Origin: Bacteroidota bacterium
GTDB lineage: Bacteria; Bacteroidota; Bacteroidia; Flavobacteriales; Flavobacteriaceae
DNA: 64,000 nt
Assembly (NCBI GenBank): GCA_027619415.1
Contig: JAQCFO010000002.1
Coordinates: 1-64,000, forward strand
Direction of reading: 5' to 3'
Under the pieces are notes generated by a model. That model had not been told where the DNA came from. It saw only the letters and a program-made list of their open reading frames with translations, and did no database searches. Below are positions 1-64,000 of this stretch, one piece after another. The translations under genes were made by a program, and so were the position numbers. Position 1 is the stretch's first letter. Each line of letters begins with the position of its first letter.

Positions 1-80
1 AAAAATTAAATTAGTTTAAAACTTGATGCTTAATTTTAGCAGATGCGACAGAACCCAAAAGTAACTCCCTAAAAATTAAA

Positions 81-96
81 TTGAACAAATGTTCAA
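81..96. promoter_or_regulatory. perfect 7-bp inverted repeat, operator-like
   Basis: The arms TTGAACA and TGTTCAA are separated by two A residues, giving a 16-bp near-palindrome of the size bound by small dimeric repressors. A minus-strand TAnnTTTG match (top strand CAAAAGTA, 56-63) lies just to its left, so the site could sit near the -33 region of a promoter reading out of the window. It could equally control the DUF3109 gene to its right. No bound protein can be named from the sequence. Confidence 0.35.
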
Positions 97-125
97 TTAA
101 AAAATGGTTAGCTAAACTTTAAGAA

Positions 126-689
126 ATTGAGAACACTCTGGTTTCTGAAGAAATAATTGAAAAATATTTTCATTGTAACATTTCTGACTGTAAAGGAGCT
201 TGCTGTATTAAAGGTGAGGCTGGAGCTCCATTAGAAAAAAAAGAAGCAGAGAAATTAGAAAATAATTACAATAAAATATCAGAATATTTAAGTGATAATG
301 CAAATAAATTAATTAAATCTAAAGGATCATATATAAAACTAGAAGAGGGAAATATCGAAACTCCTTTACTAAATAATAAGGCTTGTGTATATGTTCATTA
401 TGAATCAAATGGGAGTTTGTCGTGTGGGATTGAAAAAGCTTTTAATGAAAAGAAAATTAATTTTAACAAACCGATATCTTGCCATCTCTATCCTATTAGA
501 ATAAAAGAGTATTCGGAATTCACTGCTGTAAATTATCACCAATGGAGTATTTGTTCAGATGCTTGTTCTCTTGGAGCGGAATTAAAAAAACCAGTTTTCG
601 AGTTTGTTAAAGAAGCTTTGATTCGGAAGTTTGGAAATGAGTGGTATAATTCACTGGAAAAAATTTCTAAAAAATTATTAAAATTTTAA
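126..689 (+). CDS. DUF3109 family cysteine-rich protein, start codon unclear
   Basis: The frame is open from 123 to the stop at 689 and encodes about 187 residues that fit the DUF3109 family of Bacteroidota (function unknown, probably a metal or Fe-S binding YkgJ-like protein). Visible cysteine motifs in order are CNISDCKGACC, a Cys before VYVHYE, SCGIE, PISCHLYPIR and WSICSDACSLG. The C-terminal half is intact, with KEALIRKFG near the end. No ATG, GTG or TTG lies in frame before the TTG at 417, and starting there would drop the first metal-binding motif. A stop (TAA, 120-122) is just upstream. An ATT at 126 or CTG at 138 would give roughly the usual length. The upstream ATG at 89 is out of frame and stops after three codons, so a damaged N-terminus is possible. 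Confidence 0.75.
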   Translation: MENTLVSEEIIEKYFHCNISDCKGACCIKGEAGAPLEKKEAEKLENNYNKISEYLSDNANKLIKSKGSYIKLEEGNIETPLLNNKACVYVHYESNGSLSCGIEKAFNEKKINFNKPISCHLYPIRIKEYSEFTAVNYHQWSICSDACSLGAELKKPVFEFVKEALIRKFGNEWYNSLEKISKKLLKF

Positions 690-911
690 GTGTTTTAAAA
701 ACATACTTCTAGAAACATCACTAACTTGCTTTTAATTAGATGTTTATAAAATTATATTTGAGTTTTAATATTTTGCTTAATTATTTTTTTGTTAAGAACT
801 AAGGCGCTTTGTGAATAAGTACTCCTTTCATTTTTGGAAACATTTTAGAATCTTTGTGTAAGACAACCAATAATAATATTTACTAATTTTTTAAAATCAC
901 CAATTTCCACT
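690..911. other. 222-bp gap upstream of nrdB
   Basis: I see no RNA gene, coding frame or strong hairpin here. No sequence resembling the NrdR box (ACACWATATWTGT) was noticed. A weak promoter-like pair, a TTTG near 811 followed about 17 bases later by CATTTTTG, could drive nrdB but is not a clean match to TAnnTTTG. Confidence 0.3.
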
Positions 912-1889
912 ATGCCTTCAGTTGAACCAATTTTACAAGAAAACAAAAAAAGATTCGTTATTTTTCCTATTGAACATCATGATATATGGGAATGGTATAA
1001 GAAATGTGAAGCTAGTTTTTGGACAGCTGAAGAAATTGATTTAAGCGAAGATTTAAATGACTGGAAAGAAAAACTAACTGATGATGAAAGATACTTCATT
1101 AAGCATATTCTTGCTTTTTTTGCAGCTTCAGATGGAATTGTAAACGAGAATTTAGCTGAAAATTTTGTTAATGAAGTTCAATATTCTGAAGCAAAATTTT
1201 TCTATGGGTTTCAAATTATGATGGAAAATATTCATTCAGAAACCTACTCGTTATTAATTGACACTTACGTTAAAGATCCTAAGGAAAAAGATAATCTTTT
1301 TAATGCTATTGAAACTTTTCCAGCTATAAAAAAGAAAGCTGATTGGGCTTTAAAGTGGATTGATTCCGATTCATTTGCTGAAAGATTAATTGCCTTCGCT
1401 GCAGTAGAAGGAATCTTTTTTTCTGGAGCTTTTTGTTCAATTTTTTGGCTTAAAAAAAGAGGATTGATGCCAGGACTTTCGTTTTCTAATGAATTAATTT
1501 CAAGAGATGAAGGAGTGCATTGTGACTTTGCTGTTCATCTTCATAACAATCATTTGGTTAACCAGGTGCCAAAAGAAAGAATAAGAGAAATTTTGGTGGA
1601 TGCATTAAATATTGAAAGAGAATTTATTACTGAATCACTTCCTGCAAGTTTGATTGGGATGAATTCAAAGCTTATGGTTCAATATTTAGAATTTGTTGCA
1701 GACAGACTCTTAGTTGAATTAAATTGCGAAAAAGAGTACAACGTTACTAATCCATTCGATTTTATGGATATGATTTCGCTTCAAGGTAAAACAAACTTTT
1801 TTGAAAAAAGAGTATCAGAATATCAAAAAGCGGGTGTTTTAAATAATGACACTAAATCGGAAGGATTTAGTACTGACGAGGATTTTTAA
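912..1889 (+). CDS. nrdB: Ribonucleoside-diphosphate reductase, beta (R2) subunit
   Basis: This is the small subunit of class I ribonucleotide reductase. It holds the dimetal centre and the radical used by NrdA to make deoxynucleotides in the cytoplasm. The 325-residue protein closely resembles the eukaryote-like R2 branch. Metal ligands can be placed at D43 (EEIDLS), E105 and H108 (MENIHSETY), E166 (AVEGIFF), and E200 and H203 (RDEGVHCDF). Y112 in HSETY is the radical tyrosine, so a tyrosyl-radical enzyme is expected. The acidic, aromatic C-terminus (FSTDEDF) is the tail that docks on R1. nrdA follows after 63 bases on the same strand, so the two are probably co-transcribed. Confidence 0.97.
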
Positions 1890-1952
1890 TATCTTTAGAA
1901 GTTTTTTTAACTAGATCAAAACAAAGTTATATAATATTTAAAGTTTAAGCAT

Positions 1953-4403
1953 ATGTATGTAGTAAAAAGAGACGGTCATAAAGAACCGATAATGTTCGAT
2001 AAGATAACGGCCAGAATTAGAAAGCTTTGTTATACTTTAAATGAATTAGTAGATCCAGTTAAAGTATCAATGAGAGTGATTGAAGGCTTATATGATGGAG
2101 TTACTACTTCAGAATTAGATAATTTAGCTGCAGAAATAGCGGCTACAATGACTACTACTCATCCTGATTATGCGAAGTTGGCTGCTAGAATTTCTGTTTC
2201 AAACCTTCATAAAAACACTAAGAAATCTTTTTCTGAAACGATGTCTGATTTGTATACTTATGTGAATCCTAGAAATGGCAAAAAAGCTCCTTTGTTAGCT
2301 GATGAAGTCTATGATGTTATTAATAAAAATGCAGAGTTTTTAGATTCTACTATTATTTACAACAGAGATTTTCATTATGATTATTTTGGATTTAAAACAT
2401 TAGAACGATCTTATCTTTTGAAACTTAACGGTAAAGTTGCTGAAAGACCACAGCATATGTTAATGAGAGTTTCAATAGGAATTCATATGGATGACTTGGA
2501 CTCAGCTATTGAGACATACAACTTAATGTCAAAAAAGTATTTTACTCATGCAACTCCGACATTATTTAACGCAGGGACTCCTAAGCCGCAAATGTCATCA
2601 TGTTTTTTATTGACCACTAAAGATGATAGTATAGATGGAATTTATGACACTTTAAAACAAATAGCCAGAATTTCTCAATCCGCTGGTGGAATAGGGTTGT
2701 CAATTCACAATATAAGAGCAACTGGCTCATATATTGCGGGCACTAACGGAACTTCTAACGGAATCGTCCCAATGTTAAGAGTTTTTAATGATACAGCTCG
2801 TTATGTTGATCAAGGAGGGGGCAAAAGAAAAGGATCATTTGCTATTTACTTAGAAACTTGGCATGCAGATATCTTTGATTTCCTTGAATTAAAAAAGAAT
2901 CATGGTAAAGAAGAAATGCGAGCAAGAGACCTATTCTATGCTATGTGGATTTCGGATTTATTTATGAAAAGAGTAGAAGAGGATGATAAATGGACTTTGA
3001 TGTGTCCTAACGAATGTCCAGGTTTACAAGATTGTCACAGTGATGAGTTTGATAAATTATATTTAAAATATGAATCACAAAATAAAGGTAGAAAAACTAT
3101 AAGAGCTAGGGATTTATGGGATAAAATTTTAGAATCTCAAATTGAAACGGGTACGCCTTATATGCTTTATAAAGATGCTGCTAATAGAAAATCAAATCAA
3201 AAGAATTTAGGAACGATTAAATCCTCTAACTTATGTACGGAGATTATGGAGTATACTTCTGAGGATGAAGTAGCAGTATGTAATTTAGCTTCAATTGCCT
3301 TGCCAATGTTTGTTAAGGATAATTCCTTTGACCACAAAGAACTTTTTAGGGTAACAAAACAGGCTACAATAAACTTAAATAGAGTAATTGATCGTAATTA
3401 TTATCCGGTTCCAGAAGCTAAGAATTCTAACTTTAGACATCGTCCAGTTGGACTAGGAGTCCAAGGCCTTGCAGATGCATTTATAATGTTGAGATTACCT
3501 TTCACATCTGACGAAGCTAAAAAATTGAATCAAGAAATTTTTGAAACTATTTACTTTGCGGCTTTAACCGCCTCAATGGAAGAAGCTAAAAAAGACGGAG
3601 CTTACAAAACCTATAAAGGATCTCCAATTTCTAAAGGAGAATTCCAACATAATTTATGGGGAATTGAAGATAATGAATTGAGCGGAAGATGGGATTGGGG
3701 GAGTCTTAGAAAAAAAATAAAAAAGCACGGTGTTAGAAATTCACTTTTAGTAGCACCTATGCCTACAGCATCTACTTCTCAAATTCTAGGAAACAATGAG
3801 TGTTTTGAACCGTATACTTCTAACATCTATACAAGAAGAGTATTGAGTGGAGAATTTATTGTAGTTAACAAGCATTTATTAGAAGATTTAGTAAAACTTG
3901 GTTTATGGACTGAAGATCTAAAGCAAGAATTAATGAAGGCAAATGGCTCAGTTCAGCATATTGATATTATTCCAGAAGACTTAAAAGAACTTTATAAAAC
4001 TGTATGGGAATTAAGTATGAAAGACATTATTGATATGTCAAGGCATAGAGGATATTTTATTGATCAATCACAGTCGCTTAACTTATTCATGGAAGGCGCA
4101 ACAATGTCGAAACTAACTTCTATGCATTTTTATGCTTGGAAATCAGGTTTAAAAACGGGAATGTATTATTTAAGAACTAAATCAGCAGTTGATGCAATCA
4201 AAGTTACATTAGACAATAAGAAAAAAGTAGAGCCAGTCAAGAAGGTTTTAAAAGCGGATGTTGTATTAAGCGCAGCAGCCCCTAAACCTGCTCCTAATCC
4301 ATCGAATATTCCTGTTGAACCACTAACTCCGCAAGAAATTAAAGAGATGTTAGCAAAGTCCAAAGAAAGTGAGGACGATGATTGCTTAATGTGCGGATCT
4401 TAA
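1953..4403 (+). CDS. nrdA: Ribonucleoside-diphosphate reductase, alpha (R1) subunit
   Basis: This is the catalytic subunit of class I ribonucleotide reductase (816 residues). An ATP-cone domain fills residues 1-95 ([15 protein letters not shown]) and implies dATP feedback control. Catalytic residues are C217 (SSCFLL), N426, C428 and E430 (SSNLCTEI), and C443 (AVCNLAS). The radical-transfer tyrosine pair is in KTGMYYLRT near residue 730. The swinging C-terminal CLMCGS supplies the C811/C814 pair for re-reduction by thioredoxin or glutaredoxin. A proline/alanine-rich linker (about 770-790) precedes this tail. It is the second gene of the nrdB-nrdA pair and is followed by a strong hairpin terminator. 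Confidence 0.98.
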
Positions 4404-4421
4404 ATGCTTAATATATTTAAA

Positions 4422-4455
4422 TAAAAAAAAGCAATTCGAAAGAATTGCTTTTTTT
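4422..4455. terminator. Rho-independent terminator, probably bidirectional
   Basis: A-run, then stem GCAATTC / GAATTGC (4431-4437 and 4442-4448) around a GAAA loop, followed by a T-run. The flanking A and T tracts extend the stem. It separates nrdA (plus) from the convergent PiT gene (minus) and has a T-tract in both directions. Confidence 0.9.
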
Positions 4456-4470
4456 ATGAAATAATTAATC

Positions 4471-6762
4471 CTATTTACTACTTGATGGAGGTTTTACTTT
4501 TGGATCATACTGTTCATTGTAAATTTCTAACATAGCCATAGTTGCCTTTATTAAGTCTTTGGTTTCAGTTAGAAGACTAAAATAAAGAGTGGTGTTTTTT
4601 GGACTTGATTCTTCAGATTTTGTTCTAGAAATTTGATTATTAATTTTTTCTCTTATCGATCCTAGTAATAGTTGTTTGGAATCTAGAATGCTAGCGATTT
4701 CTTTAAAATTGTTTTTTGAAAAAGCGAATTTAGTTCTATCAAATAAAGTTTCAAGCTGAAGACTAATCTCTTTTAACTCTCTTATTTGATTAAAGGTTAA
4801 GGCTTTGTGATTATTGTTAATATGCTTGAAAGTGACTTTTGAAATGTATTCCAAAGACTGAGCAATATCTTGTAACAAACTAAGCACATTTATATAAAAA
4901 TTACTCGCTCCCTTTATAGTAGATTCATCTAAATTTTTAATAAAATAAAACAGATCATTTCTTAAGGCCTCAATTTCTTCGGAGAGAGCATTCACGTCTT
5001 CTTTATTCTTTTTTAAAGCTGATAAATCTTGTGTTGCTAATCCGTTTATAGATGAAGCAAATATTTTTTTAAATTTTTTAGCTGCTTTTGAAACGTTACT
5101 TGAACTTTCTATTATAAGCCCTTGAATTGAACGGCTTTCCGCAGAACTTAAAGCATCTTCACTTTTAATTTGGGAAATTTCTTTTTTATGTGCAATATAG
5201 TTTCTTGCTAAAATTAATAATGCTATAAATAATAAGATTGCAATTGCAGATGGACCTCCAAGATTAATTAAAAATGCAATAATACCACAGCTAATAAAGG
5301 CTATAAATGCAGTGAAGAACCATCCTCCAATAACATTAAGCACCCCAGCGACTCTATATACGGCACTTTCACTCCCCCAAGCTTTATCTGCTAAAGAAGT
5401 TCCCATGGCAACCATAAAAGTAACATAAGTAGTAGACAAAGGCAGTTTGAATGATGTTGCAATAGAAATTAAAATTGCAGCTACCATCATGTTTACAGCT
5501 GCTCTAATCATATCAAAAGCAGGAAGTTCTATAGATTTATTTGAAGACAATTCAATGGTAGGTTTTTCAAATTGAGAATTTATATGTTTCTGAATAGTAA
5601 CAGGAACAACTTTTGAAAAAATATTTGAAATACTAATAAAAGTTCTAACCAACCCTCTTGAAATAAAATTTGGATTAAATCTTTCTTTTGTGTCCTGTTG
5701 TCTAGCTAAGTCAATTTCAGTTTTTGTAACCTTTTTAGCTTTTGAAGAAAACCAAAGAGTAACAACCATTACCATACCAGCTAAAAATAATAGTATTGTT
5801 GGAGTTGGAACCTTTTCGGATAATACAGCCATTGAGAATTGTGTAGCTTCAACACCTGAAGCACTCCATGCCTCATAAGATTGCCACGCAGCAATTGGAA
5901 CTCCAATAAAGTTAACTAAGTCGTTTCCAGCAAATGCTAATGCAAGCGAAAAAGTACCTACTCCAATTATAATTTTATAAATATTAATTTTATAAATAAA
6001 GATTAGAAAATAGGACATTGCAGATAAAATGATAAATAGACTAAATGCAATTAAGAACACTTGACTTTCCATAAAATTAGCAATAGTAGATCCGTTTAAT
6101 ATTTCAAAACTTTGCTTTGCATATGCAGTCCCTTTTATTCCTTTCATTAAAATAAAATAGGCTAGTGAAGTAAGCGCAATACCTCCAAATAATGATCCAA
6201 CCCATTTAGATTTTTGTTCATAATTATAAGAAAGCAGTAATCTAGAAACATATTGAATAACAGCACCAGTTGAAAAAGCAACAAAGACTGACAGTAGAAT
6301 TCCAAAAATAATTTGAGTGGCTTTAGCTACATTAATATATTCGGGAAGCATATTTGCATCACCGCCAGCAGCATAAATTTTAATCAATGAAACCGCAACG
6401 GCTGCGCCTAATAATTCAAAAACAATGGAGACTGTTGTTGATGTAGGCATCCCTAAAGTATTGAAAAAATCAAGTAAAAGGATGTCAGTTATCATAACAG
6501 CCATAAAAATGATCATGATTTCTGAAAAGAAAAACATATCTGGATTAAAAATCCCTTTTCTAGCAACTTCCATCATTCCACTAGAAAAAACAGATCCAAT
6601 AGCAACTCCTAAACTTGCTAAGATCATTATATTTCTAACAGAAATAGCTTTAGAGCCCAATGCAGAGTTTAGAAAGTTTACAGCATCATTACTGACGCCA
6701 ACTATTAGATCTCCTATTGCAAGAAGACCTAGGGCTATAATCATTATTAAATAAATATCCAT
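4471..6762 (-). CDS. PiT-family inorganic phosphate transporter with PhoU-like C-terminal domain
   Basis: This 763-residue inner-membrane protein belongs to the PiT (Pit/PHO4) family, which imports metal-phosphate with protons or sodium. Two copies of the PiT signature are visible: GVSNDAVNFLNSALGSKA near residue 22, and AGNDLVNFIGVPIAAW near residue 278, each with repeated transmembrane segments. The second half carries PLSTTYVTFMVAMGTSLADKAWG. Residues of about 560-750 are soluble, helical and charged, resembling PhoU/DUF47; this long form is usual in Bacteroidota. A repeat element (6810-6827) lies 48-65 bases upstream of the start and matches elements before the next three genes, which supports control by phosphate starvation. 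The porin gene lies 77 bases upstream on the same strand. Confidence 0.92.
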   Translation of the reverse strand: MDIYLIMIIALGLLAIGDLIVGVSNDAVNFLNSALGSKAISVRNIMILASLGVAIGSVFSSGMMEVARKGIFNPDMFFFSEIMIIFMAVMITDILLLDFFNTLGMPTSTTVSIVFELLGAAVAVSLIKIYAAGGDANMLPEYINVAKATQIIFGILLSVFVAFSTGAVIQYVSRLLLSYNYEQKSKWVGSLFGGIALTSLAYFILMKGIKGTAYAKQSFEILNGSTIANFMESQVFLIAFSLFIILSAMSYFLIFIYKINIYKIIIGVGTFSLALAFAGNDLVNFIGVPIAAWQSYEAWSASGVEATQFSMAVLSEKVPTPTILLFLAGMVMVVTLWFSSKAKKVTKTEIDLARQQDTKERFNPNFISRGLVRTFISISNIFSKVVPVTIQKHINSQFEKPTIELSSNKSIELPAFDMIRAAVNMMVAAILISIATSFKLPLSTTYVTFMVAMGTSLADKAWGSESAVYRVAGVLNVIGGWFFTAFIAFISCGIIAFLINLGGPSAIAILLFIALLILARNYIAHKKEISQIKSEDALSSAESRSIQGLIIESSSNVSKAAKKFKKIFASSINGLATQDLSALKKNKEDVNALSEEIEALRNDLFYFIKNLDESTIKGASNFYINVLSLLQDIAQSLEYISKVTFKHINNNHKALTFNQIRELKEISLQLETLFDRTKFAFSKNNFKEIASILDSKQLLLGSIREKINNQISRTKSEESSPKNTTLYFSLLTETKDLIKATMAMLEIYNEQYDPKVKPPSSSK

Positions 6763-6809
6763 ATCATCACTAAATTTAGCTGTAAAATTAGATAATTCAA
6801 AATAGAGGA

Positions 6810-6827
6810 GGTAAAATTAATGTTAAG
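6810..6827 (-). promoter_or_regulatory. putative PHO-box direct repeat upstream of the PiT gene
   Basis: On the minus strand this reads CTTAACA-TTAA-TTTTACC: two 7-bp units with an 11-bp period. The first unit and its spacer are identical to those before the TonB receptor. Spacing to a -7 element is less exact than at the other three genes: TAATTTTA follows the second unit at about the same distance, one base off. Confidence 0.45.
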
Positions 6828-6839
6828 AAAGTTCATAGT

Positions 6840-7838
6840 TTATATTTTAAATTCTGCGTTTAAAGACAAGATTGATTTATTATTTATTATTGAATTATCA
6901 TGGTTAAAAAACTTGTAATTTAAATTAAATTTTACTCCTTTTACTGCTTGATATTGAGCTCCAAACATTAATAAGCTACCGTCATTGTCATAATTCCAGG
7001 ATCTTGATTCATTCGTAAGAATGTTTGAACTTATTTGATCGTATCTAGTAAATACTTCATAATTATTAGACAATTTTTTTGATCCATAAATTGAGAATCC
7101 ATCTCTATTATGATCATCTTCAGCATTTTTATATGTTCTGGCATTTTTAATTTTACCATATTCCACTCCAACTCTAAAATCAATACTATTATATCCCAAG
7201 AAAATAGAATTATTTTTCATTGATTTGATATTTTCTGAACGTTGAGAATCCATATATATTTTTCCCGAAAGCTGCTTTGAAAAATTATATATAAAACTTG
7301 TTCCCATTTTTTGGTGTCCATCATCATCTTGAATAGATTTATAACCCTCTCCGTTTAAAACAAATAAGTTTATTTTAAATTTTGGATTAACAGTAAATTC
7401 TGAATTAAACCCAAGGTCTGCACTGGCACCAAATTTAAATTCATTTAGAAAGCCTTTATATGCATATCGATAGCCCCATAAACTTTCTTGATCATTAAAC
7501 TGTTTGTTTCCAATTAAACCCATACTAAGTTTTACTTTGGGATTTAATTTCCAGTCCAATTGAGCAATTTTAACATAGGCTGTATAGGCACTTCCAGCTG
7601 AATTAGAACCTATATCGTATGTTATTTTAGCTGAAATATCTTCACTAAAAGTGTAAGTATATCCTAGGTAAACTTTTTTAAGCTCAAAAGCACTTTTCTG
7701 TTCAATGTCTTTTGTGAAATCATTATGATAATTCCAAAAAACCTTAAAATTAGGTTTGCCAATTGAACTAAAATCATCCTGAGCACTTGTATAAGCCAAG
7801 AAGAATAAAAAAATAAGTACAAGTTTTGTTCTTAACAT
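6840..7838 (-). CDS. Outer-membrane beta-barrel porin, OprO/OprP-like
   Basis: The 332-residue exported protein has a signal peptide (MLRTKLVLIFLFFLAYTSAQ). The rest alternates short polar and aromatic strands typical of an outer-membrane beta-barrel, such as FELKKVYLGYTYTF and AKITYDIGS, and it ends LSLNAEFKI with no extra domain. The overall pattern suggests the Bacteroidota porins annotated as phosphate-selective porin O/P. Substrate choice cannot be read from sequence. Its place between a PiT phosphate transporter and a TonB receptor, with a repeat-array promoter upstream (7852-7924), supports phosphate or anion passage across the outer membrane. A different small-molecule porin remains possible. 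Confidence 0.7.
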   Translation of the reverse strand: MLRTKLVLIFLFFLAYTSAQDDFSSIGKPNFKVFWNYHNDFTKDIEQKSAFELKKVYLGYTYTFSEDISAKITYDIGSNSAGSAYTAYVKIAQLDWKLNPKVKLSMGLIGNKQFNDQESLWGYRYAYKGFLNEFKFGASADLGFNSEFTVNPKFKINLFVLNGEGYKSIQDDDGHQKMGTSFIYNFSKQLSGKIYMDSQRSENIKSMKNNSIFLGYNSIDFRVGVEYGKIKNARTYKNAEDDHNRDGFSIYGSKKLSNNYEVFTRYDQISSNILTNESRSWNYDNDGSLLMFGAQYQAVKGVKFNLNYKFFNHDNSIINNKSILSLNAEFKI

Positions 7839-7851
7839 CTTTAATTTTTAA

Positions 7852-7924
7852 CAAATTTAATTGAAATAGACAATTCCAATGTTAAGAAATTATTTTGTTA
7901 CTAAATAGTTAATTTAATATTAAC
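7852..7924 (-). promoter_or_regulatory. putative PHO-box array and promoter of the porin gene
   Basis: Minus strand: units GTTAATA, ATTAACT and AGTAACA (7924-7896) follow one another with an 11-bp period and AT-rich 4-bp spacers. After nine more bases comes CTTAACA (7886-7880). TAAATTTG, a full match to TAnnTTTG, follows with its TTTG at 7855-7852. The 24 bases between the last unit and this TTTG equal the spacing at the TonB receptor and beta-helix genes. Confidence 0.6.
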
Positions 7925-8124
7925 AAAGATAGGAGTATCTTTTTTTTGAATTAAAAGTCATGTATTTAAGTGTTTTTTTGATTAGTAAAAAATTTAATTA
8001 CAGTTCAGGTATAATAATTGGTTAGGATTTTGCCATAGATAAAAATAATTGTAATAAAGGGCTTTATTATAGTGTGCTTATTTTAATCGTTTAATATTCT
8101 AAATAAAAAATTAAATTGTTCAAA
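7925..8124. other. gap downstream of the TonB receptor, weak hairpin only
   Basis: The gap between porin and receptor is 286 bases; its left part holds the porin control region. The remainder has a short inverted repeat, TAATAAAG / CTTTATTA (8052-8069), with a two-base centre, which may act as a weak terminator for the receptor gene. I see no coding frame or RNA gene. Confidence 0.3.
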
Positions 8125-10929
8125 CTAAAAATTAACATTATAACCAATCGAAAAAGTTCTGCCTAAATCTCTAAATGAAAATATTCTGTTTACTGCTTTA
8201 AACGACTCGTAATAACTTTCTTTTTTACTATCTAATAGATTTTCAATCTTTACTGTAAATGTTTTGTTTTTATTTTCTCCGATTTTTTTAGATAGATTAA
8301 AGTTTAAGCTTTCAAATGGTTGAGTATATACATCAGGGGCAAAACCTGTTCCAACAACCTCTAAGGTTTTCCCTTGCATATTAAAAAATAATCCTGTAAT
8401 TAATCCATTTTCATCTTTATAATCTATACTAGAATTGATTAAATAAGGAGATTGCCCTTGAAGCCTTCTGTATGTTCCTAAAGATTCTCCAACTCTTAAA
8501 CCATTTGTCCTTAAGTTTAACTCGCTTGTTCCATATTCTTGTTTGGATTCAATTATAGAAGCATTAATATTTATTCCTATAGCCTGACTTATTTGTTTTC
8601 TCATTTCAAATTCTATTCCAAAAACTTTTGCATTACCTAAATTTTTTGGTTGAAAATTTTCAGTTGCAGATTCATAATAGCTAAGTTCTATTGGGTCTTG
8701 AAATGATTTATAAAACCCACTTACTGCAAACAGTTCATTTTTGTCTCCAAAAATCTCAAATCTCAAATCTAGATTATCTATGTAACTAGGTCTAAGCTTA
8801 ATATTCCCTATAAAAGTCATATTTGAAAGTGGATCAAAAATTTCTGCAATAGAAGCCTCTTTAAAAGATGGTCTGGCTGTTGTTTTTGAATATGAAAAAC
8901 GTATGTTAGAATTTTCTTTTAAAGAATATATTAAATTTGTCGATGGGAATACATCTAATTTGTCAATTACTTTCTCATCTTGATAATTTATTGTTCCTCC
9001 ACTGTTTTCGCCAGAATATTTTTGAATAAATTTTTCAGCTCTAATTCCTATTACAGATTTTAATTTAATTCCTATTTTAAATTCTATAGAAGAATAGCCT
9101 GCTAATGTTAATTGATTGGCATCATAATTTTTTCCTTTTTCAACCCCACCATTTGTATAAAGGGCAATATGATTTCCAAAAATATTATTAGGAGACCATA
9201 AATTTGACGATTTAAGTAAATCATCAGGATTACCGTTATTTAATATTCCCATATTATCAGGAACATTGATTCTAAAACTGTAAATATCGTACTCTCTTTC
9301 TTTAAAGGAGCCGAATGTCCCAAATTTTAATTTAGAATCGTTATTAAATAACTTCAATTTCCTTTCTAAATCTAATTTTCCTACCACATTTAATTCATCT
9401 AAATTTCGCCAAATTCTAGTTGGCTTATCATTTTCTTTAATTTGAAAAGTGCCATTATCAACGACTTCAAAAGAAGTAGTTCGAACATCTTTGTCTTTTA
9501 TAGATGATTTTGTTGGAGAAAGTTTCCAATTTAATTTCCAGGCACTATCTTCGTTAAATGTATGAGTTCCAGAAATTAATATATTAGTAATAGCTCGTTG
9601 AGTATAATCTAAGTTGTGTTTTAAAAGCTCTTTAGAATCGTTTAAGTTCACAGTTTGATCAAAAATACCTGCAGAAGATTCTCCATTTTGAATATGTAAT
9701 ATATTTAATTTATATTTTGACAAACTAGTTTTAAATGAGAAACCACCCATTGCGCTTAAAATAACAGAGTTTTGACCTAATGGGCCATTCTGAGTTCTGT
9801 TTTGTGATAACTGAAAAATTTTTGAATCAGCTTCCTTGTAAAATGTATTGTTTTGAGATTTTTCATAAAAATCAGTAGTATTTTTATAACTAAAAGACCC
9901 AAAATATCCAAGCCTCATATCACTTCCAATTGTTTTTTGATTTCCTCCTGAAATACTAAAACTATAATCCCCTAAACTTGTTTTTTTTAAAGCGGACATA
10001 TTAGGATTAAACTTATTAGTGACTTCACTTATTTTAGGACTATTAATTCCTTCTAGCACACTATAACCTTGATTAGGATTAACTGGAATTGACCTTAAAC
10101 CATCGTCAAAGCCTATAAAGTCTGTATTACTAGACACGGATGATAAATAATTATTATTGTAATGCATCTTAGGATTGTAAGCTGAACTAACAGATATTGA
10201 AAGTCGTTTAGAATTAGGAAATTCTTTAGTTAATACATCTACAATTCCACCAGTAAAATCTGCTGGCATATCTGCTGTTGCGGATTTAATAACAATTATA
10301 TTATCTAAAATATTAGTTGGAAAAATATCCATTTGAATAGTATTTCTATCGGGATCTAATCCTGGAATATCAATACCATTTAAAATAGATTTAGTATACC
10401 TGTCCCCAAGGCCTCTTACGTAAACATATTTACCTCCCTGAACAGAAACCCCAGGCACTGATTTGACTGCTGATGCAATATTTGAAGCTCCAGATGATTT
10501 GATCCGTTGTGATGATAAACCATCAACTAAGCTTACTGATTTTTTTTGAAACTCCAATACCGATGTTTCAGTGTTTTTACTAGCACTAACAGAAATAACA
10601 ACTTCATCTAAACCTTGAGCTAGTGTATTCATTGTTACATTTACAACTGCTAACTCTTGACTGCTTACTTTTACATCGCTGATTTCAAGAGTTTCATATC
10701 CCATAAATGAAAACATTAATGTATAAACACCTTCACTTAGTTCAATCTGATAATTTCCATCAAAATCTGACGTTGTTCCAGTACCCACCTCTTTCACTAT
10801 TATATTAGTAAAAGGGACAGGATCTTGGAATTCATTGTCGATTATAACTCCTCTAATCAACCCTGATTGGGCATTAAGACTAAAAACGGAAATAAACACT
10901 AGAAAAGTGTTAAGTAATAGATTTTTCAT
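8125..10929 (-). CDS. TonB-dependent outer-membrane receptor with carboxypeptidase-regulatory-like domain
   Basis: This 934-residue outer-membrane active transporter has a signal peptide (MKNLLLNTFLVFISVFSLNA). An N-terminal CarboxypepD_reg-like domain follows (about 24-115; IRGVIIDNEF, GTTSDFDGNYQI). The plug domain (about 125-235) carries YVRGLGDRYTKSILNGIDIP, and a 22-strand-type barrel ends in FSIGYNVNF with a terminal Phe. It draws energy from TonB-ExbBD. There is no SusD-type partner beside it; instead a surface beta-helix lipoprotein lies immediately upstream on the same strand, separated by a perfect 17-bp hairpin. Its own promoter and repeat elements are at 10942-10988. The substrate is unknown; the neighbours suggest a phosphate-containing compound. 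Confidence 0.9.
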   Translation of the reverse strand: MKNLLLNTFLVFISVFSLNAQSGLIRGVIIDNEFQDPVPFTNIIVKEVGTGTTSDFDGNYQIELSEGVYTLMFSFMGYETLEISDVKVSSQELAVVNVTMNTLAQGLDEVVISVSASKNTETSVLEFQKKSVSLVDGLSSQRIKSSGASNIASAVKSVPGVSVQGGKYVYVRGLGDRYTKSILNGIDIPGLDPDRNTIQMDIFPTNILDNIIVIKSATADMPADFTGGIVDVLTKEFPNSKRLSISVSSAYNPKMHYNNNYLSSVSSNTDFIGFDDGLRSIPVNPNQGYSVLEGINSPKISEVTNKFNPNMSALKKTSLGDYSFSISGGNQKTIGSDMRLGYFGSFSYKNTTDFYEKSQNNTFYKEADSKIFQLSQNRTQNGPLGQNSVILSAMGGFSFKTSLSKYKLNILHIQNGESSAGIFDQTVNLNDSKELLKHNLDYTQRAITNILISGTHTFNEDSAWKLNWKLSPTKSSIKDKDVRTTSFEVVDNGTFQIKENDKPTRIWRNLDELNVVGKLDLERKLKLFNNDSKLKFGTFGSFKEREYDIYSFRINVPDNMGILNNGNPDDLLKSSNLWSPNNIFGNHIALYTNGGVEKGKNYDANQLTLAGYSSIEFKIGIKLKSVIGIRAEKFIQKYSGENSGGTINYQDEKVIDKLDVFPSTNLIYSLKENSNIRFSYSKTTARPSFKEASIAEIFDPLSNMTFIGNIKLRPSYIDNLDLRFEIFGDKNELFAVSGFYKSFQDPIELSYYESATENFQPKNLGNAKVFGIEFEMRKQISQAIGININASIIESKQEYGTSELNLRTNGLRVGESLGTYRRLQGQSPYLINSSIDYKDENGLITGLFFNMQGKTLEVVGTGFAPDVYTQPFESLNFNLSKKIGENKNKTFTVKIENLLDSKKESYYESFKAVNRIFSFRDLGRTFSIGYNVNF

Positions 10930-10941
10930 TAATTTATCTTT

Positions 10942-10988
10942 GCAAATATCTACTTCACTTAGATATTTAATGTTAAGCTAAGGTTAAC
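10942..10988 (-). promoter_or_regulatory. putative PHO-box pair and promoter of the TonB receptor
   Basis: Minus strand: GTTAACC-TTAG-CTTAACA (10988-10971) are two 7-bp units with an 11-bp period. Then come 18 bases and TAGATATTTGC, with TTTG at 10946-10943, exactly 24 bases after the last unit. The ATG follows 13 bases after that TTTG. The same region also folds as two perfect inverted repeats: 10944-10952 with 10960-10968, and 10966-10976 with 10984-10994. Confidence 0.55.
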
Positions 10989-10990
10989 AT

Positions 10991-11027
10991 TAAAAAGCCC
11001 TGTCTTATTTTAAGACAGGGCTTTTTA
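10991..11027. terminator. perfect 17-bp hairpin terminator below the beta-helix gene
   Basis: Arms 10991-11007 and 11011-11027 (core AAAGCCCTGTCTTA) pair without mismatch around a 3-base T loop, and the stem is flanked by A and T runs on both sides. It lies between the stop of the beta-helix gene and the receptor promoter, so it should end or attenuate the upstream transcript and leave the receptor to its own promoter. Confidence 0.9.
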
Positions 11028-11048
11028 ATTAATATAAAAATGAATTTT

Positions 11049-12557
11049 TTAGAATGCAGATTTGTTATTAGCAAATGTCCAAGCAAAGTCAGAAACTGTA
11101 GCTCCAACTGTTTGAGCTCCCAGCATTACATTTGTTGCAAATATAACTCCATCTTTATTTTTTGCATTTTCAAAATTAGCATCTGGAGAATCAGATTTGT
11201 CATCAAATATTTCTCCCCCAACTAAAGAATCATCAATAGGAACAACGATTTCAATACTTGAAAAGTTTAATGTTCCATCAGAGAAGTTAGTGCTATCAGC
11301 AGTTGCATCAAGTTCGAAATTAGCCCCTTTTGCAAATCCATATGCATATACTTTAGTTACAGCACCAAGAGCACCTTTTCTGAAATCAGCATATGAACTA
11401 GTACTTTCATCAGTTGCTATAATAGTTATATTTTCTAAAGTGAAAGAAGCTTTCATTGATCCTTCAGGACCATCTATTTCTAACCCATGATCTGAAGCTT
11501 TAGTAAGAATAACTATTGAATTGCTAACTTTTCCCGCGTATGATTGGTCGATATCTAATCCATCATCTCCTTGCCCCCATACTAATAAGTTCGAAGCATC
11601 TACCGTTCCTCCAAAGAATTCTACTCCATCATCAACATTTGCTACAACTTCTACGTTAGAAATAGTAGTTCCATTCCCAACTCCACCTAGAGTTAATCCG
11701 TTAATTTCATTATCAGCACCTATTGAAGAACCACCATGACGTATAGAAAGATATTTTACAGTTCCTGAATTGTCAGCAGTATCTGACCCTCCATATAAAC
11801 CTTTTGTTTCAGAAGCAGCAATACCTTCTATTTGATATTCACTAACATCTCCTTTAAAGGATCCAGGAGCTTTTCCTAAAATTAGCAATCCACCCCATAA
11901 TCCTCTATTGTCAACTGTAAGATTTGAACCATATTTTTCACCGACTTTAATGTCGTCAGCAATTGAAGTCATAACAATTGGCTTATCAGCAGTTCCTTGA
12001 GCATCAATTTTCCCGCCTCTAGCAATACAGATAAAAGAAGCATCAGTACCAGTGCCACCATCAGCTTTTATTATTGTTCCAGCTGGGATAGTTAATGTAG
12101 CACCATCAGCAATAAATACTCTCCCTTTTAAATTCCAAATTTTATCGGCTGTTAAAGTTTTGTTTTTAGTGTAAGTTCCATTTAAAATAAAAAACCCATT
12201 TACAGTTACAGTTACTGTTGATGGAGCACTGTCTGTATTACCATCGTTTGCCTTATAAGTAAAAGTGTCTATTCCATCTGCATTTTCATTTGGGGTGTAT
12301 TTAGCAATATTTTCTGTAATAACCACTGTTCCTAAAGTAGGAGGAGTAACTATAGAAAAAGTCAAAGCATCGTAATCAGAATCTGTGGCAACTAATGTGA
12401 TGTCTATAGACTTTCCCTCTGAAACAGAAGCATTTAAGTTTTGTGACACAGGAGCAGCATTAATGTCTGTTGATGTATCATCATCATCACTACATGCGGT
12501 AAACAATAGCATTCCAGAGATTAAAGTAAAAATGGGAAATTTTAAAAATGTTTTCAT
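11049..12557 (-). CDS. Surface-exposed lipoprotein with Ig-like and right-handed beta-helix domains
   Basis: This is a 502-residue lipoprotein. The lipobox LFTAC puts the lipid on C22, and the following SDDDD matches the lipoprotein export signal described for surface lipoproteins of Bacteroidota. Residues of about 33-118 form a cadherin/Ig-like (Big_9-type) module (VATDSDYDALTFSI, DGIDTFTYKANDGNTDS). From about 120 on, short repeated rungs (LTIPAGTIIKADGG, ISNVEVVANVDDGVEFFGG) indicate a right-handed parallel beta-helix. No polysaccharide-lyase catalytic motif is recognised. Such proteins beside TonB receptors are often mis-named multidrug transporters. Its promoter carries the longest repeat array in the locus, five units. 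I infer a binding or processing partner of the receptor; the activity is unknown. Confidence 0.8.
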   Translation of the reverse strand: MKTFLKFPIFTLISGMLLFTACSDDDDTSTDINAAPVSQNLNASVSEGKSIDITLVATDSDYDALTFSIVTPPTLGTVVITENIAKYTPNENADGIDTFTYKANDGNTDSAPSTVTVTVNGFFILNGTYTKNKTLTADKIWNLKGRVFIADGATLTIPAGTIIKADGGTGTDASFICIARGGKIDAQGTADKPIVMTSIADDIKVGEKYGSNLTVDNRGLWGGLLILGKAPGSFKGDVSEYQIEGIAASETKGLYGGSDTADNSGTVKYLSIRHGGSSIGADNEINGLTLGGVGNGTTISNVEVVANVDDGVEFFGGTVDASNLLVWGQGDDGLDIDQSYAGKVSNSIVILTKASDHGLEIDGPEGSMKASFTLENITIIATDESTSSYADFRKGALGAVTKVYAYGFAKGANFELDATADSTNFSDGTLNFSSIEIVVPIDDSLVGGEIFDDKSDSPDANFENAKNKDGVIFATNVMLGAQTVGATVSDFAWTFANNKSAF

Positions 12558-12589
12558 TATAATTTTTTTATTTTGAGTTAATTAATGCT

Positions 12590-12669
12590 GCAAATAACTA
12601 GATTGAATTTAAATTAATTGTTAAATGAATATTATCAATAAGTCATTATAATGTGAACTTAATGTTATC
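12590..12669 (-). promoter_or_regulatory. five-unit putative PHO-box array and promoter of the beta-helix gene
   Basis: Minus strand, unit by unit: GATAACA (12669-12663), GTTCACA (12658-12652), AATGACT (12647-12641), GATAATA (12636-12630) and TTTAACA (12625-12619). Each is separated by four AT-rich bases (TTAA, TTAT, TATT, TTCA), a strict 11-bp period over 51 bp. Then 18 bases and TAGTTATTTGC follow, with TTTG at 12594-12591, again 24 bases after the last unit. GTTCACA resembles the Streptomyces PHO unit GTTCACC, and TTAACA the Bacillus PhoP hexamer. Confidence 0.6.
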
Positions 12670-12713
12670 AATTAATCTCTCCCATATTGTAAATGATTTA
12701 TTAAATTGCATAA

Positions 12714-14033
12714 ATGAATTGGGAACAGTTATTATCGTTAAAAAGACAAGGAGATAACCTTAAGAGGCTTAGAATAGAACAAGATGAAACTAGAATTGGC
12801 TTTGAAGTAGATTACGATCGTATTATTTTTTCTTCTGCATTTAGATCTCTTCAAGATAAAACTCAAGTAATTCCTTTTTCTAAAACAAGCTTTGTTCATA
12901 CAAGGTTAACTCACAGTCTGGAGGTTTCAGTAGTTGGCAGAAGTTTGGGTCGTATTGTTGGAAAAAAATTAATCGAGAAACATCCCTATTTGCATAAAAC
13001 ATATGGATTTCAAAGTAACGATTTTGGGGCTATTGTAGCTGCTGCAAGTTTATCTCATGATATTGGAAATCCTCCATTTGGACATAGTGGAGAAATGGCA
13101 ATTGGTGATTTTTTCAAAAATGGTAATGGCTTAAAGTATAAAGAAAAACTTTCAGAACAACAATATAAAGACCTTTGTAATTTTGAAGGTAATGCTAATG
13201 GATTTAAAATTATAAGTGAAAATAAAACTGGAATTCCAGGAGGATTGAGACTTAGCTATGCTACTTTAGGAGCTTTTACTAAATATCCTAAGGGATCCAC
13301 ATCCAATAAATCTTCTAAACATATTAAAGACAAAAAATTCGGATTTTTTAATTCACAAAATGTTTTTTTTGATGAAGTAGCAAGCGAGTTAGGTTTGAAC
13401 GAATTAAAGGGAGAATACACTAGACATCCTTTAGCTTTTTTAGTTGAAGCAGCAGATGATATATGTTATACATTAATAGACTTTGAAGATGGGATTAACC
13501 TTGGATGGATTTCAGAAGAGTTTGCTTTAGAATATTTAATAAGATTAGTAAAAGATAGTATAGATACTAAAAAATATAATTCTTTAGAACACAAATCAGA
13601 TCGAGTAGCCTATTTAAGGGCACTTTCTGTAAACACTTTAATTAATGATACTGTCAATATTTTCATTAAAAATGAAGAAGCGTTATTGTCTGGAAACTAT
13701 TCAAAATCGATATTATCGGAAAGTTCTTTTAAGACTCAAATGAATGACATTATAGATATTAGTGTAGAAAAAGTTTATAAATCAGAGGAGGTTATTGAAA
13801 AAGAGCTAAAGGGATATCAAGTAATTAACCACCTGTTGGAAGTTTTTGTTAAAGCTGCTATCAATAACCAAGATGGCAATACAACTACATTTGATGATTT
13901 AGCCATTGCTTGTATCCCTGAATCATACTTGCATAAAGATCAAGACCTTTACACTCAACTTCTAGATATTAGTTGTTTTATTGCTAGCTTAACCGATGGG
14001 AAGGCTTTAGAGTGGTATGAAAAAATGAGTTAG
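12714..14033 (+). CDS. dgt: Deoxyguanosinetriphosphate triphosphohydrolase-like protein (HD domain)
   Basis: This is a 439-residue cytoplasmic HD-domain dNTP triphosphohydrolase, which removes triphosphate from dGTP or other dNTPs and so balances nucleotide pools. Metal-binding residues are H67 (HTRLTHSLE) and H115-D116 (SLSHDIGNPPFGHSGE); a third Asp lies in VEAADDICYT. The N-terminal TRIGFEVDYDRI and FSSAFRSLQDKTQV are typical of the family. tadA follows two bases after its stop, so the two form an operon. The ATG follows a weak -7-like sequence (TTAAATTG, ending 12708) by only five bases, so the transcript may be leaderless. Confidence 0.93.
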   Translation: MNWEQLLSLKRQGDNLKRLRIEQDETRIGFEVDYDRIIFSSAFRSLQDKTQVIPFSKTSFVHTRLTHSLEVSVVGRSLGRIVGKKLIEKHPYLHKTYGFQSNDFGAIVAAASLSHDIGNPPFGHSGEMAIGDFFKNGNGLKYKEKLSEQQYKDLCNFEGNANGFKIISENKTGIPGGLRLSYATLGAFTKYPKGSTSNKSSKHIKDKKFGFFNSQNVFFDEVASELGLNELKGEYTRHPLAFLVEAADDICYTLIDFEDGINLGWISEEFALEYLIRLVKDSIDTKKYNSLEHKSDRVAYLRALSVNTLINDTVNIFIKNEEALLSGNYSKSILSESSFKTQMNDIIDISVEKVYKSEEVIEKELKGYQVINHLLEVFVKAAINNQDGNTTTFDDLAIACIPESYLHKDQDLYTQLLDISCFIASLTDGKALEWYEKMS

Positions 14034-14035
14034 AT

Positions 14036-14485
14036 ATGGAGGATTTATACGATGATCTGTACTTTATGCGAAGAGCAATTGAGGAAGCCAAAATTGCTTT
14101 TCAAAAGGATGAAGTTCCAGTAGGAGCAGTAATTGTAAGTAATAATCAAATTATTGCAAGAGCACACAATTTGACAGAAACATTAAACGATGTAACAGCT
14201 CATGCTGAAATGCAAGCAATTACATCAGCAGCTAATTATATAGGAGGAAAATATTTAAATGACTGTACTCTTTACGTAACATTAGAGCCTTGTCAAATGT
14301 GTGCAGGCGCACTTTACTGGTCTCAAATCTCCAAAATTGTTATTGGCGCTAGTGATAACCATAGAGGATTTAGGGTTATGAAAACTAAAATCCATCCAAA
14401 AACTAAAATTATTGATGGAATTCTTTCTGCAGAGTCTAAAGAATTAATTGATGATTTTTTTAAAAAAAAAAGAGGATTGCAATAA
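14036..14485 (+). CDS. tadA: tRNA-specific adenosine deaminase
   Basis: This 149-residue zinc deaminase converts A34 to inosine in the wobble position of tRNA-Arg(ACG). The zinc ligands and proton shuttle are H56 and E58 (AHAEMQAI) and C86 and C89 (EPCQMCAGAL). Length and motif spacing are normal for TadA/CumB. It lies two bases after dgt and is followed by a hairpin terminator. A general cytidine/deoxycytidylate deaminase is a less likely alternative because of the FYMRRAIEEAKIA-like N-terminus and the size. Confidence 0.95.
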   Translation: MEDLYDDLYFMRRAIEEAKIAFQKDEVPVGAVIVSNNQIIARAHNLTETLNDVTAHAEMQAITSAANYIGGKYLNDCTLYVTLEPCQMCAGALYWSQISKIVIGASDNHRGFRVMKTKIHPKTKIIDGILSAESKELIDDFFKKKRGLQ

Positions 14486-14487
14486 AA

Positions 14488-14515
14488 AAACCCCCAGTAT
14501 ACTGAGGGTTAGTAA
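14488..14515. terminator. hairpin terminator between tadA and the cold-shock gene
   Basis: A-run, then AACCCCCAGTA / TACTGAGGGTT pairing with a single mismatch and almost no loop beyond the centre. It lies in the 49-base gap between two convergent genes and can serve both. Confidence 0.8.
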
Positions 14516-14534
14516 TGTAAGAAATAAAATATTA

Positions 14535-14729
14535 TTAGTCGATAAGTGTTACGTCAGCCGCAACTCTACCTTTTTTACCATCTTCTTCTGAATATTCTAC
14601 TTTGTCGCCTTCATTTAGTTGGATACCATCTAAAGAAGTTGCGTGAACGAAGATGTCTTCGCTCGTTTCGTCGTTAGTAATGAAACCATAACCTTTGGAT
14701 CCATTAAAAAATTTTACTGTACCAGTCAT
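14535..14729 (-). CDS. Cold-shock domain protein
   Basis: This 64-residue single CSD protein binds single-stranded RNA or DNA, acting as an RNA chaperone. Both RNA-binding motifs are present: KGYGFI (RNP1, about 13-18) and DIFVHATSL (RNP2, about 25-33). The start TGTVKFFN is typical. It has a clear own promoter (14758-14789) and ends at a terminator shared with tadA, so it is a single-gene unit. Whether it is cold induced cannot be told from the sequence. Confidence 0.96.
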   Translation of the reverse strand: MTGTVKFFNGSKGYGFITNDETSEDIFVHATSLDGIQLNEGDKVEYSEEDGKKGRVAADVTLID

Positions 14730-14757
14730 TAATTAAAAATTATTTATTTATAAGATG

Positions 14758-14789
14758 CAAATGTAGTGATTAAATAATTATATAGACAA
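14758..14789 (-). promoter_or_regulatory. promoter of the cold-shock gene
   Basis: Minus strand TACATTTG (14765-14758) is a full match to the Bacteroidota -7 element TAnnTTTG. A TTG about 21 bases upstream fits the -33 element. The ATG is 28 bases downstream of the TTTG. Confidence 0.6.
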
Positions 14790-14810
14790 GTCTACATTAA
14801 TTAGAGCTTT

Positions 14811-15056
14811 TTATTTATTTGATTTTGAAGATTTTGACTTCATTTTTTTAATGTTTGCTTCACTAAAAGTATAGTCACTTAATTTTTTTCCTTTCCAACT
14901 ATTATAAATAAATAAAGGCATGAATAGAAGTACGAAAATAATCACGCTAATGCCAATTATTTTATTACCAAGTATTTCGTTTTCAAATTTAAAATAATAG
15001 CCAATAAATATTCCAATTATTGAAGTAATGAAAGACATGAGAATAATTTTATTCAT
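14811..15056 (-). CDS. Small two-helix membrane protein of unknown function
   Basis: I do not recognise the family. The 81-residue product has two hydrophobic segments (about 4-22 and 33-52) and a basic cytoplasmic-looking tail (MKKMKSKSSKSNK-like end, residues 68-81). A short loop with Glu and Asn joins the helices. It starts 14 bases after the aspS stop on the same strand and is probably in that transcript. Size, composition and reading phase with its neighbours suggest a real gene. Confidence 0.65.
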   Translation of the reverse strand: MNKIILMSFITSIIGIFIGYYFKFENEILGNKIIGISVIIFVLLFMPLFIYNSWKGKKLSDYTFSEANIKKMKSKSSKSNK

Positions 15057-15069
15057 CGGATTTAAAAAT

Positions 15070-16824
15070 TTAATTTTTAATCGTTAAGGCTAATGATAGC
15101 TCATCTAGTTGCTCTTTACTCAATTTCGAAGGGGCATTAATCATGACATCTTTTCCACTATTATTTTTTGGAAAAGCGATATAATCCTTAATAGATTCTT
15201 CACCATCTAAAATTGCTACAAGCCTATCCAATCCTAAGGCAATTCCTCCATGAGGAGGAGCTCCATACTCAAAGGCGTTCATTAGGAATCCAAATTGCTC
15301 TTTGGCTTGCTCATCGGAGAATCCTAAATGTTTTAGCATTAGTGATTGAATATTTTTATCATGAATTCTAATGGATCCACCACCAATTTCATTTCCATTT
15401 ATCACTAAATCATATGCGTTGGCTTTAACTTCCTCAGGCTTACTTTTAAGCAGATCAATTTGATCTAGTTTTGGAGATGTAAACGGGTGATGCATAGCAT
15501 GAAATTTTTTAGATTCTTCATCCCATTCCAACAACGGAAAATCAGTCACCCACAAAGGAGCAAATTCCTCAGGATTTCTTAAATTTAAATTTTGAGCCAA
15601 TTCTAGTCTTAAGGTACTTAACTGAGTTCGCACCTTATTTTTATCTCCAGATAAAATAAAAATTAAATCTCCTTTATTTGCCTTAGTTATTTTAGCCCAA
15701 TTACCTAAATCTTTTTGATCATAAAACTTGTCTACTGAAGATTTAAAGGTCCCGTCTTCATTACATCTAACATAAATCATTCCTAAAGCACCAATTTGAG
15801 GTCTTTTAACCCAGTCAACATGTTTGTCAATTTCTTTTCTTGTAAATGTGTTTCCGCCAGGAACTGAAATCCCAACCACTAATTCAGCAGAGTTAAAAAC
15901 ATTGAAATCTTTATGTTGAGATACGCTGTTCAATTCTCCGAATTCCATCCCAAATCGAATATCAGGCTTGTCAGAACCATACTTAGAAATGGCTTCATCG
16001 TATGTTATTCTAGGAAATTTATCAATATCTAATCCTTTAATTGTTTTTAGTAAATGTTTTGTTAAACCCTCAAAAGTGTTTAAAATATCTTCTTGATTTA
16101 CAAATGACATTTCACAGTCAATTTGAGTAAATTCGGGTTGCCTATCAGCTCTTAAATCTTCATCTCTAAAGCACTTTACAATTTGAAAATATCTATCTAA
16201 TCCACCAACCATTAATAATTGTTTGAAAGTTTGTGGGGATTGTGGCAGAGCATAAAATTCTCCAGAATTCATTCTAGAAGGCACAACAAAATCACGAGCT
16301 CCTTCAGGCGTAGATTTAATAAGATAAGGCGTTTCTACATCAATAAAATCTTTAGAACTTAAATAGTTTCTTATTTCTGAGCTTACTGTATGCCTAAAAA
16401 TCAATTTATTTTTAATTTTTTCTCTTCTAATGTCTAAATAGCGATATTTCATTCTAAGTTCTTCGCCGCCATCAGTTTTGTTTTCAATTGTAAATGGAGG
16501 AGTTTTGGAAATGTTCAGGATTTTTAAATCTGACACAAGAATTTCAACATCACCAGTTGGAATATTTGAATTTTTCGAACTTCTTTCGATTACTTCACCA
16601 GATACTTGAATTACAAATTCTCTTCCAATAGATTTTGCTTTGTTAAATAATTCTTTGGAACTTCTTTGTTCGTCGAAAATTAATTGTGTGATACCATACC
16701 TATCTCTAAGATCTATCCATACCATGAAGCCTTTATCTCTAGATTTTTGAACCCATCCACAAAGAGTTACTTTAGTATTTGAATCTGATAGTCTTAGTTC
16801 GCCACAATTGTGAGTTCTGTACAT
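15070..16824 (-). CDS. aspS: Aspartyl-tRNA synthetase
   Basis: This 584-residue class IIb synthetase charges tRNA-Asp. In order there is an N-terminal OB-fold anticodon-binding domain (about 1-105; [20 protein letters not shown]), then class II motif 1 and motif 2 ([18 protein letters not shown], near 220), a bacterial-type GAD insertion (about 290-420), and motif 3 ([14 protein letters not shown], near 535). The length is normal for the bacterial type. Whether it is discriminating or also charges tRNA-Asn cannot be decided here, but a separate asnS at 51433-52857 suggests no need for the Asn route. It follows the RND permease by 34 bases. Confidence 0.97.
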
Positions 16825-16858
16825 CTTGTTTTAAATATCATGTAAATTTAAGAAGATA

Positions 16859-19800
16859 TTATCTATATCTTAAACCAATCCACAATTTAAATTTTTCAAT
16901 CATCATAAACAAAGAAGGAACAACAAATAATGTTAAAAATGTTGCAACAACTAGTCCTGATATTACAGTTGTAGCTAATGGCCCCCAAAAAACAAAATTA
17001 TCACCTCCCCAATAAATATTTGGATCAAAATCACTAAACAAAGTGTAAAAATTAATATTAAATCCAGCAGATAACGGAACAAGTCCTCCAATAGTAGTTA
17101 TAGCTGTAAGCAGGACTGGTCTTAATCTCGATTTACATGATTCTACAATTGACTCGTATTTAAGTTCAATTAATTTTTTCTTACTATTTGAGACGTCAAG
17201 TTTTTTTCTGTTTAATAAAATTTCTGAGTAGTCAAGTAACACAACTCCATTATTAACGACTATTCCAGAGAGGGCTATTATTCCCATCATAGTCATTAAG
17301 ATTACAAAAGAATTTCCGGAAATAGCGAGATATCCAAACACACCAATTAAACTCAGAATTATTGCAATCATAATGACAGTAGGTTTACTTATTGAGTTAA
17401 ATTGTAGAATTAATAATAAGAAAATCAATAATAAACCAGTTCCAAAAGCCTTAAGTAAAAAAGCTTGATTTTTATTTTGTTCTTCAATTTGACCAGTGTA
17501 ATCAATATCAATCATGCTGATATCTTCATTAAAGCTTTTCATTTCGGAAACAATTTGATTTACAATAGCTCCAGCATCTACATAGCCAGAAGATAACCCA
17601 GAATAAATTGTAACAATTCTTTTAAAATCTTTGTGTTTGATAACATTAAAAGTGGTAGTTCTAGAGTTACTAGTTACACTTGAGATAGGAATTTCTTTTA
17701 TTGTCCCATTATTGGGATCTCTAAAGATTAAATTTTGGTCATACAATATATCTTCAGAATATCTATTGTCTTTATTAAATCTAATATTGATATCATAATC
17801 TTCTCCTTTTTCTTTATAAATACCGGCTTTAGTGCCAAAAAGAGCTGCTCTTAATTGTTGACCTATTTGTCCAACACTAAGTCCAAGTTCACCAGCTTTT
17901 TCTCTATCAATATTAACTAGATTTGTTACTCTTGATTTATTGACGTCTATTTTTAACTCTTCAATTCCAGGAATATTTCTTGTATTAATATATTCAGTAA
18001 TTTTTTCAGCTTTTTCAATTAAAGTACTATAATTTTTCCCAGTAATTTCGATATTTATAGGATAACCAACCGGCGGTCCTGATTGATTTTTTTCAACCGC
18101 TATGGAAACTCCCGGATATTTGTTTTTTAAAGCTTGCTGTATCTCTTTTCTTACCTCTCTTGAACTTAATCCTTGACGATATTTAAAATCTCTAAAAGAA
18201 GTTGTGATTTTAGCTCTATTAGGAAGTTCCGCTAGTCCTACTAGTTCATTATCTGTATTATCTGTATTTTCTGTTCCCTCACCAACTTGTGAAATATTAT
18301 TTTGGATCATAAAATTATAACCTGTATCATCATAATATTTATCAGAATATATAATAGAATTTACATCAGCTTCAATCAGTTTAGTAATTTTATTAGTTTT
18401 GGAAATATCCGTGCCTTCAGGATATTCTACATAAACTATTATTTGTTTTGGATCTTCGTCTGGGAAAAACTCTATACTAGTTCTTTGACTAGCAACTGAT
18501 TCCCCAAAACTCATAAACGCTACTATTAGACTTATAAATGTTGAAAGGATAATCAAATAGGGTCTTTTGCCAATTAATATTTTTTTAAGCAAAATCTCGT
18601 AATAATTATCAAGAACCGGTAGAAATCTAGATTGAAAGTTATTTGCTAATTTTCTAAGAAAAAGTCTATAAAACCAGAAATTTACAGAAACAAATATCAG
18701 AAGGGATCCTAAAAATCTATAAAACCCAGCTGTTTCTAAACCTTCTGTTGTAAAACCTAATATTAAAAATAAGATTCCAAAAGCTCCAAGTATTGATGTA
18801 AGTCTAATAATTCTTTTTATTGGCATATTAGTGTCCTCAATCTTCATAAATCTCGAAACTAAAACCGAATTAAAAAAGACGGCTACAAATAGTGAAGAGC
18901 ATAGTACTACCGAAAGAGTAACCGGGAAAAAAACCATGAATTTACCAATTCTTCCAGGCCATAATCCAAGTGGAATAAATGCAGCTACTGTAGTTGCCGT
19001 AGAAATTATTATAGGAAAAGCAATTTCAGAGATGCCTTTCTTTGTAGCTTCTATTCTGCTCATGCCTTCTTTTTCCATCAACCTGTAGACATTCTCAACA
19101 ACAACAACAGCATTATCAACTAACATCCCTAATCCAAGGATTAGACCAAATAGAATCATAGTGTTTAATGTATTGCCCAAAGCACCTAAAATAGCAAGAG
19201 ACATAAACATTGACATCGGAATAGCTATACCTACAAAAAGCGCATTTTTAAATCCTAAGAAAAACAATAATACTAAAACAACGATGACAACCCCAAAAAT
19301 TATACTATTTACTAAATCTGTAACTTGATTTTCAGTCAATTCAGATTGGTCATTTGCTATTGAAACGGTTAAATTTTTTGGAAATACATTATTTATATTT
19401 TGTTCTACAATAGAACGTATTTTTTCTACTGCCTGTAAAGTATTTTCTCCCGATCTTTTTTTGACTACTAACATTACAACAGGTTTTTCCTTTTCACGAG
19501 CGTAAGTTGTAACCTCTTTTTCCTTAAATTTTATTTCGGCTATATCTCTTAATAATACGGAGTTATTGTATGATGATTTAACAACAAAATTTTCAAGTTC
19601 TGAAGGAGAACTTATTTCTCCAATGATTCGAACTGTTTTTCTTTGATCATTAGCTTTTAAATTACCCGCTGAAATAGAGATGTTTCCTGATTGAATTGAA
19701 TTTATTATATCATAAAAGGAAACTTTGGAAGCCATCATTTTATAAATGTCTACTGCAATTTCAACTTCTTTTTCAAGTGCACCAGAAATATCAACTTTTT

Positions 19801-20347
19801 TGATTTCATTTAAACTTTCAATTTCATCTTGTAAAATTTCAGAATATTCTTTTAGTTTTTCAGTAGAGTAATCTCCTGAAATATTTATATTCACAATTGG
19901 CATTTCTTCTGTAAAAGTCATGTTGAACACATTAGGATCAACTTTTACATTGTTATACATAGGCCAATCTTCGCTAGCTAATGCAGATTCAACTTCGTCT
20001 TTAACTTTAAGTTTAGCTTCAGTGTATCCAATTCCATCATCAAATTCAATTATTATTAATGAAAAATTTTCTTTGGAAGAAGATTTTATTTCTAGAATAT
20101 TATTTACAGATTTAAGTTTATCTTCAAGAGGTTCTGTGATAAGTTTTTCAACATCTTCAGCTGTATTGCCAGGGTAAATAGAACTTACAAATACTATATT
20201 CTCTTTTATTTCAGGATATTCTTCTCTTGGCATATTAAAATAAGCGTTAATTCCAAGTAATAGAACTAATGCCATAACAACATACATTGTAGTGCTGTTA
20301 TTTATTGCCCAAGAGGACGGTGCAAAATCTTTTTCTTTGTTGTTCAA
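16859..20347 (-). CDS. RND efflux transporter permease (HAE1/AcrB-type)
   Basis: This 1162-residue inner-membrane proton-driven pump forms a tripartite exporter with the adaptor and TolC-like protein encoded just upstream. After the first helix (about 13-33) come the porter domains, then TM2-TM6. In TM4 the motif is MLVDNAVVVVENVYR, so the first essential Asp is present and the second position is Asn, as in many non-AcrB members. The C-terminal repeat carries GIVVNNGVVLLDY. It is longer than the usual 1030-1060 residues because of two extra hydrophobic segments between TM6 and TM7 (about 505-560). Drug, metal or lipid substrates cannot be told apart. It is the last gene of the TetR-TolC-adaptor-permease set. 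Confidence 0.93.
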   Translation of the reverse strand: MNNKEKDFAPSSWAINNSTTMYVVMALVLLLGINAYFNMPREEYPEIKENIVFVSSIYPGNTAEDVEKLITEPLEDKLKSVNNILEIKSSSKENFSLIIIEFDDGIGYTEAKLKVKDEVESALASEDWPMYNNVKVDPNVFNMTFTEEMPIVNINISGDYSTEKLKEYSEILQDEIESLNEIKKVDISGALEKEVEIAVDIYKMMASKVSFYDIINSIQSGNISISAGNLKANDQRKTVRIIGEISSPSELENFVVKSSYNNSVLLRDIAEIKFKEKEVTTYAREKEKPVVMLVVKKRSGENTLQAVEKIRSIVEQNINNVFPKNLTVSIANDQSELTENQVTDLVNSIIFGVVIVVLVLLFFLGFKNALFVGIAIPMSMFMSLAILGALGNTLNTMILFGLILGLGMLVDNAVVVVENVYRLMEKEGMSRIEATKKGISEIAFPIIISTATTVAAFIPLGLWPGRIGKFMVFFPVTLSVVLCSSLFVAVFFNSVLVSRFMKIEDTNMPIKRIIRLTSILGAFGILFLILGFTTEGLETAGFYRFLGSLLIFVSVNFWFYRLFLRKLANNFQSRFLPVLDNYYEILLKKILIGKRPYLIILSTFISLIVAFMSFGESVASQRTSIEFFPDEDPKQIIVYVEYPEGTDISKTNKITKLIEADVNSIIYSDKYYDDTGYNFMIQNNISQVGEGTENTDNTDNELVGLAELPNRAKITTSFRDFKYRQGLSSREVRKEIQQALKNKYPGVSIAVEKNQSGPPVGYPINIEITGKNYSTLIEKAEKITEYINTRNIPGIEELKIDVNKSRVTNLVNIDREKAGELGLSVGQIGQQLRAALFGTKAGIYKEKGEDYDINIRFNKDNRYSEDILYDQNLIFRDPNNGTIKEIPISSVTSNSRTTTFNVIKHKDFKRIVTIYSGLSSGYVDAGAIVNQIVSEMKSFNEDISMIDIDYTGQIEEQNKNQAFLLKAFGTGLLLIFLLLILQFNSISKPTVIMIAIILSLIGVFGYLAISGNSFVILMTMMGIIALSGIVVNNGVVLLDYSEILLNRKKLDVSNSKKKLIELKYESIVESCKSRLRPVLLTAITTIGGLVPLSAGFNINFYTLFSDFDPNIYWGGDNFVFWGPLATTVISGLVVATFLTLFVVPSLFMMIEKFKLWIGLRYR

Positions 20348-20358
20348 TTTTTTGTTTT

Positions 20359-21510
20359 TTAATTAATTATTTGAACTCTTGCGTTATTTACTAATTTTCT
20401 AATTCCCTCAGAAACCACTTTGTCACCAGCATTAAGCCCAGAAAGAACCTCTATTTTTATTCCATCATTTTTACCTGTAGAAATGATTGTTTTAGACACA
20501 TAGGTTTTATTGTTTTTTTCATAAATCTTATAGACGTATTCTTTGTTTTCGCTATCAATGCTAATAAAATTTTGATTGATCATTAATGCAGAGTCATTAG
20601 AATAATCATTAATTTTTACCTTGGAATTTAAATTAGGTTTAATATTTAAATTGTTTTTTTCAATATCCATTTCTATTTTAAACGTTCGATTAATGGGATT
20701 TATATAATTTCCTGACTGTCGAACTGTTGTTAAAATAGTTTTGTCAAGTAAAGGAAAGTGAACAATAGCTTTGTCACCAGAATTAATAGAAGCGATATGT
20801 TTTTCAGGAACATTAGATTCGATGTATAAATTATCTAAATTTAGAAGCATCATAAGATTAGATCTTCCGGGGTAAACTACTTCACCTTTTTTTACTACTA
20901 CATTATCAATAGTTCCACTAAAAGGAGCTTCAATCAATGTTTTCTTAATTTGTTTTTTCAATTGATTTATTCCCTGCTTTTGCGCTTCATACATTGACTT
21001 AGTTTCCAAGAATTTAATTTCACTTCCAATGTTTTGATCCCATAATCTTTTCTGTCTTTCAAACGTTGTTTTTGTAAGTTCAAATCCTATTTCAAGCTGA
21101 GATAATTGTTCTTTTAATCCACCATCATCAATTTTTATCAATGGCTGTCCTTTTTTTACGACGTCTCCACTTTTCACATAAACAGCTTTAGCAATCCCAG
21201 AAAATTCAGGAAAAATATTTATTAACTCATCGGACTTAACACTTCCTTGCACTTGAACGTAGTGATCAAATTCAACTGAATTAATTGTCAGTATTTCAAC
21301 TATTGGTAATTGTGGATTAGTATTTAATTCATCTAGCTTATTATCTATAATTTGAAGCTTATTGAAAAAATTTTGTTGAGAGGCTGCAATTTCTTTTCTT
21401 TTTAGCTTTATTTTATCTACATCATTTGATTCTAACACATTTTGAAGCGTTGAATTATTATCACATGATGTAATTGAAATGATTAGAAAGAGTATAAATA
21501 TTTTTTTCAT
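20359..21510 (-). CDS. RND efflux periplasmic adaptor (membrane fusion protein), lipoprotein
   Basis: This 383-residue adaptor is anchored by a lipid on C16 (SITSCDNN). The absence of an acidic export signal after the Cys fits retention in the periplasm. A coiled-coil hairpin spans about residues 30-70 and 130-190, flanking the split lipoyl domain (AKAVYVKSGDVVKKGQPLIKI and IEAPFSGTIDNVV). A beta-barrel domain follows, and the C-terminal part ends in LVNNARVQIIN. It lies between the TolC-like gene (8 bases upstream) and the permease (11 bases downstream) in one operon. Confidence 0.93.
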   Translation of the reverse strand: MKKIFILFLIISITSCDNNSTLQNVLESNDVDKIKLKRKEIAASQQNFFNKLQIIDNKLDELNTNPQLPIVEILTINSVEFDHYVQVQGSVKSDELINIFPEFSGIAKAVYVKSGDVVKKGQPLIKIDDGGLKEQLSQLEIGFELTKTTFERQKRLWDQNIGSEIKFLETKSMYEAQKQGINQLKKQIKKTLIEAPFSGTIDNVVVKKGEVVYPGRSNLMMLLNLDNLYIESNVPEKHIASINSGDKAIVHFPLLDKTILTTVRQSGNYINPINRTFKIEMDIEKNNLNIKPNLNSKVKINDYSNDSALMINQNFISIDSENKEYVYKIYEKNNKTYVSKTIISTGKNDGIKIEVLSGLNAGDKVVSEGIRKLVNNARVQIIN

Positions 21511-21518
21511 TTTAAAAA

Positions 21519-22850
21519 TTAATTCTGGGTTAAAATAATATCAAGATTGGTTTTTTTGTTTATAACCTCAAGCATAGATTGAAGTAATTGATTTTGAATG
21601 GAGTAGAGCTGAATTTGAGCTTGCCTTAAATCAAGACCAGATATTAACCCTTCTAAGAATTTTATTTGATTTTTCCTTTCAATTTTTTCTGCAAGCTTAA
21701 CATTTTCAACTGCGTTATTGTATGAATTTACAGCATATTCATATTCACTATTTGCATTATCTAATTGTATAATGATTTTATTTTTGGATTCAGATAAATC
21801 AATTTTTGATTTTTCAAATTCTATTTTAGCTTGTTGAGTTTTAGCAGATTTTCTTAAAGAGCTGAAAATGGGAACAGACATTGAAACTCCAGCAACAGAG
21901 TAGCCATACCACTTTTGGTCAGACTTAAAAAAATTGAATGAATTATTATTGCCATCATACCCCCCCTTTATAAATGCTCTTAAAGTTGGAAGAGCTTTTG
22001 ACTTTTCAAGCGTTAACAGAGTCTGTTGAGATTTTGTGTTATTTAAAGCCATTTGGTAGTCAATATTTTTCTCTATTTCAAAATCTTCTATAGATTGTTT
22101 TTCAAGTATGTTTTTAAGAGTTAAATCTTGTAAACTATTACTAAGAACTATTTCTTTTTCAATATCGTATCCCATAATAAGTTTTAATAAGTTTAAAGAG
22201 GTTTTGTTTAATTTAATAGAATAGTCAAGAGAATTTTTAATTGAACCGTAAGTAATTTTAAGCTGTTCTACATTTTCTAGTTCAGTAAAACCACTATTAT
22301 AAATTTTATTAATTTCTTCTAAATTGCTTTTGACATTTGAAAGATTTCTTTCTAAAATCTTAACACTTTCTTGACTTACAATCGCATTTCCATATGCAGC
22401 AATAATTGACTTTTTCACTTCTTGGTCAGTTTTTGTTTTGACGTTATAGGCAATTTCCATATAAAGTTTTATGGATGCTAGACCAACTGAATAGGATCCG
22501 TCAAATAACAGCTGCGACAACGTAACTGAGCCATCAATTGTTTGTTTTGTTCCAAAAGATAACTCAGCAAATTCGCCTGAATTTCCTCCAAAAAACTCAG
22601 CAGGAACTAAAGATACAGTTTGTTTAATATTATTATTATATTCAATAAAAGAATTGATTTGAGGAAGACCAGTAGCTATTGTTTCCCATTTTTTTGCGTG
22701 AGCAATTTTCACATTATTTGATGCATTAACGGATGACCTGCTATTCTTTAAAGCATAATCAATAGCTTGATCCAAACTAAAAGAACTTGTTTGTGAGTTT
22801 CCATAAAAAAGACAAAAGCTAAAAAGTAATGTTAGAACTATTTTTTTCAT
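21519..22850 (-). CDS. TolC-family outer-membrane efflux protein
   Basis: This 443-residue outer-membrane channel component has a signal peptide (MKKIVLTLLFSFCLFYGNSQ). Long amphipathic helices, with the two-fold OEP repeat (SLDQAIDYALKNS at about 24; later IEDFEIEKNIDYQMALNN), form the periplasmic tunnel. A short barrel part lies near NGNNNSFNFFKSDQKWYG. The start codon overlaps the last base of the tetR-like gene, so translation is coupled, and the adaptor gene follows. Confidence 0.92.
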   Translation of the reverse strand: MKKIVLTLLFSFCLFYGNSQTSSFSLDQAIDYALKNSRSSVNASNNVKIAHAKKWETIATGLPQINSFIEYNNNIKQTVSLVPAEFFGGNSGEFAELSFGTKQTIDGSVTLSQLLFDGSYSVGLASIKLYMEIAYNVKTKTDQEVKKSIIAAYGNAIVSQESVKILERNLSNVKSNLEEINKIYNSGFTELENVEQLKITYGSIKNSLDYSIKLNKTSLNLLKLIMGYDIEKEIVLSNSLQDLTLKNILEKQSIEDFEIEKNIDYQMALNNTKSQQTLLTLEKSKALPTLRAFIKGGYDGNNNSFNFFKSDQKWYGYSVAGVSMSVPIFSSLRKSAKTQQAKIEFEKSKIDLSESKNKIIIQLDNANSEYEYAVNSYNNAVENVKLAEKIERKNQIKFLEGLISGLDLRQAQIQLYSIQNQLLQSMLEVINKKTNLDIILTQN

Positions 22851-23446
22851 TAATTATTTATAAAATGATTTAATTTTTTTAATCCTTTTTCCGTAACAAT
22901 TCCTCTTAAATGGTATTCAATGTAGCTTTGCATCAATAGGTTGGGTTCGAATTTTTCAGTTGAAAAAATAATTGGATTCTTAGTCCCTTTATAACCAATA
23001 AAATATAGTCTAGAAATAAAATCGACATTTATGTCTTTTCTAAAAAGGCCAAGTTTAATTCCATTTTTTAAGCTACTTGCAGTTGTTTCAATCATAAAAT
23101 TGAATTGTTTTTTTTCAAGTTCGGCATGAATTAAAGGATAGTATTTTTGAAGTTGATATAGTGGAGAGTTTTTTTCACCTTTTAAAAATTTCATTATAAA
23201 TAATTGGATATCATAAAGCTCACTTATAGGGTCTAAAGAATCTTTTTTAATTTGACCTATCACAGATGTAACACTAGCGTAAACATTAAAAGTGACAGAT
23301 TTTACAAGTTCAGTTTTATCTTTAAAATAATTATATATAGTTTTTTTAGAAATGCCCATTTCTTGAGCTATGTGATCCATTGTTACACTTTTGAATCCAA
23401 TATCAAGAAACAGATCTCTAGATTTTTCTATAATTAACTCTTTCAA
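22850..23446 (-). CDS. TetR-family transcriptional regulator of the efflux operon
   Basis: This 198-residue dimeric repressor has an N-terminal helix-turn-helix (about 20-45; VTMDHIAQEMGISKKTIYNYF) and a helical ligand domain (about 60-198) without recognisable ligand specificity. It is the first gene of the efflux operon and most likely controls it. The start is TTG, chosen because family members begin just before the first helix (KELIIEKSRDLFLDIG). The promoter has a clean -7 element (23466-23473) and an inverted repeat across the -33 region. Confidence 0.9.
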   Translation of the reverse strand: MKELIIEKSRDLFLDIGFKSVTMDHIAQEMGISKKTIYNYFKDKTELVKSVTFNVYASVTSVIGQIKKDSLDPISELYDIQLFIMKFLKGEKNSPLYQLQKYYPLIHAELEKKQFNFMIETTASSLKNGIKLGLFRKDINVDFISRLYFIGYKGTKNPIIFSTEKFEPNLLMQSYIEYHLRGIVTEKGLKKLNHFINN

Positions 23447-23465
23447 TGTTTTATTTTTTTTGTGG

Positions 23466-23503
23466 CAAAGATAACAAGAAAACTTTAAAAACCCTATTAG
23501 TTT
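23466..23503 (-). promoter_or_regulatory. promoter and candidate TetR operator of the efflux operon
   Basis: Minus strand TATCTTTG (23473-23466) fully matches TAnnTTTG, 19 bases before the TTG start. Upstream of it AAACT (23480-23484) and AGTTT (23499-23503) form an inverted repeat with a 14-base centre over the expected -33 region. The arms are short, so the operator assignment is tentative. Confidence 0.4.
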
Positions 23504-23574
23504 CCGAAGTTTATTAATTTAAACGATATTTTATTAACATTTTATTTAAGTATTTTTACTTAAAAGTATTTTCA

Positions 23575-24549
23575 GTGAATCCAATCAAATTCTATGCCGA
23601 ATTAATAAATAATGGCTTAAAAAACCTTTCATTTTCTAATAAACCAAAATCCCTTTATGATCCTATAAAGTATATTTTAGATTTAGAAGGAAAAAGGATC
23701 AGATCTATTTTAACTTTAATGTCTTGTAATTCATTTGGCTTAGATCCTAAAGAAGCCTTAAGTGCTAGTTTATCTTTAGAGTGTTTTCATAATTTTACTT
23801 TAATGCATGATGATATAATGGATTCTGCATTAACAAGAAGAGGCGAACAAACTGTTCATGTCAAATGGAATTCTAACAGAGCTATTCTTTCAGGAGATGC
23901 TATGTTGATTTTTTCATATCAGTTATTAGAATCATATGATTTAAAAACTTATAGTAGTTTAAATAAACTACTTAATAAAACAGCCTTAGAAGTTTGTGAG
24001 GGGCAGCAATATGATATAGATTTTGAAACTAAAGTGGAAGTAAATATTGATCAATATTTGGAAATGATACGACTTAAAACGGCTGTTTTAGTTGGAGCTT
24101 CTTTACAAATGGGCGCAATTGTAGCTAATGCAAGCAAGCAAGATCAAACCTGTATTTATAATTTTGGAATTAACCTTGGTTTAGCATTTCAATTGCAAGA
24201 TGATTTGTTGGATGTTTTTGGAGATTATGATTTGGTTGGAAAAAAAATTGGCGGAGATATTTTAGAAAACAAAAAAACAATTCTCTTTCACATGACTAGA
24301 TCTAATTCGACTAAAATTCAAATTAGTGAATTAGAAAGTTTATATGATACAGATAAATTAAATTCAGAGTTAAAAATTTCAAAAGTCACTTCTATATTTA
24401 AGAGAGCTAAGGCAGATATTTTAACTTCAAAATTAGTTTTAGATTATACTGATAAAGCAATAAAATATATTGATGATTTAAGTATTGAAGAATCTCAAAA
24501 GGAAGAGTTTAGAGTTTTTTCTAAACAATTAATGAGTCGCAAGTTGTAA
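23575..24549 (+). CDS. Polyprenyl diphosphate synthase (trans-isoprenyl)
   Basis: This 324-residue enzyme condenses isopentenyl diphosphate onto allylic diphosphates, supplying quinone side chains or a shorter carrier. The first Asp-rich motif is DDIMD (79-83, after FTLMH) and the second is LQDDLLDVFGD (near 215). GKRIRSILTLMS near residue 39 holds the conserved Lys-Arg pair. The start is GTG; no in-frame ATG precedes it and the family N-terminus fits. Product chain length is not certain. The gene is divergent from the efflux operon and its cellular partner is not in the window. Confidence 0.9.
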   Translation: MNPIKFYAELINNGLKNLSFSNKPKSLYDPIKYILDLEGKRIRSILTLMSCNSFGLDPKEALSASLSLECFHNFTLMHDDIMDSALTRRGEQTVHVKWNSNRAILSGDAMLIFSYQLLESYDLKTYSSLNKLLNKTALEVCEGQQYDIDFETKVEVNIDQYLEMIRLKTAVLVGASLQMGAIVANASKQDQTCIYNFGINLGLAFQLQDDLLDVFGDYDLVGKKIGGDILENKKTILFHMTRSNSTKIQISELESLYDTDKLNSELKISKVTSIFKRAKADILTSKLVLDYTDKAIKYIDDLSIEESQKEEFRVFSKQLMSRKL

Positions 24550-24573
24550 ACTATATTTTTTAGGCAAGACTAA

Positions 24574-24610
24574 ATTAATTTTTTTGTTTTCGAAAAAATT
24601 AATACATTTG
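24574..24610 (+). promoter_or_regulatory. promoter and candidate autoregulatory operator of the DtxR/MntR-type gene
   Basis: TACATTTG (24603-24610) fully matches TAnnTTTG. Directly upstream lies a perfect 11-bp inverted repeat, ATTAATTTTTT (24574-24584) and AAAAAATTAAT (24593-24603), with an 8-base centre. It is of low complexity but sits where an autorepressor would act. The ATG at 24616 is only five bases after the TTTG. Confidence 0.45.
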
Positions 24611-24615
24611 CACGC

Positions 24616-25272
24616 ATGTTGTCATATTCAGAAGAGAATCATTTGAAGGCTATTTTTCATCTTTCATTAAATAATGAAAGTGGAGTTAGCACAAATTCTA
24701 TTGCTTCGAAGATGAATTCTAAAGCTCCTTCAGTTACTGAGATGTTAAAAAAATTATCTGAAAAGAACTTAGTCGTTTATAAAAAATATCAAGGGGTTTT
24801 ATTGAAAGGTTTAGGTAGAAAAACTGCTTTAAGTGTGATTAGAAAACACAGGCTTTGGGAAGTTTTTTTGGTAAAAAAACTAAATTTTAAATGGGATGAA
24901 GTTCACGATATTGCAGAAAAGTTAGAGCATATTAAATCTGAAAAATTAATTAATGAATTAGATAAATTTTTAGATTATCCAACACATGATCCCCACGGAG
25001 ATCCAATACCTAATCCAGCAGGATTTATTAAATACACAGCTAAACTTGTGCTTTCAGATCTTTTGATAGGCGAGACAGGTAAATTTTTTGGAGTTAAAGA
25101 CTCTTCCATTAGTTTTTTGAAATATTTGGATAAAAGAGAAATTTCTTTAGGATCTAATATTAAAGTTCTTCATAAAGAGGAGTTTGATGAATCAATTCAG
25201 ATAGGACTAGATGATACTAACTTGAGCATTTCTGTTAAATCAGCAGCTAATATATACGTAACTAAAATATAA
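24616..25272 (+). CDS. DtxR/MntR-family metal-dependent transcriptional regulator
   Basis: This 218-residue regulator senses Fe(II) or Mn(II). It has an N-terminal winged helix (about 5-70; VSTNSIASKMNSKAPSVTEM), and a dimerisation and metal-binding domain with HRLWEVFLVKKLNF and PTHDPHGDPIPNP, which carries the family's His/Asp/Glu ligands. A FeoA/SH3-like C-terminal domain spans about 150-218. Two bases separate it from the ZIP transporter gene, and the feo operon is nearby, so iron or manganese homeostasis is the likely role. MntR versus IdeR-type specificity cannot be settled from the visible residues. Confidence 0.92.
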   Translation: MLSYSEENHLKAIFHLSLNNESGVSTNSIASKMNSKAPSVTEMLKKLSEKNLVVYKKYQGVLLKGLGRKTALSVIRKHRLWEVFLVKKLNFKWDEVHDIAEKLEHIKSEKLINELDKFLDYPTHDPHGDPIPNPAGFIKYTAKLVLSDLLIGETGKFFGVKDSSISFLKYLDKREISLGSNIKVLHKEEFDESIQIGLDDTNLSISVKSAANIYVTKI

Positions 25273-25274
25273 TT

Positions 25275-26093
25275 ATGTATCAACAAATTCTTACTTTTTT
25301 TGAAAACACAGACCCAGTGCTAGGAGCTTTATATGCTACACTTTTTACCTGGGGCTTAACAGCTCTTGGAGCTTCGTTTGTATTCATTTTTAAAAATATG
25401 AACAGGGTAGTTTTGGATGGAATGCTGGGTTTTACAGGGGGTGTTATGGTTGCTGCAAGTTTTTGGAGCTTGTTAGCTCCTGGTATAGAAATGAGTGAAG
25501 GCGAAGGGTTTATTAAAGTTATGCCGGCTGCAGTAGGATTTGGACTTGGAGCTTTATTTATTTTTTCCTTAGATAAAGTTCTCCCTCATATTCATATTAA
25601 TTTTAAAGAATCAGAAGGAATAAAAACACCATGGCATCGAACTACCTTACTTGTTTTAGCAATAACATTGCATAATATTCCTGAAGGTTTGGCTATTGGA
25701 GTTTTATTTGGGGGGGTAGCGGCAGGATTGCCTGAAGCATCTATTGCTGGGGCAGTGGTTTTAGCTATTGGAATCGGAATACAAAATTTTCCTGAAGGAA
25801 TAGCTGTTTCAATACCTTTAAGAAGACAAGGGATGAGCAGACGGAAGAGCTTTATGTATGGACAGGCATCTGCTATAGTCGAGCCAATAGCAGCTGTAAT
25901 TGGTGCCGTAGCAGTTACTTTTTTTACTCCTATATTACCATATGCTTTAGCTTTTGCTGCTGGAGCAATGATATTTGTTGTAGTTGAGGAGGTGATTCCA
26001 GAAACTCAACAAGATAACAATACGGATATTGCTACATTAGGATTTATAGGAGGCTTTATTATTATGATGGTTTTAGACGTTGCACTTGGATAA
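25275..26093 (+). CDS. ZIP-family divalent metal transporter
   Basis: This 272-residue inner-membrane protein has about eight transmembrane helices. Signature metal sites are LHNIPEGLAIG in TM4 (about 133-143) and QNFPEGIAVS in TM5 (about 173-182). A His-containing loop (PHIHINF, about 104-110) lies between TM3 and TM4. It resembles the GufA/ZIP branch that moves zinc, iron or manganese into the cytoplasm. It is coupled to the DtxR/MntR-type gene (two-base gap), which suggests that regulator controls it. Confidence 0.92.
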   Translation: MYQQILTFFENTDPVLGALYATLFTWGLTALGASFVFIFKNMNRVVLDGMLGFTGGVMVAASFWSLLAPGIEMSEGEGFIKVMPAAVGFGLGALFIFSLDKVLPHIHINFKESEGIKTPWHRTTLLVLAITLHNIPEGLAIGVLFGGVAAGLPEASIAGAVVLAIGIGIQNFPEGIAVSIPLRRQGMSRRKSFMYGQASAIVEPIAAVIGAVAVTFFTPILPYALAFAAGAMIFVVVEEVIPETQQDNNTDIATLGFIGGFIIMMVLDVALG

Positions 26094-26103
26094 AAATATA
26101 TTT

Positions 26104-26823
26104 ATGAAAAAAATCATTTTTTTAATCCTTTTGTTAATTTCTTCTACAGTAACAGCACAGATATCTACCGATAGGCCAGATCAAACGGAAGCATCAGTTG
26201 TGCTTCCAAAAAACATATTACAAATTGAAAGTGGATTTGTCTTTCAAGATGAGGAAGTTTTTAATACTCTTTTTCGCTATGGAATTTCAGAAAAAGTAGA
26301 ATTTAGATTAAACACAAATTACATGTTATTAGATAGCCCAGATGTCAAAAATATTCCTAGTCCAAGATTTGGAGATATTGAAATTGGAATGAAAATTCAA
26401 ATCTTTAAATCAGCTGAGAGCTCAACTACTGTAGCATTTTTATCACATCTTTCTTTACCTACCGCTTCAAAATATTATACTAATGATGGATACGGCACTT
26501 TAAATAGATTTTTAATTTCCCATGATTTTTCGGACACTTTTTCAGTAGGATATAACCTAGGTTATAATAAAATTTATGATAAAAAAGGAGCATTTGTTTA
26601 CACTTTAGCTTTTGCGAAAAGCCTTAACAAATGGGGAGTTTATGCTGAAATTTTTGGAGAGAAACCCAAGGAAAATCTTCAATCTAATTTTGATTTAGGG
26701 GTTACTTATTTAATTAATAAGGATTTTCAATTAGACGTCTCTTTTGGAGAAGGGTTCAATAATGACCTAAGTTATTTTGCTTTAGGAGCTAGTTGGAATT
26801 ATGATTTATTAAAATCAAAATAA
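26104..26823 (+). CDS. Exported transporter-like beta-barrel protein
   Basis: The product has about 239 residues from the ATG at 26104, which is followed by a clean signal peptide (MKKIIFLILLLISSTVTAQ). The frame opens eight codons earlier inside the ZIP gene, but that start would bury the signal. The mature part begins STDRPDQTEASVVLP and shows regular beta strands, matching the Bacteroidota family annotated as transporter (MetA-pathway-of-phenol-degradation-like outer-membrane proteins). The substrate is unknown. It lies directly behind the metal transporter and may be in the same transcript. Confidence 0.75.
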   Translation: MKKIIFLILLLISSTVTAQISTDRPDQTEASVVLPKNILQIESGFVFQDEEVFNTLFRYGISEKVEFRLNTNYMLLDSPDVKNIPSPRFGDIEIGMKIQIFKSAESSTTVAFLSHLSLPTASKYYTNDGYGTLNRFLISHDFSDTFSVGYNLGYNKIYDKKGAFVYTLAFAKSLNKWGVYAEIFGEKPKENLQSNFDLGVTYLINKDFQLDVSFGEGFNNDLSYFALGASWNYDLLKSK

Positions 26824-26828
26824 TTAAA

Positions 26829-26945
26829 TTATTTACAATCACAATCACCACCACCACATCCTTTTTCAGGATTACTATAAAAGTATTTTTTATATAAGAA
26901 TAAAATTGAAATCGTAACAGCAAGAATTGTTAGTGTTAATTGCAT
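26829..26945 (-). CDS. FeoB-associated Cys-rich membrane protein
   Basis: This 38-residue peptide has one transmembrane helix (about 2-20) and a Cys-rich tail (NPEKGCGGGDCDCK). It fits the small FeoB-associated membrane proteins that accompany ferrous iron uptake. A longer start at 27032 is possible in the frame but lies inside feoB; the ATG at 26945, nine bases after the feoB stop, is far more likely. It would be the last gene of feoA-feoB and may hand over or bind Fe(II). Confidence 0.8.
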   Translation of the reverse strand: MQLTLTILAVTISILFLYKKYFYSNPEKGCGGGDCDCK

Positions 26946-26953
26946 AGTTAAAT

Positions 26954-29041
26954 TTACGAAATAAGTTGATAAACTATTAGAGCAGCTAAATAAGCTATAA
27001 CAGTCATTATAATTAACTGTGCAGCTGGCCACTTCCAGCTATTAGTTTCTTTTTTAACTACCGCTAGTGTGCTCATACACTGCATAGCAAAAGCGTAAAA
27101 AATCATTAAAGAAACTCCAGAGGCTAAGCCAAATAATGGGGTTCCATCTTCTCTGATTTCATTAGACATTCTTTCTCTTATGGATTCTTCTTTATCACTT
27201 TCAACACTATAAATTGTGGCTAAAGTTCCAACAAATACCTCTCTAGCAGCAAAAGAGGTCACAATAGCAATTCCAATTTTCCAATCGTAACCCAAAGGAC
27301 TTATTATTGGCTCTATGCTTTTTCCAATATTACCAAGAATAGAGTGTTCTAGCTTATAAGCACTTAACTTATTGTTATAATCTGACGGATTTTCATAATC
27401 AGTATAGTTAATAGCGGTTTCTGCGGTATTAAATTTTTCGCCAATTCCATTAGAAGCTAGAACCCATAAAAGAACTGAGATTGATAAAATTATTTTTCCT
27501 GCTTCAAAAACAAAAGATTTTGTTTTTTCTATAACTGTAAATAATACATTTCTAAATAAGGGTAGTTTATAATTTGGCATTTCAATCACAAAAAAAGTTT
27601 TAGATTTTATTTTTAAAATTTTATTTAAAATATAAGCGGAAAAAATAGCCGCTAAAAACCCTAATAAATACAGCCCCATTAATGTAAGTCCCTGAGCATT
27701 GATTCCTAGAAACCTTTCATTTGGAATTACTAATGAAATAAGAATTAAATATACTGGTAGTCTTGCCGAGCATGTAGTGAATGGAGTAACTAAGATAGTT
27801 ATGAGTCTCTCTTTCCAATTTTCAATATTTCTGGTAGCCATTATCGCTGGAATAGCACACGCGGTGCCAGAAATTAAAGGGACAATACTTTTCCCACTCA
27901 ACCCATATCTTCTCATGACCCGATCCATTAAAAAGACTACTCGACTCATATATCCAGTTTCTTCTAGAACTGAAATAAACATAAATAAAAAAGCAATTTG
28001 AGGAATGAATATCACAATTCCTCCAATTCCAGGAATAATCCCTTCTGACAATAAACTAGTGAATGTTCCTGGTGGTAATTGAGCTTTTGAAAATGAACTT
28101 AGTTGACTAAAAGCACTATCAATGGCGTCCATCGGGTAACTACTCCAATCAAAAATAGCTTGAAATATTGTAAGAAGAATTAAAAAGAAAATAGCGTAGC
28201 CCCAAAATTTATGAATTAAAATACTGTCCAATTTAGATTCAAAACCAGTAGCTGATTTTGGATCTAAAATATAAGATTGCTTTAATACATTATTTATAAA
28301 TTGATATCTTTTAATAGTTTCTTTTTGTTGTAGACTTTTAAGATAGGAAATGGGTTTTGTTTGAAAATTTGAAGAATCTTTAACTTTATCTCGATCTAGA
28401 TTTCCAAAATTAACATCTTGAGTAATTACAAGCCAAAGTTTATAGATTAATTGATTTGGAAAAGTTTTTTCTAGTCCTTCAAAATAATTCCTGTCAATAT
28501 CCTTAATATTAATGAGTGAGTTTACGGAAAGTTCTTTATACTTAGAAATGATTTTTTTTAATTCAAATAATCCTTCTTTCTTCCTTGAACTATATAAAAC
28601 CACTTTAGTTTGTAGAAATTTTTCTAAATTAGAAATATTAATAGTTATCCCTTTTCTTTTCATGACATCAGACATGTTTATGACAAGAATAACAGGAATT
28701 TTTAAATCTTTTATTTGAGTGAAAAGCAATAAGTTTCTTTTTAGGTTTTCAACATCTGAGATAACTACCGCTACATCTGGATAATCTTTATCATTTTTAT
28801 TTAATAATAATTCTATAACCAGACTTTCATCCAATGAAGATGCATTAAGACTATAGGTCCCAGGTAAATCTAAAATGTGGGCTTTTAATCCTCTTTCTAA
28901 CTTACAAATCCCTTCCTTTTTTTCAACTGTAATTCCAGGGTAATTACCGACTTTTTGATTTAGTCCCGTCAAATCATTAAATACAGATGATTTGCCTGTA
29001 TTGGGATTTCCAATGAGTGCAACATTTAATCTTTTACTCAT
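26954..29041 (-). CDS. feoB: Ferrous iron transport protein B
   Basis: This 695-residue inner-membrane Fe(II) transporter has an N-terminal G-protein domain: G1 GNPNTGKSSVFNDLTG (10-25), G2 region GNYPGITVEKKEG, G3 LDLPGTYSL, G4 NMSD. A helical GDI-like spacer follows, then the polytopic part from about residue 275 with the Gate motifs (GTACAIPAIMATR and CSARLPVYLI) and the FAAREVFVGTLATI segment. It follows feoA by one base and precedes the Cys-rich peptide gene. Regulation by the nearby DtxR-type protein is plausible. Confidence 0.97.
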   Translation of the reverse strand: MSKRLNVALIGNPNTGKSSVFNDLTGLNQKVGNYPGITVEKKEGICKLERGLKAHILDLPGTYSLNASSLDESLVIELLLNKNDKDYPDVAVVISDVENLKRNLLLFTQIKDLKIPVILVINMSDVMKRKGITINISNLEKFLQTKVVLYSSRKKEGLFELKKIISKYKELSVNSLINIKDIDRNYFEGLEKTFPNQLIYKLWLVITQDVNFGNLDRDKVKDSSNFQTKPISYLKSLQQKETIKRYQFINNVLKQSYILDPKSATGFESKLDSILIHKFWGYAIFFLILLTIFQAIFDWSSYPMDAIDSAFSQLSSFSKAQLPPGTFTSLLSEGIIPGIGGIVIFIPQIAFLFMFISVLEETGYMSRVVFLMDRVMRRYGLSGKSIVPLISGTACAIPAIMATRNIENWKERLITILVTPFTTCSARLPVYLILISLVIPNERFLGINAQGLTLMGLYLLGFLAAIFSAYILNKILKIKSKTFFVIEMPNYKLPLFRNVLFTVIEKTKSFVFEAGKIILSISVLLWVLASNGIGEKFNTAETAINYTDYENPSDYNNKLSAYKLEHSILGNIGKSIEPIISPLGYDWKIGIAIVTSFAAREVFVGTLATIYSVESDKEESIRERMSNEIREDGTPLFGLASGVSLMIFYAFAMQCMSTLAVVKKETNSWKWPAAQLIIMTVIAYLAALIVYQLIS

Positions 29042-29042
29042 T

Positions 29043-29264
29043 TTATATTTTTTTAATAATAATATGATTCGCGGTTTCTCTTCGAATAGCTAACCTACTG
29101 CCATTTATGTCTAAATACATAGGATCTTTAAATGGTGCTAATTGCAATAATTTGATAGTATTGCCAGGTAAACAGCCCATTTCGATTAATTTTAAAGGGA
29201 TTAAGTCAGTAACAATATTCAGTATTATTGCTTTTTCACCTCTTTTTAAATCGTTTAATGTCAA
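29043..29264 (-). CDS. feoA: Ferrous iron transport protein A
   Basis: This 73-residue SH3-like cytoplasmic partner of FeoB has characteristic segments LIPLKLIEMGCLPGN and SRLAIRRETANHIII. The start codon is TTG; the alignment of TLNDLKRGEKA with usual FeoA N-termini supports it. It is the first gene of the feo operon, with a clean -7 element upstream (29295-29302). Confidence 0.93.
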   Translation of the reverse strand: MTLNDLKRGEKAIILNIVTDLIPLKLIEMGCLPGNTIKLLQLAPFKDPMYLDINGSRLAIRRETANHIIIKKI

Positions 29265-29294
29265 ATTTCTTTATTTAGAATGATTTTAAAGAAG

Positions 29295-29302
29295 CAAAAG
29301 TA
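29295..29302 (-). promoter_or_regulatory. -7 promoter element of feoAB
   Basis: Minus strand TACTTTTG is a full match to TAnnTTTG, about 30 bases before the feoA TTG start. A TTTTG near 29326 may be the -33 element. Confidence 0.45.
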
Positions 29303-29332
29303 GTATATTTTTTATTGATAGAGATCAAAAAA

Positions 29333-30010
29333 TTAGTTTACATAAGATTCCTCAAGTGTGTTAATGTCAGAGAGAAGTTTGTTTATTTCCTCATTATTTG
29401 TTCCATCATAAAAGCCTCTAATTCTTTTTTCTCTATCGATTAAAACAAAATTTTCAGTATGAATCATATCGTACTTCCCACCATCACCATCACTTTTAGC
29501 AACTAGGTAAGATTTTCTAGCTAAATCATAAATCATTTTTTTGTTTCCGGTTAACAAGTTCCATTTATAATCCAGGACCCCTTTTTCAAGAGCGTAATTT
29601 TTCAAGACCTCAACATTATCAATATCAGGCGTGACCGAAAAAGAAACTAAAAGAACATCTTTGTTAAGTAATAGCTTTTCCTGTAAGTAAGCCATGTTGT
29701 CTGTCATTATTGGACATATATCAGGACAGGTTGTAAAGAAAAAATCAGCTACATAAATTTTATTGTTATAATTTTTTTCAGTAATTTTTTTTCCATTTTG
29801 ATTGGTAAGAGAGAAATCAGCTATTCTGTGATATTTTTTTATGTAACGAATGTTTTCATCAACTAATTCTTGAGAAACCATATTCGGACTATAAATAGGC
29901 AAAATAATTTTAGGCTGTAAAATGAAATAAAAAGAAGTTAAAACAACAACAGAAAAAAAAGTCATAATTAAAATAACCGGACCGTATCTTTTTAAATTTT
30001 TTTTATACAT
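29333..30010 (-). CDS. SCO1/SenC family copper chaperone
   Basis: This 225-residue membrane-anchored thioredoxin-fold protein delivers copper to the CuA site of cytochrome c oxidase. One N-terminal helix (about 9-31) leaves the domain in the periplasm. Copper ligands are C95 and C99 (FFTTCPDICP) and H184 (DMIHTENFVLID). FSVTPDIDN is also typical. It follows pepP-like DNA by 21 bases on the same strand and is likely co-transcribed with it. No oxidase genes are in the window. Confidence 0.93.
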   Translation of the reverse strand: MYKKNLKRYGPVILIMTFFSVVVLTSFYFILQPKIILPIYSPNMVSQELVDENIRYIKKYHRIADFSLTNQNGKKITEKNYNNKIYVADFFFTTCPDICPIMTDNMAYLQEKLLLNKDVLLVSFSVTPDIDNVEVLKNYALEKGVLDYKWNLLTGNKKMIYDLARKSYLVAKSDGDGGKYDMIHTENFVLIDREKRIRGFYDGTNNEEINKLLSDINTLEESYVN

Positions 30011-30031
30011 AAATCTTTTATGGAAAATAAA

Positions 30032-31327
30032 TTAATTAGAGTTCATTAGACTTTCTATCTCATCTATTTCAATTGGAATGTTTTTCATAAGGTTAATAGG
30101 AAAAGAGTTTTCCTGAACGATAACATCGTCTTCTAACCTGATTCCAAAGCCTTCTTTAGGAATGTAAATCCCAGGTTCTACAGTAAAAACCATATTTTTT
30201 TCAATAGGCTCATGAATGTTTCCATAATCATGTGTGTCTAACCCTAAGTGATGAGAAGTTCCATGAGTAAAGTATTTTTTAAAAGCGGGATTAGTATCAC
30301 TCTGATTTTGAATGTCGGATTTATCTAAAAGCCCTAATTTTAACAATTCAGAAGTCATAATATTGCCTACTTCATTATGATGGTCTTTCCATAAAATACC
30401 TGGATTCAGTAATTTAGTTGCTTCATTTTTTACATGCAATACAGAATTATAAACTTCTTTTTGACGCTTAGTGAATTTTCCAGAAACGGGTACTGTTCGT
30501 GTCATATCGCTAGAGTAATTAGCATATTCAGCTCCAACATCTAACAAAATAACATCACCATCCCGACACTGGTTATTGTTTTTAATATAATGTAGAATAT
30601 TGGAATTTTTACCAGAAGCAATGATTGGACTATAAGCAAATTTTCTAGATCTATTAATTAAAAATTCATGTGAAAATTCAGCTTCAATTTCATACTCCCA
30701 AACTCCAGGCTTAATAAATTTCAAAACTCTTCTAAACCCTTTTTCAGTTATATCACAAGCCTTTTGTATTAACTCAAGTTCAATTCCCTCCTTAATAGAT
30801 CTTAGATTTTGTAAAATCGGATTACTTCTTTGAATATTTTTAACTGGATATTTTTTTTGAATCCATTTGTTAAAGCGAGCTTCTCTTGTTTCTGTTTCAA
30901 CTTTAGCTCTATAATGCTCATTGGTGTTTATGTAAAGAACATCACATTCTAGCATTAAATATTCAATTGTTTTTTTTAAATCTCCTAACCAATAAACTGT
31001 CTTAACCCCAGAAGTCATACAAGCATTTTCTTTACTTAATTTTTCTCCCTCCCAATGAGTTAAAGTTTCATTAGGCTTTGTTAAAAAAAGAATCTCTCTA
31101 TGTTTGGAATTTTTACAATTTGGGCACAAAACAAGTACACTCTCTTCTTGATTTATTCCAGATAAATAAAAAAGATCTCTGTGTTGTTCAAAAGGAAGAG
31201 TTGTGTCGGCACTGACTGGATAAAGATCGTTTGAACTAAAAAAAGCAATACTTTTTGCACTCATTTTGTTCATGAACTTTGCTCTATTTTTTATAAACAA
31301 GGACTTATCAATAGTTGAGTACTTCAT
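30032..31327 (-). CDS. Xaa-Pro aminopeptidase (M24B)
   Basis: This 431-residue pita-bread metallopeptidase removes the N-terminal residue before proline. It has an aminopeptidase-P N-terminal domain (about 1-140; PFEQHRDLFYLSGI). The catalytic domain's five metal ligands lie in LLDVGAEYANYSSDMTR (two Asp), THGTSHHLGLD (His), FTVEPGIY (Glu) and GFGIRLEDDV (Glu). No signal peptide is seen, so it is cytoplasmic. A -7 element at 31345-31352 starts the transcript, which may continue into the SCO gene. Confidence 0.93.
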   Translation of the reverse strand: MKYSTIDKSLFIKNRAKFMNKMSAKSIAFFSSNDLYPVSADTTLPFEQHRDLFYLSGINQEESVLVLCPNCKNSKHREILFLTKPNETLTHWEGEKLSKENACMTSGVKTVYWLGDLKKTIEYLMLECDVLYINTNEHYRAKVETETREARFNKWIQKKYPVKNIQRSNPILQNLRSIKEGIELELIQKACDITEKGFRRVLKFIKPGVWEYEIEAEFSHEFLINRSRKFAYSPIIASGKNSNILHYIKNNNQCRDGDVILLDVGAEYANYSSDMTRTVPVSGKFTKRQKEVYNSVLHVKNEATKLLNPGILWKDHHNEVGNIMTSELLKLGLLDKSDIQNQSDTNPAFKKYFTHGTSHHLGLDTHDYGNIHEPIEKNMVFTVEPGIYIPKEGFGIRLEDDVIVQENSFPINLMKNIPIEIDEIESLMNSN

Positions 31328-31344
31328 AAAGTATAATTTTTATA

Positions 31345-31352
31345 CAAAAATA
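31345..31352 (-). promoter_or_regulatory. -7 promoter element of the aminopeptidase gene
   Basis: Minus strand TATTTTTG fully matches TAnnTTTG and lies 17 bases before the ATG. A short inverted repeat GTATAA / TTATAC (31331-31345) lies between it and the gene. Confidence 0.4.
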
Positions 31353-31406
31353 GTATATTTAATATATTAACAGCGACCTAATAAAGGGGAAATAAAGATT
31401 TTAATT

Positions 31407-34238
31407 ATGAAAAATTTAATATGTATAATTTTTTTGTGCATTCAATTTTTGTTATTTGCACAAGTTAGCACGCCTTCATTAGAATTAATAAATGGTATTA
31501 ATTTACAAAATGAGTTAATCCAAAATTCAATTGTAAAAAACTTAGAGTTTACAAATATCGGTCCAAGTGTAATGAGCGGAAGGGTTACAGACATTGAGGT
31601 TAACCCTGAAGATTCAACAGAATTTTATATAGCTTATGCTTCAGGGGGGTTATGGCATACAATTAATAACGGGTCCACTTTTAATTCGATTTTTGACAAT
31701 GCAAACACTCAGAATATTGGAGATTTTGATGTTGACTGGAATAGCAGAATAATTATAGTAGGAACTGGTGAAAATAATTCTTCAAGATCTTCATACGCTG
31801 GAATAGGAATATTAAGATCAAGCGATAATGGAAAAAATTGGGAGAACATAGGCCTAACAGACTCTCATCATATTGGGAAAGTAAAAATTAATCCAAACAA
31901 CTCTAATGAAATAATTGTTGGAGCACTAGGACACTTGTATTCTACAAATAAACAAAGAGGGATTTTTAAAACTATTGATAGCGGAAAAACATGGAAAAAA
32001 AAACTTGAAATAGATGAAAGAACAGGGATAATAGACATAGATATTGATCCAAAGGATTTTAATATTCAATATGCATCATCTTGGGAAAAGGAAAGAGCAT
32101 CTTGGGACTTTATTGGGAATGGATACAAATCTGGAATTTACAAATCAATTGATGCAGGAGAAAACTGGGAATTAATCACAACAAAAGAAAGCGGATTTCC
32201 ATCCGATTCTGGCGTAGGAAGGATTGGGATATCTGTTTTTGATAGAAATACAATTTATGCAATAGTTGATAATCAGTCAAGACGGCCAAAACAAAAAGAA
32301 ATAAAGAGAGATGGAATAGATAAAAATATTTTTGAGAATATGTCAGTCAAGGATTTTATTGCACTAAATGATAAGTCACTGAATGATTTTTTAGACAATA
32401 ATGGTTTCCCAAAAAAATATGATGCTACAACGGTAAAAGATCTTGTTAGTTCAATCCAGATAGAGCCATTAGATCTTAAATTATTTCTAGAAGATGCTAA
32501 CACGGTTATGTTTGATACACCTATAATTGGAGCTGAAGTTTATAGAAGTGATGATGGGGGCAAAACTTGGATAAAGAAAAACTCTTATTATTTGGATAGA
32601 CTATATAACACTTACGGATATTACTTTGGAAGAATTCATGTTTCTCCAACCAATAAAGATCATATTTATGTTTATGGGGTTCCAATTATAAAATCAATTG
32701 ACGGAGGGATGACGTATAAATCTATAGATTATCAAAATGTGCACGCGGACCATCATGATTTATGGATCAATCCTAAAAACCCAGATCACTTAATTAACGG
32801 AAATGATGGAGGAATTAATATGAGTTATGATGGTGGGGAAAATTGGTCGAAACTTAATCAGCCTAGTGTAGGACAATTTTATTCAATTAACGTTGACTAT
32901 GAAAAACCTTATAATGTTTATGGTGGTCTTCAGGACAATGGTGTCTGGATGGCTCCTAACAATTCAGTAGAAAGTGCTAGATGGCATCAAACGGGTCATA
33001 ATAATTGGACTTCTATTGGTGGTGGAGATGGAATGCAAGTCCAAATTGATAATCGTGATTCAGATATTATTTATACTGGATCTCAATTTGGAGTCTATTT
33101 TAGACTAAACAAAAAGACTGGCAAAAGACATTATTTAAAGCCTAAACATGATTTAGGGGAATCACCTCTAAGGTTTAATTGGCAAACACCTATATTATTA
33201 TCTCCTCATAATCAAGATATTTTTTATTTAGGAAGTAACAAGCTGCATGTTTCATTAAACAAGGGCGACGATTGGTCATTTAAATCGATTGATTTGACTA
33301 AAGGAATTAAACCAGGAAATGTACCATATGGCACTTTAAGCACAATAGATGAATCCATTTTTAAGTTTGGAAAACTAGTTGTAGGCTCTGATGATGGTTT
33401 AATTCATTTAAGTAAGGATGGTGGAAATACTTGGGATTTAATTTCTAATGATTTGCCTCAAAATTTATGGGTAAGTAGAGTAGTTCTTTCAAAACATCAC
33501 AAAAATAGAATTTATGCTACTTTAAATGGCTATAGATATGATGATTTCAAACCTTATGTTTTTATAAGTGATGACAATGGGAAGAATTGGAAAACGTTAA
33601 GCAATGAACTTCCCATATCTTCAGTTAATGTTATAAAAGAAGATCCTTTTAATGAAAACCTTGTTTATTTGGGAACTGATAATGGCGCTTATATTAGTTT
33701 TGATAACGGTGATTCCTGGCAGCCTTTTAGCAATGGCTTAAATAAAGTTGCAGTACATGATTTGGTTATTCAAAGTGAAGCGAAAGAGCTTTTATTAGGA
33801 ACTCATGGACGATCAATTTATAAAACAGATTTATCAATTATTTATAATTACTTAAATAAAATTGAGAAAGATAAAGATGGAATTGTGTATAAGATTAAGG
33901 ATATTAACTATTCTAATCGCTGGGGCTCAAAATCGTATAATTGGTCAGAGTATAACGAACCAAAATTAAAATTTTATGTTTTTTCAAATACTCAACAAAA
34001 AGCTAAAATTAAATTAGTTAATAATGATGGTTTGACAGTTTTAAAGAATGATTTAAATTTAAAAATTGGGTTTCAAGAAATTTCATTAGATCTAAACTAT
34101 TCTGAAGAAGCTCTTAAATCTTTAGAGAAGGAAACAAAGATTAAAATAAAAAAATCCGATAACAACAAGTATTATTTTAAAAAAGGTGATTATAAGGTTT
34201 TTATCAATAAAGATTCAGAATCATTCCAAATAAAATAA
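31407..34238 (+). CDS. Exported VPS10/BNR-repeat (sortilin-like) protein
   Basis: This 943-residue secreted or periplasmic protein has a signal peptide (MKNLICIIFLCIQFLLFAQ). It holds many BNR/Asp-box-like turns that mark beta-propeller blades: SSDNGKNWENIG, SIDAGENWELI, SDDGGKTWIKK, SYDGGENWSKL, SKDGGNTWDLI, SDDNGKNWKTL, SFDNGDSWQPF. The family is often annotated as glycosyl hydrolase or VPS10-domain protein, but no catalytic residues are known and hydrolase activity should not be assumed. The last 130 residues (from about 810) form a separate beta-rich module. A type IX secretion C-terminal signal was not recognised. It is transcribed alone, divergent from the aminopeptidase gene. Confidence 0.85.
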   Translation: MKNLICIIFLCIQFLLFAQVSTPSLELINGINLQNELIQNSIVKNLEFTNIGPSVMSGRVTDIEVNPEDSTEFYIAYASGGLWHTINNGSTFNSIFDNANTQNIGDFDVDWNSRIIIVGTGENNSSRSSYAGIGILRSSDNGKNWENIGLTDSHHIGKVKINPNNSNEIIVGALGHLYSTNKQRGIFKTIDSGKTWKKKLEIDERTGIIDIDIDPKDFNIQYASSWEKERASWDFIGNGYKSGIYKSIDAGENWELITTKESGFPSDSGVGRIGISVFDRNTIYAIVDNQSRRPKQKEIKRDGIDKNIFENMSVKDFIALNDKSLNDFLDNNGFPKKYDATTVKDLVSSIQIEPLDLKLFLEDANTVMFDTPIIGAEVYRSDDGGKTWIKKNSYYLDRLYNTYGYYFGRIHVSPTNKDHIYVYGVPIIKSIDGGMTYKSIDYQNVHADHHDLWINPKNPDHLINGNDGGINMSYDGGENWSKLNQPSVGQFYSINVDYEKPYNVYGGLQDNGVWMAPNNSVESARWHQTGHNNWTSIGGGDGMQVQIDNRDSDIIYTGSQFGVYFRLNKKTGKRHYLKPKHDLGESPLRFNWQTPILLSPHNQDIFYLGSNKLHVSLNKGDDWSFKSIDLTKGIKPGNVPYGTLSTIDESIFKFGKLVVGSDDGLIHLSKDGGNTWDLISNDLPQNLWVSRVVLSKHHKNRIYATLNGYRYDDFKPYVFISDDNGKNWKTLSNELPISSVNVIKEDPFNENLVYLGTDNGAYISFDNGDSWQPFSNGLNKVAVHDLVIQSEAKELLLGTHGRSIYKTDLSIIYNYLNKIEKDKDGIVYKIKDINYSNRWGSKSYNWSEYNEPKLKFYVFSNTQQKAKIKLVNNDGLTVLKNDLNLKIGFQEISLDLNYSEEALKSLEKETKIKIKKSDNNKYYFKKGDYKVFINKDSESFQIK

Positions 34239-34254
34239 ATAAGTTTCATTTTTA

Positions 34255-34285
34255 TTGTCTTGTAACTGTTCATAGTTTAATTTTG
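34255..34285 (+). promoter_or_regulatory. promoter of sdhCAB
   Basis: TAATTTTG (34278-34285) fully matches TAnnTTTG and is preceded by TTG (34255-34257) at 20 bases, the expected -33 spacing. sdhC begins 25 bases downstream. Confidence 0.6.
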
Positions 34286-34310
34286 CTACTATAATAAGAA
34301 TAGTTCGTTT

Positions 34311-34970
34311 ATGAATAATGTAATAGAATCTTCTATATTAAGAAAAGTATCCATGGCTATTTCGGGTATTTTTTTAATAATTTTTTTGCTTCAACATTTT
34401 ATAATTAATATAACGTCTGTTTTTAGTGAGATTACTTTCAATCAACTATCTCATTTTATGGGAACTAATTTTATAGTCCAGTTCATTGCACAGCCTATAT
34501 TAATATTTGGGGTTTTATTTCATTTTATTATGGGTTTTGTTTTAGATTTTCAAAACAGAAATGCTAGAGTTGAAAAATATGTTAAATACAAGGGGAGTAC
34601 AAATGCTAGTTGGATTTCAAGGAATATGATTATATCCGGAGCAGTTGTTTTATCTTTTCTTGGACTTCATTTTTACGACTTCTGGATTCCAGAAATTAAT
34701 CACAAGTATATTGAATTTATTCCTGAAGATCCAGTAAGATACTATAATGAACTAGCGCATAAGTTTGAAGATTTAACAAAAGTTGTTTTATACACTATAT
34801 CTTTTGGCTTTTTGTCTCTTCATTTATTACATGGGTTTTCTTCTTCATTTCAATCCCTTGGAGTAAATAATAAATACACATCAATAATAAAATTTATTGG
34901 CAAAATATATGCTATTGGAATCCCTTTTGGGTTTTGCTTTATAGCTATTTTCCATTATTTAAATAATTAG
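34311..34970 (+). CDS. sdhC: Succinate dehydrogenase/fumarate reductase cytochrome b subunit
   Basis: This 219-residue single membrane anchor has five predicted helices, the type-B form that carries two haems and quinone sites. Candidate haem-ligand histidines sit in the helices: LLQHFIIN, GVLFHFIMG, FLGLHFYDF and LHLLHGFSSSF. It precedes sdhA by three bases in the order C-A-B usual for Bacteroidota. In an aerobic flavobacterium it joins the TCA cycle to menaquinone. Confidence 0.95.
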   Translation: MNNVIESSILRKVSMAISGIFLIIFLLQHFIINITSVFSEITFNQLSHFMGTNFIVQFIAQPILIFGVLFHFIMGFVLDFQNRNARVEKYVKYKGSTNASWISRNMIISGAVVLSFLGLHFYDFWIPEINHKYIEFIPEDPVRYYNELAHKFEDLTKVVLYTISFGFLSLHLLHGFSSSFQSLGVNNKYTSIIKFIGKIYAIGIPFGFCFIAIFHYLNN

Positions 34971-34973
34971 GCC

Positions 34974-36977
34974 ATGGCAAAATTAGATTCAAAAGTACCT
35001 AAAGGACCAATTTCTGAAAAATGGACTAACCATAAAAATAATATTAGATTAGTTAGCCCAGCTAATAAAAGACAGATTGATGTGATTGTAGTTGGAACTG
35101 GCCTTGCAGGAGGTTCTGCTGCAGCAACTTTAGCCGAATTAGGCTATAATGTAAAATCATTCTGTTTTCAAGACTCACCAAGAAGAGCTCATTCAATTGC
35201 CGCACAAGGGGGGATTAATGCTGCTAAAAATTATCAGGGTGATGGAGATTCTATACATCGTTTATTTTATGATACTGTTAAGGGTGGCGATTATCGTTCA
35301 AGAGAATCTAATGTTCATAGACTTGCGGAGGTTTCTTCCAATATTATTGATCAGTGCGTTGCTCAGGGGGTTCCTTTTGCTAGAGATTATGGAGGGTTGT
35401 TAGATAATAGATCTTTTGGAGGGGTATTAGTGTCAAGAACCTTTTATGCAAAAGGTCAAACGGGTCAACAACTACTTTTAGGGGCGTATTCTGCAATGAA
35501 TCGTCAAATAGCAAGAGGTAAAATAGAAATGTTTAATCGTCACGAGATGATGGATGTAGTTCTAGTTGCTGGGAAAGCTAGAGGAATTATAACTAGAAAC
35601 TTAATTGATGGAAAAATTGAACGTCATTCAGCCCACGCTGTAGTTATAGCTACAGGAGGATATGGAAATTTATTTTTTCTATCGACTAATGCTATGGGTA
35701 GTAATGTTTCAGCTACATGGAAAATTCATAAAAAAGGAGCATATTTTGCCAACCCTTGTTTTACACAAATACACCCCACATGTATTCCTGTTTCTGGAGA
35801 TCACCAATCAAAATTAACTCTAATGTCAGAGTCGTTGAGAAATGATGGAAGAATCTGGGTGCCTAAAATAAAAGAGGATGCTAAAGCTATCAGAGAGGGT
35901 AAGTTAAAACCATTAGATTTAAGTGAAAATAAAAGAGATTATTACTTAGAAAGACGATATCCAGCATTTGGAAATTTAGTTCCAAGAGACGTTGCATCTA
36001 GAGCAGCAAAAGAACGCTGTGATGCTGGCTTTGGAGTTAACAAAACTGGAGAAGCAGTTTTTCTTGATTTTGCTGAAGCAATTATAAGATATGGTAAAGA
36101 AAAGGCACATCTAAAGGGTTTGAATGAAGACGACACGAAATTGGTTAATAAATTAGGTAAGGCTGTTATAAAATCTAAGTATGGGAATTTATTTCAGATG
36201 TATGAAAAAATAGTAGATGAAAATCCTTACGAAACTCCTATGATGATTTATCCTGCTGTCCATTATACAATGGGAGGAACATGGGTTGATTATAATTTAA
36301 TGACTACAATTCCTGGTTGTTTTGCAATTGGGGAAGCAAATTTTTCTGATCATGGAGCTAATAGATTAGGAGCTTCTGCTTTGATGCAAGGACTTGCAGA
36401 TGGATATTTTGTGCTGCCTTATACCATTGGAGATTATCTAGCTGACGATATTAGAACAGGAACTATAAGCACCGATTCTAAAGAGTTTGAAGAGGCAGAA
36501 AATGATGTGAAACAAAAAATAGAAAGTTTATTAAAAACTAAAGGAAATAAAACAGTTGACTACTACCATAAAAAATTAGGCAAAATTATTTGGAATAAGT
36601 GTGGGATGTCTAGGAATGCGGGTGATTTAAAGCAAGCAATTGAAGAAATTAAAATATTAAGAAAGGATTTCTACGCTAACGTATTAGTGCCCGGATCAAG
36701 TGACTCTTTTAATGAGCCTTTAGCTAAGGCAATAAGAGTTTCAGATTTTTTAGAGTTAGGGGAGCTATTTGCAAAAGATGCTTTAGAAAGAAAGGAATCC
36801 TGTGGAGGACATTTTAGAGAAGAACATCAATCTAAAGAAGGGGAAGCTTTAAGAGATGATAAAAATTTTGCTTTTGTTTCAGCATGGGAATATAAAGGAA
36901 ATCCTAGTGATGCAGTTCTGCATAAAGAACAATTGAATTATGAAAATATTGAACTTAAAACTAGATCTTACAAATAG
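34974..36977 (+). CDS. sdhA: Succinate dehydrogenase/fumarate reductase flavoprotein subunit
   Basis: This 667-residue flavoprotein oxidises succinate at a covalently bound FAD. The FAD Rossmann motif is [20 protein letters not shown] (about 39-58), and the flavin-region motif [20 protein letters not shown] follows. Substrate-site segments include the HPTCIPV region near residue 265 and the GLFAIGE-like [19 protein letters not shown] near 450. The C-terminal part has [12 protein letters not shown]. Length fits type-B enzymes. It is followed by sdhB after two bases. Confidence 0.97.
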
Positions 36978-36979
36978 CT

Positions 36980-37726
36980 ATGAAACTAACATTAAAAGTT
37001 TGGCGACAAAAAAATTCTACAGAAAAAGGGAAAATAGAATCCTACGATATTGATAATATATCTCCTGACATGTCTTTTTTAGAAATGATGGATGTTTTGA
37101 ATGAAAATCTAACTTTAGGAGGAATAGATCCTGTAGCATTTGATCATGATTGTAGAGAAGGTATATGTGGTTCTTGTTCAATGTTTATAAATGGCGAAGC
37201 TCATGGTCCCGACAGACTAGTTACAACTTGTCAGCTTAATATGAGAAAATTTAATGATGGTGAAACTATCTATATAGAACCCTTTAGGGCTAAAGCCTTC
37301 CCTGTAATTAAAGACTTAGTAGTAGATAGATCTTCTTTTGATAGAATTCAACAAGCAGGAGGGTTTATTTCTGTTAATACATCTGGAAATACTCAAGATG
37401 CAAACTCTATTCCAATAGAAAAACAAAAAGCTGATAACGCCTTTGATGCTGCAACATGTATTGGTTGTGGCGCTTGTGTTGCAACGTGTAAAAATTCAAG
37501 CGCTATGTTATTTGTTTCAGCAAAAGTATCTCAATACGCCCTACTTCCTCAAGGAGAAATTGAGGCAACAGATAGAGTTTTAAATATGGTGAAACAGATG
37601 GATGATGAAGGGTTTGGAAACTGTACTAATACAGGAGCTTGTGAGGTAGAATGTCCTAAAGGAATTTCACTTGAAAACATAGCTAGATTAAATAGAGAAT
37701 TTATTAAAGCTAAAATAAAATCATAG
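36980..37726 (+). CDS. sdhB: Succinate dehydrogenase/fumarate reductase iron-sulfur subunit
   Basis: This 248-residue subunit carries electrons from FAD to the quinone. The [2Fe-2S] ligands are in [12 protein letters not shown] and VTTCQ. The [4Fe-4S] and [3Fe-4S] clusters are in [11 protein letters not shown] and [14 protein letters not shown]. It ends the sdhCAB operon, one base short of the convergent gene; no hairpin terminator is visible between them. Confidence 0.97.
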
Positions 37727-37727
37727 T

Positions 37728-39332
37728 TTAATTGCTTAAATTAATTTTCTCCTCTAAAATCCAATTTGCTCTTACAATAAGCTCATCTTTATAATGAAAT
37801 ATTTTTTCAGGATTAATCCTTTTTAAAAAATTTCCTGTATCCCACACATTATTTTTATTTGCATCTTCAATAATTCTAATAAAGTATTTAGATGGGAGGA
37901 TATTTTCAAAAACACAAGCATCTTCATAAGACGCTAAAAATTTTTCTTGAATAACTTCTTCTTTTTCATTAGTTAGTTGTACTATAATTGGAAAATTTGT
38001 AACATTTTCTATTCTTGTTCTAATTGTTCCATAGCTAGCTCTGCTTTTTGTTGAAAAACTATAATTTAAGGTATCTGTGGAAGATTTAAAAAAATCAGTA
38101 ATAGCATTAGGGAAAATAGATAAGCTGTACTTATCATTAGGAAGTAATTCAAAATCAAAAACAACATCAAAATTATTTTTATCAACTGTTGCAGTAAAAG
38201 GAATAGGAATAGAATCTTTATTTAATAACTTAATATATTCAGCATTAATGTTAGCAATAGGAATATTACTTAATATTTTGAACTTATCATTTAATTCCAA
38301 ATTAGACTTAATAGATGGAGTGATAATTAAAGAGTCTTTTTCTGTTTCTTTAAACTTAACAGTATAGTATTCTTTTTGCTCATTATTATTTAAAACAAAT
38401 CTTAAGGAATCGTATTTAATATTACTAAACCAATAATTTAAAGTATCCTTTTCTTTATTTTTTGTTAAAATTGATTTAAAATTTTGATCGAAATCATCTA
38501 ATAATTCTATAGTCACATTAGAATATTCCCCACTAAAGCCAAATCCAATCCTATTACTACTCTCTAAAAAAGGTTTGTAACTCTTAAAGGGTAATTTTTC
38601 TTTAAAAACGTCAATATTTAGACTATCATTAATTGGTAGATCAATTAAATTTGAAACAAACCCTATTTGTTCAAAAGCTGGATCAAACTTATAATTATTA
38701 TTTATATCTTTTACAGCAACTAACAGAAACTCCCCCTTTTTTAAATTAGTAATTTCGTAGCTGGTACTATCAAGAGTGCTGCCAACATAACTAGGAATAG
38801 AATTAAAAATTAAAGAATCATTAAAGTCTTCATCTACAGGATATAGAAAGGTAGAAATAAAGGGATCAGTGTCTCTATTGAGAACATTTTTTATATTCCC
38901 AGAAATCTTTAAAGAATCTATATGTATTCCAGTTGAAAAAACATATTTAAAAAATGGCAAAGCATTCCCTTCGTTATTATCTACTACACTTTGACCAAAG
39001 TTAAAAACATAAGTAGTGTTTCTTGGCAAGACATCGTTAATATCAATTTGAATATATTTTGAAGCTCCAGACTGAGGGCTTATCGAATATAGGCCTTTGT
39101 CAATTGGCGGAGAAACTACAAGTTGTTTTCTAAAATCATTTAACTTAATATATTCGTTAAAATATAGTCTAATATGTTTTTCTTTAAAATTAACAGAATT
39201 TTGTTTTGGCTCAGCTTTTATTAAGTAAGGAGGCGTTTCATCTTTAGGCCCTCCTTCAGGAACCCCCCTCTTTGCACAATGAGTGATAAAAATAGAGAGT
39301 AAACATATTAAAAGAAAATGTGTTTTTTTCAT
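37728..39332 (-). CDS. Ig-like domain lipoprotein
   Basis: The product has about 534 residues from the ATG at 39332; two earlier in-frame ATGs (39350, 39344) give a longer N-terminus. The signal MKKTHFLLICLLSIFITHC ends in a lipidated Cys followed by AKRGVPEGGPKDETPP, a typical start for Bacteroidota proteins with an SbsA-type Ig-like (Big_5) domain (about 30-130; IRLYFNEYIKL, DVLPRNTTYVFNFGQSV). A carboxypeptidase-like or Ig module with DINNNYKFDPAFEQIGF and a final ENILPSKYFIRIIEDANKNN follow. Function unknown; it is an envelope protein. It is convergent with sdhB. Confidence 0.75.
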   Translation of the reverse strand: MKKTHFLLICLLSIFITHCAKRGVPEGGPKDETPPYLIKAEPKQNSVNFKEKHIRLYFNEYIKLNDFRKQLVVSPPIDKGLYSISPQSGASKYIQIDINDVLPRNTTYVFNFGQSVVDNNEGNALPFFKYVFSTGIHIDSLKISGNIKNVLNRDTDPFISTFLYPVDEDFNDSLIFNSIPSYVGSTLDSTSYEITNLKKGEFLLVAVKDINNNYKFDPAFEQIGFVSNLIDLPINDSLNIDVFKEKLPFKSYKPFLESSNRIGFGFSGEYSNVTIELLDDFDQNFKSILTKNKEKDTLNYWFSNIKYDSLRFVLNNNEQKEYYTVKFKETEKDSLIITPSIKSNLELNDKFKILSNIPIANINAEYIKLLNKDSIPIPFTATVDKNNFDVVFDFELLPNDKYSLSIFPNAITDFFKSSTDTLNYSFSTKSRASYGTIRTRIENVTNFPIIVQLTNEKEEVIQEKFLASYEDACVFENILPSKYFIRIIEDANKNNVWDTGNFLKRINPEKIFHYKDELIVRANWILEEKINLSN

Positions 39333-39416
39333 ATTTAATTTCATCAGCAAATTAACAATTAATTTTGCCTATTTCTATTTAAACAATATAAATAGATTTT
39401 TTTAAAATATATCTGC

Positions 39417-39424
39417 TATTTTTG
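39417..39424 (+). promoter_or_regulatory. -7 promoter element of glyS
   Basis: TATTTTTG is a full match to TAnnTTTG. Only five bases (CTTTT) separate it from the glyS ATG, so transcription should start at or beside the ATG. Confidence 0.5.
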
Positions 39425-39429
39425 CTTTT

Positions 39430-40965
39430 ATGACGTCAGAAGAAAAATTTAAAAAAGTAATATCACACGCTAAAGAATATGGATTTATTTTTCCATCAAG
39501 TGAAATATATGATGGACTTAGTGCCGTTTATGATTATGGTCAAAATGGAGCTTCATTTAAAAATAACATTAAGGATTATTGGTTAAAGGCAATGGTTCAA
39601 CTCAATGACAACATAGTCAATATTGATTCTGCTATACTGATGCACCCTAAAATATGGAAAGCTTCAGGCCATGTAGATGCTTTTAATGATCCGTTAATTG
39701 ATAATAAAGACTCTAAAAAACGATATAGAGCTGATGTTTTAATAGAAGATCACATATCAAAAATTGAAAAAAAAATTGATAAAGAAGTTACAAAGGCTGA
39801 AAAAAGATTTGGTGAAAATTTTGATAAAGAAGAATTTATTAGCACGAATCCTAGAGTTTTACAGTACTTCGATAAAATAAAATCTATTCATAATGATTTC
39901 TCTCGAGCACTTGAAGAGGACGACTTGGTTAGTTTAAAAAAAATGATTGAGGATTTAGAAATCGTTTGTCCAGTTTCTGGTTCAAAAAACTGGACCGAAA
40001 TTAAACAATTCAATTTAATGTTTGGCACAAAGCTAGGAGCTTCATCTGAAAATGCAATGGATTTATACTTAAGACCTGAAACTGCTCAAGGTATTTTCGT
40101 AAATTTTTTAAATGTTCAAAAAACAAGTAGGTTGAAAATTCCTTTTGGTATCGCTCAAATTGGTAAAGCTTTTAGGAATGAAATTGTAGCTAGACAATTT
40201 ATTTTTAGAATGAGAGAATTTGAACAGATGGAAATGCAATTTTTTATAAAACCGGGAACTCAAATAGAGTGGTATAGTAAATGGAAAGAAACTCGATTAA
40301 AGTGGCATTTGTCATTGGGAATAAAAGCTGAAAACTATAGGTTTCATGATCATGAAAAATTAGCGCATTATGCTGATGCTGCTTGCGATATTGAATTTAA
40401 ATTCCCATTTGGATTCAAGGAATTAGAAGGGATTCACTCTAGAACTGATTTTGATTTAACTAATCATGAAAAATTTTCTTCAAAAAAAATCAAATACTTC
40501 GATAATCTAACTAATGAAAGATATACACCCTATGTTTTAGAAACTTCTATTGGATTAGATAGAATGTTTTTAGCTGTTTTTTCAAACTCACTTGAAGAAG
40601 AAGTTTTACCTGATGGATCAGTAAGAACGGTTCTTAAATTACCATCAATTTTAGCTCCTATAAAAATTGCCATTTTACCTTTAATTAAAAAAGATGGTTT
40701 GCCGGAGCTTTCTAAAAAAATATTTGAAAAATTAAAATGGGATTATGAAGTTATTTATGACGAAAAAGATGCAGTAGGAAGAAGGTATAGAAGACAAGAT
40801 GCTTTAGGAACCCCTTTTTGCGTTACAGTAGATCATCAATCAATTGAAGACGGAACAGTAACAATAAGGGATAGAGATTCTATGAATCAAGAAAGGTTAA
40901 CTATAGAAGAAGTGGTTTTTAAAATTAAGACTGCTTTAAATATTAAGTCCTGGCTAAAAGCATAA
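39430..40965 (+). CDS. glyS: Glycyl-tRNA synthetase, single-chain type
   Basis: This 511-residue class IIa synthetase charges tRNA-Gly. It is the dimeric alpha2 type, not the bacterial alpha2beta2 type. Visible are motif 1 and the start FIFPSSEIYDGLSAVYDYG, motif 2 (FGIAQIGKAFRNEI, FRMREFEQMEMQFF), motif 3 (ETSIGLDRMFLAVF) and an anticodon-binding domain (about 415-511; DEKDAVGRRYRRQDALGTPF). Length fits. xth follows after one base on the same strand. Confidence 0.97.
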   Translation: MTSEEKFKKVISHAKEYGFIFPSSEIYDGLSAVYDYGQNGASFKNNIKDYWLKAMVQLNDNIVNIDSAILMHPKIWKASGHVDAFNDPLIDNKDSKKRYRADVLIEDHISKIEKKIDKEVTKAEKRFGENFDKEEFISTNPRVLQYFDKIKSIHNDFSRALEEDDLVSLKKMIEDLEIVCPVSGSKNWTEIKQFNLMFGTKLGASSENAMDLYLRPETAQGIFVNFLNVQKTSRLKIPFGIAQIGKAFRNEIVARQFIFRMREFEQMEMQFFIKPGTQIEWYSKWKETRLKWHLSLGIKAENYRFHDHEKLAHYADAACDIEFKFPFGFKELEGIHSRTDFDLTNHEKFSSKKIKYFDNLTNERYTPYVLETSIGLDRMFLAVFSNSLEEEVLPDGSVRTVLKLPSILAPIKIAILPLIKKDGLPELSKKIFEKLKWDYEVIYDEKDAVGRRYRRQDALGTPFCVTVDHQSIEDGTVTIRDRDSMNQERLTIEEVVFKIKTALNIKSWLKA

Positions 40966-40966
40966 T

Positions 40967-41731
40967 ATGAAAATTTTCTCTTATAATGTTAACGGTATAA
41001 GAGCCGCTATAAAGAAAGGATTTTTAAACTGGCTAGAAGAATACAGTCCAGATGTAATATGTCTTCAAGAAATTAAGGCAAACGAAGATCAGTTAGACTT
41101 AGACTTATTTTCTAAAATTGGGTACAAATATAATTATTGGTTTTCTGCAAATAAAAAAGGATATAGTGGGGTGGCTATTTTGTCAAAATCTAAACCTAAA
41201 AACATTCAATATGGAACAGGAATTGATTATATGGATTTTGAGGGAAGAAACTTAAGAGTTGATTTCGAAGAATTTTCTGTAATGAGCTTGTATTTACCAT
41301 CGGGCACTAACATCAAAAGATTAGGATATAAATTTAAATACATGGAGGAATTTTATAATTATACTATGGAATTAAAAAAATCCATTCCAAATTTAATTAT
41401 CTGTGGAGATTATAATGTTTGTCATGAAGCTATAGACATTCATGATCCCATTAGAAACGTCAAATTTTCTGGGTTTTTACCCGAAGAAAGACTTTGGATA
41501 ACTAACTTTATTAATTCAGGTTTTGTAGATTCCTTTAGGTACTTGAATTCTGAACCACATTGCTACAGCTGGTGGAGCTACAGAGCTAACTCTAGAGACA
41601 ATAATAAGGGCTGGAGAATTGACTATAACATGGTGTCTAACAATTTAAAGTCTAAAATCAAGTCAGCTTACATATTAGATGAGATTAAACATTCTGATCA
41701 TTGCCCCATTGCAGTTGAATTAAAATTATGA
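40967..41731 (+). CDS. xth: Exodeoxyribonuclease III (AP endonuclease)
   Basis: This 254-residue Mg-dependent base-excision-repair enzyme belongs to the exonuclease III/APE1 fold. Catalytic motifs are YNVNGIRAA (Asn7 region), LQEIKANEDQ (E35), ICGDYNV (Asp and Asn) and the terminal HSDHCPI (Asp-His). Length is normal. It follows glyS by one base and its stop overlaps the start of the aldo/keto reductase gene. Confidence 0.95.
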   Translation: MKIFSYNVNGIRAAIKKGFLNWLEEYSPDVICLQEIKANEDQLDLDLFSKIGYKYNYWFSANKKGYSGVAILSKSKPKNIQYGTGIDYMDFEGRNLRVDFEEFSVMSLYLPSGTNIKRLGYKFKYMEEFYNYTMELKKSIPNLIICGDYNVCHEAIDIHDPIRNVKFSGFLPEERLWITNFINSGFVDSFRYLNSEPHCYSWWSYRANSRDNNKGWRIDYNMVSNNLKSKIKSAYILDEIKHSDHCPIAVELKL

Positions 41732-42762
41732 AATACACATCATTACCAAATAGCGATATAAAAGTCAGTAAAATTTGTTTAGGCACAATGACTTTTGGAA
41801 ATCAAAATAATATTCAAGAAGCAAATGAGCAAATGAATTATGCTTTAGAAAATGGAATCAACTTTTTTGATACAGCAGAACTTTATCCTGTTCCTGCGAC
41901 TGCCTCTAAGTATGCTGATACAGAGAGAATAATAGGGAATTGGATGAGTGAAAAGGCCAATAGAAAAAACATTGTGTTAGCAACAAAAATAGCAGGACCA
42001 GGAGATTACACTAAACATATAAGAACAAATGGATTTAGTAAAGAGGCTTTATTTGAAGCTGTTGATGGAAGTTTAAAAAGATTAAAAACAGACTATATAG
42101 ATTTATTTCAACTTCATTGGCCAGAAAGAGAAAGTAATTTTTTTGGCAAAAGAGGATACAAATATGTTGAAGAAGATAAGTGGTCGGAAAATTTTGAAAA
42201 TGTTTTACAAACTTTAAAAAAATTAATTGATTCAGGAAAAATAAGACAGGTAGGGCTTTCAAATGAAAACCCATGGGGAGTTATGAAGTTTTTAGAATTA
42301 TCTAAAAAACAATTACCAAAAATGATTACTATCCAAAATCCATATAGTTTATTAAACAGACTTTTTGAGGTTGGAAATGCCGAAATTTGTATGAGAGAAA
42401 ACACAGGTCTGCTGGCTTACTCTCCTTTGGGATTTGGAGTGTTAAGTGGCAAATATTTAAAAGGAAATTTACCTGAAGATAGTAGGCTTAAACTTTTCCC
42501 AAATTTAAAAAGATTTTCAGGCGAGAAATCTATGAAAGCAACTCAATTATACATGGAAATAGCGTCAAAAAACAATCTCTCTTTAGCCCAAATGTCATTG
42601 GCTTTTGTGAATTCACAGCCTTTTGTCACTAGTAATATTATTGGTGCATCTAAGCTGAGTCAATTAAAAGAAAATATTGAGAGTATAAAAATTAATTTAA
42701 GCCAGGAAATATTAAAAGAAATTGAAGAAGTTCATGAAAGAATTCCTAATCCTGCTCCCTAA
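41728..42762 (+). CDS. Aldo/keto reductase (Tas-like)
   Basis: This 344-residue NADPH-dependent TIM-barrel oxidoreductase has catalytic residues D48 and Y53 (FFDTAELYP), Lys in VLATKIAG and His in FQLHWPER. The cofactor-binding end has IIGASKLSQLKENIES. It resembles the Tas branch of the family; the substrate is unknown. It starts on an ATGA overlap with xth, and its 3' end overlaps the convergent radA by 17 bases. Confidence 0.92.
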   Translation: MKYTSLPNSDIKVSKICLGTMTFGNQNNIQEANEQMNYALENGINFFDTAELYPVPATASKYADTERIIGNWMSEKANRKNIVLATKIAGPGDYTKHIRTNGFSKEALFEAVDGSLKRLKTDYIDLFQLHWPERESNFFGKRGYKYVEEDKWSENFENVLQTLKKLIDSGKIRQVGLSNENPWGVMKFLELSKKQLPKMITIQNPYSLLNRLFEVGNAEICMRENTGLLAYSPLGFGVLSGKYLKGNLPEDSRLKLFPNLKRFSGEKSMKATQLYMEIASKNNLSLAQMSLAFVNSQPFVTSNIIGASKLSQLKENIESIKINLSQEILKEIEEVHERIPNPAP

Positions 42763-44110
42763 ATAAATTTTTTAGTAAATCTTCGATTCTGGAATATTTT
42801 AGTATTTTAATATTTTTTGGAGTAATTGAAACTTTTGTAGCCTCTGCAATAACTAAAGTTTTAAATCCAAGTCGTTCTGCTTCATTAATTCTTTGATCTA
42901 TTTTAGAAACAGCTCTTAGCTCTCCAGACAACCCAATTTCTGCAGCAAAACAAATGCCTTTTTTAAGAGATAAATTTAAGTTGCTAGACAATATAGCCGA
43001 TATTACCGCTAGGTCAATAGCTGGGTCTTCAATTTTAATTCCACCCGTAATATTTAAAAAAACATCTTTTGCTCCAAGTTTAAATCCAGCTTTTTTTTCA
43101 AGTACTGCTAATAACATATTAAGTCTTTTAGAATTAAACCCAGTTGTGCTTCTTTGAGGAGTCCCATAAACAGCTGAACTAACTAATGCTTGAACTTCAA
43201 TCATTATCGGCCTAATTCCTTCAATTGTGGAAGCAATAGCATTACCACTTAAAGGTTCTTTGCTGTTTGACAAAAGCAATTCACTTGGGTTTTTTACTTG
43301 CCTTAGACCATTATTTAGCATTTCATAAATTCCTATTTCAGCTGTTGATCCAAACCTATTTTTTTTTGCTCGTAGAATTCTATAAATATGATTTCTGTCT
43401 CCTTCAAAGTGAAGAACTACATCCACCATGTGCTCAAGAATCTTAGGACCTGCAATTCCTCCGTCTTTTGTAATATGCCCTACAAGAATTATTGGTAAAT
43501 TAGTTTTTTTAGCATATTTCAAAAAATGTGAAGCGGATTCTTTTATTTGAGAAACACTTCCTGGACTAGAATCTATCGCATCTGTCTGTAAAGTTTGAAT
43601 AGAATCAATTATCACTAACTCTGGTTGAACAGAATTTATGTGTTTAATGATCGCCTCAACATTAGTTTCGTTTAAAATATAGCATGAATCAGAGTTGTCT
43701 TTCATTCTGTCAGCTCTTCTTTTAATCTGTTGTTGACTTTCTTCTCCAGAAACATATAAAACTTTATTTTTTAATGTAAGGGAAATTTGAAGAAGCAGAG
43801 TGGATTTCCCTATTCCAGGTTCACCACCGATTAAAATTAGAGAACCAGGAACGATTCCTCCTCCTAAAACCCTATTCAACTCTTCATCTTTTATACGAAT
43901 TCTAGGGTTATTTGAGTTGTCAATTTCATTTATTTTTTCAGGTTTTGATGAGGCCTCATTTTTTGAAAAACCTATAGGATTTTTTTTTGGATTATAAACA
44001 ACTTCTTCAACTAACGTATTCCACTCTTTACATCCACCACATTGACCAAGCCATTTTGGAAAATGATTCCCACAATTTTGACAATAAAAAGCTGTTTTCT
44101 CCTTTGACAT
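42746..44110 (-). CDS. radA: DNA repair protein RadA
   Basis: This 454-residue RecA-like branch-migration ATPase is used in recombinational repair. It has an N-terminal zinc finger (C10, C13, C24, C27), Walker A GGEPGIGKST (95-104), the RadA motif KKNRFGS, and a C-terminal Lon-protease-like domain (about 290-454; GGIKIEDPAIDLAV). It is the last gene of the panC-panD-flippase-radA set, 19 bases after the flippase gene. Confidence 0.97.
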   Translation of the reverse strand: MSKEKTAFYCQNCGNHFPKWLGQCGGCKEWNTLVEEVVYNPKKNPIGFSKNEASSKPEKINEIDNSNNPRIRIKDEELNRVLGGGIVPGSLILIGGEPGIGKSTLLLQISLTLKNKVLYVSGEESQQQIKRRADRMKDNSDSCYILNETNVEAIIKHINSVQPELVIIDSIQTLQTDAIDSSPGSVSQIKESASHFLKYAKKTNLPIILVGHITKDGGIAGPKILEHMVDVVLHFEGDRNHIYRILRAKKNRFGSTAEIGIYEMLNNGLRQVKNPSELLLSNSKEPLSGNAIASTIEGIRPIMIEVQALVSSAVYGTPQRSTTGFNSKRLNMLLAVLEKKAGFKLGAKDVFLNITGGIKIEDPAIDLAVISAILSSNLNLSLKKGICFAAEIGLSGELRAVSKIDQRINEAERLGFKTLVIAEATKVSITPKNIKILKYSRIEDLLKNLFREQD

Positions 44111-44129
44111 TTATATATAAAAATTGATT

Positions 44130-45074
44130 TTATTTATTTAAGATAGGCAAAAAAACAAAAGATAACGAACCAAAAATCAATATCATTATAGTTTGAGAAG
44201 TCCATACAATCCAACCAAATGCTAAAGCACTTTCGTATGGAACATTATACTGACTAATTACTCCAGCGATAGCTAAGGGATAAATGCCTATCCCCCCATT
44301 AGTTAATGACATTGCTATTGCCCCAGCAACAAATGCAGAAAAAATCGCTCCAAACTCTAGAGAGGAAGTTTCTGGAATACTAAATTTAACAACGTAGATC
44401 ATTAAAAAATACATAGTCCAAATGAATAAAGTATGAATTATAAATTTTTCTTTTTTTGGCATATGAAATATAGAAAGAAGACCATTTTTTATGCCAGACA
44501 TAAAGCTTTTAATTTTATGTCCTATATGCGTTTTTTCTAAAAACAATTTAAAAATAAAATAAATTATAAAAATAATAATACAAAATGAAATGATTGAAAT
44601 TACATTAAAGGATAGGCTAGGTTTTTCTATAAGAGGAAAAATAGATATGCCAATTAATATACATGTTAGTAAAATGATAATATCAATAATTCTCTCAGTT
44701 ATTATTGTTCCAAACCCTTTTTCAAATGGAACTTTTTCATAAAGCGTAATTGTGCTTGCTCTTAAAAATTCACCCGACCTAGGGATGCTTAAATTTGAAA
44801 GATAGCTAACTAGAACAGCCATGATCGAATTTAAAAAACTAATATTGTAACCCAAGGGATTTAAAAGATATTTCCATCGGAAAGATCTTGAAAGATGGCT
44901 TAAAATAGCCAAGAACACAGAAAGAACAATATACCTGTAGTCAGCATATTTTAAAGAGTTGTATATCTGTTGCCTTTCCCCAGTGGAGGTGTTATTAAAA
45001 GAATAGTAAATTAAAAAAATGCCAAGCAATAAGGGAAATATGTTTTTTATAAACACCATTGTAATTCTTTTCAT
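44130..45074 (-). CDS. Flippase-like integral membrane protein (LPG-synthase TM region family)
   Basis: This 314-residue protein has about eight transmembrane helices and belongs to the UPF0104/lysylphosphatidylglycerol-synthase TM-region family. Signature parts are SHLSRSFRWKYLL (near 60), LSIPRSGEFLRA (near 95) and NGGIGIYPLAIAGV (near 255). It lacks the synthase catalytic domain, so a lipid or glycolipid flippase role is presumed only by family. Its start overlaps the panD stop by one base. Confidence 0.85.
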   Translation of the reverse strand: MKRITMVFIKNIFPLLLGIFLIYYSFNNTSTGERQQIYNSLKYADYRYIVLSVFLAILSHLSRSFRWKYLLNPLGYNISFLNSIMAVLVSYLSNLSIPRSGEFLRASTITLYEKVPFEKGFGTIITERIIDIIILLTCILIGISIFPLIEKPSLSFNVISIISFCIIIFIIYFIFKLFLEKTHIGHKIKSFMSGIKNGLLSIFHMPKKEKFIIHTLFIWTMYFLMIYVVKFSIPETSSLEFGAIFSAFVAGAIAMSLTNGGIGIYPLAIAGVISQYNVPYESALAFGWIVWTSQTIMILIFGSLSFVFLPILNK

Positions 45075-45424
45075 TATTGCTTAATGAAGTTATTTTCATT
45101 AGGAAAAACTAGTGTTGGGTTATAAATTTTAGCATCTTCCACACTCATTGTAGCATAGCTAATTATAATAATCTTATCTCCTTTTTGAACCTTTCTGGCA
45201 GCTGGACCATTTAATGTTATCTCTCCACTATCCTTTTTCCCTTTAATAATGTAAGTTTCTAATCTTTCTCCATTATTTATGTTCACAACTTGAACTTTTT
45301 CTCCAACAATCATATTAGCAGCTTCAATTAAACTCTCGTCGATTGTTATACTGCCAATGTAGTTTAGGTCACATTCTGTGACTGTAACTCTGTGAATTTT
45401 TGATTTTAGAACTTCAATTTGCAT
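45074..45424 (-). CDS. panD: Aspartate 1-decarboxylase
   Basis: This 116-residue pyruvoyl enzyme makes beta-alanine for pantothenate and coenzyme A. Self-cleavage is expected between G24 and S25 ([10 protein letters not shown]), leaving the pyruvoyl group. [20 protein letters not shown] is the C-terminal signature. The substrate-binding basic residue R12 is in KIHRVTVTE. It sits between panC (13 bases upstream) and the flippase gene. Confidence 0.97.
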
Positions 45425-45437
45425 TGGGCAAATATAA

Positions 45438-46286
45438 TTAATTCAACAAGATGTTGTCAATTAATCTTATGCCATTTACATTGACACATATAAAAGCTCT
45501 ATAACTTTCATTGTCACTAAACTCTAATTCAATTTGAAGGCTTTTATTGTTTACTATTTCTAAGTATTCGATCTCAAAATCATTAACAGAGTTAATCTTT
45601 AACTTTATTTTTTCTATATTCAACTTGTTACGATTTTTGTTGAAGGATTTTTGTAAAAAAACAAGACTTTCATAAATTATTGAAGATTTACTTTTGTTTT
45701 TAATTGAGAGTAACTTATTTCTTGAGCTTAAGGCTAATCCATTTTTTTCTCTTACAGTTGGACAAATAATCATATTTACATCAATTTTCTCTAAATCAAT
45801 TAACCTGTTAATTATTTGCGTTTGTTGATAATCTTTTTCTCCAAAATAGGCGTTTGAAGGTTCGAATAGGCTTAACAATCTAGATACAATTGTAGCTACC
45901 CCGTTATAATGATCTACTCTAAATCTTCCTTCTAATTCTAAATCTAGCCCGTTAAAATCATATTTTTTTAAAAAAGGATTTCCATTATATATTTCTGTTT
46001 CACTTGGTTGAAATACATTAATTTTATTGGAAATTTTTTTGATAAGGTGAAGATCGTGTTCTAAATTTTTTGGATAACTATTAAAATCTTCTTTGTTGTT
46101 GAACTGAGTTGGATTAACGAAAATAGTAACCCAAACAATATCATTATGTTGTAAGGCTTTTGAAATTAACGACAAGTGTCCGGGGTGTAATGATCCCATA
46201 GTTGGCACCAGGCCCAGAGTTTGCCTAAGTCTATTGGACTTATTAATAAGTCTGCTAACTTCTAGTATTGTCCTGCAAACAATCAT
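45438..46286 (-). CDS. panC: Pantothenate synthetase
   Basis: This 282-residue ATP-dependent ligase joins pantoate and beta-alanine. The HIGH-type motif is [10 protein letters not shown] (28-37), with FVNPTQFN, a FGEKDYQQ segment and the KMSKS-like LSSRNKLLS near residue 185. The last 100 residues are more divergent, as usual. It leads a minus-strand operon with panD, which supplies its beta-alanine. It is divergent from the glycogen-synthase-like gene. Confidence 0.96.
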
Positions 46287-46347
46287 TTAATATAATTTTA
46301 ACATATTCTAAATGTGATATTATGGAATAAATCTAACATAATTTTTG

Positions 46348-46355
46348 TAATTTTG
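46348..46355 (+). promoter_or_regulatory. -7 promoter element of the glycogen-synthase-like gene
   Basis: TAATTTTG fully matches TAnnTTTG, 34 bases before the ATG. No convincing -33 element was seen. Confidence 0.45.
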
Positions 46356-46389
46356 CATTCCTAATAATCGAGTTTAAAGAAAGGATTTT

Positions 46390-47199
46390 ATGACTGGAAA
46401 AAAAGTGTTGTATGTTTCTTCTGGAGTTATCCCTTATCTTCCTGACAGTGATATTTCAACTTTATCATATAGTTTGCCTAAAATGGTTAATGAAAATGGA
46501 GGTCAAACTCGAATTTTTATTCCAAAATATGGTTTAATTAACGATAGACGTCATCAATTACACGAGGTTATTCGTCTTTCAGGAATGAATTTAATAATAG
46601 ATGATTTAGATATGCCTTTAATTATAAAAGTTGCATCGATTCCTAAAGAAAAAATGCAAGTTTATTTTATAGATAATGACGAATATTTTAAAAATAGGCT
46701 GTTACATTCTGATGCAAAGAAAAAGTTATATAAAGATAATGATGAAAGGGCTATTTTTTTCGCAAAAGGAGTTGTTGAAACTATCAAAAAACTAAATTGG
46801 TCTCCTGATATAATTCATGTACATGGATGGATTGCTGCTTTAATGCCTCTATATATAAAAGAATATTATAAAGACGAGCCTTTATTCACAAACTCAAAAG
46901 TAATAACTTCTTTATACGCAAACGAATTTAAAGAAAATTTAAACTCCAAAATAGTTGATAAAATTAAATTTGATGAAATTGAAAGTGAAACTTTAAGCAC
47001 TTTAAATGATCCAACTTATGAAAACTTGTTTAAGCTATCTGTATTACACTCTGACGGAGTAATTGTAGCATCTGACAATGTTAATGAGTCAATGATTGAA
47101 CTTGCAAACAAACATAATAAACCAGTATTAAAATGCGGATTCAAAGAAGGCTTTGAAAAAGAGTATTTGGAATTTTATAACACTAAAATCTTGAATTAA
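46390..47199 (+). CDS. Glycogen/starch synthase N-terminal domain-like protein
   Basis: This 269-residue protein matches only the N-terminal (GT5) Rossmann domain of glycogen synthase. Segments include VLYVSSGVIPYLPDS, GGQTRIFIPKYG, NDERAIFFAKGVVE and DIIHVHGWIAALMPLYI. The usual KxGG ADP-glucose motif is replaced near the start, and the whole C-terminal GT1-like domain that carries the donor site is missing, so ordinary glucan synthesis is unlikely. Bacteroidota genomes often carry this short form between panC and a DUF4270 gene. The role is unknown. It is followed by the DUF4270 gene after five bases. Confidence 0.85.
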   Translation: MTGKKVLYVSSGVIPYLPDSDISTLSYSLPKMVNENGGQTRIFIPKYGLINDRRHQLHEVIRLSGMNLIIDDLDMPLIIKVASIPKEKMQVYFIDNDEYFKNRLLHSDAKKKLYKDNDERAIFFAKGVVETIKKLNWSPDIIHVHGWIAALMPLYIKEYYKDEPLFTNSKVITSLYANEFKENLNSKIVDKIKFDEIESETLSTLNDPTYENLFKLSVLHSDGVIVASDNVNESMIELANKHNKPVLKCGFKEGFEKEYLEFYNTKILN

Positions 47200-47204
47200 A
47201 TAAA

Positions 47205-49013
47205 ATGAAGTTTATTAAATTTATATTGATCCTGACATTTATTCTGACAAGTTGTAACAAGGATTATAACACTGTAGGAGTTGATTTAATTGATAACAAG
47301 CCATTTACGACTAGCATTGAGGAAATACCTGTGTTTGTCAAAATGAATAGAATTCCTTCCTACGTTTCTAATGCAATTTCAACTTTTCAACTTGGAATTT
47401 ATCAAGACAATATATATGGGGAAAGTAAGGTTAGCTTTTTAAGTCAACTTTCCATTGGAGGAGAAGAAGACCAAATGGGAATTTTTAGTCAAACAGATGA
47501 AATAAATGGAATAGAGGGCAATATTGCAGCTATACCAGAACTAGAGACTGTTAAAAATGTATTTCTAGATATTCCTTTTTTTACTAATGTAGATGATGAC
47601 GATAATGATGGAGTTATCAACTTGTATGATGTTGATAGTACAGACCCTTACAGTGATAGTGACGGTGATGGCGTTTCTGATGCCGATGAATCTAATGCGG
47701 GCCAAAATCCTTTAAATAAAGACACTGATGGTGATGGTATTTTAGACGGAGAGGATACTGAAAGTGTTAATCCAAATGCAGGAGCTACTATTTATGAATT
47801 AGATTCATTGATTGGAAATTCTGATTCTAAATTTAAACTTAAAGTAAGTGAACTTGAATATTTTTTGAGACCATTTGATCCTGAAAATAATTTTGAATCA
47901 TATCAAAAATATTACTCAAACAATAATATTCCTGATAATTTTTCAGGAACTGTTCTTTTTGATCAAGAGATTGAAATCAACTCAAATGAGTTAGTTTTTT
48001 ATAATGAAGATGATCCGGAAACTGAAGATGAGGACGAATCAGAAACAGTAAAAGAAAGGCTTACGCCCAGAATTAGAGTTTCTTTAGACAAAGACTTTTT
48101 TCAATCAAAAATAATAGATAAAGAAGACTCAAATGAGTTATCTAATTTAGACAACTTCAAACTGTATTTTAAAGGAATAGTTATAGATGCCTATGATTTT
48201 ACAGACCCATTATTAATGATATTAAATTTTCCAGAAGCTGAAATTAGAATTGTTTATGAATATCAACAGTATAATAAAAACAGTACTGACGATGATATAA
48301 GTGATGATACTATTGAGTCTATTGAGAAAAATTATACATTGAAATTGGAAGGAACTAAATTGAATTCTTTTAAGCACGATCCTTATTCAGTAACTATTAA
48401 TAATGCTATTAGTGACACAATTAATAATCCTGAATCTGTTTACTTAAAGGGGGGTGAAGGAATTATGGCAGAAATTGAGTTGTTTAAAGATAATGAAGGG
48501 AAAGATATTTTAGAAGAAATAAGGAGCCAAGATTGGTTAATTAACGAAGCGAATCTTTCAATATATATTAATAAAGACATGCTTTCTTCTAGTGGAGGAA
48601 TCATTGAGCCATCTAGATTATACCTATACGATATAGAAAATAAAGCTCCTCTAATTGATTATTTTATAGATAATTCTGCTGGGGCAAAAGAGTATCAAAA
48701 CAAAGTTATACATGGAGGTTCCATTGAACTTGATGAAGATAAAAATGGGTTAATGTATAAAATTAGAATAAGTGAACATATTAAAAATGTTGTTAGAAAA
48801 GATTCAACAAACGTTAAGTTAGGTTTAGTTGTTTCACAAGACATTAGTAACACAATGAATATTGAAGTTAAAACTAAAGATTTTATGACTTTTATTCCAA
48901 GTTCTTCAGCAATTAGCCCACTAGGAACGGTTTTAATCGGTCCTAGCCCTAGTGCAGAACACTATGAGAAAAGAATGAGATTAGATCTATATTACACTAA
49001 ACTTAATAATTAG
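47205..49013 (+). CDS. DUF4270 lipoprotein with thrombospondin-3-like Ca-binding insert
   Basis: This 602-residue lipoprotein has a signal ending LTSC with the lipid Cys at 17. The N-terminal KDYNTVGVDLIDNKP and QLGIYQDNIYGESKVSF segments place it in DUF4270, a Bacteroidota outer-membrane family of unknown function. Residues of about 125-190 are an Asp-rich insert with repeated DSDGDGVSDADES and DTDGDGILDGEDT units, typical of thrombospondin type 3 calcium-binding repeats. The gene follows the glycogen-synthase-like gene by five bases and overlaps the end of the convergent glycosyltransferase gene by 11 bases. Confidence 0.85.
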   Translation: MKFIKFILILTFILTSCNKDYNTVGVDLIDNKPFTTSIEEIPVFVKMNRIPSYVSNAISTFQLGIYQDNIYGESKVSFLSQLSIGGEEDQMGIFSQTDEINGIEGNIAAIPELETVKNVFLDIPFFTNVDDDDNDGVINLYDVDSTDPYSDSDGDGVSDADESNAGQNPLNKDTDGDGILDGEDTESVNPNAGATIYELDSLIGNSDSKFKLKVSELEYFLRPFDPENNFESYQKYYSNNNIPDNFSGTVLFDQEIEINSNELVFYNEDDPETEDEDESETVKERLTPRIRVSLDKDFFQSKIIDKEDSNELSNLDNFKLYFKGIVIDAYDFTDPLLMILNFPEAEIRIVYEYQQYNKNSTDDDISDDTIESIEKNYTLKLEGTKLNSFKHDPYSVTINNAISDTINNPESVYLKGGEGIMAEIELFKDNEGKDILEEIRSQDWLINEANLSIYINKDMLSSSGGIIEPSRLYLYDIENKAPLIDYFIDNSAGAKEYQNKVIHGGSIELDEDKNGLMYKIRISEHIKNVVRKDSTNVKLGLVVSQDISNTMNIEVKTKDFMTFIPSSSAISPLGTVLIGPSPSAEHYEKRMRLDLYYTKLNN

Positions 49014-49938
49014 ATTCCGCTCTTTTAGAGTTCCAATCTGATTTTAAGATGCCCTTTAACCAATAAGAAATACTGTTTAAAAAAATAGCTCTTTTAGCTG
49101 AAGAGAACGGAATACTTATTAATAGATTGGTAAACTGAACCATTATTAAACTAATGTGAGTTATTAAAGCGAACCTAGCATTAGTATGCTGTTCTATATA
49201 AACATGTGAAGATACTATTACTTCGGATTTTGTAATAATTTTTATTTTTTTATTTTTTCTTGAAGATTCACCGTGAAAATGAATGCAACTCCAATCGTTC
49301 AGTAATGTGACTTTTAGATTATTATTCATCGCTCTTTTACAAAGGTCCATGTCCTCATAATACATCCAATAATTCTCGCTCCATCCATTAAGTAAATCAA
49401 AATCTAGTCTTCTAATTAAAATAAACGAACCAGAAATCCAATCTGGATGTGAGACTGATTTGGAATTAATTTTTTTATATGATTTTTTTTTTAATAAACG
49501 AATAATTGGTCTAATCAAGCCCGATAAACTCCAAAAATTTAAGAATATTCCAAACGAATTAGTTGAAAGAAATTTTTTATCGACTTGTTTGATCCCTATA
49601 ATTTTATGTTGACTATTATTGCTGCAATAGTTTATTAAACTTAGAAGAGAGTTCTTAATAAGAATTGTGTCGGGATTTAAAAATAAATTCCAGAAAGATT
49701 TAGAGTGTTTAGCTCCAATATTACATGCCTTTGCAAATCCAAAATTTTTAGAATTTTCAACCCATTCAACCCACTTATAATTATTTTTAAAACTCAACAG
49801 GTTATTGTCATCAGAATTATTATCAACTACAATGGTTGATATTTTAATTCCATTTTGCTTAGAAATGCTTTCTAAACATAATTTTAACTTACCCCAAGAT
49901 TTATAATTTACTATTATGATAGATAAAGAACGTTCCAT
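49003..49938 (-). CDS. Glycosyltransferase family 2
   Basis: This 311-residue GT-A enzyme uses a nucleotide sugar. It has SIIIVNYKSWGKLKLCLESI at the N-terminus, VVDNNSDDNN (nucleotide site), LFLNPDTIL (DxD-like metal site), and WISGSFILIRR and YYEDMDLCKRA (acceptor and base region). It resembles rhamnosyltransferase-type WbbL/RfbF members. The C-terminal 50 residues are hydrophobic and may associate with the membrane. Its start is next to the rpoN stop, so the two are co-transcribed; no other polysaccharide genes are present. Confidence 0.9.
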   Translation of the reverse strand: MERSLSIIIVNYKSWGKLKLCLESISKQNGIKISTIVVDNNSDDNNLLSFKNNYKWVEWVENSKNFGFAKACNIGAKHSKSFWNLFLNPDTILIKNSLLSLINYCSNNSQHKIIGIKQVDKKFLSTNSFGIFLNFWSLSGLIRPIIRLLKKKSYKKINSKSVSHPDWISGSFILIRRLDFDLLNGWSENYWMYYEDMDLCKRAMNNNLKVTLLNDWSCIHFHGESSRKNKKIKIITKSEVIVSSHVYIEQHTNARFALITHISLIMVQFTNLLISIPFSSAKRAIFLNSISYWLKGILKSDWNSKRAESNY

Positions 49939-51381
49939 TTAGAGTTTTTTTCTTAATCTAGCAACTGGAGCTCCTATCATTTCTCTGTATTTTGCTACTG
50001 TTCTTCTAGCGATTGGATATCCTTTTTTATTGATTTTTTTAGTCAATTGATCATCTGTAAATGGATTTGATTTATTTTCTTTTTCAATAATATTTTTAAG
50101 TTCTTTTTTCACTTCTATAGTTGAGACTTCTTTGCCGGCATCATTTGTTATTCCTTCAGAAAAAAAAGATTTTATAAGCTTCATTCCATAAGGTGTGTCC
50201 ACATACTTACTACTAGCTACTCTTGAAATCGTTGATATATCCATATTTATTTCTTCAGCAATATCTTTTAAAATCATTGGCTTAAGATGACTTTCATTTC
50301 CAGAAAGAAAATATTTTTTCTGAAAATTCATTATACTTTTCATAGTCATTAATAGTGTTTGATTTCTTTGATTTATAGCATCAATGAACCATTTAGCAGC
50401 ATCTAATTTTTGTTTGATAAAGAATATTGCATCTTTCTGAGATTTTGACACTTTCTTTGTTTCGCGATAACCAGACAACATATTTTTATATTCACTAGAA
50501 ACATATAAGTCTGGAGCATTTCTTGAATTCAGATTTAATATTAATTGATTATCAATAATTTCAATGCGAAAGTCAGGGATAATGGAAGAATTAATTTTAG
50601 TAGATTCTGAATAAGATGAACCAGGCTTAGGGTTTAGTTTTTCAATTTCTTTTATCGAATTTTTTAATTCATATTCAGTTATATTCAATTTAGAAATTAT
50701 TTTTTTATAATGTTTTTTAATAAACAATTCAAAATTATTTTCTAAAATATTTATTGCATTTACAATAGGTTTAGTTATTGGCTTTCTTTTAAGTTGAATT
50801 ATTAAACAATCTTTTAAATTTCTAGCACCAATTCCAGGAGGATCTAATATTTGAATTTTTTTTAAAATTCTTTCTACAATTCCTAAATTTGTATCAATAT
50901 TCATTGTAAAAGCTAAATCATCAACAATGTCTATCACTTCTCTTCTCAGATAGCCTGATGGGTCAATACTGCCAATAATAAATTCCGCTATTTGCTTTTC
51001 ATTATCACTAAATGAAAAAGTGTTTAGTTGGTTTTTTAAGTATTGATTAAAGCTTTCTCCAGATGCAAATGGAATAGATTTTTCATCATCATCCAAGCTG
51101 TGATTATTGGTTTTTAGTCTATAATCGGGAACATCATCATCACTTAAATAGTCATCAATATTTATTTCATCACCACTATTGTCTTCATTATCATATTCAT
51201 TGGAATCTTCGTTAAGATCTTCATCGTTTTCTTTTCCTTTCTCTAATGCAGGATTTTCTTCTATTTCTCTTTCTAAATACTGTTCAAGTTCTTGTAGCGG
51301 AAGTTGAATCAACTTGATCAATTGAATTTGTTGAGGAGAGAGTTTTTGAGATAATTTTAAATGTAGATATTGATTTAGCAT
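49939..51381 (-). CDS. rpoN: RNA polymerase sigma-54 factor
   Basis: The product has 480 residues from the ATG at 51381 (MLNQYLHLKLSQKLSPQQIQ); the frame opens nine codons earlier. It holds the Gln-rich activator region I (about 1-50), an acidic region II (about 50-95, many Asp/Glu), the core-binding region (about 100-290), the HTH (DIAEEINMDISTISRVASSKY) and the RpoN box ARRTVAKYREMIG near the end. It recognises -24/-12 promoters with bEBP activators; none of those is in the window. It lies 51 bases after asnS, on the same strand. Confidence 0.96.
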   Translation of the reverse strand: MLNQYLHLKLSQKLSPQQIQLIKLIQLPLQELEQYLEREIEENPALEKGKENDEDLNEDSNEYDNEDNSGDEINIDDYLSDDDVPDYRLKTNNHSLDDDEKSIPFASGESFNQYLKNQLNTFSFSDNEKQIAEFIIGSIDPSGYLRREVIDIVDDLAFTMNIDTNLGIVERILKKIQILDPPGIGARNLKDCLIIQLKRKPITKPIVNAINILENNFELFIKKHYKKIISKLNITEYELKNSIKEIEKLNPKPGSSYSESTKINSSIIPDFRIEIIDNQLILNLNSRNAPDLYVSSEYKNMLSGYRETKKVSKSQKDAIFFIKQKLDAAKWFIDAINQRNQTLLMTMKSIMNFQKKYFLSGNESHLKPMILKDIAEEINMDISTISRVASSKYVDTPYGMKLIKSFFSEGITNDAGKEVSTIEVKKELKNIIEKENKSNPFTDDQLTKKINKKGYPIARRTVAKYREMIGAPVARLRKKL

Positions 51382-51432
51382 TTGAACTTTAATGTAATAA
51401 AAATACAAAAAAAGAAAATGCGGAATTTTAAA

Positions 51433-52857
51433 TTAAAACTCTGCATTTTTTGGAGTCCTAGGAAAAGGAATAACATCTCTAATATTAGTCATTCCAGTTG
51501 CGAACAAGATCAACCTTTCTAGGCCTAAACCAAATCCACTATGTTTAACTGTTCCATATTTTCTAAGATCAAGATACCACCACAATTCTTTTTCATCAAC
51601 ATTAAGTTCTTTAATTTTGGATTGTAATAAATCAAGTCTTTCTTCCCTTTGAGAACCTCCAACAATTTCTCCAATCCCTGGAAAAAGAATATCCATTGCT
51701 TTAACTGTTTTTCCATCTTCATTCATTCGCATATAAAATGCTTTTATTTTAGCAGGGTAGTCATAAATAATTACAGGTTTCTTAAAGTGCTTTTCTACTA
51801 TAAAACGCTCATGTTCGCTTTGAAGATCTACTCCCCATTCGTTTATAGGAAATTTAAATTTCTTCTTTTTATTTGGCTTACAATTTTTTAATATATTAAA
51901 AGCCTCAGAATATGTTATTCTTTCAAAATCATTTTTAACTACAAAATCTAACTTATCTAATAAAGTAAGATCATTTCTTTCGTTCATCGGTTTAGTTTTG
52001 TCTTCTTCAATCAAACGTTGATTTAAAAATATTAAATCATCTTCACATTCTTTTAAAACATCTTTTAAAACATCTTTTATAAATTCTTCCGCAAGTTCCA
52101 TAGTATCATTCAAATCAAAAAATGCCATTTCAGGCTCAATCATCCAAAATTCTGCTAAATGTCTTGAAGTGTTAGAGTTTTCTGCTCTAAAAGTTGGACC
52201 AAAAGTATACACTTTCCCAAGTCCCATTGCCATACTCTCAGCTTCTAATTGTCCAGATACAGTTAAGTTTGTTTCTTTGCCAAAAAAATCTTCAGAGTAA
52301 TCAATTTCTTTTTTTGAATTTAACTTTGCATTATTAATATCAAGTGTAGTTACTTTGAACATTTCTCCAGCCCCTTCTGCATCACTACCTGTAACAATTG
52401 GAGTGTTAACATAGAAAAACCCTTTTTCTTTAAAATATTTATGTATAGAAAATGAAATGCTAGATCTTATTCTCATTACTGAGCTAAAAGTATTTGTTCT
52501 TACCCTTAGGTGAGCATTTTCTCTTAAAAACTCTAAAGAATGTTTCTTCGGCTGAATTGGGTATGTTTTTGGATCACATTCTCCAAGAATAATTATATTT
52601 TCTACTTTAACCTCAATTGACTGTCCTTTTCCTTGACTTTCTACTAACGTCCCTTCAATTTTTAATGAAGCACCACTATTGATCTTAGAAAGCAATAATT
52701 CATCAGTTTTTTCGTAATCAACAACACATTGGATGTTTTTAGGTGTTGACCCATCATTTAAAGAAATAAATCTATTTGCTCGAAATGTCTTAACCCACCC
52801 TTTTATTGAAACTTTTTCAGATATTGAGGGATCTTTTATTAAATCTTTAATAGTCAT
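51433..52857 (-). CDS. asnS: Asparaginyl-tRNA synthetase
   Basis: This 474-residue class IIb synthetase charges tRNA-Asn. It has an N-terminal OB fold (about 1-110; VSIKGWVKTFRANRFISLND), motif 2 (FRAENSNTSRHLAEF, near 225) and motif 3 (GFGLGLERLILFATGMTNIRD, near 440). The sequence HLAEFWMIEPE rather than an Asp-type equivalent supports Asn over Asp specificity, and a separate aspS is present. It is part of the minus-strand series between the MMPL exporter and rpoN. Confidence 0.96.
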   Translation of the reverse strand: MTIKDLIKDPSISEKVSIKGWVKTFRANRFISLNDGSTPKNIQCVVDYEKTDELLLSKINSGASLKIEGTLVESQGKGQSIEVKVENIIILGECDPKTYPIQPKKHSLEFLRENAHLRVRTNTFSSVMRIRSSISFSIHKYFKEKGFFYVNTPIVTGSDAEGAGEMFKVTTLDINNAKLNSKKEIDYSEDFFGKETNLTVSGQLEAESMAMGLGKVYTFGPTFRAENSNTSRHLAEFWMIEPEMAFFDLNDTMELAEEFIKDVLKDVLKECEDDLIFLNQRLIEEDKTKPMNERNDLTLLDKLDFVVKNDFERITYSEAFNILKNCKPNKKKKFKFPINEWGVDLQSEHERFIVEKHFKKPVIIYDYPAKIKAFYMRMNEDGKTVKAMDILFPGIGEIVGGSQREERLDLLQSKIKELNVDEKELWWYLDLRKYGTVKHSGFGLGLERLILFATGMTNIRDVIPFPRTPKNAEF

Positions 52858-52929
52858 TATTCTTAAAATAAATTAATAATTATATCTGTCAAATATAAAG
52901 TTTTTTAGTTGCTTTTCGTATTTATAATT

Positions 52930-55302
52930 TCAGTCAGAAACTATCTTTATTTTAGGATCTTTTAAAGTTTGTTCATTTGAAATATTTTTTTCTAGGGAAA
53001 TCAATAATGACGGAAGTAAAATCAAATTAGCTAACATTGCAAATAATAAGGTAGTAGAGACTAACCCCCCTAATGCAATTGTTCCTCCATAACTAGAAGT
53101 CATAAAGACAGAAAACCCAAAGAAAAGTACAACAGAAGTATAGAACATGCTTATACCAGTTTCTTTAAGCGATGAAAACACTGATTTTCTTATTTTCCAG
53201 TTATTAGCTATTAACTCTTGTCTGTATTTTACTAAAAAATGGATTGTATCATCTACAGAAATCCCAAAAGCTATACTAAAAACTAATATTGTGGATGGTT
53301 TAATGGGAATATTTAAAAACCCCATCACTCCTGCAGTAAATATTAGTGGCAGAATGTTAGGGATAAGGGAAATGATAACCATTTTATATGATCGAAACAT
53401 GTATATTATAAGAAAGGATATTAATAATATAGCGAGAGATAGTGATATTAATAAATTCTTTACTAAATATTTGGTGCCTTTTAAATAACCTAATGTTTTT
53501 CCTGTTAAAGTTACGTTATACCTTTCTTTTGGAAAATATAATTCAATTCCTTTAATAAGACTGGCCTCTATACCTTCCATTCTTTCTGTGTTAACTTCTC
53601 CCATCATAGTGGTCATCCTAGCAATTTGACCATCCTGACTTATAAAACTATTGTTTTTGTCGAATTTTATATTAGAGTTTTTAACATAAGAAGATATAAA
53701 AGTATTTTCCTGAGAAGAGGGTAATTGAAAATAATTTGGATTACCATTATAAAAAGATTGTTTAATATATTTTGATAAGTTTAATATTGAAAGAGGCTTA
53801 GATAGTTCAGGAATTTTTAAAATATGCTTACTTAAATCATCCATTCTTTTAAGTGTAGCTAATCTTGTTATTCCATTTTTTCTTTTACTGTCAATCATAA
53901 TTTCGATTGGCAAAATCCCCTTAAACTCTTTTTCGTAGAACTTAATATCCTTTACAAACTCTGAATTTTTCGGCATATCTTCAATCATATTTCCCGAAAT
54001 CTTGATTTGATAAATGCCTATAATACTAATACATAAACACAATATAGAAGTAATAAATACTGGTATTCTATATTTTTTCACTGTTAAGACTAAGAAATCA
54101 ACAAACTCATTAACCCAAATATTGTTCAAATGTTTTAAATGTTTTTCTTGAGGAAGAGGCATGAAACTGTATATTATTGGTATCAATAATATTGATAAAA
54201 TAAAAATCAACATGATATTGACTGAAGCTACTAGGCCAAACTCTTTTAGTATTTCACTGTCTATCAAGATAAATGTTGCAAAACCACATGCTGTTGTAAT
54301 ATTAGTCATCAATGTGGCATTACCTATTTTGGAAATTACTCTTTGAAGAGATCTAGCTTGATTTCCATGTTTTTTAACCTCATGCTGATATTTGTTTATT
54401 AAAAAAATACAGTTTGGAACTCCAATCACAATTATAAGAGGAGGAATAAGGGCAGTAAGTACTGTAATTTCAAATCTAAAAAGACCTAAAACTCCAAGAG
54501 CCCACATAACTCCTATTATAACAACAGTAAGTGTTATGAGCGTAGCTCTATATGATCTAAAAAAGAAAAAGAAAATAAGCACAGTAACTAAAATAGCTAT
54601 CAATACAAATTTACCGATCTCATCCATTATATTTTGAGCATTTAATGTCCTTATATAGGGCATGCCAGAAATTCTAATATCAATTTTGGTTAGCTTTTCA
54701 AATGCTTTTATTTTAGGAATGAATACTTCATTAATAAAATATATTCTTTCAGCATTATTAATAATTTCTTTATTTAAATAGATTGCGGTTTGAACTGTTT
54801 TTTTGTTTTCACTAAACAAAATATTTTCATAGAAAGGGTAATCATTAAAAAGATTAGTTTTAAATTTATTAAGATCCGATATATTAGAGAAACTATAATT
54901 AATAATTGAATCTAAAATAAAGTTCTTGTTTTTTATTTCTTTTGAAATAACAGGAATATTGCCAACATGAAGAACGCTATTCACCCCTTCATTGCTTTTA
55001 AAACTTTCACTTAACTTAATCCAGGAATTAAAATTATCTAGATCAAATAAACTAGAGTCGTTTACAGCGATTAAAATCAGGCTTCCTTCCTCACCAAAAT
55101 TTTTTGTAAAATCATCATATGCTAAATTATAAGAATGATTTTTTGGCAACAGATTAGCTTCAGAATAGCTAAATTTCATATGTTTCCATTGAGTAGAAAG
55201 AAAAAGCGTATTCAGTAATATCAACAATAAAAAAAGAATTCTATTCCTTAAAATTACTCGAGCTAAAATCCCCCATATTTTGGAGTGTTTTGTTTTGCTC
55301 AT
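52930..55302 (-). CDS. MMPL/RND-superfamily exporter (SSD-like)
   Basis: This 790-residue inner-membrane protein has two MMPL halves. Each has a helix, a large periplasmic loop and five to six clustered helices: first half LLFLLILLNTLFLST at about 30, with helices at about 235-375; second half from about 415, with helices at about 635-775. The motif SIAFGISVDDTIHFLVKYRQ in the second half contains the conserved Asp pair used for proton coupling. The family moves lipids or hopanoids; the substrate here is unknown. It lies between frr and asnS and lacks adaptor or TolC partners. Confidence 0.88.
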   Translation of the reverse strand: MSKTKHSKIWGILARVILRNRILFLLLILLNTLFLSTQWKHMKFSYSEANLLPKNHSYNLAYDDFTKNFGEEGSLILIAVNDSSLFDLDNFNSWIKLSESFKSNEGVNSVLHVGNIPVISKEIKNKNFILDSIINYSFSNISDLNKFKTNLFNDYPFYENILFSENKKTVQTAIYLNKEIINNAERIYFINEVFIPKIKAFEKLTKIDIRISGMPYIRTLNAQNIMDEIGKFVLIAILVTVLIFFFFFRSYRATLITLTVVIIGVMWALGVLGLFRFEITVLTALIPPLIIVIGVPNCIFLINKYQHEVKKHGNQARSLQRVISKIGNATLMTNITTACGFATFILIDSEILKEFGLVASVNIMLIFILSILLIPIIYSFMPLPQEKHLKHLNNIWVNEFVDFLVLTVKKYRIPVFITSILCLCISIIGIYQIKISGNMIEDMPKNSEFVKDIKFYEKEFKGILPIEIMIDSKRKNGITRLATLKRMDDLSKHILKIPELSKPLSILNLSKYIKQSFYNGNPNYFQLPSSQENTFISSYVKNSNIKFDKNNSFISQDGQIARMTTMMGEVNTERMEGIEASLIKGIELYFPKERYNVTLTGKTLGYLKGTKYLVKNLLISLSLAILLISFLIIYMFRSYKMVIISLIPNILPLIFTAGVMGFLNIPIKPSTILVFSIAFGISVDDTIHFLVKYRQELIANNWKIRKSVFSSLKETGISMFYTSVVLFFGFSVFMTSSYGGTIALGGLVSTTLLFAMLANLILLPSLLISLEKNISNEQTLKDPKIKIVSD

Positions 55303-55332
55303 TATTATTTAAAATTCAATATTTTTAATTGC

Positions 55333-55884
55333 TTAAACAGATAAGATTTCTTTTTCTTTTATCAAGTATATTTGATCTATTTTAGAAATAGATTTATCTG
55401 TCAGATCTTGAATGCTTTTCTCCGATAAAGATTTCTGATCTAAAGAAACTTCAGATTTTTTAATTTCATTATTTGCTTCCTTTCTAGAATTTCTAATACT
55501 AATTTTTGCATCTTCTATTTCAGTTTTTGCAATCTTAACAAGTTCACGTCTTCTTTCTTCTGTTAAAGGAGGGATAGTTATAATTATTGACTCGCCATTA
55601 TTCATGGGATTAAAACCTAAATTAGCTACCATTATAGCTTTTTCAATATCTAATAATTTATCTTTTTCCCATGGTTGAACGGAAATTGTTTGAGCATCAG
55701 GTGTGTTGATATTTGATATTTGGGATAAAGATGTTAAAGAGCCATAGTAGTCTAATTTGACACTAGCAAGCATTGAAGGACTTGCTTTTCCTGCTCGAAT
55801 ATTAAGCAATGCTTTTTCAAGATATTTTATGGAGCTATCCATAGATTCTTCACAAGCTTCAATAATAAATTCAATTTCTTCCAT
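55333..55884 (-). CDS. frr: Ribosome recycling factor
   Basis: This 183-residue factor, with EF-G, splits post-termination ribosomes. The three-helix bundle and beta/alpha domain are evident: LEKALLNIRAGKASPSMLAS near 20 and PPLTEERRRELVKIAK near 115. The ATG at 55884 is preferred over the in-frame TTG at 55890, which abuts the pyrH stop. It directly follows pyrH in the usual bacterial order. Confidence 0.96.
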   Translation of the reverse strand: MEEIEFIIEACEESMDSSIKYLEKALLNIRAGKASPSMLASVKLDYYGSLTSLSQISNINTPDAQTISVQPWEKDKLLDIEKAIMVANLGFNPMNNGESIIITIPPLTEERRRELVKIAKTEIEDAKISIRNSRKEANNEIKKSEVSLDQKSLSEKSIQDLTDKSISKIDQIYLIKEKEILSV

Positions 55885-55890
55885 AAGCAA

Positions 55891-56595
55891 CTATTTTACG
55901 ATTGTACCTATTTTTTCTCCAGAAATTATTTTTAATAGATTGCCCCCTTTGTTCATATTGAAAACAATAATAGGCAAATTATTTTCTTGACTTAAAGTGA
56001 AAGCAGTGCTATCCATTACTTTAAGATTTTTTCTTAAAACACTTTCAAATGAAATAGAATCATATTGAGTAGCATTTTTGTTTTTTTCAGGATCAGAATC
56101 ATAAACACCATCAACCCTAGTTCCTTTTAAAATCACATCGGCATTGATCTCTATAGCTCGTAAAACAGCTGCAGAGTCTGTTGTAAAAAATGGATTTCCT
56201 GTGCCCGCTCCAAATATCACAACTCTTTTTTTCTCTAAGTGCCTTACTGCTTTCCTTTTGATATAAGCTTCAGCCACTGCTTCTATTTTAATTGCAGTTT
56301 GTAGTCTGGTTGGTACGTTTTCTTCTTCTAGTGCACTTTGTAAAGCGAGACCGTTTATTACCGTAGCTAGCATACCCATATAGTCTGCTTGAACCCTATC
56401 CATTCCGTTACTTGCTGCAGAAACACCTCTAAAAATATTGCCACCACCAATTACAACAGCAATCTCAACTCCAAGGTTAGTAACTTTTTTGATCTCTTGA
56501 GCATATTGTGAAATTCTAATGGGATCAATCCCATATTGTCTTTCGCCTAATAAAGCTTCACCACTTAATTTTAAAAGAATTCTTTTATAAATCAT
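55891..56595 (-). CDS. pyrH: Uridylate kinase
   Basis: This 234-residue UMP kinase of the amino-acid-kinase fold makes UDP. Motifs are [10 protein letters not shown] (7-16), [22 protein letters not shown] and the Asp-rich [12 protein letters not shown]. It is located between tsf and frr, as in most bacteria, and its stop touches the frr start region. Confidence 0.97.
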
Positions 56596-56671
56596 TTTAG
56601 GATTATTATTGTAAATATAATCAATGATTATTATAATATTAACAAGGCTTAAATAAACCTTTTAAAAAACT

Positions 56672-57496
56672 TTAAACTAAGCCGACTCTTCGAAAATGAG
56701 TTATTGTTAAATCTGAATCTATAGACTTAATATAAGAAGAAACACTTTGTTTGTTATCTTTAATATAATCTTGATTAACTAAGGTATTGTCCTTAAAAAA
56801 TTTTTTTAGTTTTCCTTTCGAGATATTATCCAACATAGCCTCTGGCTTACCTTCTTGTCTTAATTGCTCTTTAGCTATTTCAATTTCTTTGTCTATAGTT
56901 TTTTGATCAACACCATTTTCATCTAATGAAATAGGATTCATCGCGGCTACTTGCATTGCAACATTTTTTGCAGCTTCTTCTATTCCTTCAACAGATGAAG
57001 AAAACCCTACAATTGTAGCAATTTTATTTCCAGCATGAATATATTTTCCTACATAAGAGGCTGATATTTTTTCAAAACTACCTATAACTAACTTTTCACC
57101 AATAACTCCAGTTTGCTGAATTAGCTTGTCATTAACTGTCATAGAATCAATAGAAGAGTTTAAAAACTCATCCATGGTGTTATGATTAATGGCAAGTTCA
57201 GCTAATTCATTTGCTAATGAAATAAAACTTTCATTTTTAGCAACAAAATCAGTTTCACAGTTAAGAGAAATTATCACACCACTAGTCGAATCAGAGTTAA
57301 TTTTTGCAATTGCAGCTCCTTCAGATGATTCCCTATCAGCTCTTTTAGCTGCTACTTTTTGACCTTTTTTTCTTAATAATTCAATAGCTATTTCAGTATC
57401 TCCACTTGCTTCTACCAATGCATTCTTACAATCCATTATTCCGGCCCCAGATATTTTTCTGAGATTGTTTACTTCAGATGCAGTTATTTTACCCAT
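56672..57496 (-). CDS. tsf: Elongation factor Ts
   Basis: This 274-residue nucleotide-exchange factor acts on EF-Tu. The N-terminal UBA-like domain (VNNLRKISGAGIMDCKNALVEA-like, about 7-30) and the TDFVAKNESFISLANELA core segment are clear. It starts five bases after rpsB and is co-transcribed with it. Confidence 0.97.
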   Translation of the reverse strand: MGKITASEVNNLRKISGAGIMDCKNALVEASGDTEIAIELLRKKGQKVAAKRADRESSEGAAIAKINSDSTSGVIISLNCETDFVAKNESFISLANELAELAINHNTMDEFLNSSIDSMTVNDKLIQQTGVIGEKLVIGSFEKISASYVGKYIHAGNKIATIVGFSSSVEGIEEAAKNVAMQVAAMNPISLDENGVDQKTIDKEIEIAKEQLRQEGKPEAMLDNISKGKLKKFFKDNTLVNQDYIKDNKQSVSSYIKSIDSDLTITHFRRVGLV

Positions 57497-57501
57497 AATT
57501 A

Positions 57502-58374
57502 TTATTCTTCAGATTTCTTTGTAATTTTTTTTCTAACTCTTTTCTTTTTTTCATTAGAGTCACCTTTAACTTCTTCTTTTGAATCTTCTTTTGAATCTTC
57601 TTTTGAATCTTCTTTAACTTCAGAGACAGGATTATTCTTAGAAGATTCTTCTTTTTCTTTAATTAAATCAGCTTCATCTTTTTCTTTTTTTCTTTCTTCC
57701 AAACCATCTTTTATTGCACTAGAAACATAATTAAGAATTATATCGATAGACTTAGATGCATCATCGTTAGATGGAATTGCGAAGTCTACATCTTTTGGAT
57801 CACAATTGGTATCTACCATCGCAAAAATAGGAATATTTAATTTTTGAGCCTCTCTAATTGCAATATGTTCTCTTCTTATATCTACAATAAATAATGCTCC
57901 AGGAAGTCTAGTCATATCAGTAATTGACCCTAAGTTTTTTTCTAACTTAGCTCTTAATCTGTCAATTTGTAATTTCTCTCTTTTAGATAAGGCTTCAAAA
58001 GTTCCATCTTGCTTTGTTCTGTCAATTGCAGACATTTTCTTAACGGCCTTTCTGATAGTTATAAAGTTTGTTAGCATTCCTCCAGGCCATCTTTCTGTGA
58101 TGTAAGGCATATTCACCTCAGAAGCTGCCTTAGAAACAATCTCCTTGGCTTGTTTTTTAGTAGCAACAAATAAAATTTTTCTACCAGATGCAGCTATTTT
58201 GCTTAAAGCATCGGAAGATTCTTCTATTTTAGAAGCAGTTTTGTAAAGGTTAATAATGTGGATTCCATTTTTTTCCATATATATATACGGAGCCATGTTA
58301 GGATTCCACTTTCTTGTTAAGTGTCCGAAGTGAACACCAGCCTCTAGAAGAGGTTTAATTTGAATTTTTGTCAT
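57502..58374 (-). CDS. rpsB: Small ribosomal subunit protein S2 with a charged repeat tail
   Basis: This 290-residue S2 has a core at about residues 1-235 with KPLLEAGVHFGHLTRKWNPN, KKQAKEIVSKAA, WPGGMLTNF and REAQKLNIPIFAMVDTN. The last 55 residues are an extra low-complexity tail rich in Lys, Glu, Asp and Ser with repeated EDSK units, ending in a basic KKKRVRKKITKK block. Such tails are common in Bacteroidota S2. It leads rpsB-tsf-pyrH-frr and is preceded by a 144-base leader with overlapping hairpins. Confidence 0.95.
   Translation of the reverse strand: MTKIQIKPLLEAGVHFGHLTRKWNPNMAPYIYMEKNGIHIINLYKTASKIEESSDALSKIAASGRKILFVATKKQAKEIVSKAASEVNMPYITERWPGGMLTNFITIRKAVKKMSAIDRTKQDGTFEALSKREKLQIDRLRAKLEKNLGSITDMTRLPGALFIVDIRREHIAIREAQKLNIPIFAMVDTNCDPKDVDFAIPSNDDASKSIDIILNYVSSAIKDGLEERKKEKDEADLIKEKEESSKNNPVSEVKEDSKEDSKEDSKEEVKGDSNEKKKRVRKKITKKSEE
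57574..57609. repeat. three perfect 12-bp tandem repeats inside rpsB
   Basis: TTCTTTTGAATC is repeated three times without mismatch; on the coding strand it encodes the (K)EDS unit of the S2 tail. Being in phase with codons, a change in copy number would only lengthen or shorten the tail. Confidence 0.95.
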
Positions 58375-58441
58375 TTTTTTTAGTTTACGTTCCGTATGAT
58401 TAGCAATAAATATTTATTATTTATTTAGATGCTAAACTAAC

Positions 58442-58461
58442 TTTCGCTATTTGCGAAATAG
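58442..58461 (-). promoter_or_regulatory. rpsB leader: two overlapping, mutually exclusive hairpins
   Basis: In the 144-base gap before rpsB, TTTCGC (58442-58447) pairs with GCGAAA (58453-58458), while CTATTT (58447-58452) pairs with AAATAG (58456-58461). The two stems share bases, so only one can form at a time. This is a possible autogenous control element for S2, but the stems are only six base pairs. Confidence 0.35.
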
Positions 58462-58518
58462 GACAACAGGTTAATTTCAATATTTATATGAACTTTATTC
58501 TAATTATCAAATTCGCTA

Positions 58519-58905
58519 TTAACGTTTTGAAAATTGGAATTTCTTTCTTGCTTTTTTCTGTCCGAATTTTTTTCTTTCAACCATTCTAGGATCTCGCGTC
58601 ATTAGACCTTCTTTTTTTAATAAAGGACGATATTCTTCATCAATTTCACAAAGAGCTCTTGAAATTGCCAATCTAATGGATTCAGCTTGACCATTTGTTC
58701 CGCCACCATATACATTCACCTTAATGTCATAACTTGATAATGTTTCGGTTAATGTAAAAGGTTGATTTATTTTATATTGTAAAATTGCAGTTGGGAAGTA
58801 TTCTTCCAGAGATTTTCCATTAATTGTGTAAGCTCCTTTTCCTTTAGATAAATATAATCTTGCAACAGATTTTTTTCTTCTTCCGATTTTGTGAATTACT
58901 TCCAT
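58519..58905 (-). CDS. rpsI: Small ribosomal subunit protein S9
   Basis: This 128-residue protein ends in a basic tail (RKKFGQKKARKKFQFSKR), which reaches the P-site tRNA. Conserved motifs are GRRKKSVARLYL and GGGTNGQAESIRLAISRAL. It follows rplM by three bases, the normal rplM-rpsI pair. Confidence 0.98.
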   Translation of the reverse strand: MEVIHKIGRRKKSVARLYLSKGKGAYTINGKSLEEYFPTAILQYKINQPFTLTETLSSYDIKVNVYGGGTNGQAESIRLAISRALCEIDEEYRPLLKKEGLMTRDPRMVERKKFGQKKARKKFQFSKR

Positions 58906-58908
58906 AGA

Positions 58909-59364
58909 TTATTTTAAATCATTTAAATTAATTAAAACAGGATTTTGACCTTCATGTTTATGATTTTCTCCAACAAAAACTTTTAAATTTCTAAATAGAA
59001 CTGCACCTAATTTGTTTTTCGGCAGCATACCCTTAACAGATTTTTCAACTAACCTTGCAGGATCTTTAGCGAATAATTCTTTTGCAGTTAAAGATCTTTG
59101 TCCACCTGGATAACCAGTGTGTCTTATATATTCTTTTTGATCCCATTTATTTCCTGATAAAATTATTTTTTCAGAATTTATGATTATTACGTTGTCTCCA
59201 CAATCAACGTGAGGGGTAAAGTCTGTTTTGTACTTTCCTCTTATTAGCTTAGCAACTTTTGAACACATTCTACCAAGAGTCTGTCCGCTAGCATCTACAA
59301 TGACCCAGTTTTTATTAACTGTAGCCTTATTTGCAGATATTGTTTTGTATGTTAATGAATCCAA
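58909..59364 (-). CDS. rplM: Large ribosomal subunit protein L13
   Basis: This 151-residue 50S protein shows VIVDASGQTLGRMCSKVAKL-type N-terminal sequence, GDNVIIINSEKI, RHTGYPGGQRS and VKGMLPKNKLG. It has a canonical promoter upstream (59414-59444) and starts the ribosomal series. Confidence 0.98.
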   Translation of the reverse strand: MDSLTYKTISANKATVNKNWVIVDASGQTLGRMCSKVAKLIRGKYKTDFTPHVDCGDNVIIINSEKIILSGNKWDQKEYIRHTGYPGGQRSLTAKELFAKDPARLVEKSVKGMLPKNKLGAVLFRNLKVFVGENHKHEGQNPVLINLNDLK

Positions 59365-59413
59365 AATATTTTTTTTCTTAGAGAAAGATAATTCTATCCC
59401 TTTTATTGGCCAG

Positions 59414-59444
59414 CAAATCTACAACAATAAATGAAATCTGCAAA
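59414..59444 (-). promoter_or_regulatory. promoter of rplM-rpsI
   Basis: Minus strand: TTTG (59444-59441), 19 bases, then TAGATTTG (59421-59414), a full match to the -33/-7 consensus of Bacteroidota with the expected spacing. The ATG lies about 50 bases downstream. Confidence 0.7.
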
Positions 59445-59464
59445 TGCTAAAATAAATAAAATAA

Positions 59465-62203
59465 TTAGTGTGCTTCAAACCAGTTTTCTCCAATTCCAGC
59501 ATCAACTACTAGTGGAACTTTTAATGCAAAGGCATTTTCCATTTCATATTTAACTATTTTTTTCATTTCATCTAATTCAGATTTATGAATTTCAAAGATT
59601 AATTCATCGTGTACTTGAACAAGCATTTTAGATTTTAATTTAGAATTGGTAATGATTTTTTGAATGTTAATCATAGCTATCTTTATAATGTCTGCGGCAC
59701 TTCCCTGTACTGGAGCATTAACGGCATTTCTTTCTGCAGCACCCCTTACGATTGGATTTCTAGAATTAATGTCTTTTAAATACCTTTTTCTTCCAAGAAG
59801 AGTTTCTACATAACCATTTTCTCTAGCAAAATTGATTTGATTAGATATGTAGCTTTTAAGCTGAGGGTATGCGTTAAAGTAGGATTCAATTAATTCTTTT
59901 GACTCTAAACGACTAAGAGAGGTTTGATTACTTAACCCAAAAGCTGAAACGCCATATATAATTCCAAAATTTACAGTTTTAGCATTACTTCTTTGTTCAC
60001 TTGTCACGCTAGAAATATCTATATTAAATACTTTTGAAGCAGTAGAGCTGTGAATATCTTCGTTGTTTTTAAAAGCAGAAATCATATTAGGGTCCTCGCT
60101 TAAAGATGCAATTACTCTAAGTTCAATTTGAGAATAATCAGCAGAAAGCATTACGTAATTTGAATTTTCACAAATAAAAGCTTTTCTAATTAATCGGCCT
60201 CTTTTACTTCTAATGGGAATGTTTTGAAGGTTCGGGTTATTGCTGCTTAACCTTCCTGTGGCAGCCACCGCTTGATTAAACACAGCATGAATTCTATTAG
60301 AAATCGGACTGATTTGTTTAGGTAGTGCATCTACATAAGTGTTAATTAATTTTTGTAAAGACCTCCATTCTAAAACTTCTTTCACAACCTGATGATCTTT
60401 CGCAAGTTTGGATAGCACTTCTTCTGAAGTAGAATATTGACCAGATTTAGTTTTTTTTGGAGAGTCTACTATTTTAAGCCTGTCAAAAAGGACTTCACCT
60501 AACTGCTTAGGAGATGATAGGTTGAAATGGAATTCTGTTAAATTAAAAATTCTTTCTGCAATTAGCTTAAGGTCATTATGAAAATTATTGGAAAGATCTT
60601 TTAAAAAACTTGAACTAACTTTTATTCCATTAATTTCCATTATTGAAAGAACCATCAACAAGGGCATCTCAATTTTTTCAAAAAGACTTAATAGACTTCC
60701 TTTTTTTAAATCAGTAATCAAAAATTTTTTAAGCTGAAAAGATAAATCACTTTTTTCCATTCCTATATTAATTTCATGATCTAAATTTGAGTTTAAATCA
60801 TTAATCACTTTATAGTTAAGGTAGTTTTTGCAAAGTATATTAAAATCATGCCCTATATCTGGGTTAATTAGATAGTGTGCAATTTTAGTATCAAAACAAG
60901 GCCCTTCAGTAATAATTTCATATCCATTAAGAGTTTTAAGCTGATTTTTTAAATCATATCCAATTTTGGTTATGTTATTGTTTTGAAAAATAGATTTTAT
61001 CCTTGCTAAAGATTTTTGATCATTTTCAAGAATTGTAATGAAATAACTTTTTTTTGATTGCCAAGAGAAGCATATACCAAAAGAATGATTTTCGATATTA
61101 GTATTTAAAACATTAAAAGAAATTTCTGACTGCTTATCTATTTTATCAAACAGTAATTTTCTGCTTAATTCAGTTTTAATTTGTTGATAAAAATGATTTG
61201 AATTAGCTAAATCTGTAAAACTGTTTGACGAATCAATACTTATTTCACCTGGAGAATTAAATAGGTCATATTGTATTTCTTCATTATTAGAATTGACTTT
61301 TATTTCAATTTCTTTTTCGTTCTGAAAAATTTTAAAAAAATTCTCTTTCATTCTTAAAAATTCAAGCTCATCAAATATTTCTTTAATTTTCTCTGAGTTA
61401 GGTTCTTCAAGCTTGAAATTCTTAAATTCATATTCAATAGGGACATCTAAAATTATTGTAGCTAATTTTTTGGAAAGAATACCTTTGTCTATATTTTGTT
61501 CAATTTTTTCCTTTAACTTTCCCTTGATTTGATGAGTATTAGCTAAAAGATTTTCCATTGTTCCATATTCTGCAATGAATTTCTTAGCCGTTTTTTCTCC
61601 GACACCAGGTAAACCAGGTATGTTATCTACTGAATCTCCCATCATTCCTAGAAAATCTATTACCTGCAATGGATCTGATACTTCAAACTTTTCTTGAACT
61701 TCTTTTACTCCCCATATTTCAATCCCATTACCCATTCTTGCAGGTTTATACATAAAAATATTTTCTGAGACTAATTGAGCAAAATCTTTATCAGGAGTGA
61801 CCATAAAAACTTCATAATTATTCTTTTCGGCTTCTTTAGCAACCGTTCCAATAATATCATCCGCTTCATACCCATTTTTAATTAAAATAGGGATATGCAT
61901 AGCATTTAAAATGGCATGAATATATGGGACAGCAATTATAATAGGGTCAGGTGTTTCGTTTCTGGTTGCTTTATAATCTGAAAAAATTTCTAGACGATCG
62001 CTTGAGCCTCCCTTGTCAAAAGCTACAGCTAAATGGTCCGGCTTTTCTCTTTTTATTAAGTCTAACAAAGAGTTCATAAAACCCATAATGGCACTAGTAT
62101 CCATGCCTTTTGAGTTGATTCTTGGGTTTTTTATAAACGCATAGTAGCCTCTAAAAATTAAAGCATAAGCATCTATTAAAAATAATTTCTTTTTTGTTTG
62201 CAT
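59465..62203 (-). CDS. polA: DNA polymerase I with decayed proofreading domain
   Basis: This 912-residue replication/repair polymerase has an intact 5'-nuclease domain (about 1-290; IDAYALIFRGYYAF, GYEADDIIG, TPDKDFAQL, GMMGDSVDNIPG). The polymerase domain (about 500-912) is also intact, with motif A ADYSQIELRVIAS (688-700) and motif C VHDEL (864-868). The middle domain is present but its exonuclease residues are lost. Motif I reads ISFNVLNT at 361-368 where DxE is expected, motif II reads YDLKNQLKT, and motif III HDFNIL has Asn for the last Asp. It should therefore lack 3'-5' proofreading. It is divergent from the phosphoesterase gene. Confidence 0.95.
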   Translation of the reverse strand: MQTKKKLFLIDAYALIFRGYYAFIKNPRINSKGMDTSAIMGFMNSLLDLIKREKPDHLAVAFDKGGSSDRLEIFSDYKATRNETPDPIIIAVPYIHAILNAMHIPILIKNGYEADDIIGTVAKEAEKNNYEVFMVTPDKDFAQLVSENIFMYKPARMGNGIEIWGVKEVQEKFEVSDPLQVIDFLGMMGDSVDNIPGLPGVGEKTAKKFIAEYGTMENLLANTHQIKGKLKEKIEQNIDKGILSKKLATIILDVPIEYEFKNFKLEEPNSEKIKEIFDELEFLRMKENFFKIFQNEKEIEIKVNSNNEEIQYDLFNSPGEISIDSSNSFTDLANSNHFYQQIKTELSRKLLFDKIDKQSEISFNVLNTNIENHSFGICFSWQSKKSYFITILENDQKSLARIKSIFQNNNITKIGYDLKNQLKTLNGYEIITEGPCFDTKIAHYLINPDIGHDFNILCKNYLNYKVINDLNSNLDHEINIGMEKSDLSFQLKKFLITDLKKGSLLSLFEKIEMPLLMVLSIMEINGIKVSSSFLKDLSNNFHNDLKLIAERIFNLTEFHFNLSSPKQLGEVLFDRLKIVDSPKKTKSGQYSTSEEVLSKLAKDHQVVKEVLEWRSLQKLINTYVDALPKQISPISNRIHAVFNQAVAATGRLSSNNPNLQNIPIRSKRGRLIRKAFICENSNYVMLSADYSQIELRVIASLSEDPNMISAFKNNEDIHSSTASKVFNIDISSVTSEQRSNAKTVNFGIIYGVSAFGLSNQTSLSRLESKELIESYFNAYPQLKSYISNQINFARENGYVETLLGRKRYLKDINSRNPIVRGAAERNAVNAPVQGSAADIIKIAMINIQKIITNSKLKSKMLVQVHDELIFEIHKSELDEMKKIVKYEMENAFALKVPLVVDAGIGENWFEAH

Positions 62204-62245
62204 TTATATTTTTTACATTGGAGGGCTAATTTAAAAAATATAGCT

Positions 62246-63487
62246 TTGAGATGGACATTTCTTGTTATTGTATTGTTATTAATTGAAATATACGCATTTC
62301 AAGCTTTTAAAACTGCTTTTAAAAACAACTGGACCTTAAAAGCTTATTTTATAACTAATGCTTTAATAATATTTAATTTAATCTTTAGACTCATAGTAAT
62401 CAATAAAAATTCTTTAAGCTTTTCAGATGTTTTTTATAATTACCTTTCTATACCATTTGCTTTTTTCTTAATCCTACTTGTATTTAAATTAATTATTATT
62501 TCATTTTTGTTTATTGAAGATTTTACAAGAATTATACATTCTATTTATAATTTTTTTATTAAATCAAACGAGTCAAATAAATTTTTTATTCAAAGAAGAA
62601 ATTTTGTTAGTAAAATTGCTCTAATTATAGCTGCGTTGCCTATTCCTTTTGTTATTCACGGTATTTATAAGGGAAGACATAACTATAGGGTTTTGAAATA
62701 TGAATTAGAATTTGATGATTTACCAGAAGAATTTGACGGCTATAAGCTTACGCACATTTCAGATATTCACTCAGGAAGTCTTGAAAAAATCAATAAAGTA
62801 GAGTACGCAGTTGACTTAATTAATAAAGAAAATTCAGATTTAGTTCTTTTTACTGGAGATTTTGTGAATAATAAAGCAAATGAATTAATTAAATGGATGA
62901 AAATTTTCTCTAAAATTAAAGCTAAGGACGGAAAGTATTCTGTATTAGGAAATCACGACTATGGGGATTATGTTAATTGGAAGTCAGATCAAGATAAAAA
63001 AGATAATTTCACTAATCTTTTAAATTTTCAAAAAGAAATGGGGTTTAATTTATTATTAAATGAAAACAAAAAAATACAATCTAATAATCAACATATTTAT
63101 TTGGTTGGTGTTGAAAATTGGGGAAAAGGAGGATTTAAGAAAAGTGGAGATATCGACAAGGCATGTGTAGGTTTAAATGATAAGGATTTTAAAATTGTTA
63201 TGAGTCACGATCCTTCTCATTGGGAGAAAGTATTAGTAAATCACAACACTCACTTTAATTTGACTTTAAGTGGACACACTCACGGCATGCAATTTGGAAT
63301 TGAAATACCAGGATGGATAAAATGGAGCCCTGTTAAATGGGTTTATAAATATTGGGCGGGGATGTATTTTGAGAAAATGCAGTATCTAAATGTAAATAGA
63401 GGATTTGGAGTTTTAGGCTTCCCGGGAAGGGTTGGAGTGTGGCCAGAAATATCTGTTATAACACTTAAAAAAACTTATATTTCTTAA
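62246..63487 (+). CDS. Membrane-anchored metallophosphoesterase
   Basis: The product has about 413 residues from the TTG at 62246, giving the family start RWTFLVIVLLLIEIYAFQA; the frame opens 16 codons earlier, overlapping polA. Four hydrophobic helices (about 5-150) precede a calcineurin-like domain with all metal motifs: LTHISDIHSGS, LFTGDFVNN, VLGNHDYGDY, VMSHDPSHW and LSGHTHGMQ. It resembles YkuE/YaeI-type enzymes that act on lipid-linked phosphates such as UDP-diacylglucosamine. The exact substrate is unknown. Confidence 0.9.
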   Translation: MRWTFLVIVLLLIEIYAFQAFKTAFKNNWTLKAYFITNALIIFNLIFRLIVINKNSLSFSDVFYNYLSIPFAFFLILLVFKLIIISFLFIEDFTRIIHSIYNFFIKSNESNKFFIQRRNFVSKIALIIAALPIPFVIHGIYKGRHNYRVLKYELEFDDLPEEFDGYKLTHISDIHSGSLEKINKVEYAVDLINKENSDLVLFTGDFVNNKANELIKWMKIFSKIKAKDGKYSVLGNHDYGDYVNWKSDQDKKDNFTNLLNFQKEMGFNLLLNENKKIQSNNQHIYLVGVENWGKGGFKKSGDIDKACVGLNDKDFKIVMSHDPSHWEKVLVNHNTHFNLTLSGHTHGMQFGIEIPGWIKWSPVKWVYKYWAGMYFEKMQYLNVNRGFGVLGFPGRVGVWPEISVITLKKTYIS

Positions 63488-63523
63488 AATGACTACTTTA
63501 GCATTAATTATAATCCTTGTCAT

Positions 63524-63820
63524 ATGTCAAAATTTGGTGAGCTCATCAATTTAGAAATTCCCATTTTATTAGATTTTTATGGTGATTGGGATGATTCTTC
63601 TAGCGCTATGCACCCTGTTTTAAGAGATGTTGCTGCTGCTATTGGAGATAAAGGGAAAGTAATAAAAATAAATGTTGATAAGAATAATGAATTAAAAGAG
63701 GCGTTAAGAGTCAAAGGGCTTCCAACTTTAATGATATATAAAGGAGGAAAAATGGTTTGGAGACAAAGCGGAGAGCAAGATGCTAATACTCTAATAAACC
63801 TTATTAATGACTTTATTTAA
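63524..63820 (+). CDS. Thioredoxin-fold protein without catalytic cysteines
   Basis: This 98-residue protein has the complete thioredoxin fold: LLDFYGDW strand, KVIKINVDKNNELKEALRVK and the cis-proline loop GLPTLMIY. In place of WCGPC it has WDDSSS, and no Cys is present anywhere. It cannot act as a dithiol oxidoreductase; a binding or chaperone role is likely. Similar Cys-less relatives occur in flavobacteria. It follows the phosphoesterase by 36 bases and its end overlaps the convergent gene by eight bases. Confidence 0.88.
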   Translation: MSKFGELINLEIPILLDFYGDWDDSSSAMHPVLRDVAAAIGDKGKVIKINVDKNNELKEALRVKGLPTLMIYKGGKMVWRQSGEQDANTLINLINDFI

Positions 63821-64000
63821 TATTTAATTTTTCATTTAAAACAAGAAAAGAATCTAACTCTGATTTTATAAAATCTTCATCTTTTCCATAATTTTTTAAA
63901 ATACTTATAATTGTACTGAATTGATAAATATCATTGGTAATATTTTCATTATAACTTCTCCTGTTTTCTTCTGACATTGAAATAAAAACCTCTAGTCTTT
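63813..64000 (-). CDS. C-terminal part of an unrecognised gene, cut by the window edge
   Basis: The minus-strand frame is open from the window end to a TAA at 63813-63815 and gives about 62 residues, with segments such as MSEENRRSYNENITND and LKNYGKDEDFIKSELDSF. The charged, helical sequence is not low-complexity. An in-frame ATG at 63977 could be the true start of a 54-residue protein, but no upstream stop is visible. No family is recognised. Confidence 0.5.
   Translation of the reverse strand, partial: RLEVFISMSEENRRSYNENITNDIYQFSTIISILKNYGKDEDFIKSELDSFLVLNEKLNIK

Follow-up and report, generated by a model that had tools for sequence, protein, structure and literature searches.

Putative PHO-box-type operators upstream of phosphate-uptake genes in Flavobacteriaceae and other Bacteroidia

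In a window of 64,000 nucleotides, which is the whole stretch of DNA that was analysed, TTAACA-like 7-bp units with an 11-bp period were found on the minus strand upstream of the genes for a surface lipoprotein and a TonB-dependent receptor, each array ending exactly 24 bases before the TTTG of a -7 element. With a probability of about 0.88, these elements are PHO-box-type operators of the Bacteroidota, putatively bound by PhoB at about -33. Judging from the sequence, they most likely belong to a switch which is common to three neighbouring uptake genes and is read by PhoB. The locus contains the following features:

4471..6762, minus strand: PiT phosphate carrier gene (763 aa, PF01384)
6840..7838, minus strand: porin-like outer-membrane protein gene (332 aa)
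8125..10929, minus strand: TonB-dependent receptor gene (ORF, 934 aa, CarboxypepD_reg-like and Plug domains)
10989..11029, minus strand: terminator-like hairpin between the lipoprotein and receptor genes, abutting the receptor box
11049..12557, minus strand: beta-helix-type surface lipoprotein gene (ORF, 502 aa)

The lipoprotein has a Big_9/cadherin-like domain (Pfam PF17963) at its N-terminus, and homologues are present in 185 of 199 genomes of the family. No Pfam family was assigned to the porin-like protein in a Pfam search, and its match to OmpO-porin is weak and under the cut-off. The end of the porin gene is separated from the PiT gene by 77 bases. The promoter features are:

12619..12669, minus strand: five PHO-type units with an 11-bp period, 24 to 68 bases from the TTTG
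12608..12614, minus strand: sixth, worn slot ATTTAAA (CTTTACA in relatives)
12591..12598, minus strand: lipoprotein -7 element GTTATTTG, of the TAnnTTTG consensus
10971..10988, minus strand: two units of the receptor promoter, GTTAACC and CTTAACA (18.2 bits with the PiT matrix)
10943..10950, minus strand: receptor -7 element GATATTTG
7880..7886, minus strand: single good unit of the porin promoter, CTTAACA (13.3 bits with the PiT matrix)
7852..7859, minus strand: porin -7 element TAAATTTG
6810..6827, minus strand: units assigned to PiT in a preliminary description, unsupported as its own promoter

The TAnnTTTG consensus is taken from the available part of PMC9723704. The lipoprotein units read, in order, GATAACA, GTTCACA, AATGACT, GATAATA and TTTAACA, and the last full unit is exactly 24 bases away from the first T of the TTTG at 12594. 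These five strictly phased units had been listed in the preliminary description and their letters were confirmed, whereas the worn slot had been left uncounted there. The array of six 11-bp slots aligns without gaps with 38 relatives. A matrix built from these relatives gives the lipoprotein promoter 40.6 bits and the next best position 7.9 bits; of 40 loci, L037 and L057 were excluded from it for want of a usable TTTG, and several of the retained anchors are doubtful.

The receptor promoter carries its two units where they had been described, and the first T of its TTTG (10946) follows exactly 24 bases past the last full unit. It is the best genome-wide match of profile R1, which was built from 22 sequences (E 2.4e-4), and the only one of 27 matches in its own genome below E 0.05; the lipoprotein promoter reaches only E 1.2 and the porin promoter is not listed. 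It is also the single match of the exact pattern TAAC-N7-TAAC-N25-TTTG in the genome.

At the porin promoter, the CTTAACA unit is in phase and lies exactly 24 bases from the TTTG (first T at 7855), so that the proposed 24-base spacing holds for all three promoters; this agrees with the fixed placing of a PHO box over the upstream core promoter element, judged from predicted start sites. The preliminary description counted three units plus one here. The further units were rejected, since the slots at 35, 46 and 57 bases show 2, 4 and 2 mismatches to TAAC, and with one unit there is no direct repeat. The porin box is weak, but it carries weight because it directly precedes a gene of the locus. 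The claim that PiT has two units of its own at 6810-6827 was dropped: the letters are unit-like, but a TTTG follows after 19 bases instead of 24, and the PiT upstream region is absent from the ten best of the 46 ORF upstream regions of the window scored with the PiT matrix. PiT is probably reached via a porin-PiT transcript rather than from its own box.

The PiT matrix was built only from PiT promoters of other species (19 relatives), leaving out 10 of 29 PiT upstream regions without the strict pattern. Among all positions of the 64-kb window, both strands included, it ranked the lipoprotein promoter first (19.7 bits), the receptor promoter second (18.2 bits) and the porin promoter third (13.3 bits), and these three were also the top three of the 46 ORF upstream regions, the fourth having 5.6 bits. 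Markov sequences as long as the window, 60 in all, had a best position of 11.5 bits on average (sd 2.1) and of 17.4 bits at most. The lipoprotein and receptor scores lie above this maximum, while the porin score falls inside the chance range. Similarity by chance in AT-rich intergenic DNA would fit the porin score taken alone, and it would fit the plain TTAACA pairs, which the window does not contain in excess at period 11; without such an excess in AT-rich DNA, the motif alone is unconvincing. The matrix scores, the conservation in relatives, the inverted pairs at phoB and the element counts in the family make chance an extremely improbable explanation of the elements as a whole. It is refuted for the lipoprotein and the receptor, possible for the porin box and likely for PiT's own units. 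The genome scan for more sites which the preliminary description had called for gave none beyond chance in the own genome: with one mismatch allowed, the element and its reversed pattern had 35 sites each, and the stricter TAACA form had no match.

The related flavobacteria, whose alignment had also been recommended, keep the lipoprotein array (38 relatives, as above), and a period-11 pair was found in 23 of 29 PiT upstream regions, 19 of them with the 24-base gap and any other gap in at most 2. Direct repeats with the 11-bp period typical of a PHO box occur at the lipoprotein, at the receptor and in relatives. In 80 genomes of the family the element TAACA-N6-TAACA-N24-TTTG has 55 sites (47 genomes with sites), and the reversed pattern 12. 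Thirty of these loci, one per genome, were inspected, and the exact element begins a PiT gene in 25 and a porin-PiT pair in one; for the 20 loci from genomes unused for the pattern, these numbers are 17 and one. Across the class, 53 sites were counted versus 20 for the reversed pattern. Among 30 loci inspected from these sites (42 genomes; Pfam run on 20 of the 30), the element precedes PhoU_div in 7, PiT in 3, PstS in 1 and a TonB receptor in 1, so that phosphate-uptake genes follow in 11. Outside the Flavobacteriaceae, PhoU_div/DUF47, PiT or PstS follow it in 10 of 27 inspected loci, across 8 families of the class. Genes for OprP-type porins between receptor and PiT score at least 8 bits in 13 of 15 cases, compared with 4 of 159 other unlabelled ORFs.

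A candidate PhoB of the OmpR family (G000:C1:38383-39060; PF00072 and PF00486) is encoded elsewhere in the genome next to a histidine kinase with HisKA and HATPase_c domains. NCBIfam NF053854 and TIGR02154 are its best-matching families, with scores under the curated PhoB cut-offs (197.9 of 270 and 194.4 of 296, respectively). Of 120 genomes, 115 yielded a phoB orthologue. No clear one was found in the 86%-complete genome G055, though a box precedes its porin-PiT genes (L317), the porin being a homologue of that in the window. An inverted pair stands upstream of the phoB-like gene in 28 of 30 genomes, where 2.0 would be expected, at period 11 only and with A permitted for G in one unit; it is absent at the other 2. 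The forward PiT matrix found no match in phoB promoters (best 3.5 bits).

The assignment to PhoB is supported by comparison. In other Bacteroidia, this element is also found ahead of genes for PiT, OprP-type porins, PhoU_div and PstS, and phoB-like genes carry the inverted pair upstream. In at least 17 of 120 genomes, no more than 4 kb separate phoB from a lipoprotein homologue. The matching cluster of Flavobacterium johnsoniae combines phoBR with a receptor and a lipoprotein that are induced by phosphate depletion (PMC8115612, available text). This comparison favours the PhoB-type activator which had been proposed for the whole locus at -33, except that PiT lacks its own box and that of the porin is weak.

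Another OmpR-type regulator, e.g., an RprY-like one, could read the units, the phosphate genes being only some of its targets. The own genome encodes two OmpR-type regulators, the second one RprY-like, and half-sites resembling TTAACA are not confined to PhoB. This is considered unlikely, as the exact element, searched blindly, lands at phosphate-uptake genes, the pair is found again in front of phoB-like genes and phoB is often part of the cluster.

If PhoB is the reader, its phosphorylated form most likely binds the 7-bp units every 11 bp. In the canonical pair, the promoter-proximal unit ends 24 bases before the TTTG, at about -33, and PhoB would therefore replace the -33 contact. The lipoprotein promoter would offer room for three tandem PhoB dimers (strong, weak, strong) and the receptor promoter for one, and the porin promoter with its one good unit would drive the porin-PiT transcript. 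Phosphate starvation would thereby yield the surface lipoprotein, the TonB receptor, the porin and the inner-membrane PiT carrier. PhoB might instead bind these promoters mainly as a repressor when phosphate is high, or the inverted pairs might mark what is chiefly a repressor site. The phoB pair is inverted and sits further from the start, and therefore the geometry differs between promoters, as this explanation would allow. The gap to the -7 element is fixed at 24 bases, as with activators touching the polymerase, the -12 base is non-consensus in 34 of 36 PiT promoters and homologues in F. johnsoniae are induced (PMC8115612, available text), which makes predominant repression highly improbable.

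PHO-box units differ between phyla. The E. coli PHO box consists of 7-bp direct repeats with 4-bp spacers and an 11-bp period and overlaps the upstream core promoter element; the Bacillus subtilis PhoP box has TTAACA-like repeats with the same period. The elements described here share the repeat layout, period and fixed distance with E. coli, but have a TTAACA-like consensus instead of CTGTCAT, a TTTG -7 instead of a -10 element, six-slot arrays at the lipoprotein and an inverted pair upstream of phoB. The unit sequence and the period are as in B. subtilis, whereas the phylum, the promoter type and the fixed 24-base gap to TTTG are different.

The PUSIV cluster of F. johnsoniae encodes a TonB receptor, a beta-helix lipoprotein (IPR011050) and OprP beside phoBR; phosphate depletion induces the receptor (log2 8.0) and the lipoprotein (log2 9.9) but not OprP (PMC8115612, available text). 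By cluster content, the lipoprotein of the window appears to be a homologue of these low-phosphate lipoproteins. Receptor and lipoprotein occur together in both; the window differs in its type of porin and in the position of phoBR, which lie elsewhere in the genome. The available text of PMC8115612 describes no promoter element and contains neither 'PHO box' nor 'promoter'. The half-site TTTAACA is already known from the motif of PhoP in Riemerella anatipestifer, a regulator that binds in front of the operon encoding it, and the authors compare the motif with ArcA; direct repeats, an 11-bp period or a Pho box are not named in the text available (PMC9603813), and the likeness is one of motif letters. 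In the papers searched, no description of the full operator and little on phosphate control in Bacteroidota was found.

A so far undescribed phosphate-operator grammar of the Bacteroidia may be proposed, with about even odds: an 11-bp TTAACA pair 24 bases before TTTG, PiT promoters of Flavobacteriaceae that have a -7 element starting with G and are active only once PhoB takes the place of the -33 contact, high-output surface genes with three tandem dimer sites (strong, weak, strong) and an inverted pair at phoB for feedback. The first -7 base is G, not T, in 31 of 36 Flavobacteriaceae PiT promoters. With an operator of fixed geometry, candidate phosphate-starvation genes can be listed in any genome of the class, which belongs to a phylum of major importance in oceans, soils and guts. 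It points to poorly understood surface proteins linked to starvation, namely the beta-helix lipoprotein and the receptor. It also offers a testable model of an activator working with the unusual -7/-33 promoters of the phylum.

The PiT matrix reaches at least 8 bits at only 8 of 39 lipoprotein promoters of relatives, and the lipoprotein and PiT promoter types therefore differ. Upstream of 20 more distant lipoprotein homologues, the array matrix beat shuffles in one (L197) and the pair matrix in none; period-11 pairs occur in 3 (0.8 expected, shuffle maximum 4). By eye, the region preceding these homologues looks like the end of another coding sequence. PhoX (PF05787) was found in 30 of the 120 genomes and is absent from the own genome. 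No clear element was seen in the 30 PhoX upstream regions, three of them with almost no upstream DNA: the pair occurs in 5 (1.4 expected, shuffle maximum 5), as does period 9.

Finally, the terminator-like hairpin between the lipoprotein and receptor genes folds with -26.8 kcal/mol (z -8.9).

A direct-repeat element built from TTAACA-like 7-bp units at a period of 11 bp is most likely a PHO-box variant of Bacteroidota, with a candidate role as a phosphate-responsive PhoB operator. Its reach extends well beyond the window. The window is located at G000:C17:1-64000 (G000 being the own genome), in an assembly assigned at the level of Flavobacteriaceae that totals 1.66 Mb in 61 contigs with 86% completeness, and contains four consecutive genes, all on the minus strand:

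12557-11049, minus strand, lipoprotein gene
10929-8125, minus strand, TonB receptor gene
7838-6840, minus strand, porin-like protein gene
6762-4471, minus strand, PiT gene

Matches to the lipoprotein at E 1e-3 or better were found in 185 of 199 family genomes, distant homologues counted.

The position of each unit (slot) is given as the number of bases before the TTTG of the -7 element. Read slot by slot, the lipoprotein promoter carries units at 68, 57, 46, 35, and 24, which are the five in-phase units of the preliminary description, and a worn unit (ATTTAAA) at slot 13. With this last slot worn, the 24-base gap noticed earlier corresponds to 13 + 11. The receptor promoter has the two expected units (slots 35 and 24) and the porin promoter a single one at slot 24, the several proposed there having been over-counted; the 24-base spacing thus holds for all three promoters. 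Unit-like letters are also present upstream of PiT, but they lie 19 bases before TTTG, so that a PiT box of its own had to be abandoned. TTAACA pairs as such show no period-11 enrichment in the AT-rich window, and the case for the element therefore rests on other species.

In relatives, a TAAC pair with period 11 was detected in 23 of 29 PiT upstream regions, 19 of which also have TTTG at 24 bases, with any other gap occurring at most twice. A matrix built from these 19 sites gave its three highest scores in the window to the promoters of the lipoprotein gene (19.7), the receptor gene (18.2), and the porin gene (13.3). These also lead among 46 ORF upstream regions, where rank four scored 5.6. 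The shared element is real, and its probable kind had been guessed. The best positions in 60 Markov sequences had a mean of 11.5 (sd 2.1, maximum 17.4), so the porin score alone is not significant. With a profile from 22 sites of relatives (19 at PiT, 2 at receptor and 1 at porin genes, the window contributing none), the top match in the own genome was the receptor promoter (E 2.4e-4), the lipoprotein promoter reached E 1.2, and the porin promoter was absent among the matches. TAAC-N7-TAAC-N25-TTTG occurs exactly once in this genome, at the receptor, and the stricter TAACA-N6-TAACA-N24-TTTG not at all. With the 19-site matrix, at least 8 bits were reached by 8 of 39 lipoprotein, 4 of 40 receptor and 23 of 29 PiT upstream regions, the last figure not being independent, since the matrix was itself built from PiT. 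Between receptor and PiT, 15 fetched loci contain a gene of ~400 aa, identified as an OprP-type porin (PF07396) in all three tested; 13 of these 15 upstream regions scored at least 8 bits vs. 4 of 159 other unlabelled ORFs.

In 80 family genomes, TAACA-N6-TAACA-N24-TTTG was found at 55 sites compared to 12 for the reversed pattern. One locus per genome was inspected in 30 genomes: 25 have a PiT start directly downstream, one (L317) has porin then PiT in the same order as the window, and four (L308, L310, L315, L316) have neither, L315 being a receptor and L310 a lipoprotein by eye. Ten of these 30 genomes had supplied profile sites; the other 20 gave 17 PiT, one porin-PiT, and two neither. Class-wide, 53 sites vs. 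20 for the reversed pattern were counted in 149 genomes. In 30 inspected class loci, of which 20 were subjected to Pfam, the next gene was PhoU_div/DUF47 in seven, PiT in three, PstS in one, and a TonB receptor in one; without three own-family loci, PhoU_div, PiT or PstS follows in 10 of 27, across 8 other families.

Four exact copies lie within 7 kb on a single contig of a distant Bacteroidia genome (G260:C12:995-7680, partly in locus L332), perhaps a compact phosphate regulon. In locus L344 (G276:C233), an exact element is located 7 bases 5′ of the gene for a choice-of-anchor I domain protein (PF22494), a candidate starvation protein. Several TAAC units with 11-bp spacing were seen 5′ of PhoX-family genes in loci L159 and L160; the PhoX-family upstream set taken together does not stand out.

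The best 40 lipoprotein loci were fetched, and 38 of them, aligned ungapped and anchored at TTTG, share six slots at the 11-bp period. Slots 68, 57, and 24 are TAAC-rich, slot 13 reads CTTTACA in relatives, and slots 46 and 35 show a conserved deviation, with C in only 50% and 26%; taken pairwise, the array is strong-weak-strong. A matrix excluding the window gave its lipoprotein promoter 40.6 bits, the runner-up position on either strand having 7.9.

Two OmpR-type regulators are encoded in the own genome. The one at G000:C1:38383-39060, adjoining a histidine kinase, is best matched by PhoB models and the other by RprY, both with scores under the cut-offs. Orthologues of the PhoB-like regulator (E 1.3e-76 or better) were found in 115 of 120 genomes; in G055, which has the porin-PiT box and is 86% complete, no clear orthologue was found. 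The PhoB-like gene is present in 4 of the 40 fetched lipoprotein loci, and at least 17 of 120 genomes have it no more than 4 kb from a lipoprotein homologue, about half of these homologues being distant ones. Upstream of it, an inverted pair GTTA-N7-GTTA (A for G tolerated in one unit) occurs in 28 of 30 genomes vs. 2.0 expected (shuffle maximum 7), with period 11 only; in the own genome it lies 63 bases 5′ of the gene start. The pair is missing in loci L171 and L174, the latter from G067, which is among the closest lipoprotein matches.

In Flavobacterium johnsoniae, the receptor and lipoprotein of the phoBR cluster are reported to be induced on phosphate depletion (log2 8.0 and 9.9) and OprP is not (PMC8115612). 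For PhoP of R. anatipestifer, a TTTAACA-containing motif and binding upstream of its own operon are described in PMC9603813. By title and abstract, in a partial coverage of the literature that does not prove absence, no such operator was found for Bacteroidota.

The start-site map of F. psychrophilum places TAnnTTTG at -12 to -5 (PMC9723704), which puts the end of the proximal unit near -33. Among 36 PiT promoters, 19 of them the matrix's own, 31 have G at -12 and 2 have TAnnTTTG. PiT would accordingly have a weak core promoter dependent on PhoB at -33. The -7 elements of the window are GATATTTG (receptor), GTTATTTG (lipoprotein), and TAAATTTG (porin); as the last is the consensus, a weak core promoter fails as an explanation for the porin. 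The receptor and porin start codons each lie 17 bases past the first T of TTTG, which predicts very short leaders for both.

A strong terminator-like hairpin (10989-11029, z -8.9) is located between the lipoprotein and receptor genes, its end abutting the PHO-type box of the receptor. A perfect stem of at least 8 bases precedes the receptor gene in 19 of 40 relatives, though a PHO-type box is found at few of these receptors, so a possible role of the hairpin is to set the ratio of lipoprotein to receptor. Finally, a small gene on the opposite strand follows the receptor gene in all 12 loci viewed (L041, L044, L047, L051, L053, L056, L061, L063-L065, L067, L070), and its product of ~104-121 aa has a signal-peptide-like start and YYHDNG-type repeats.
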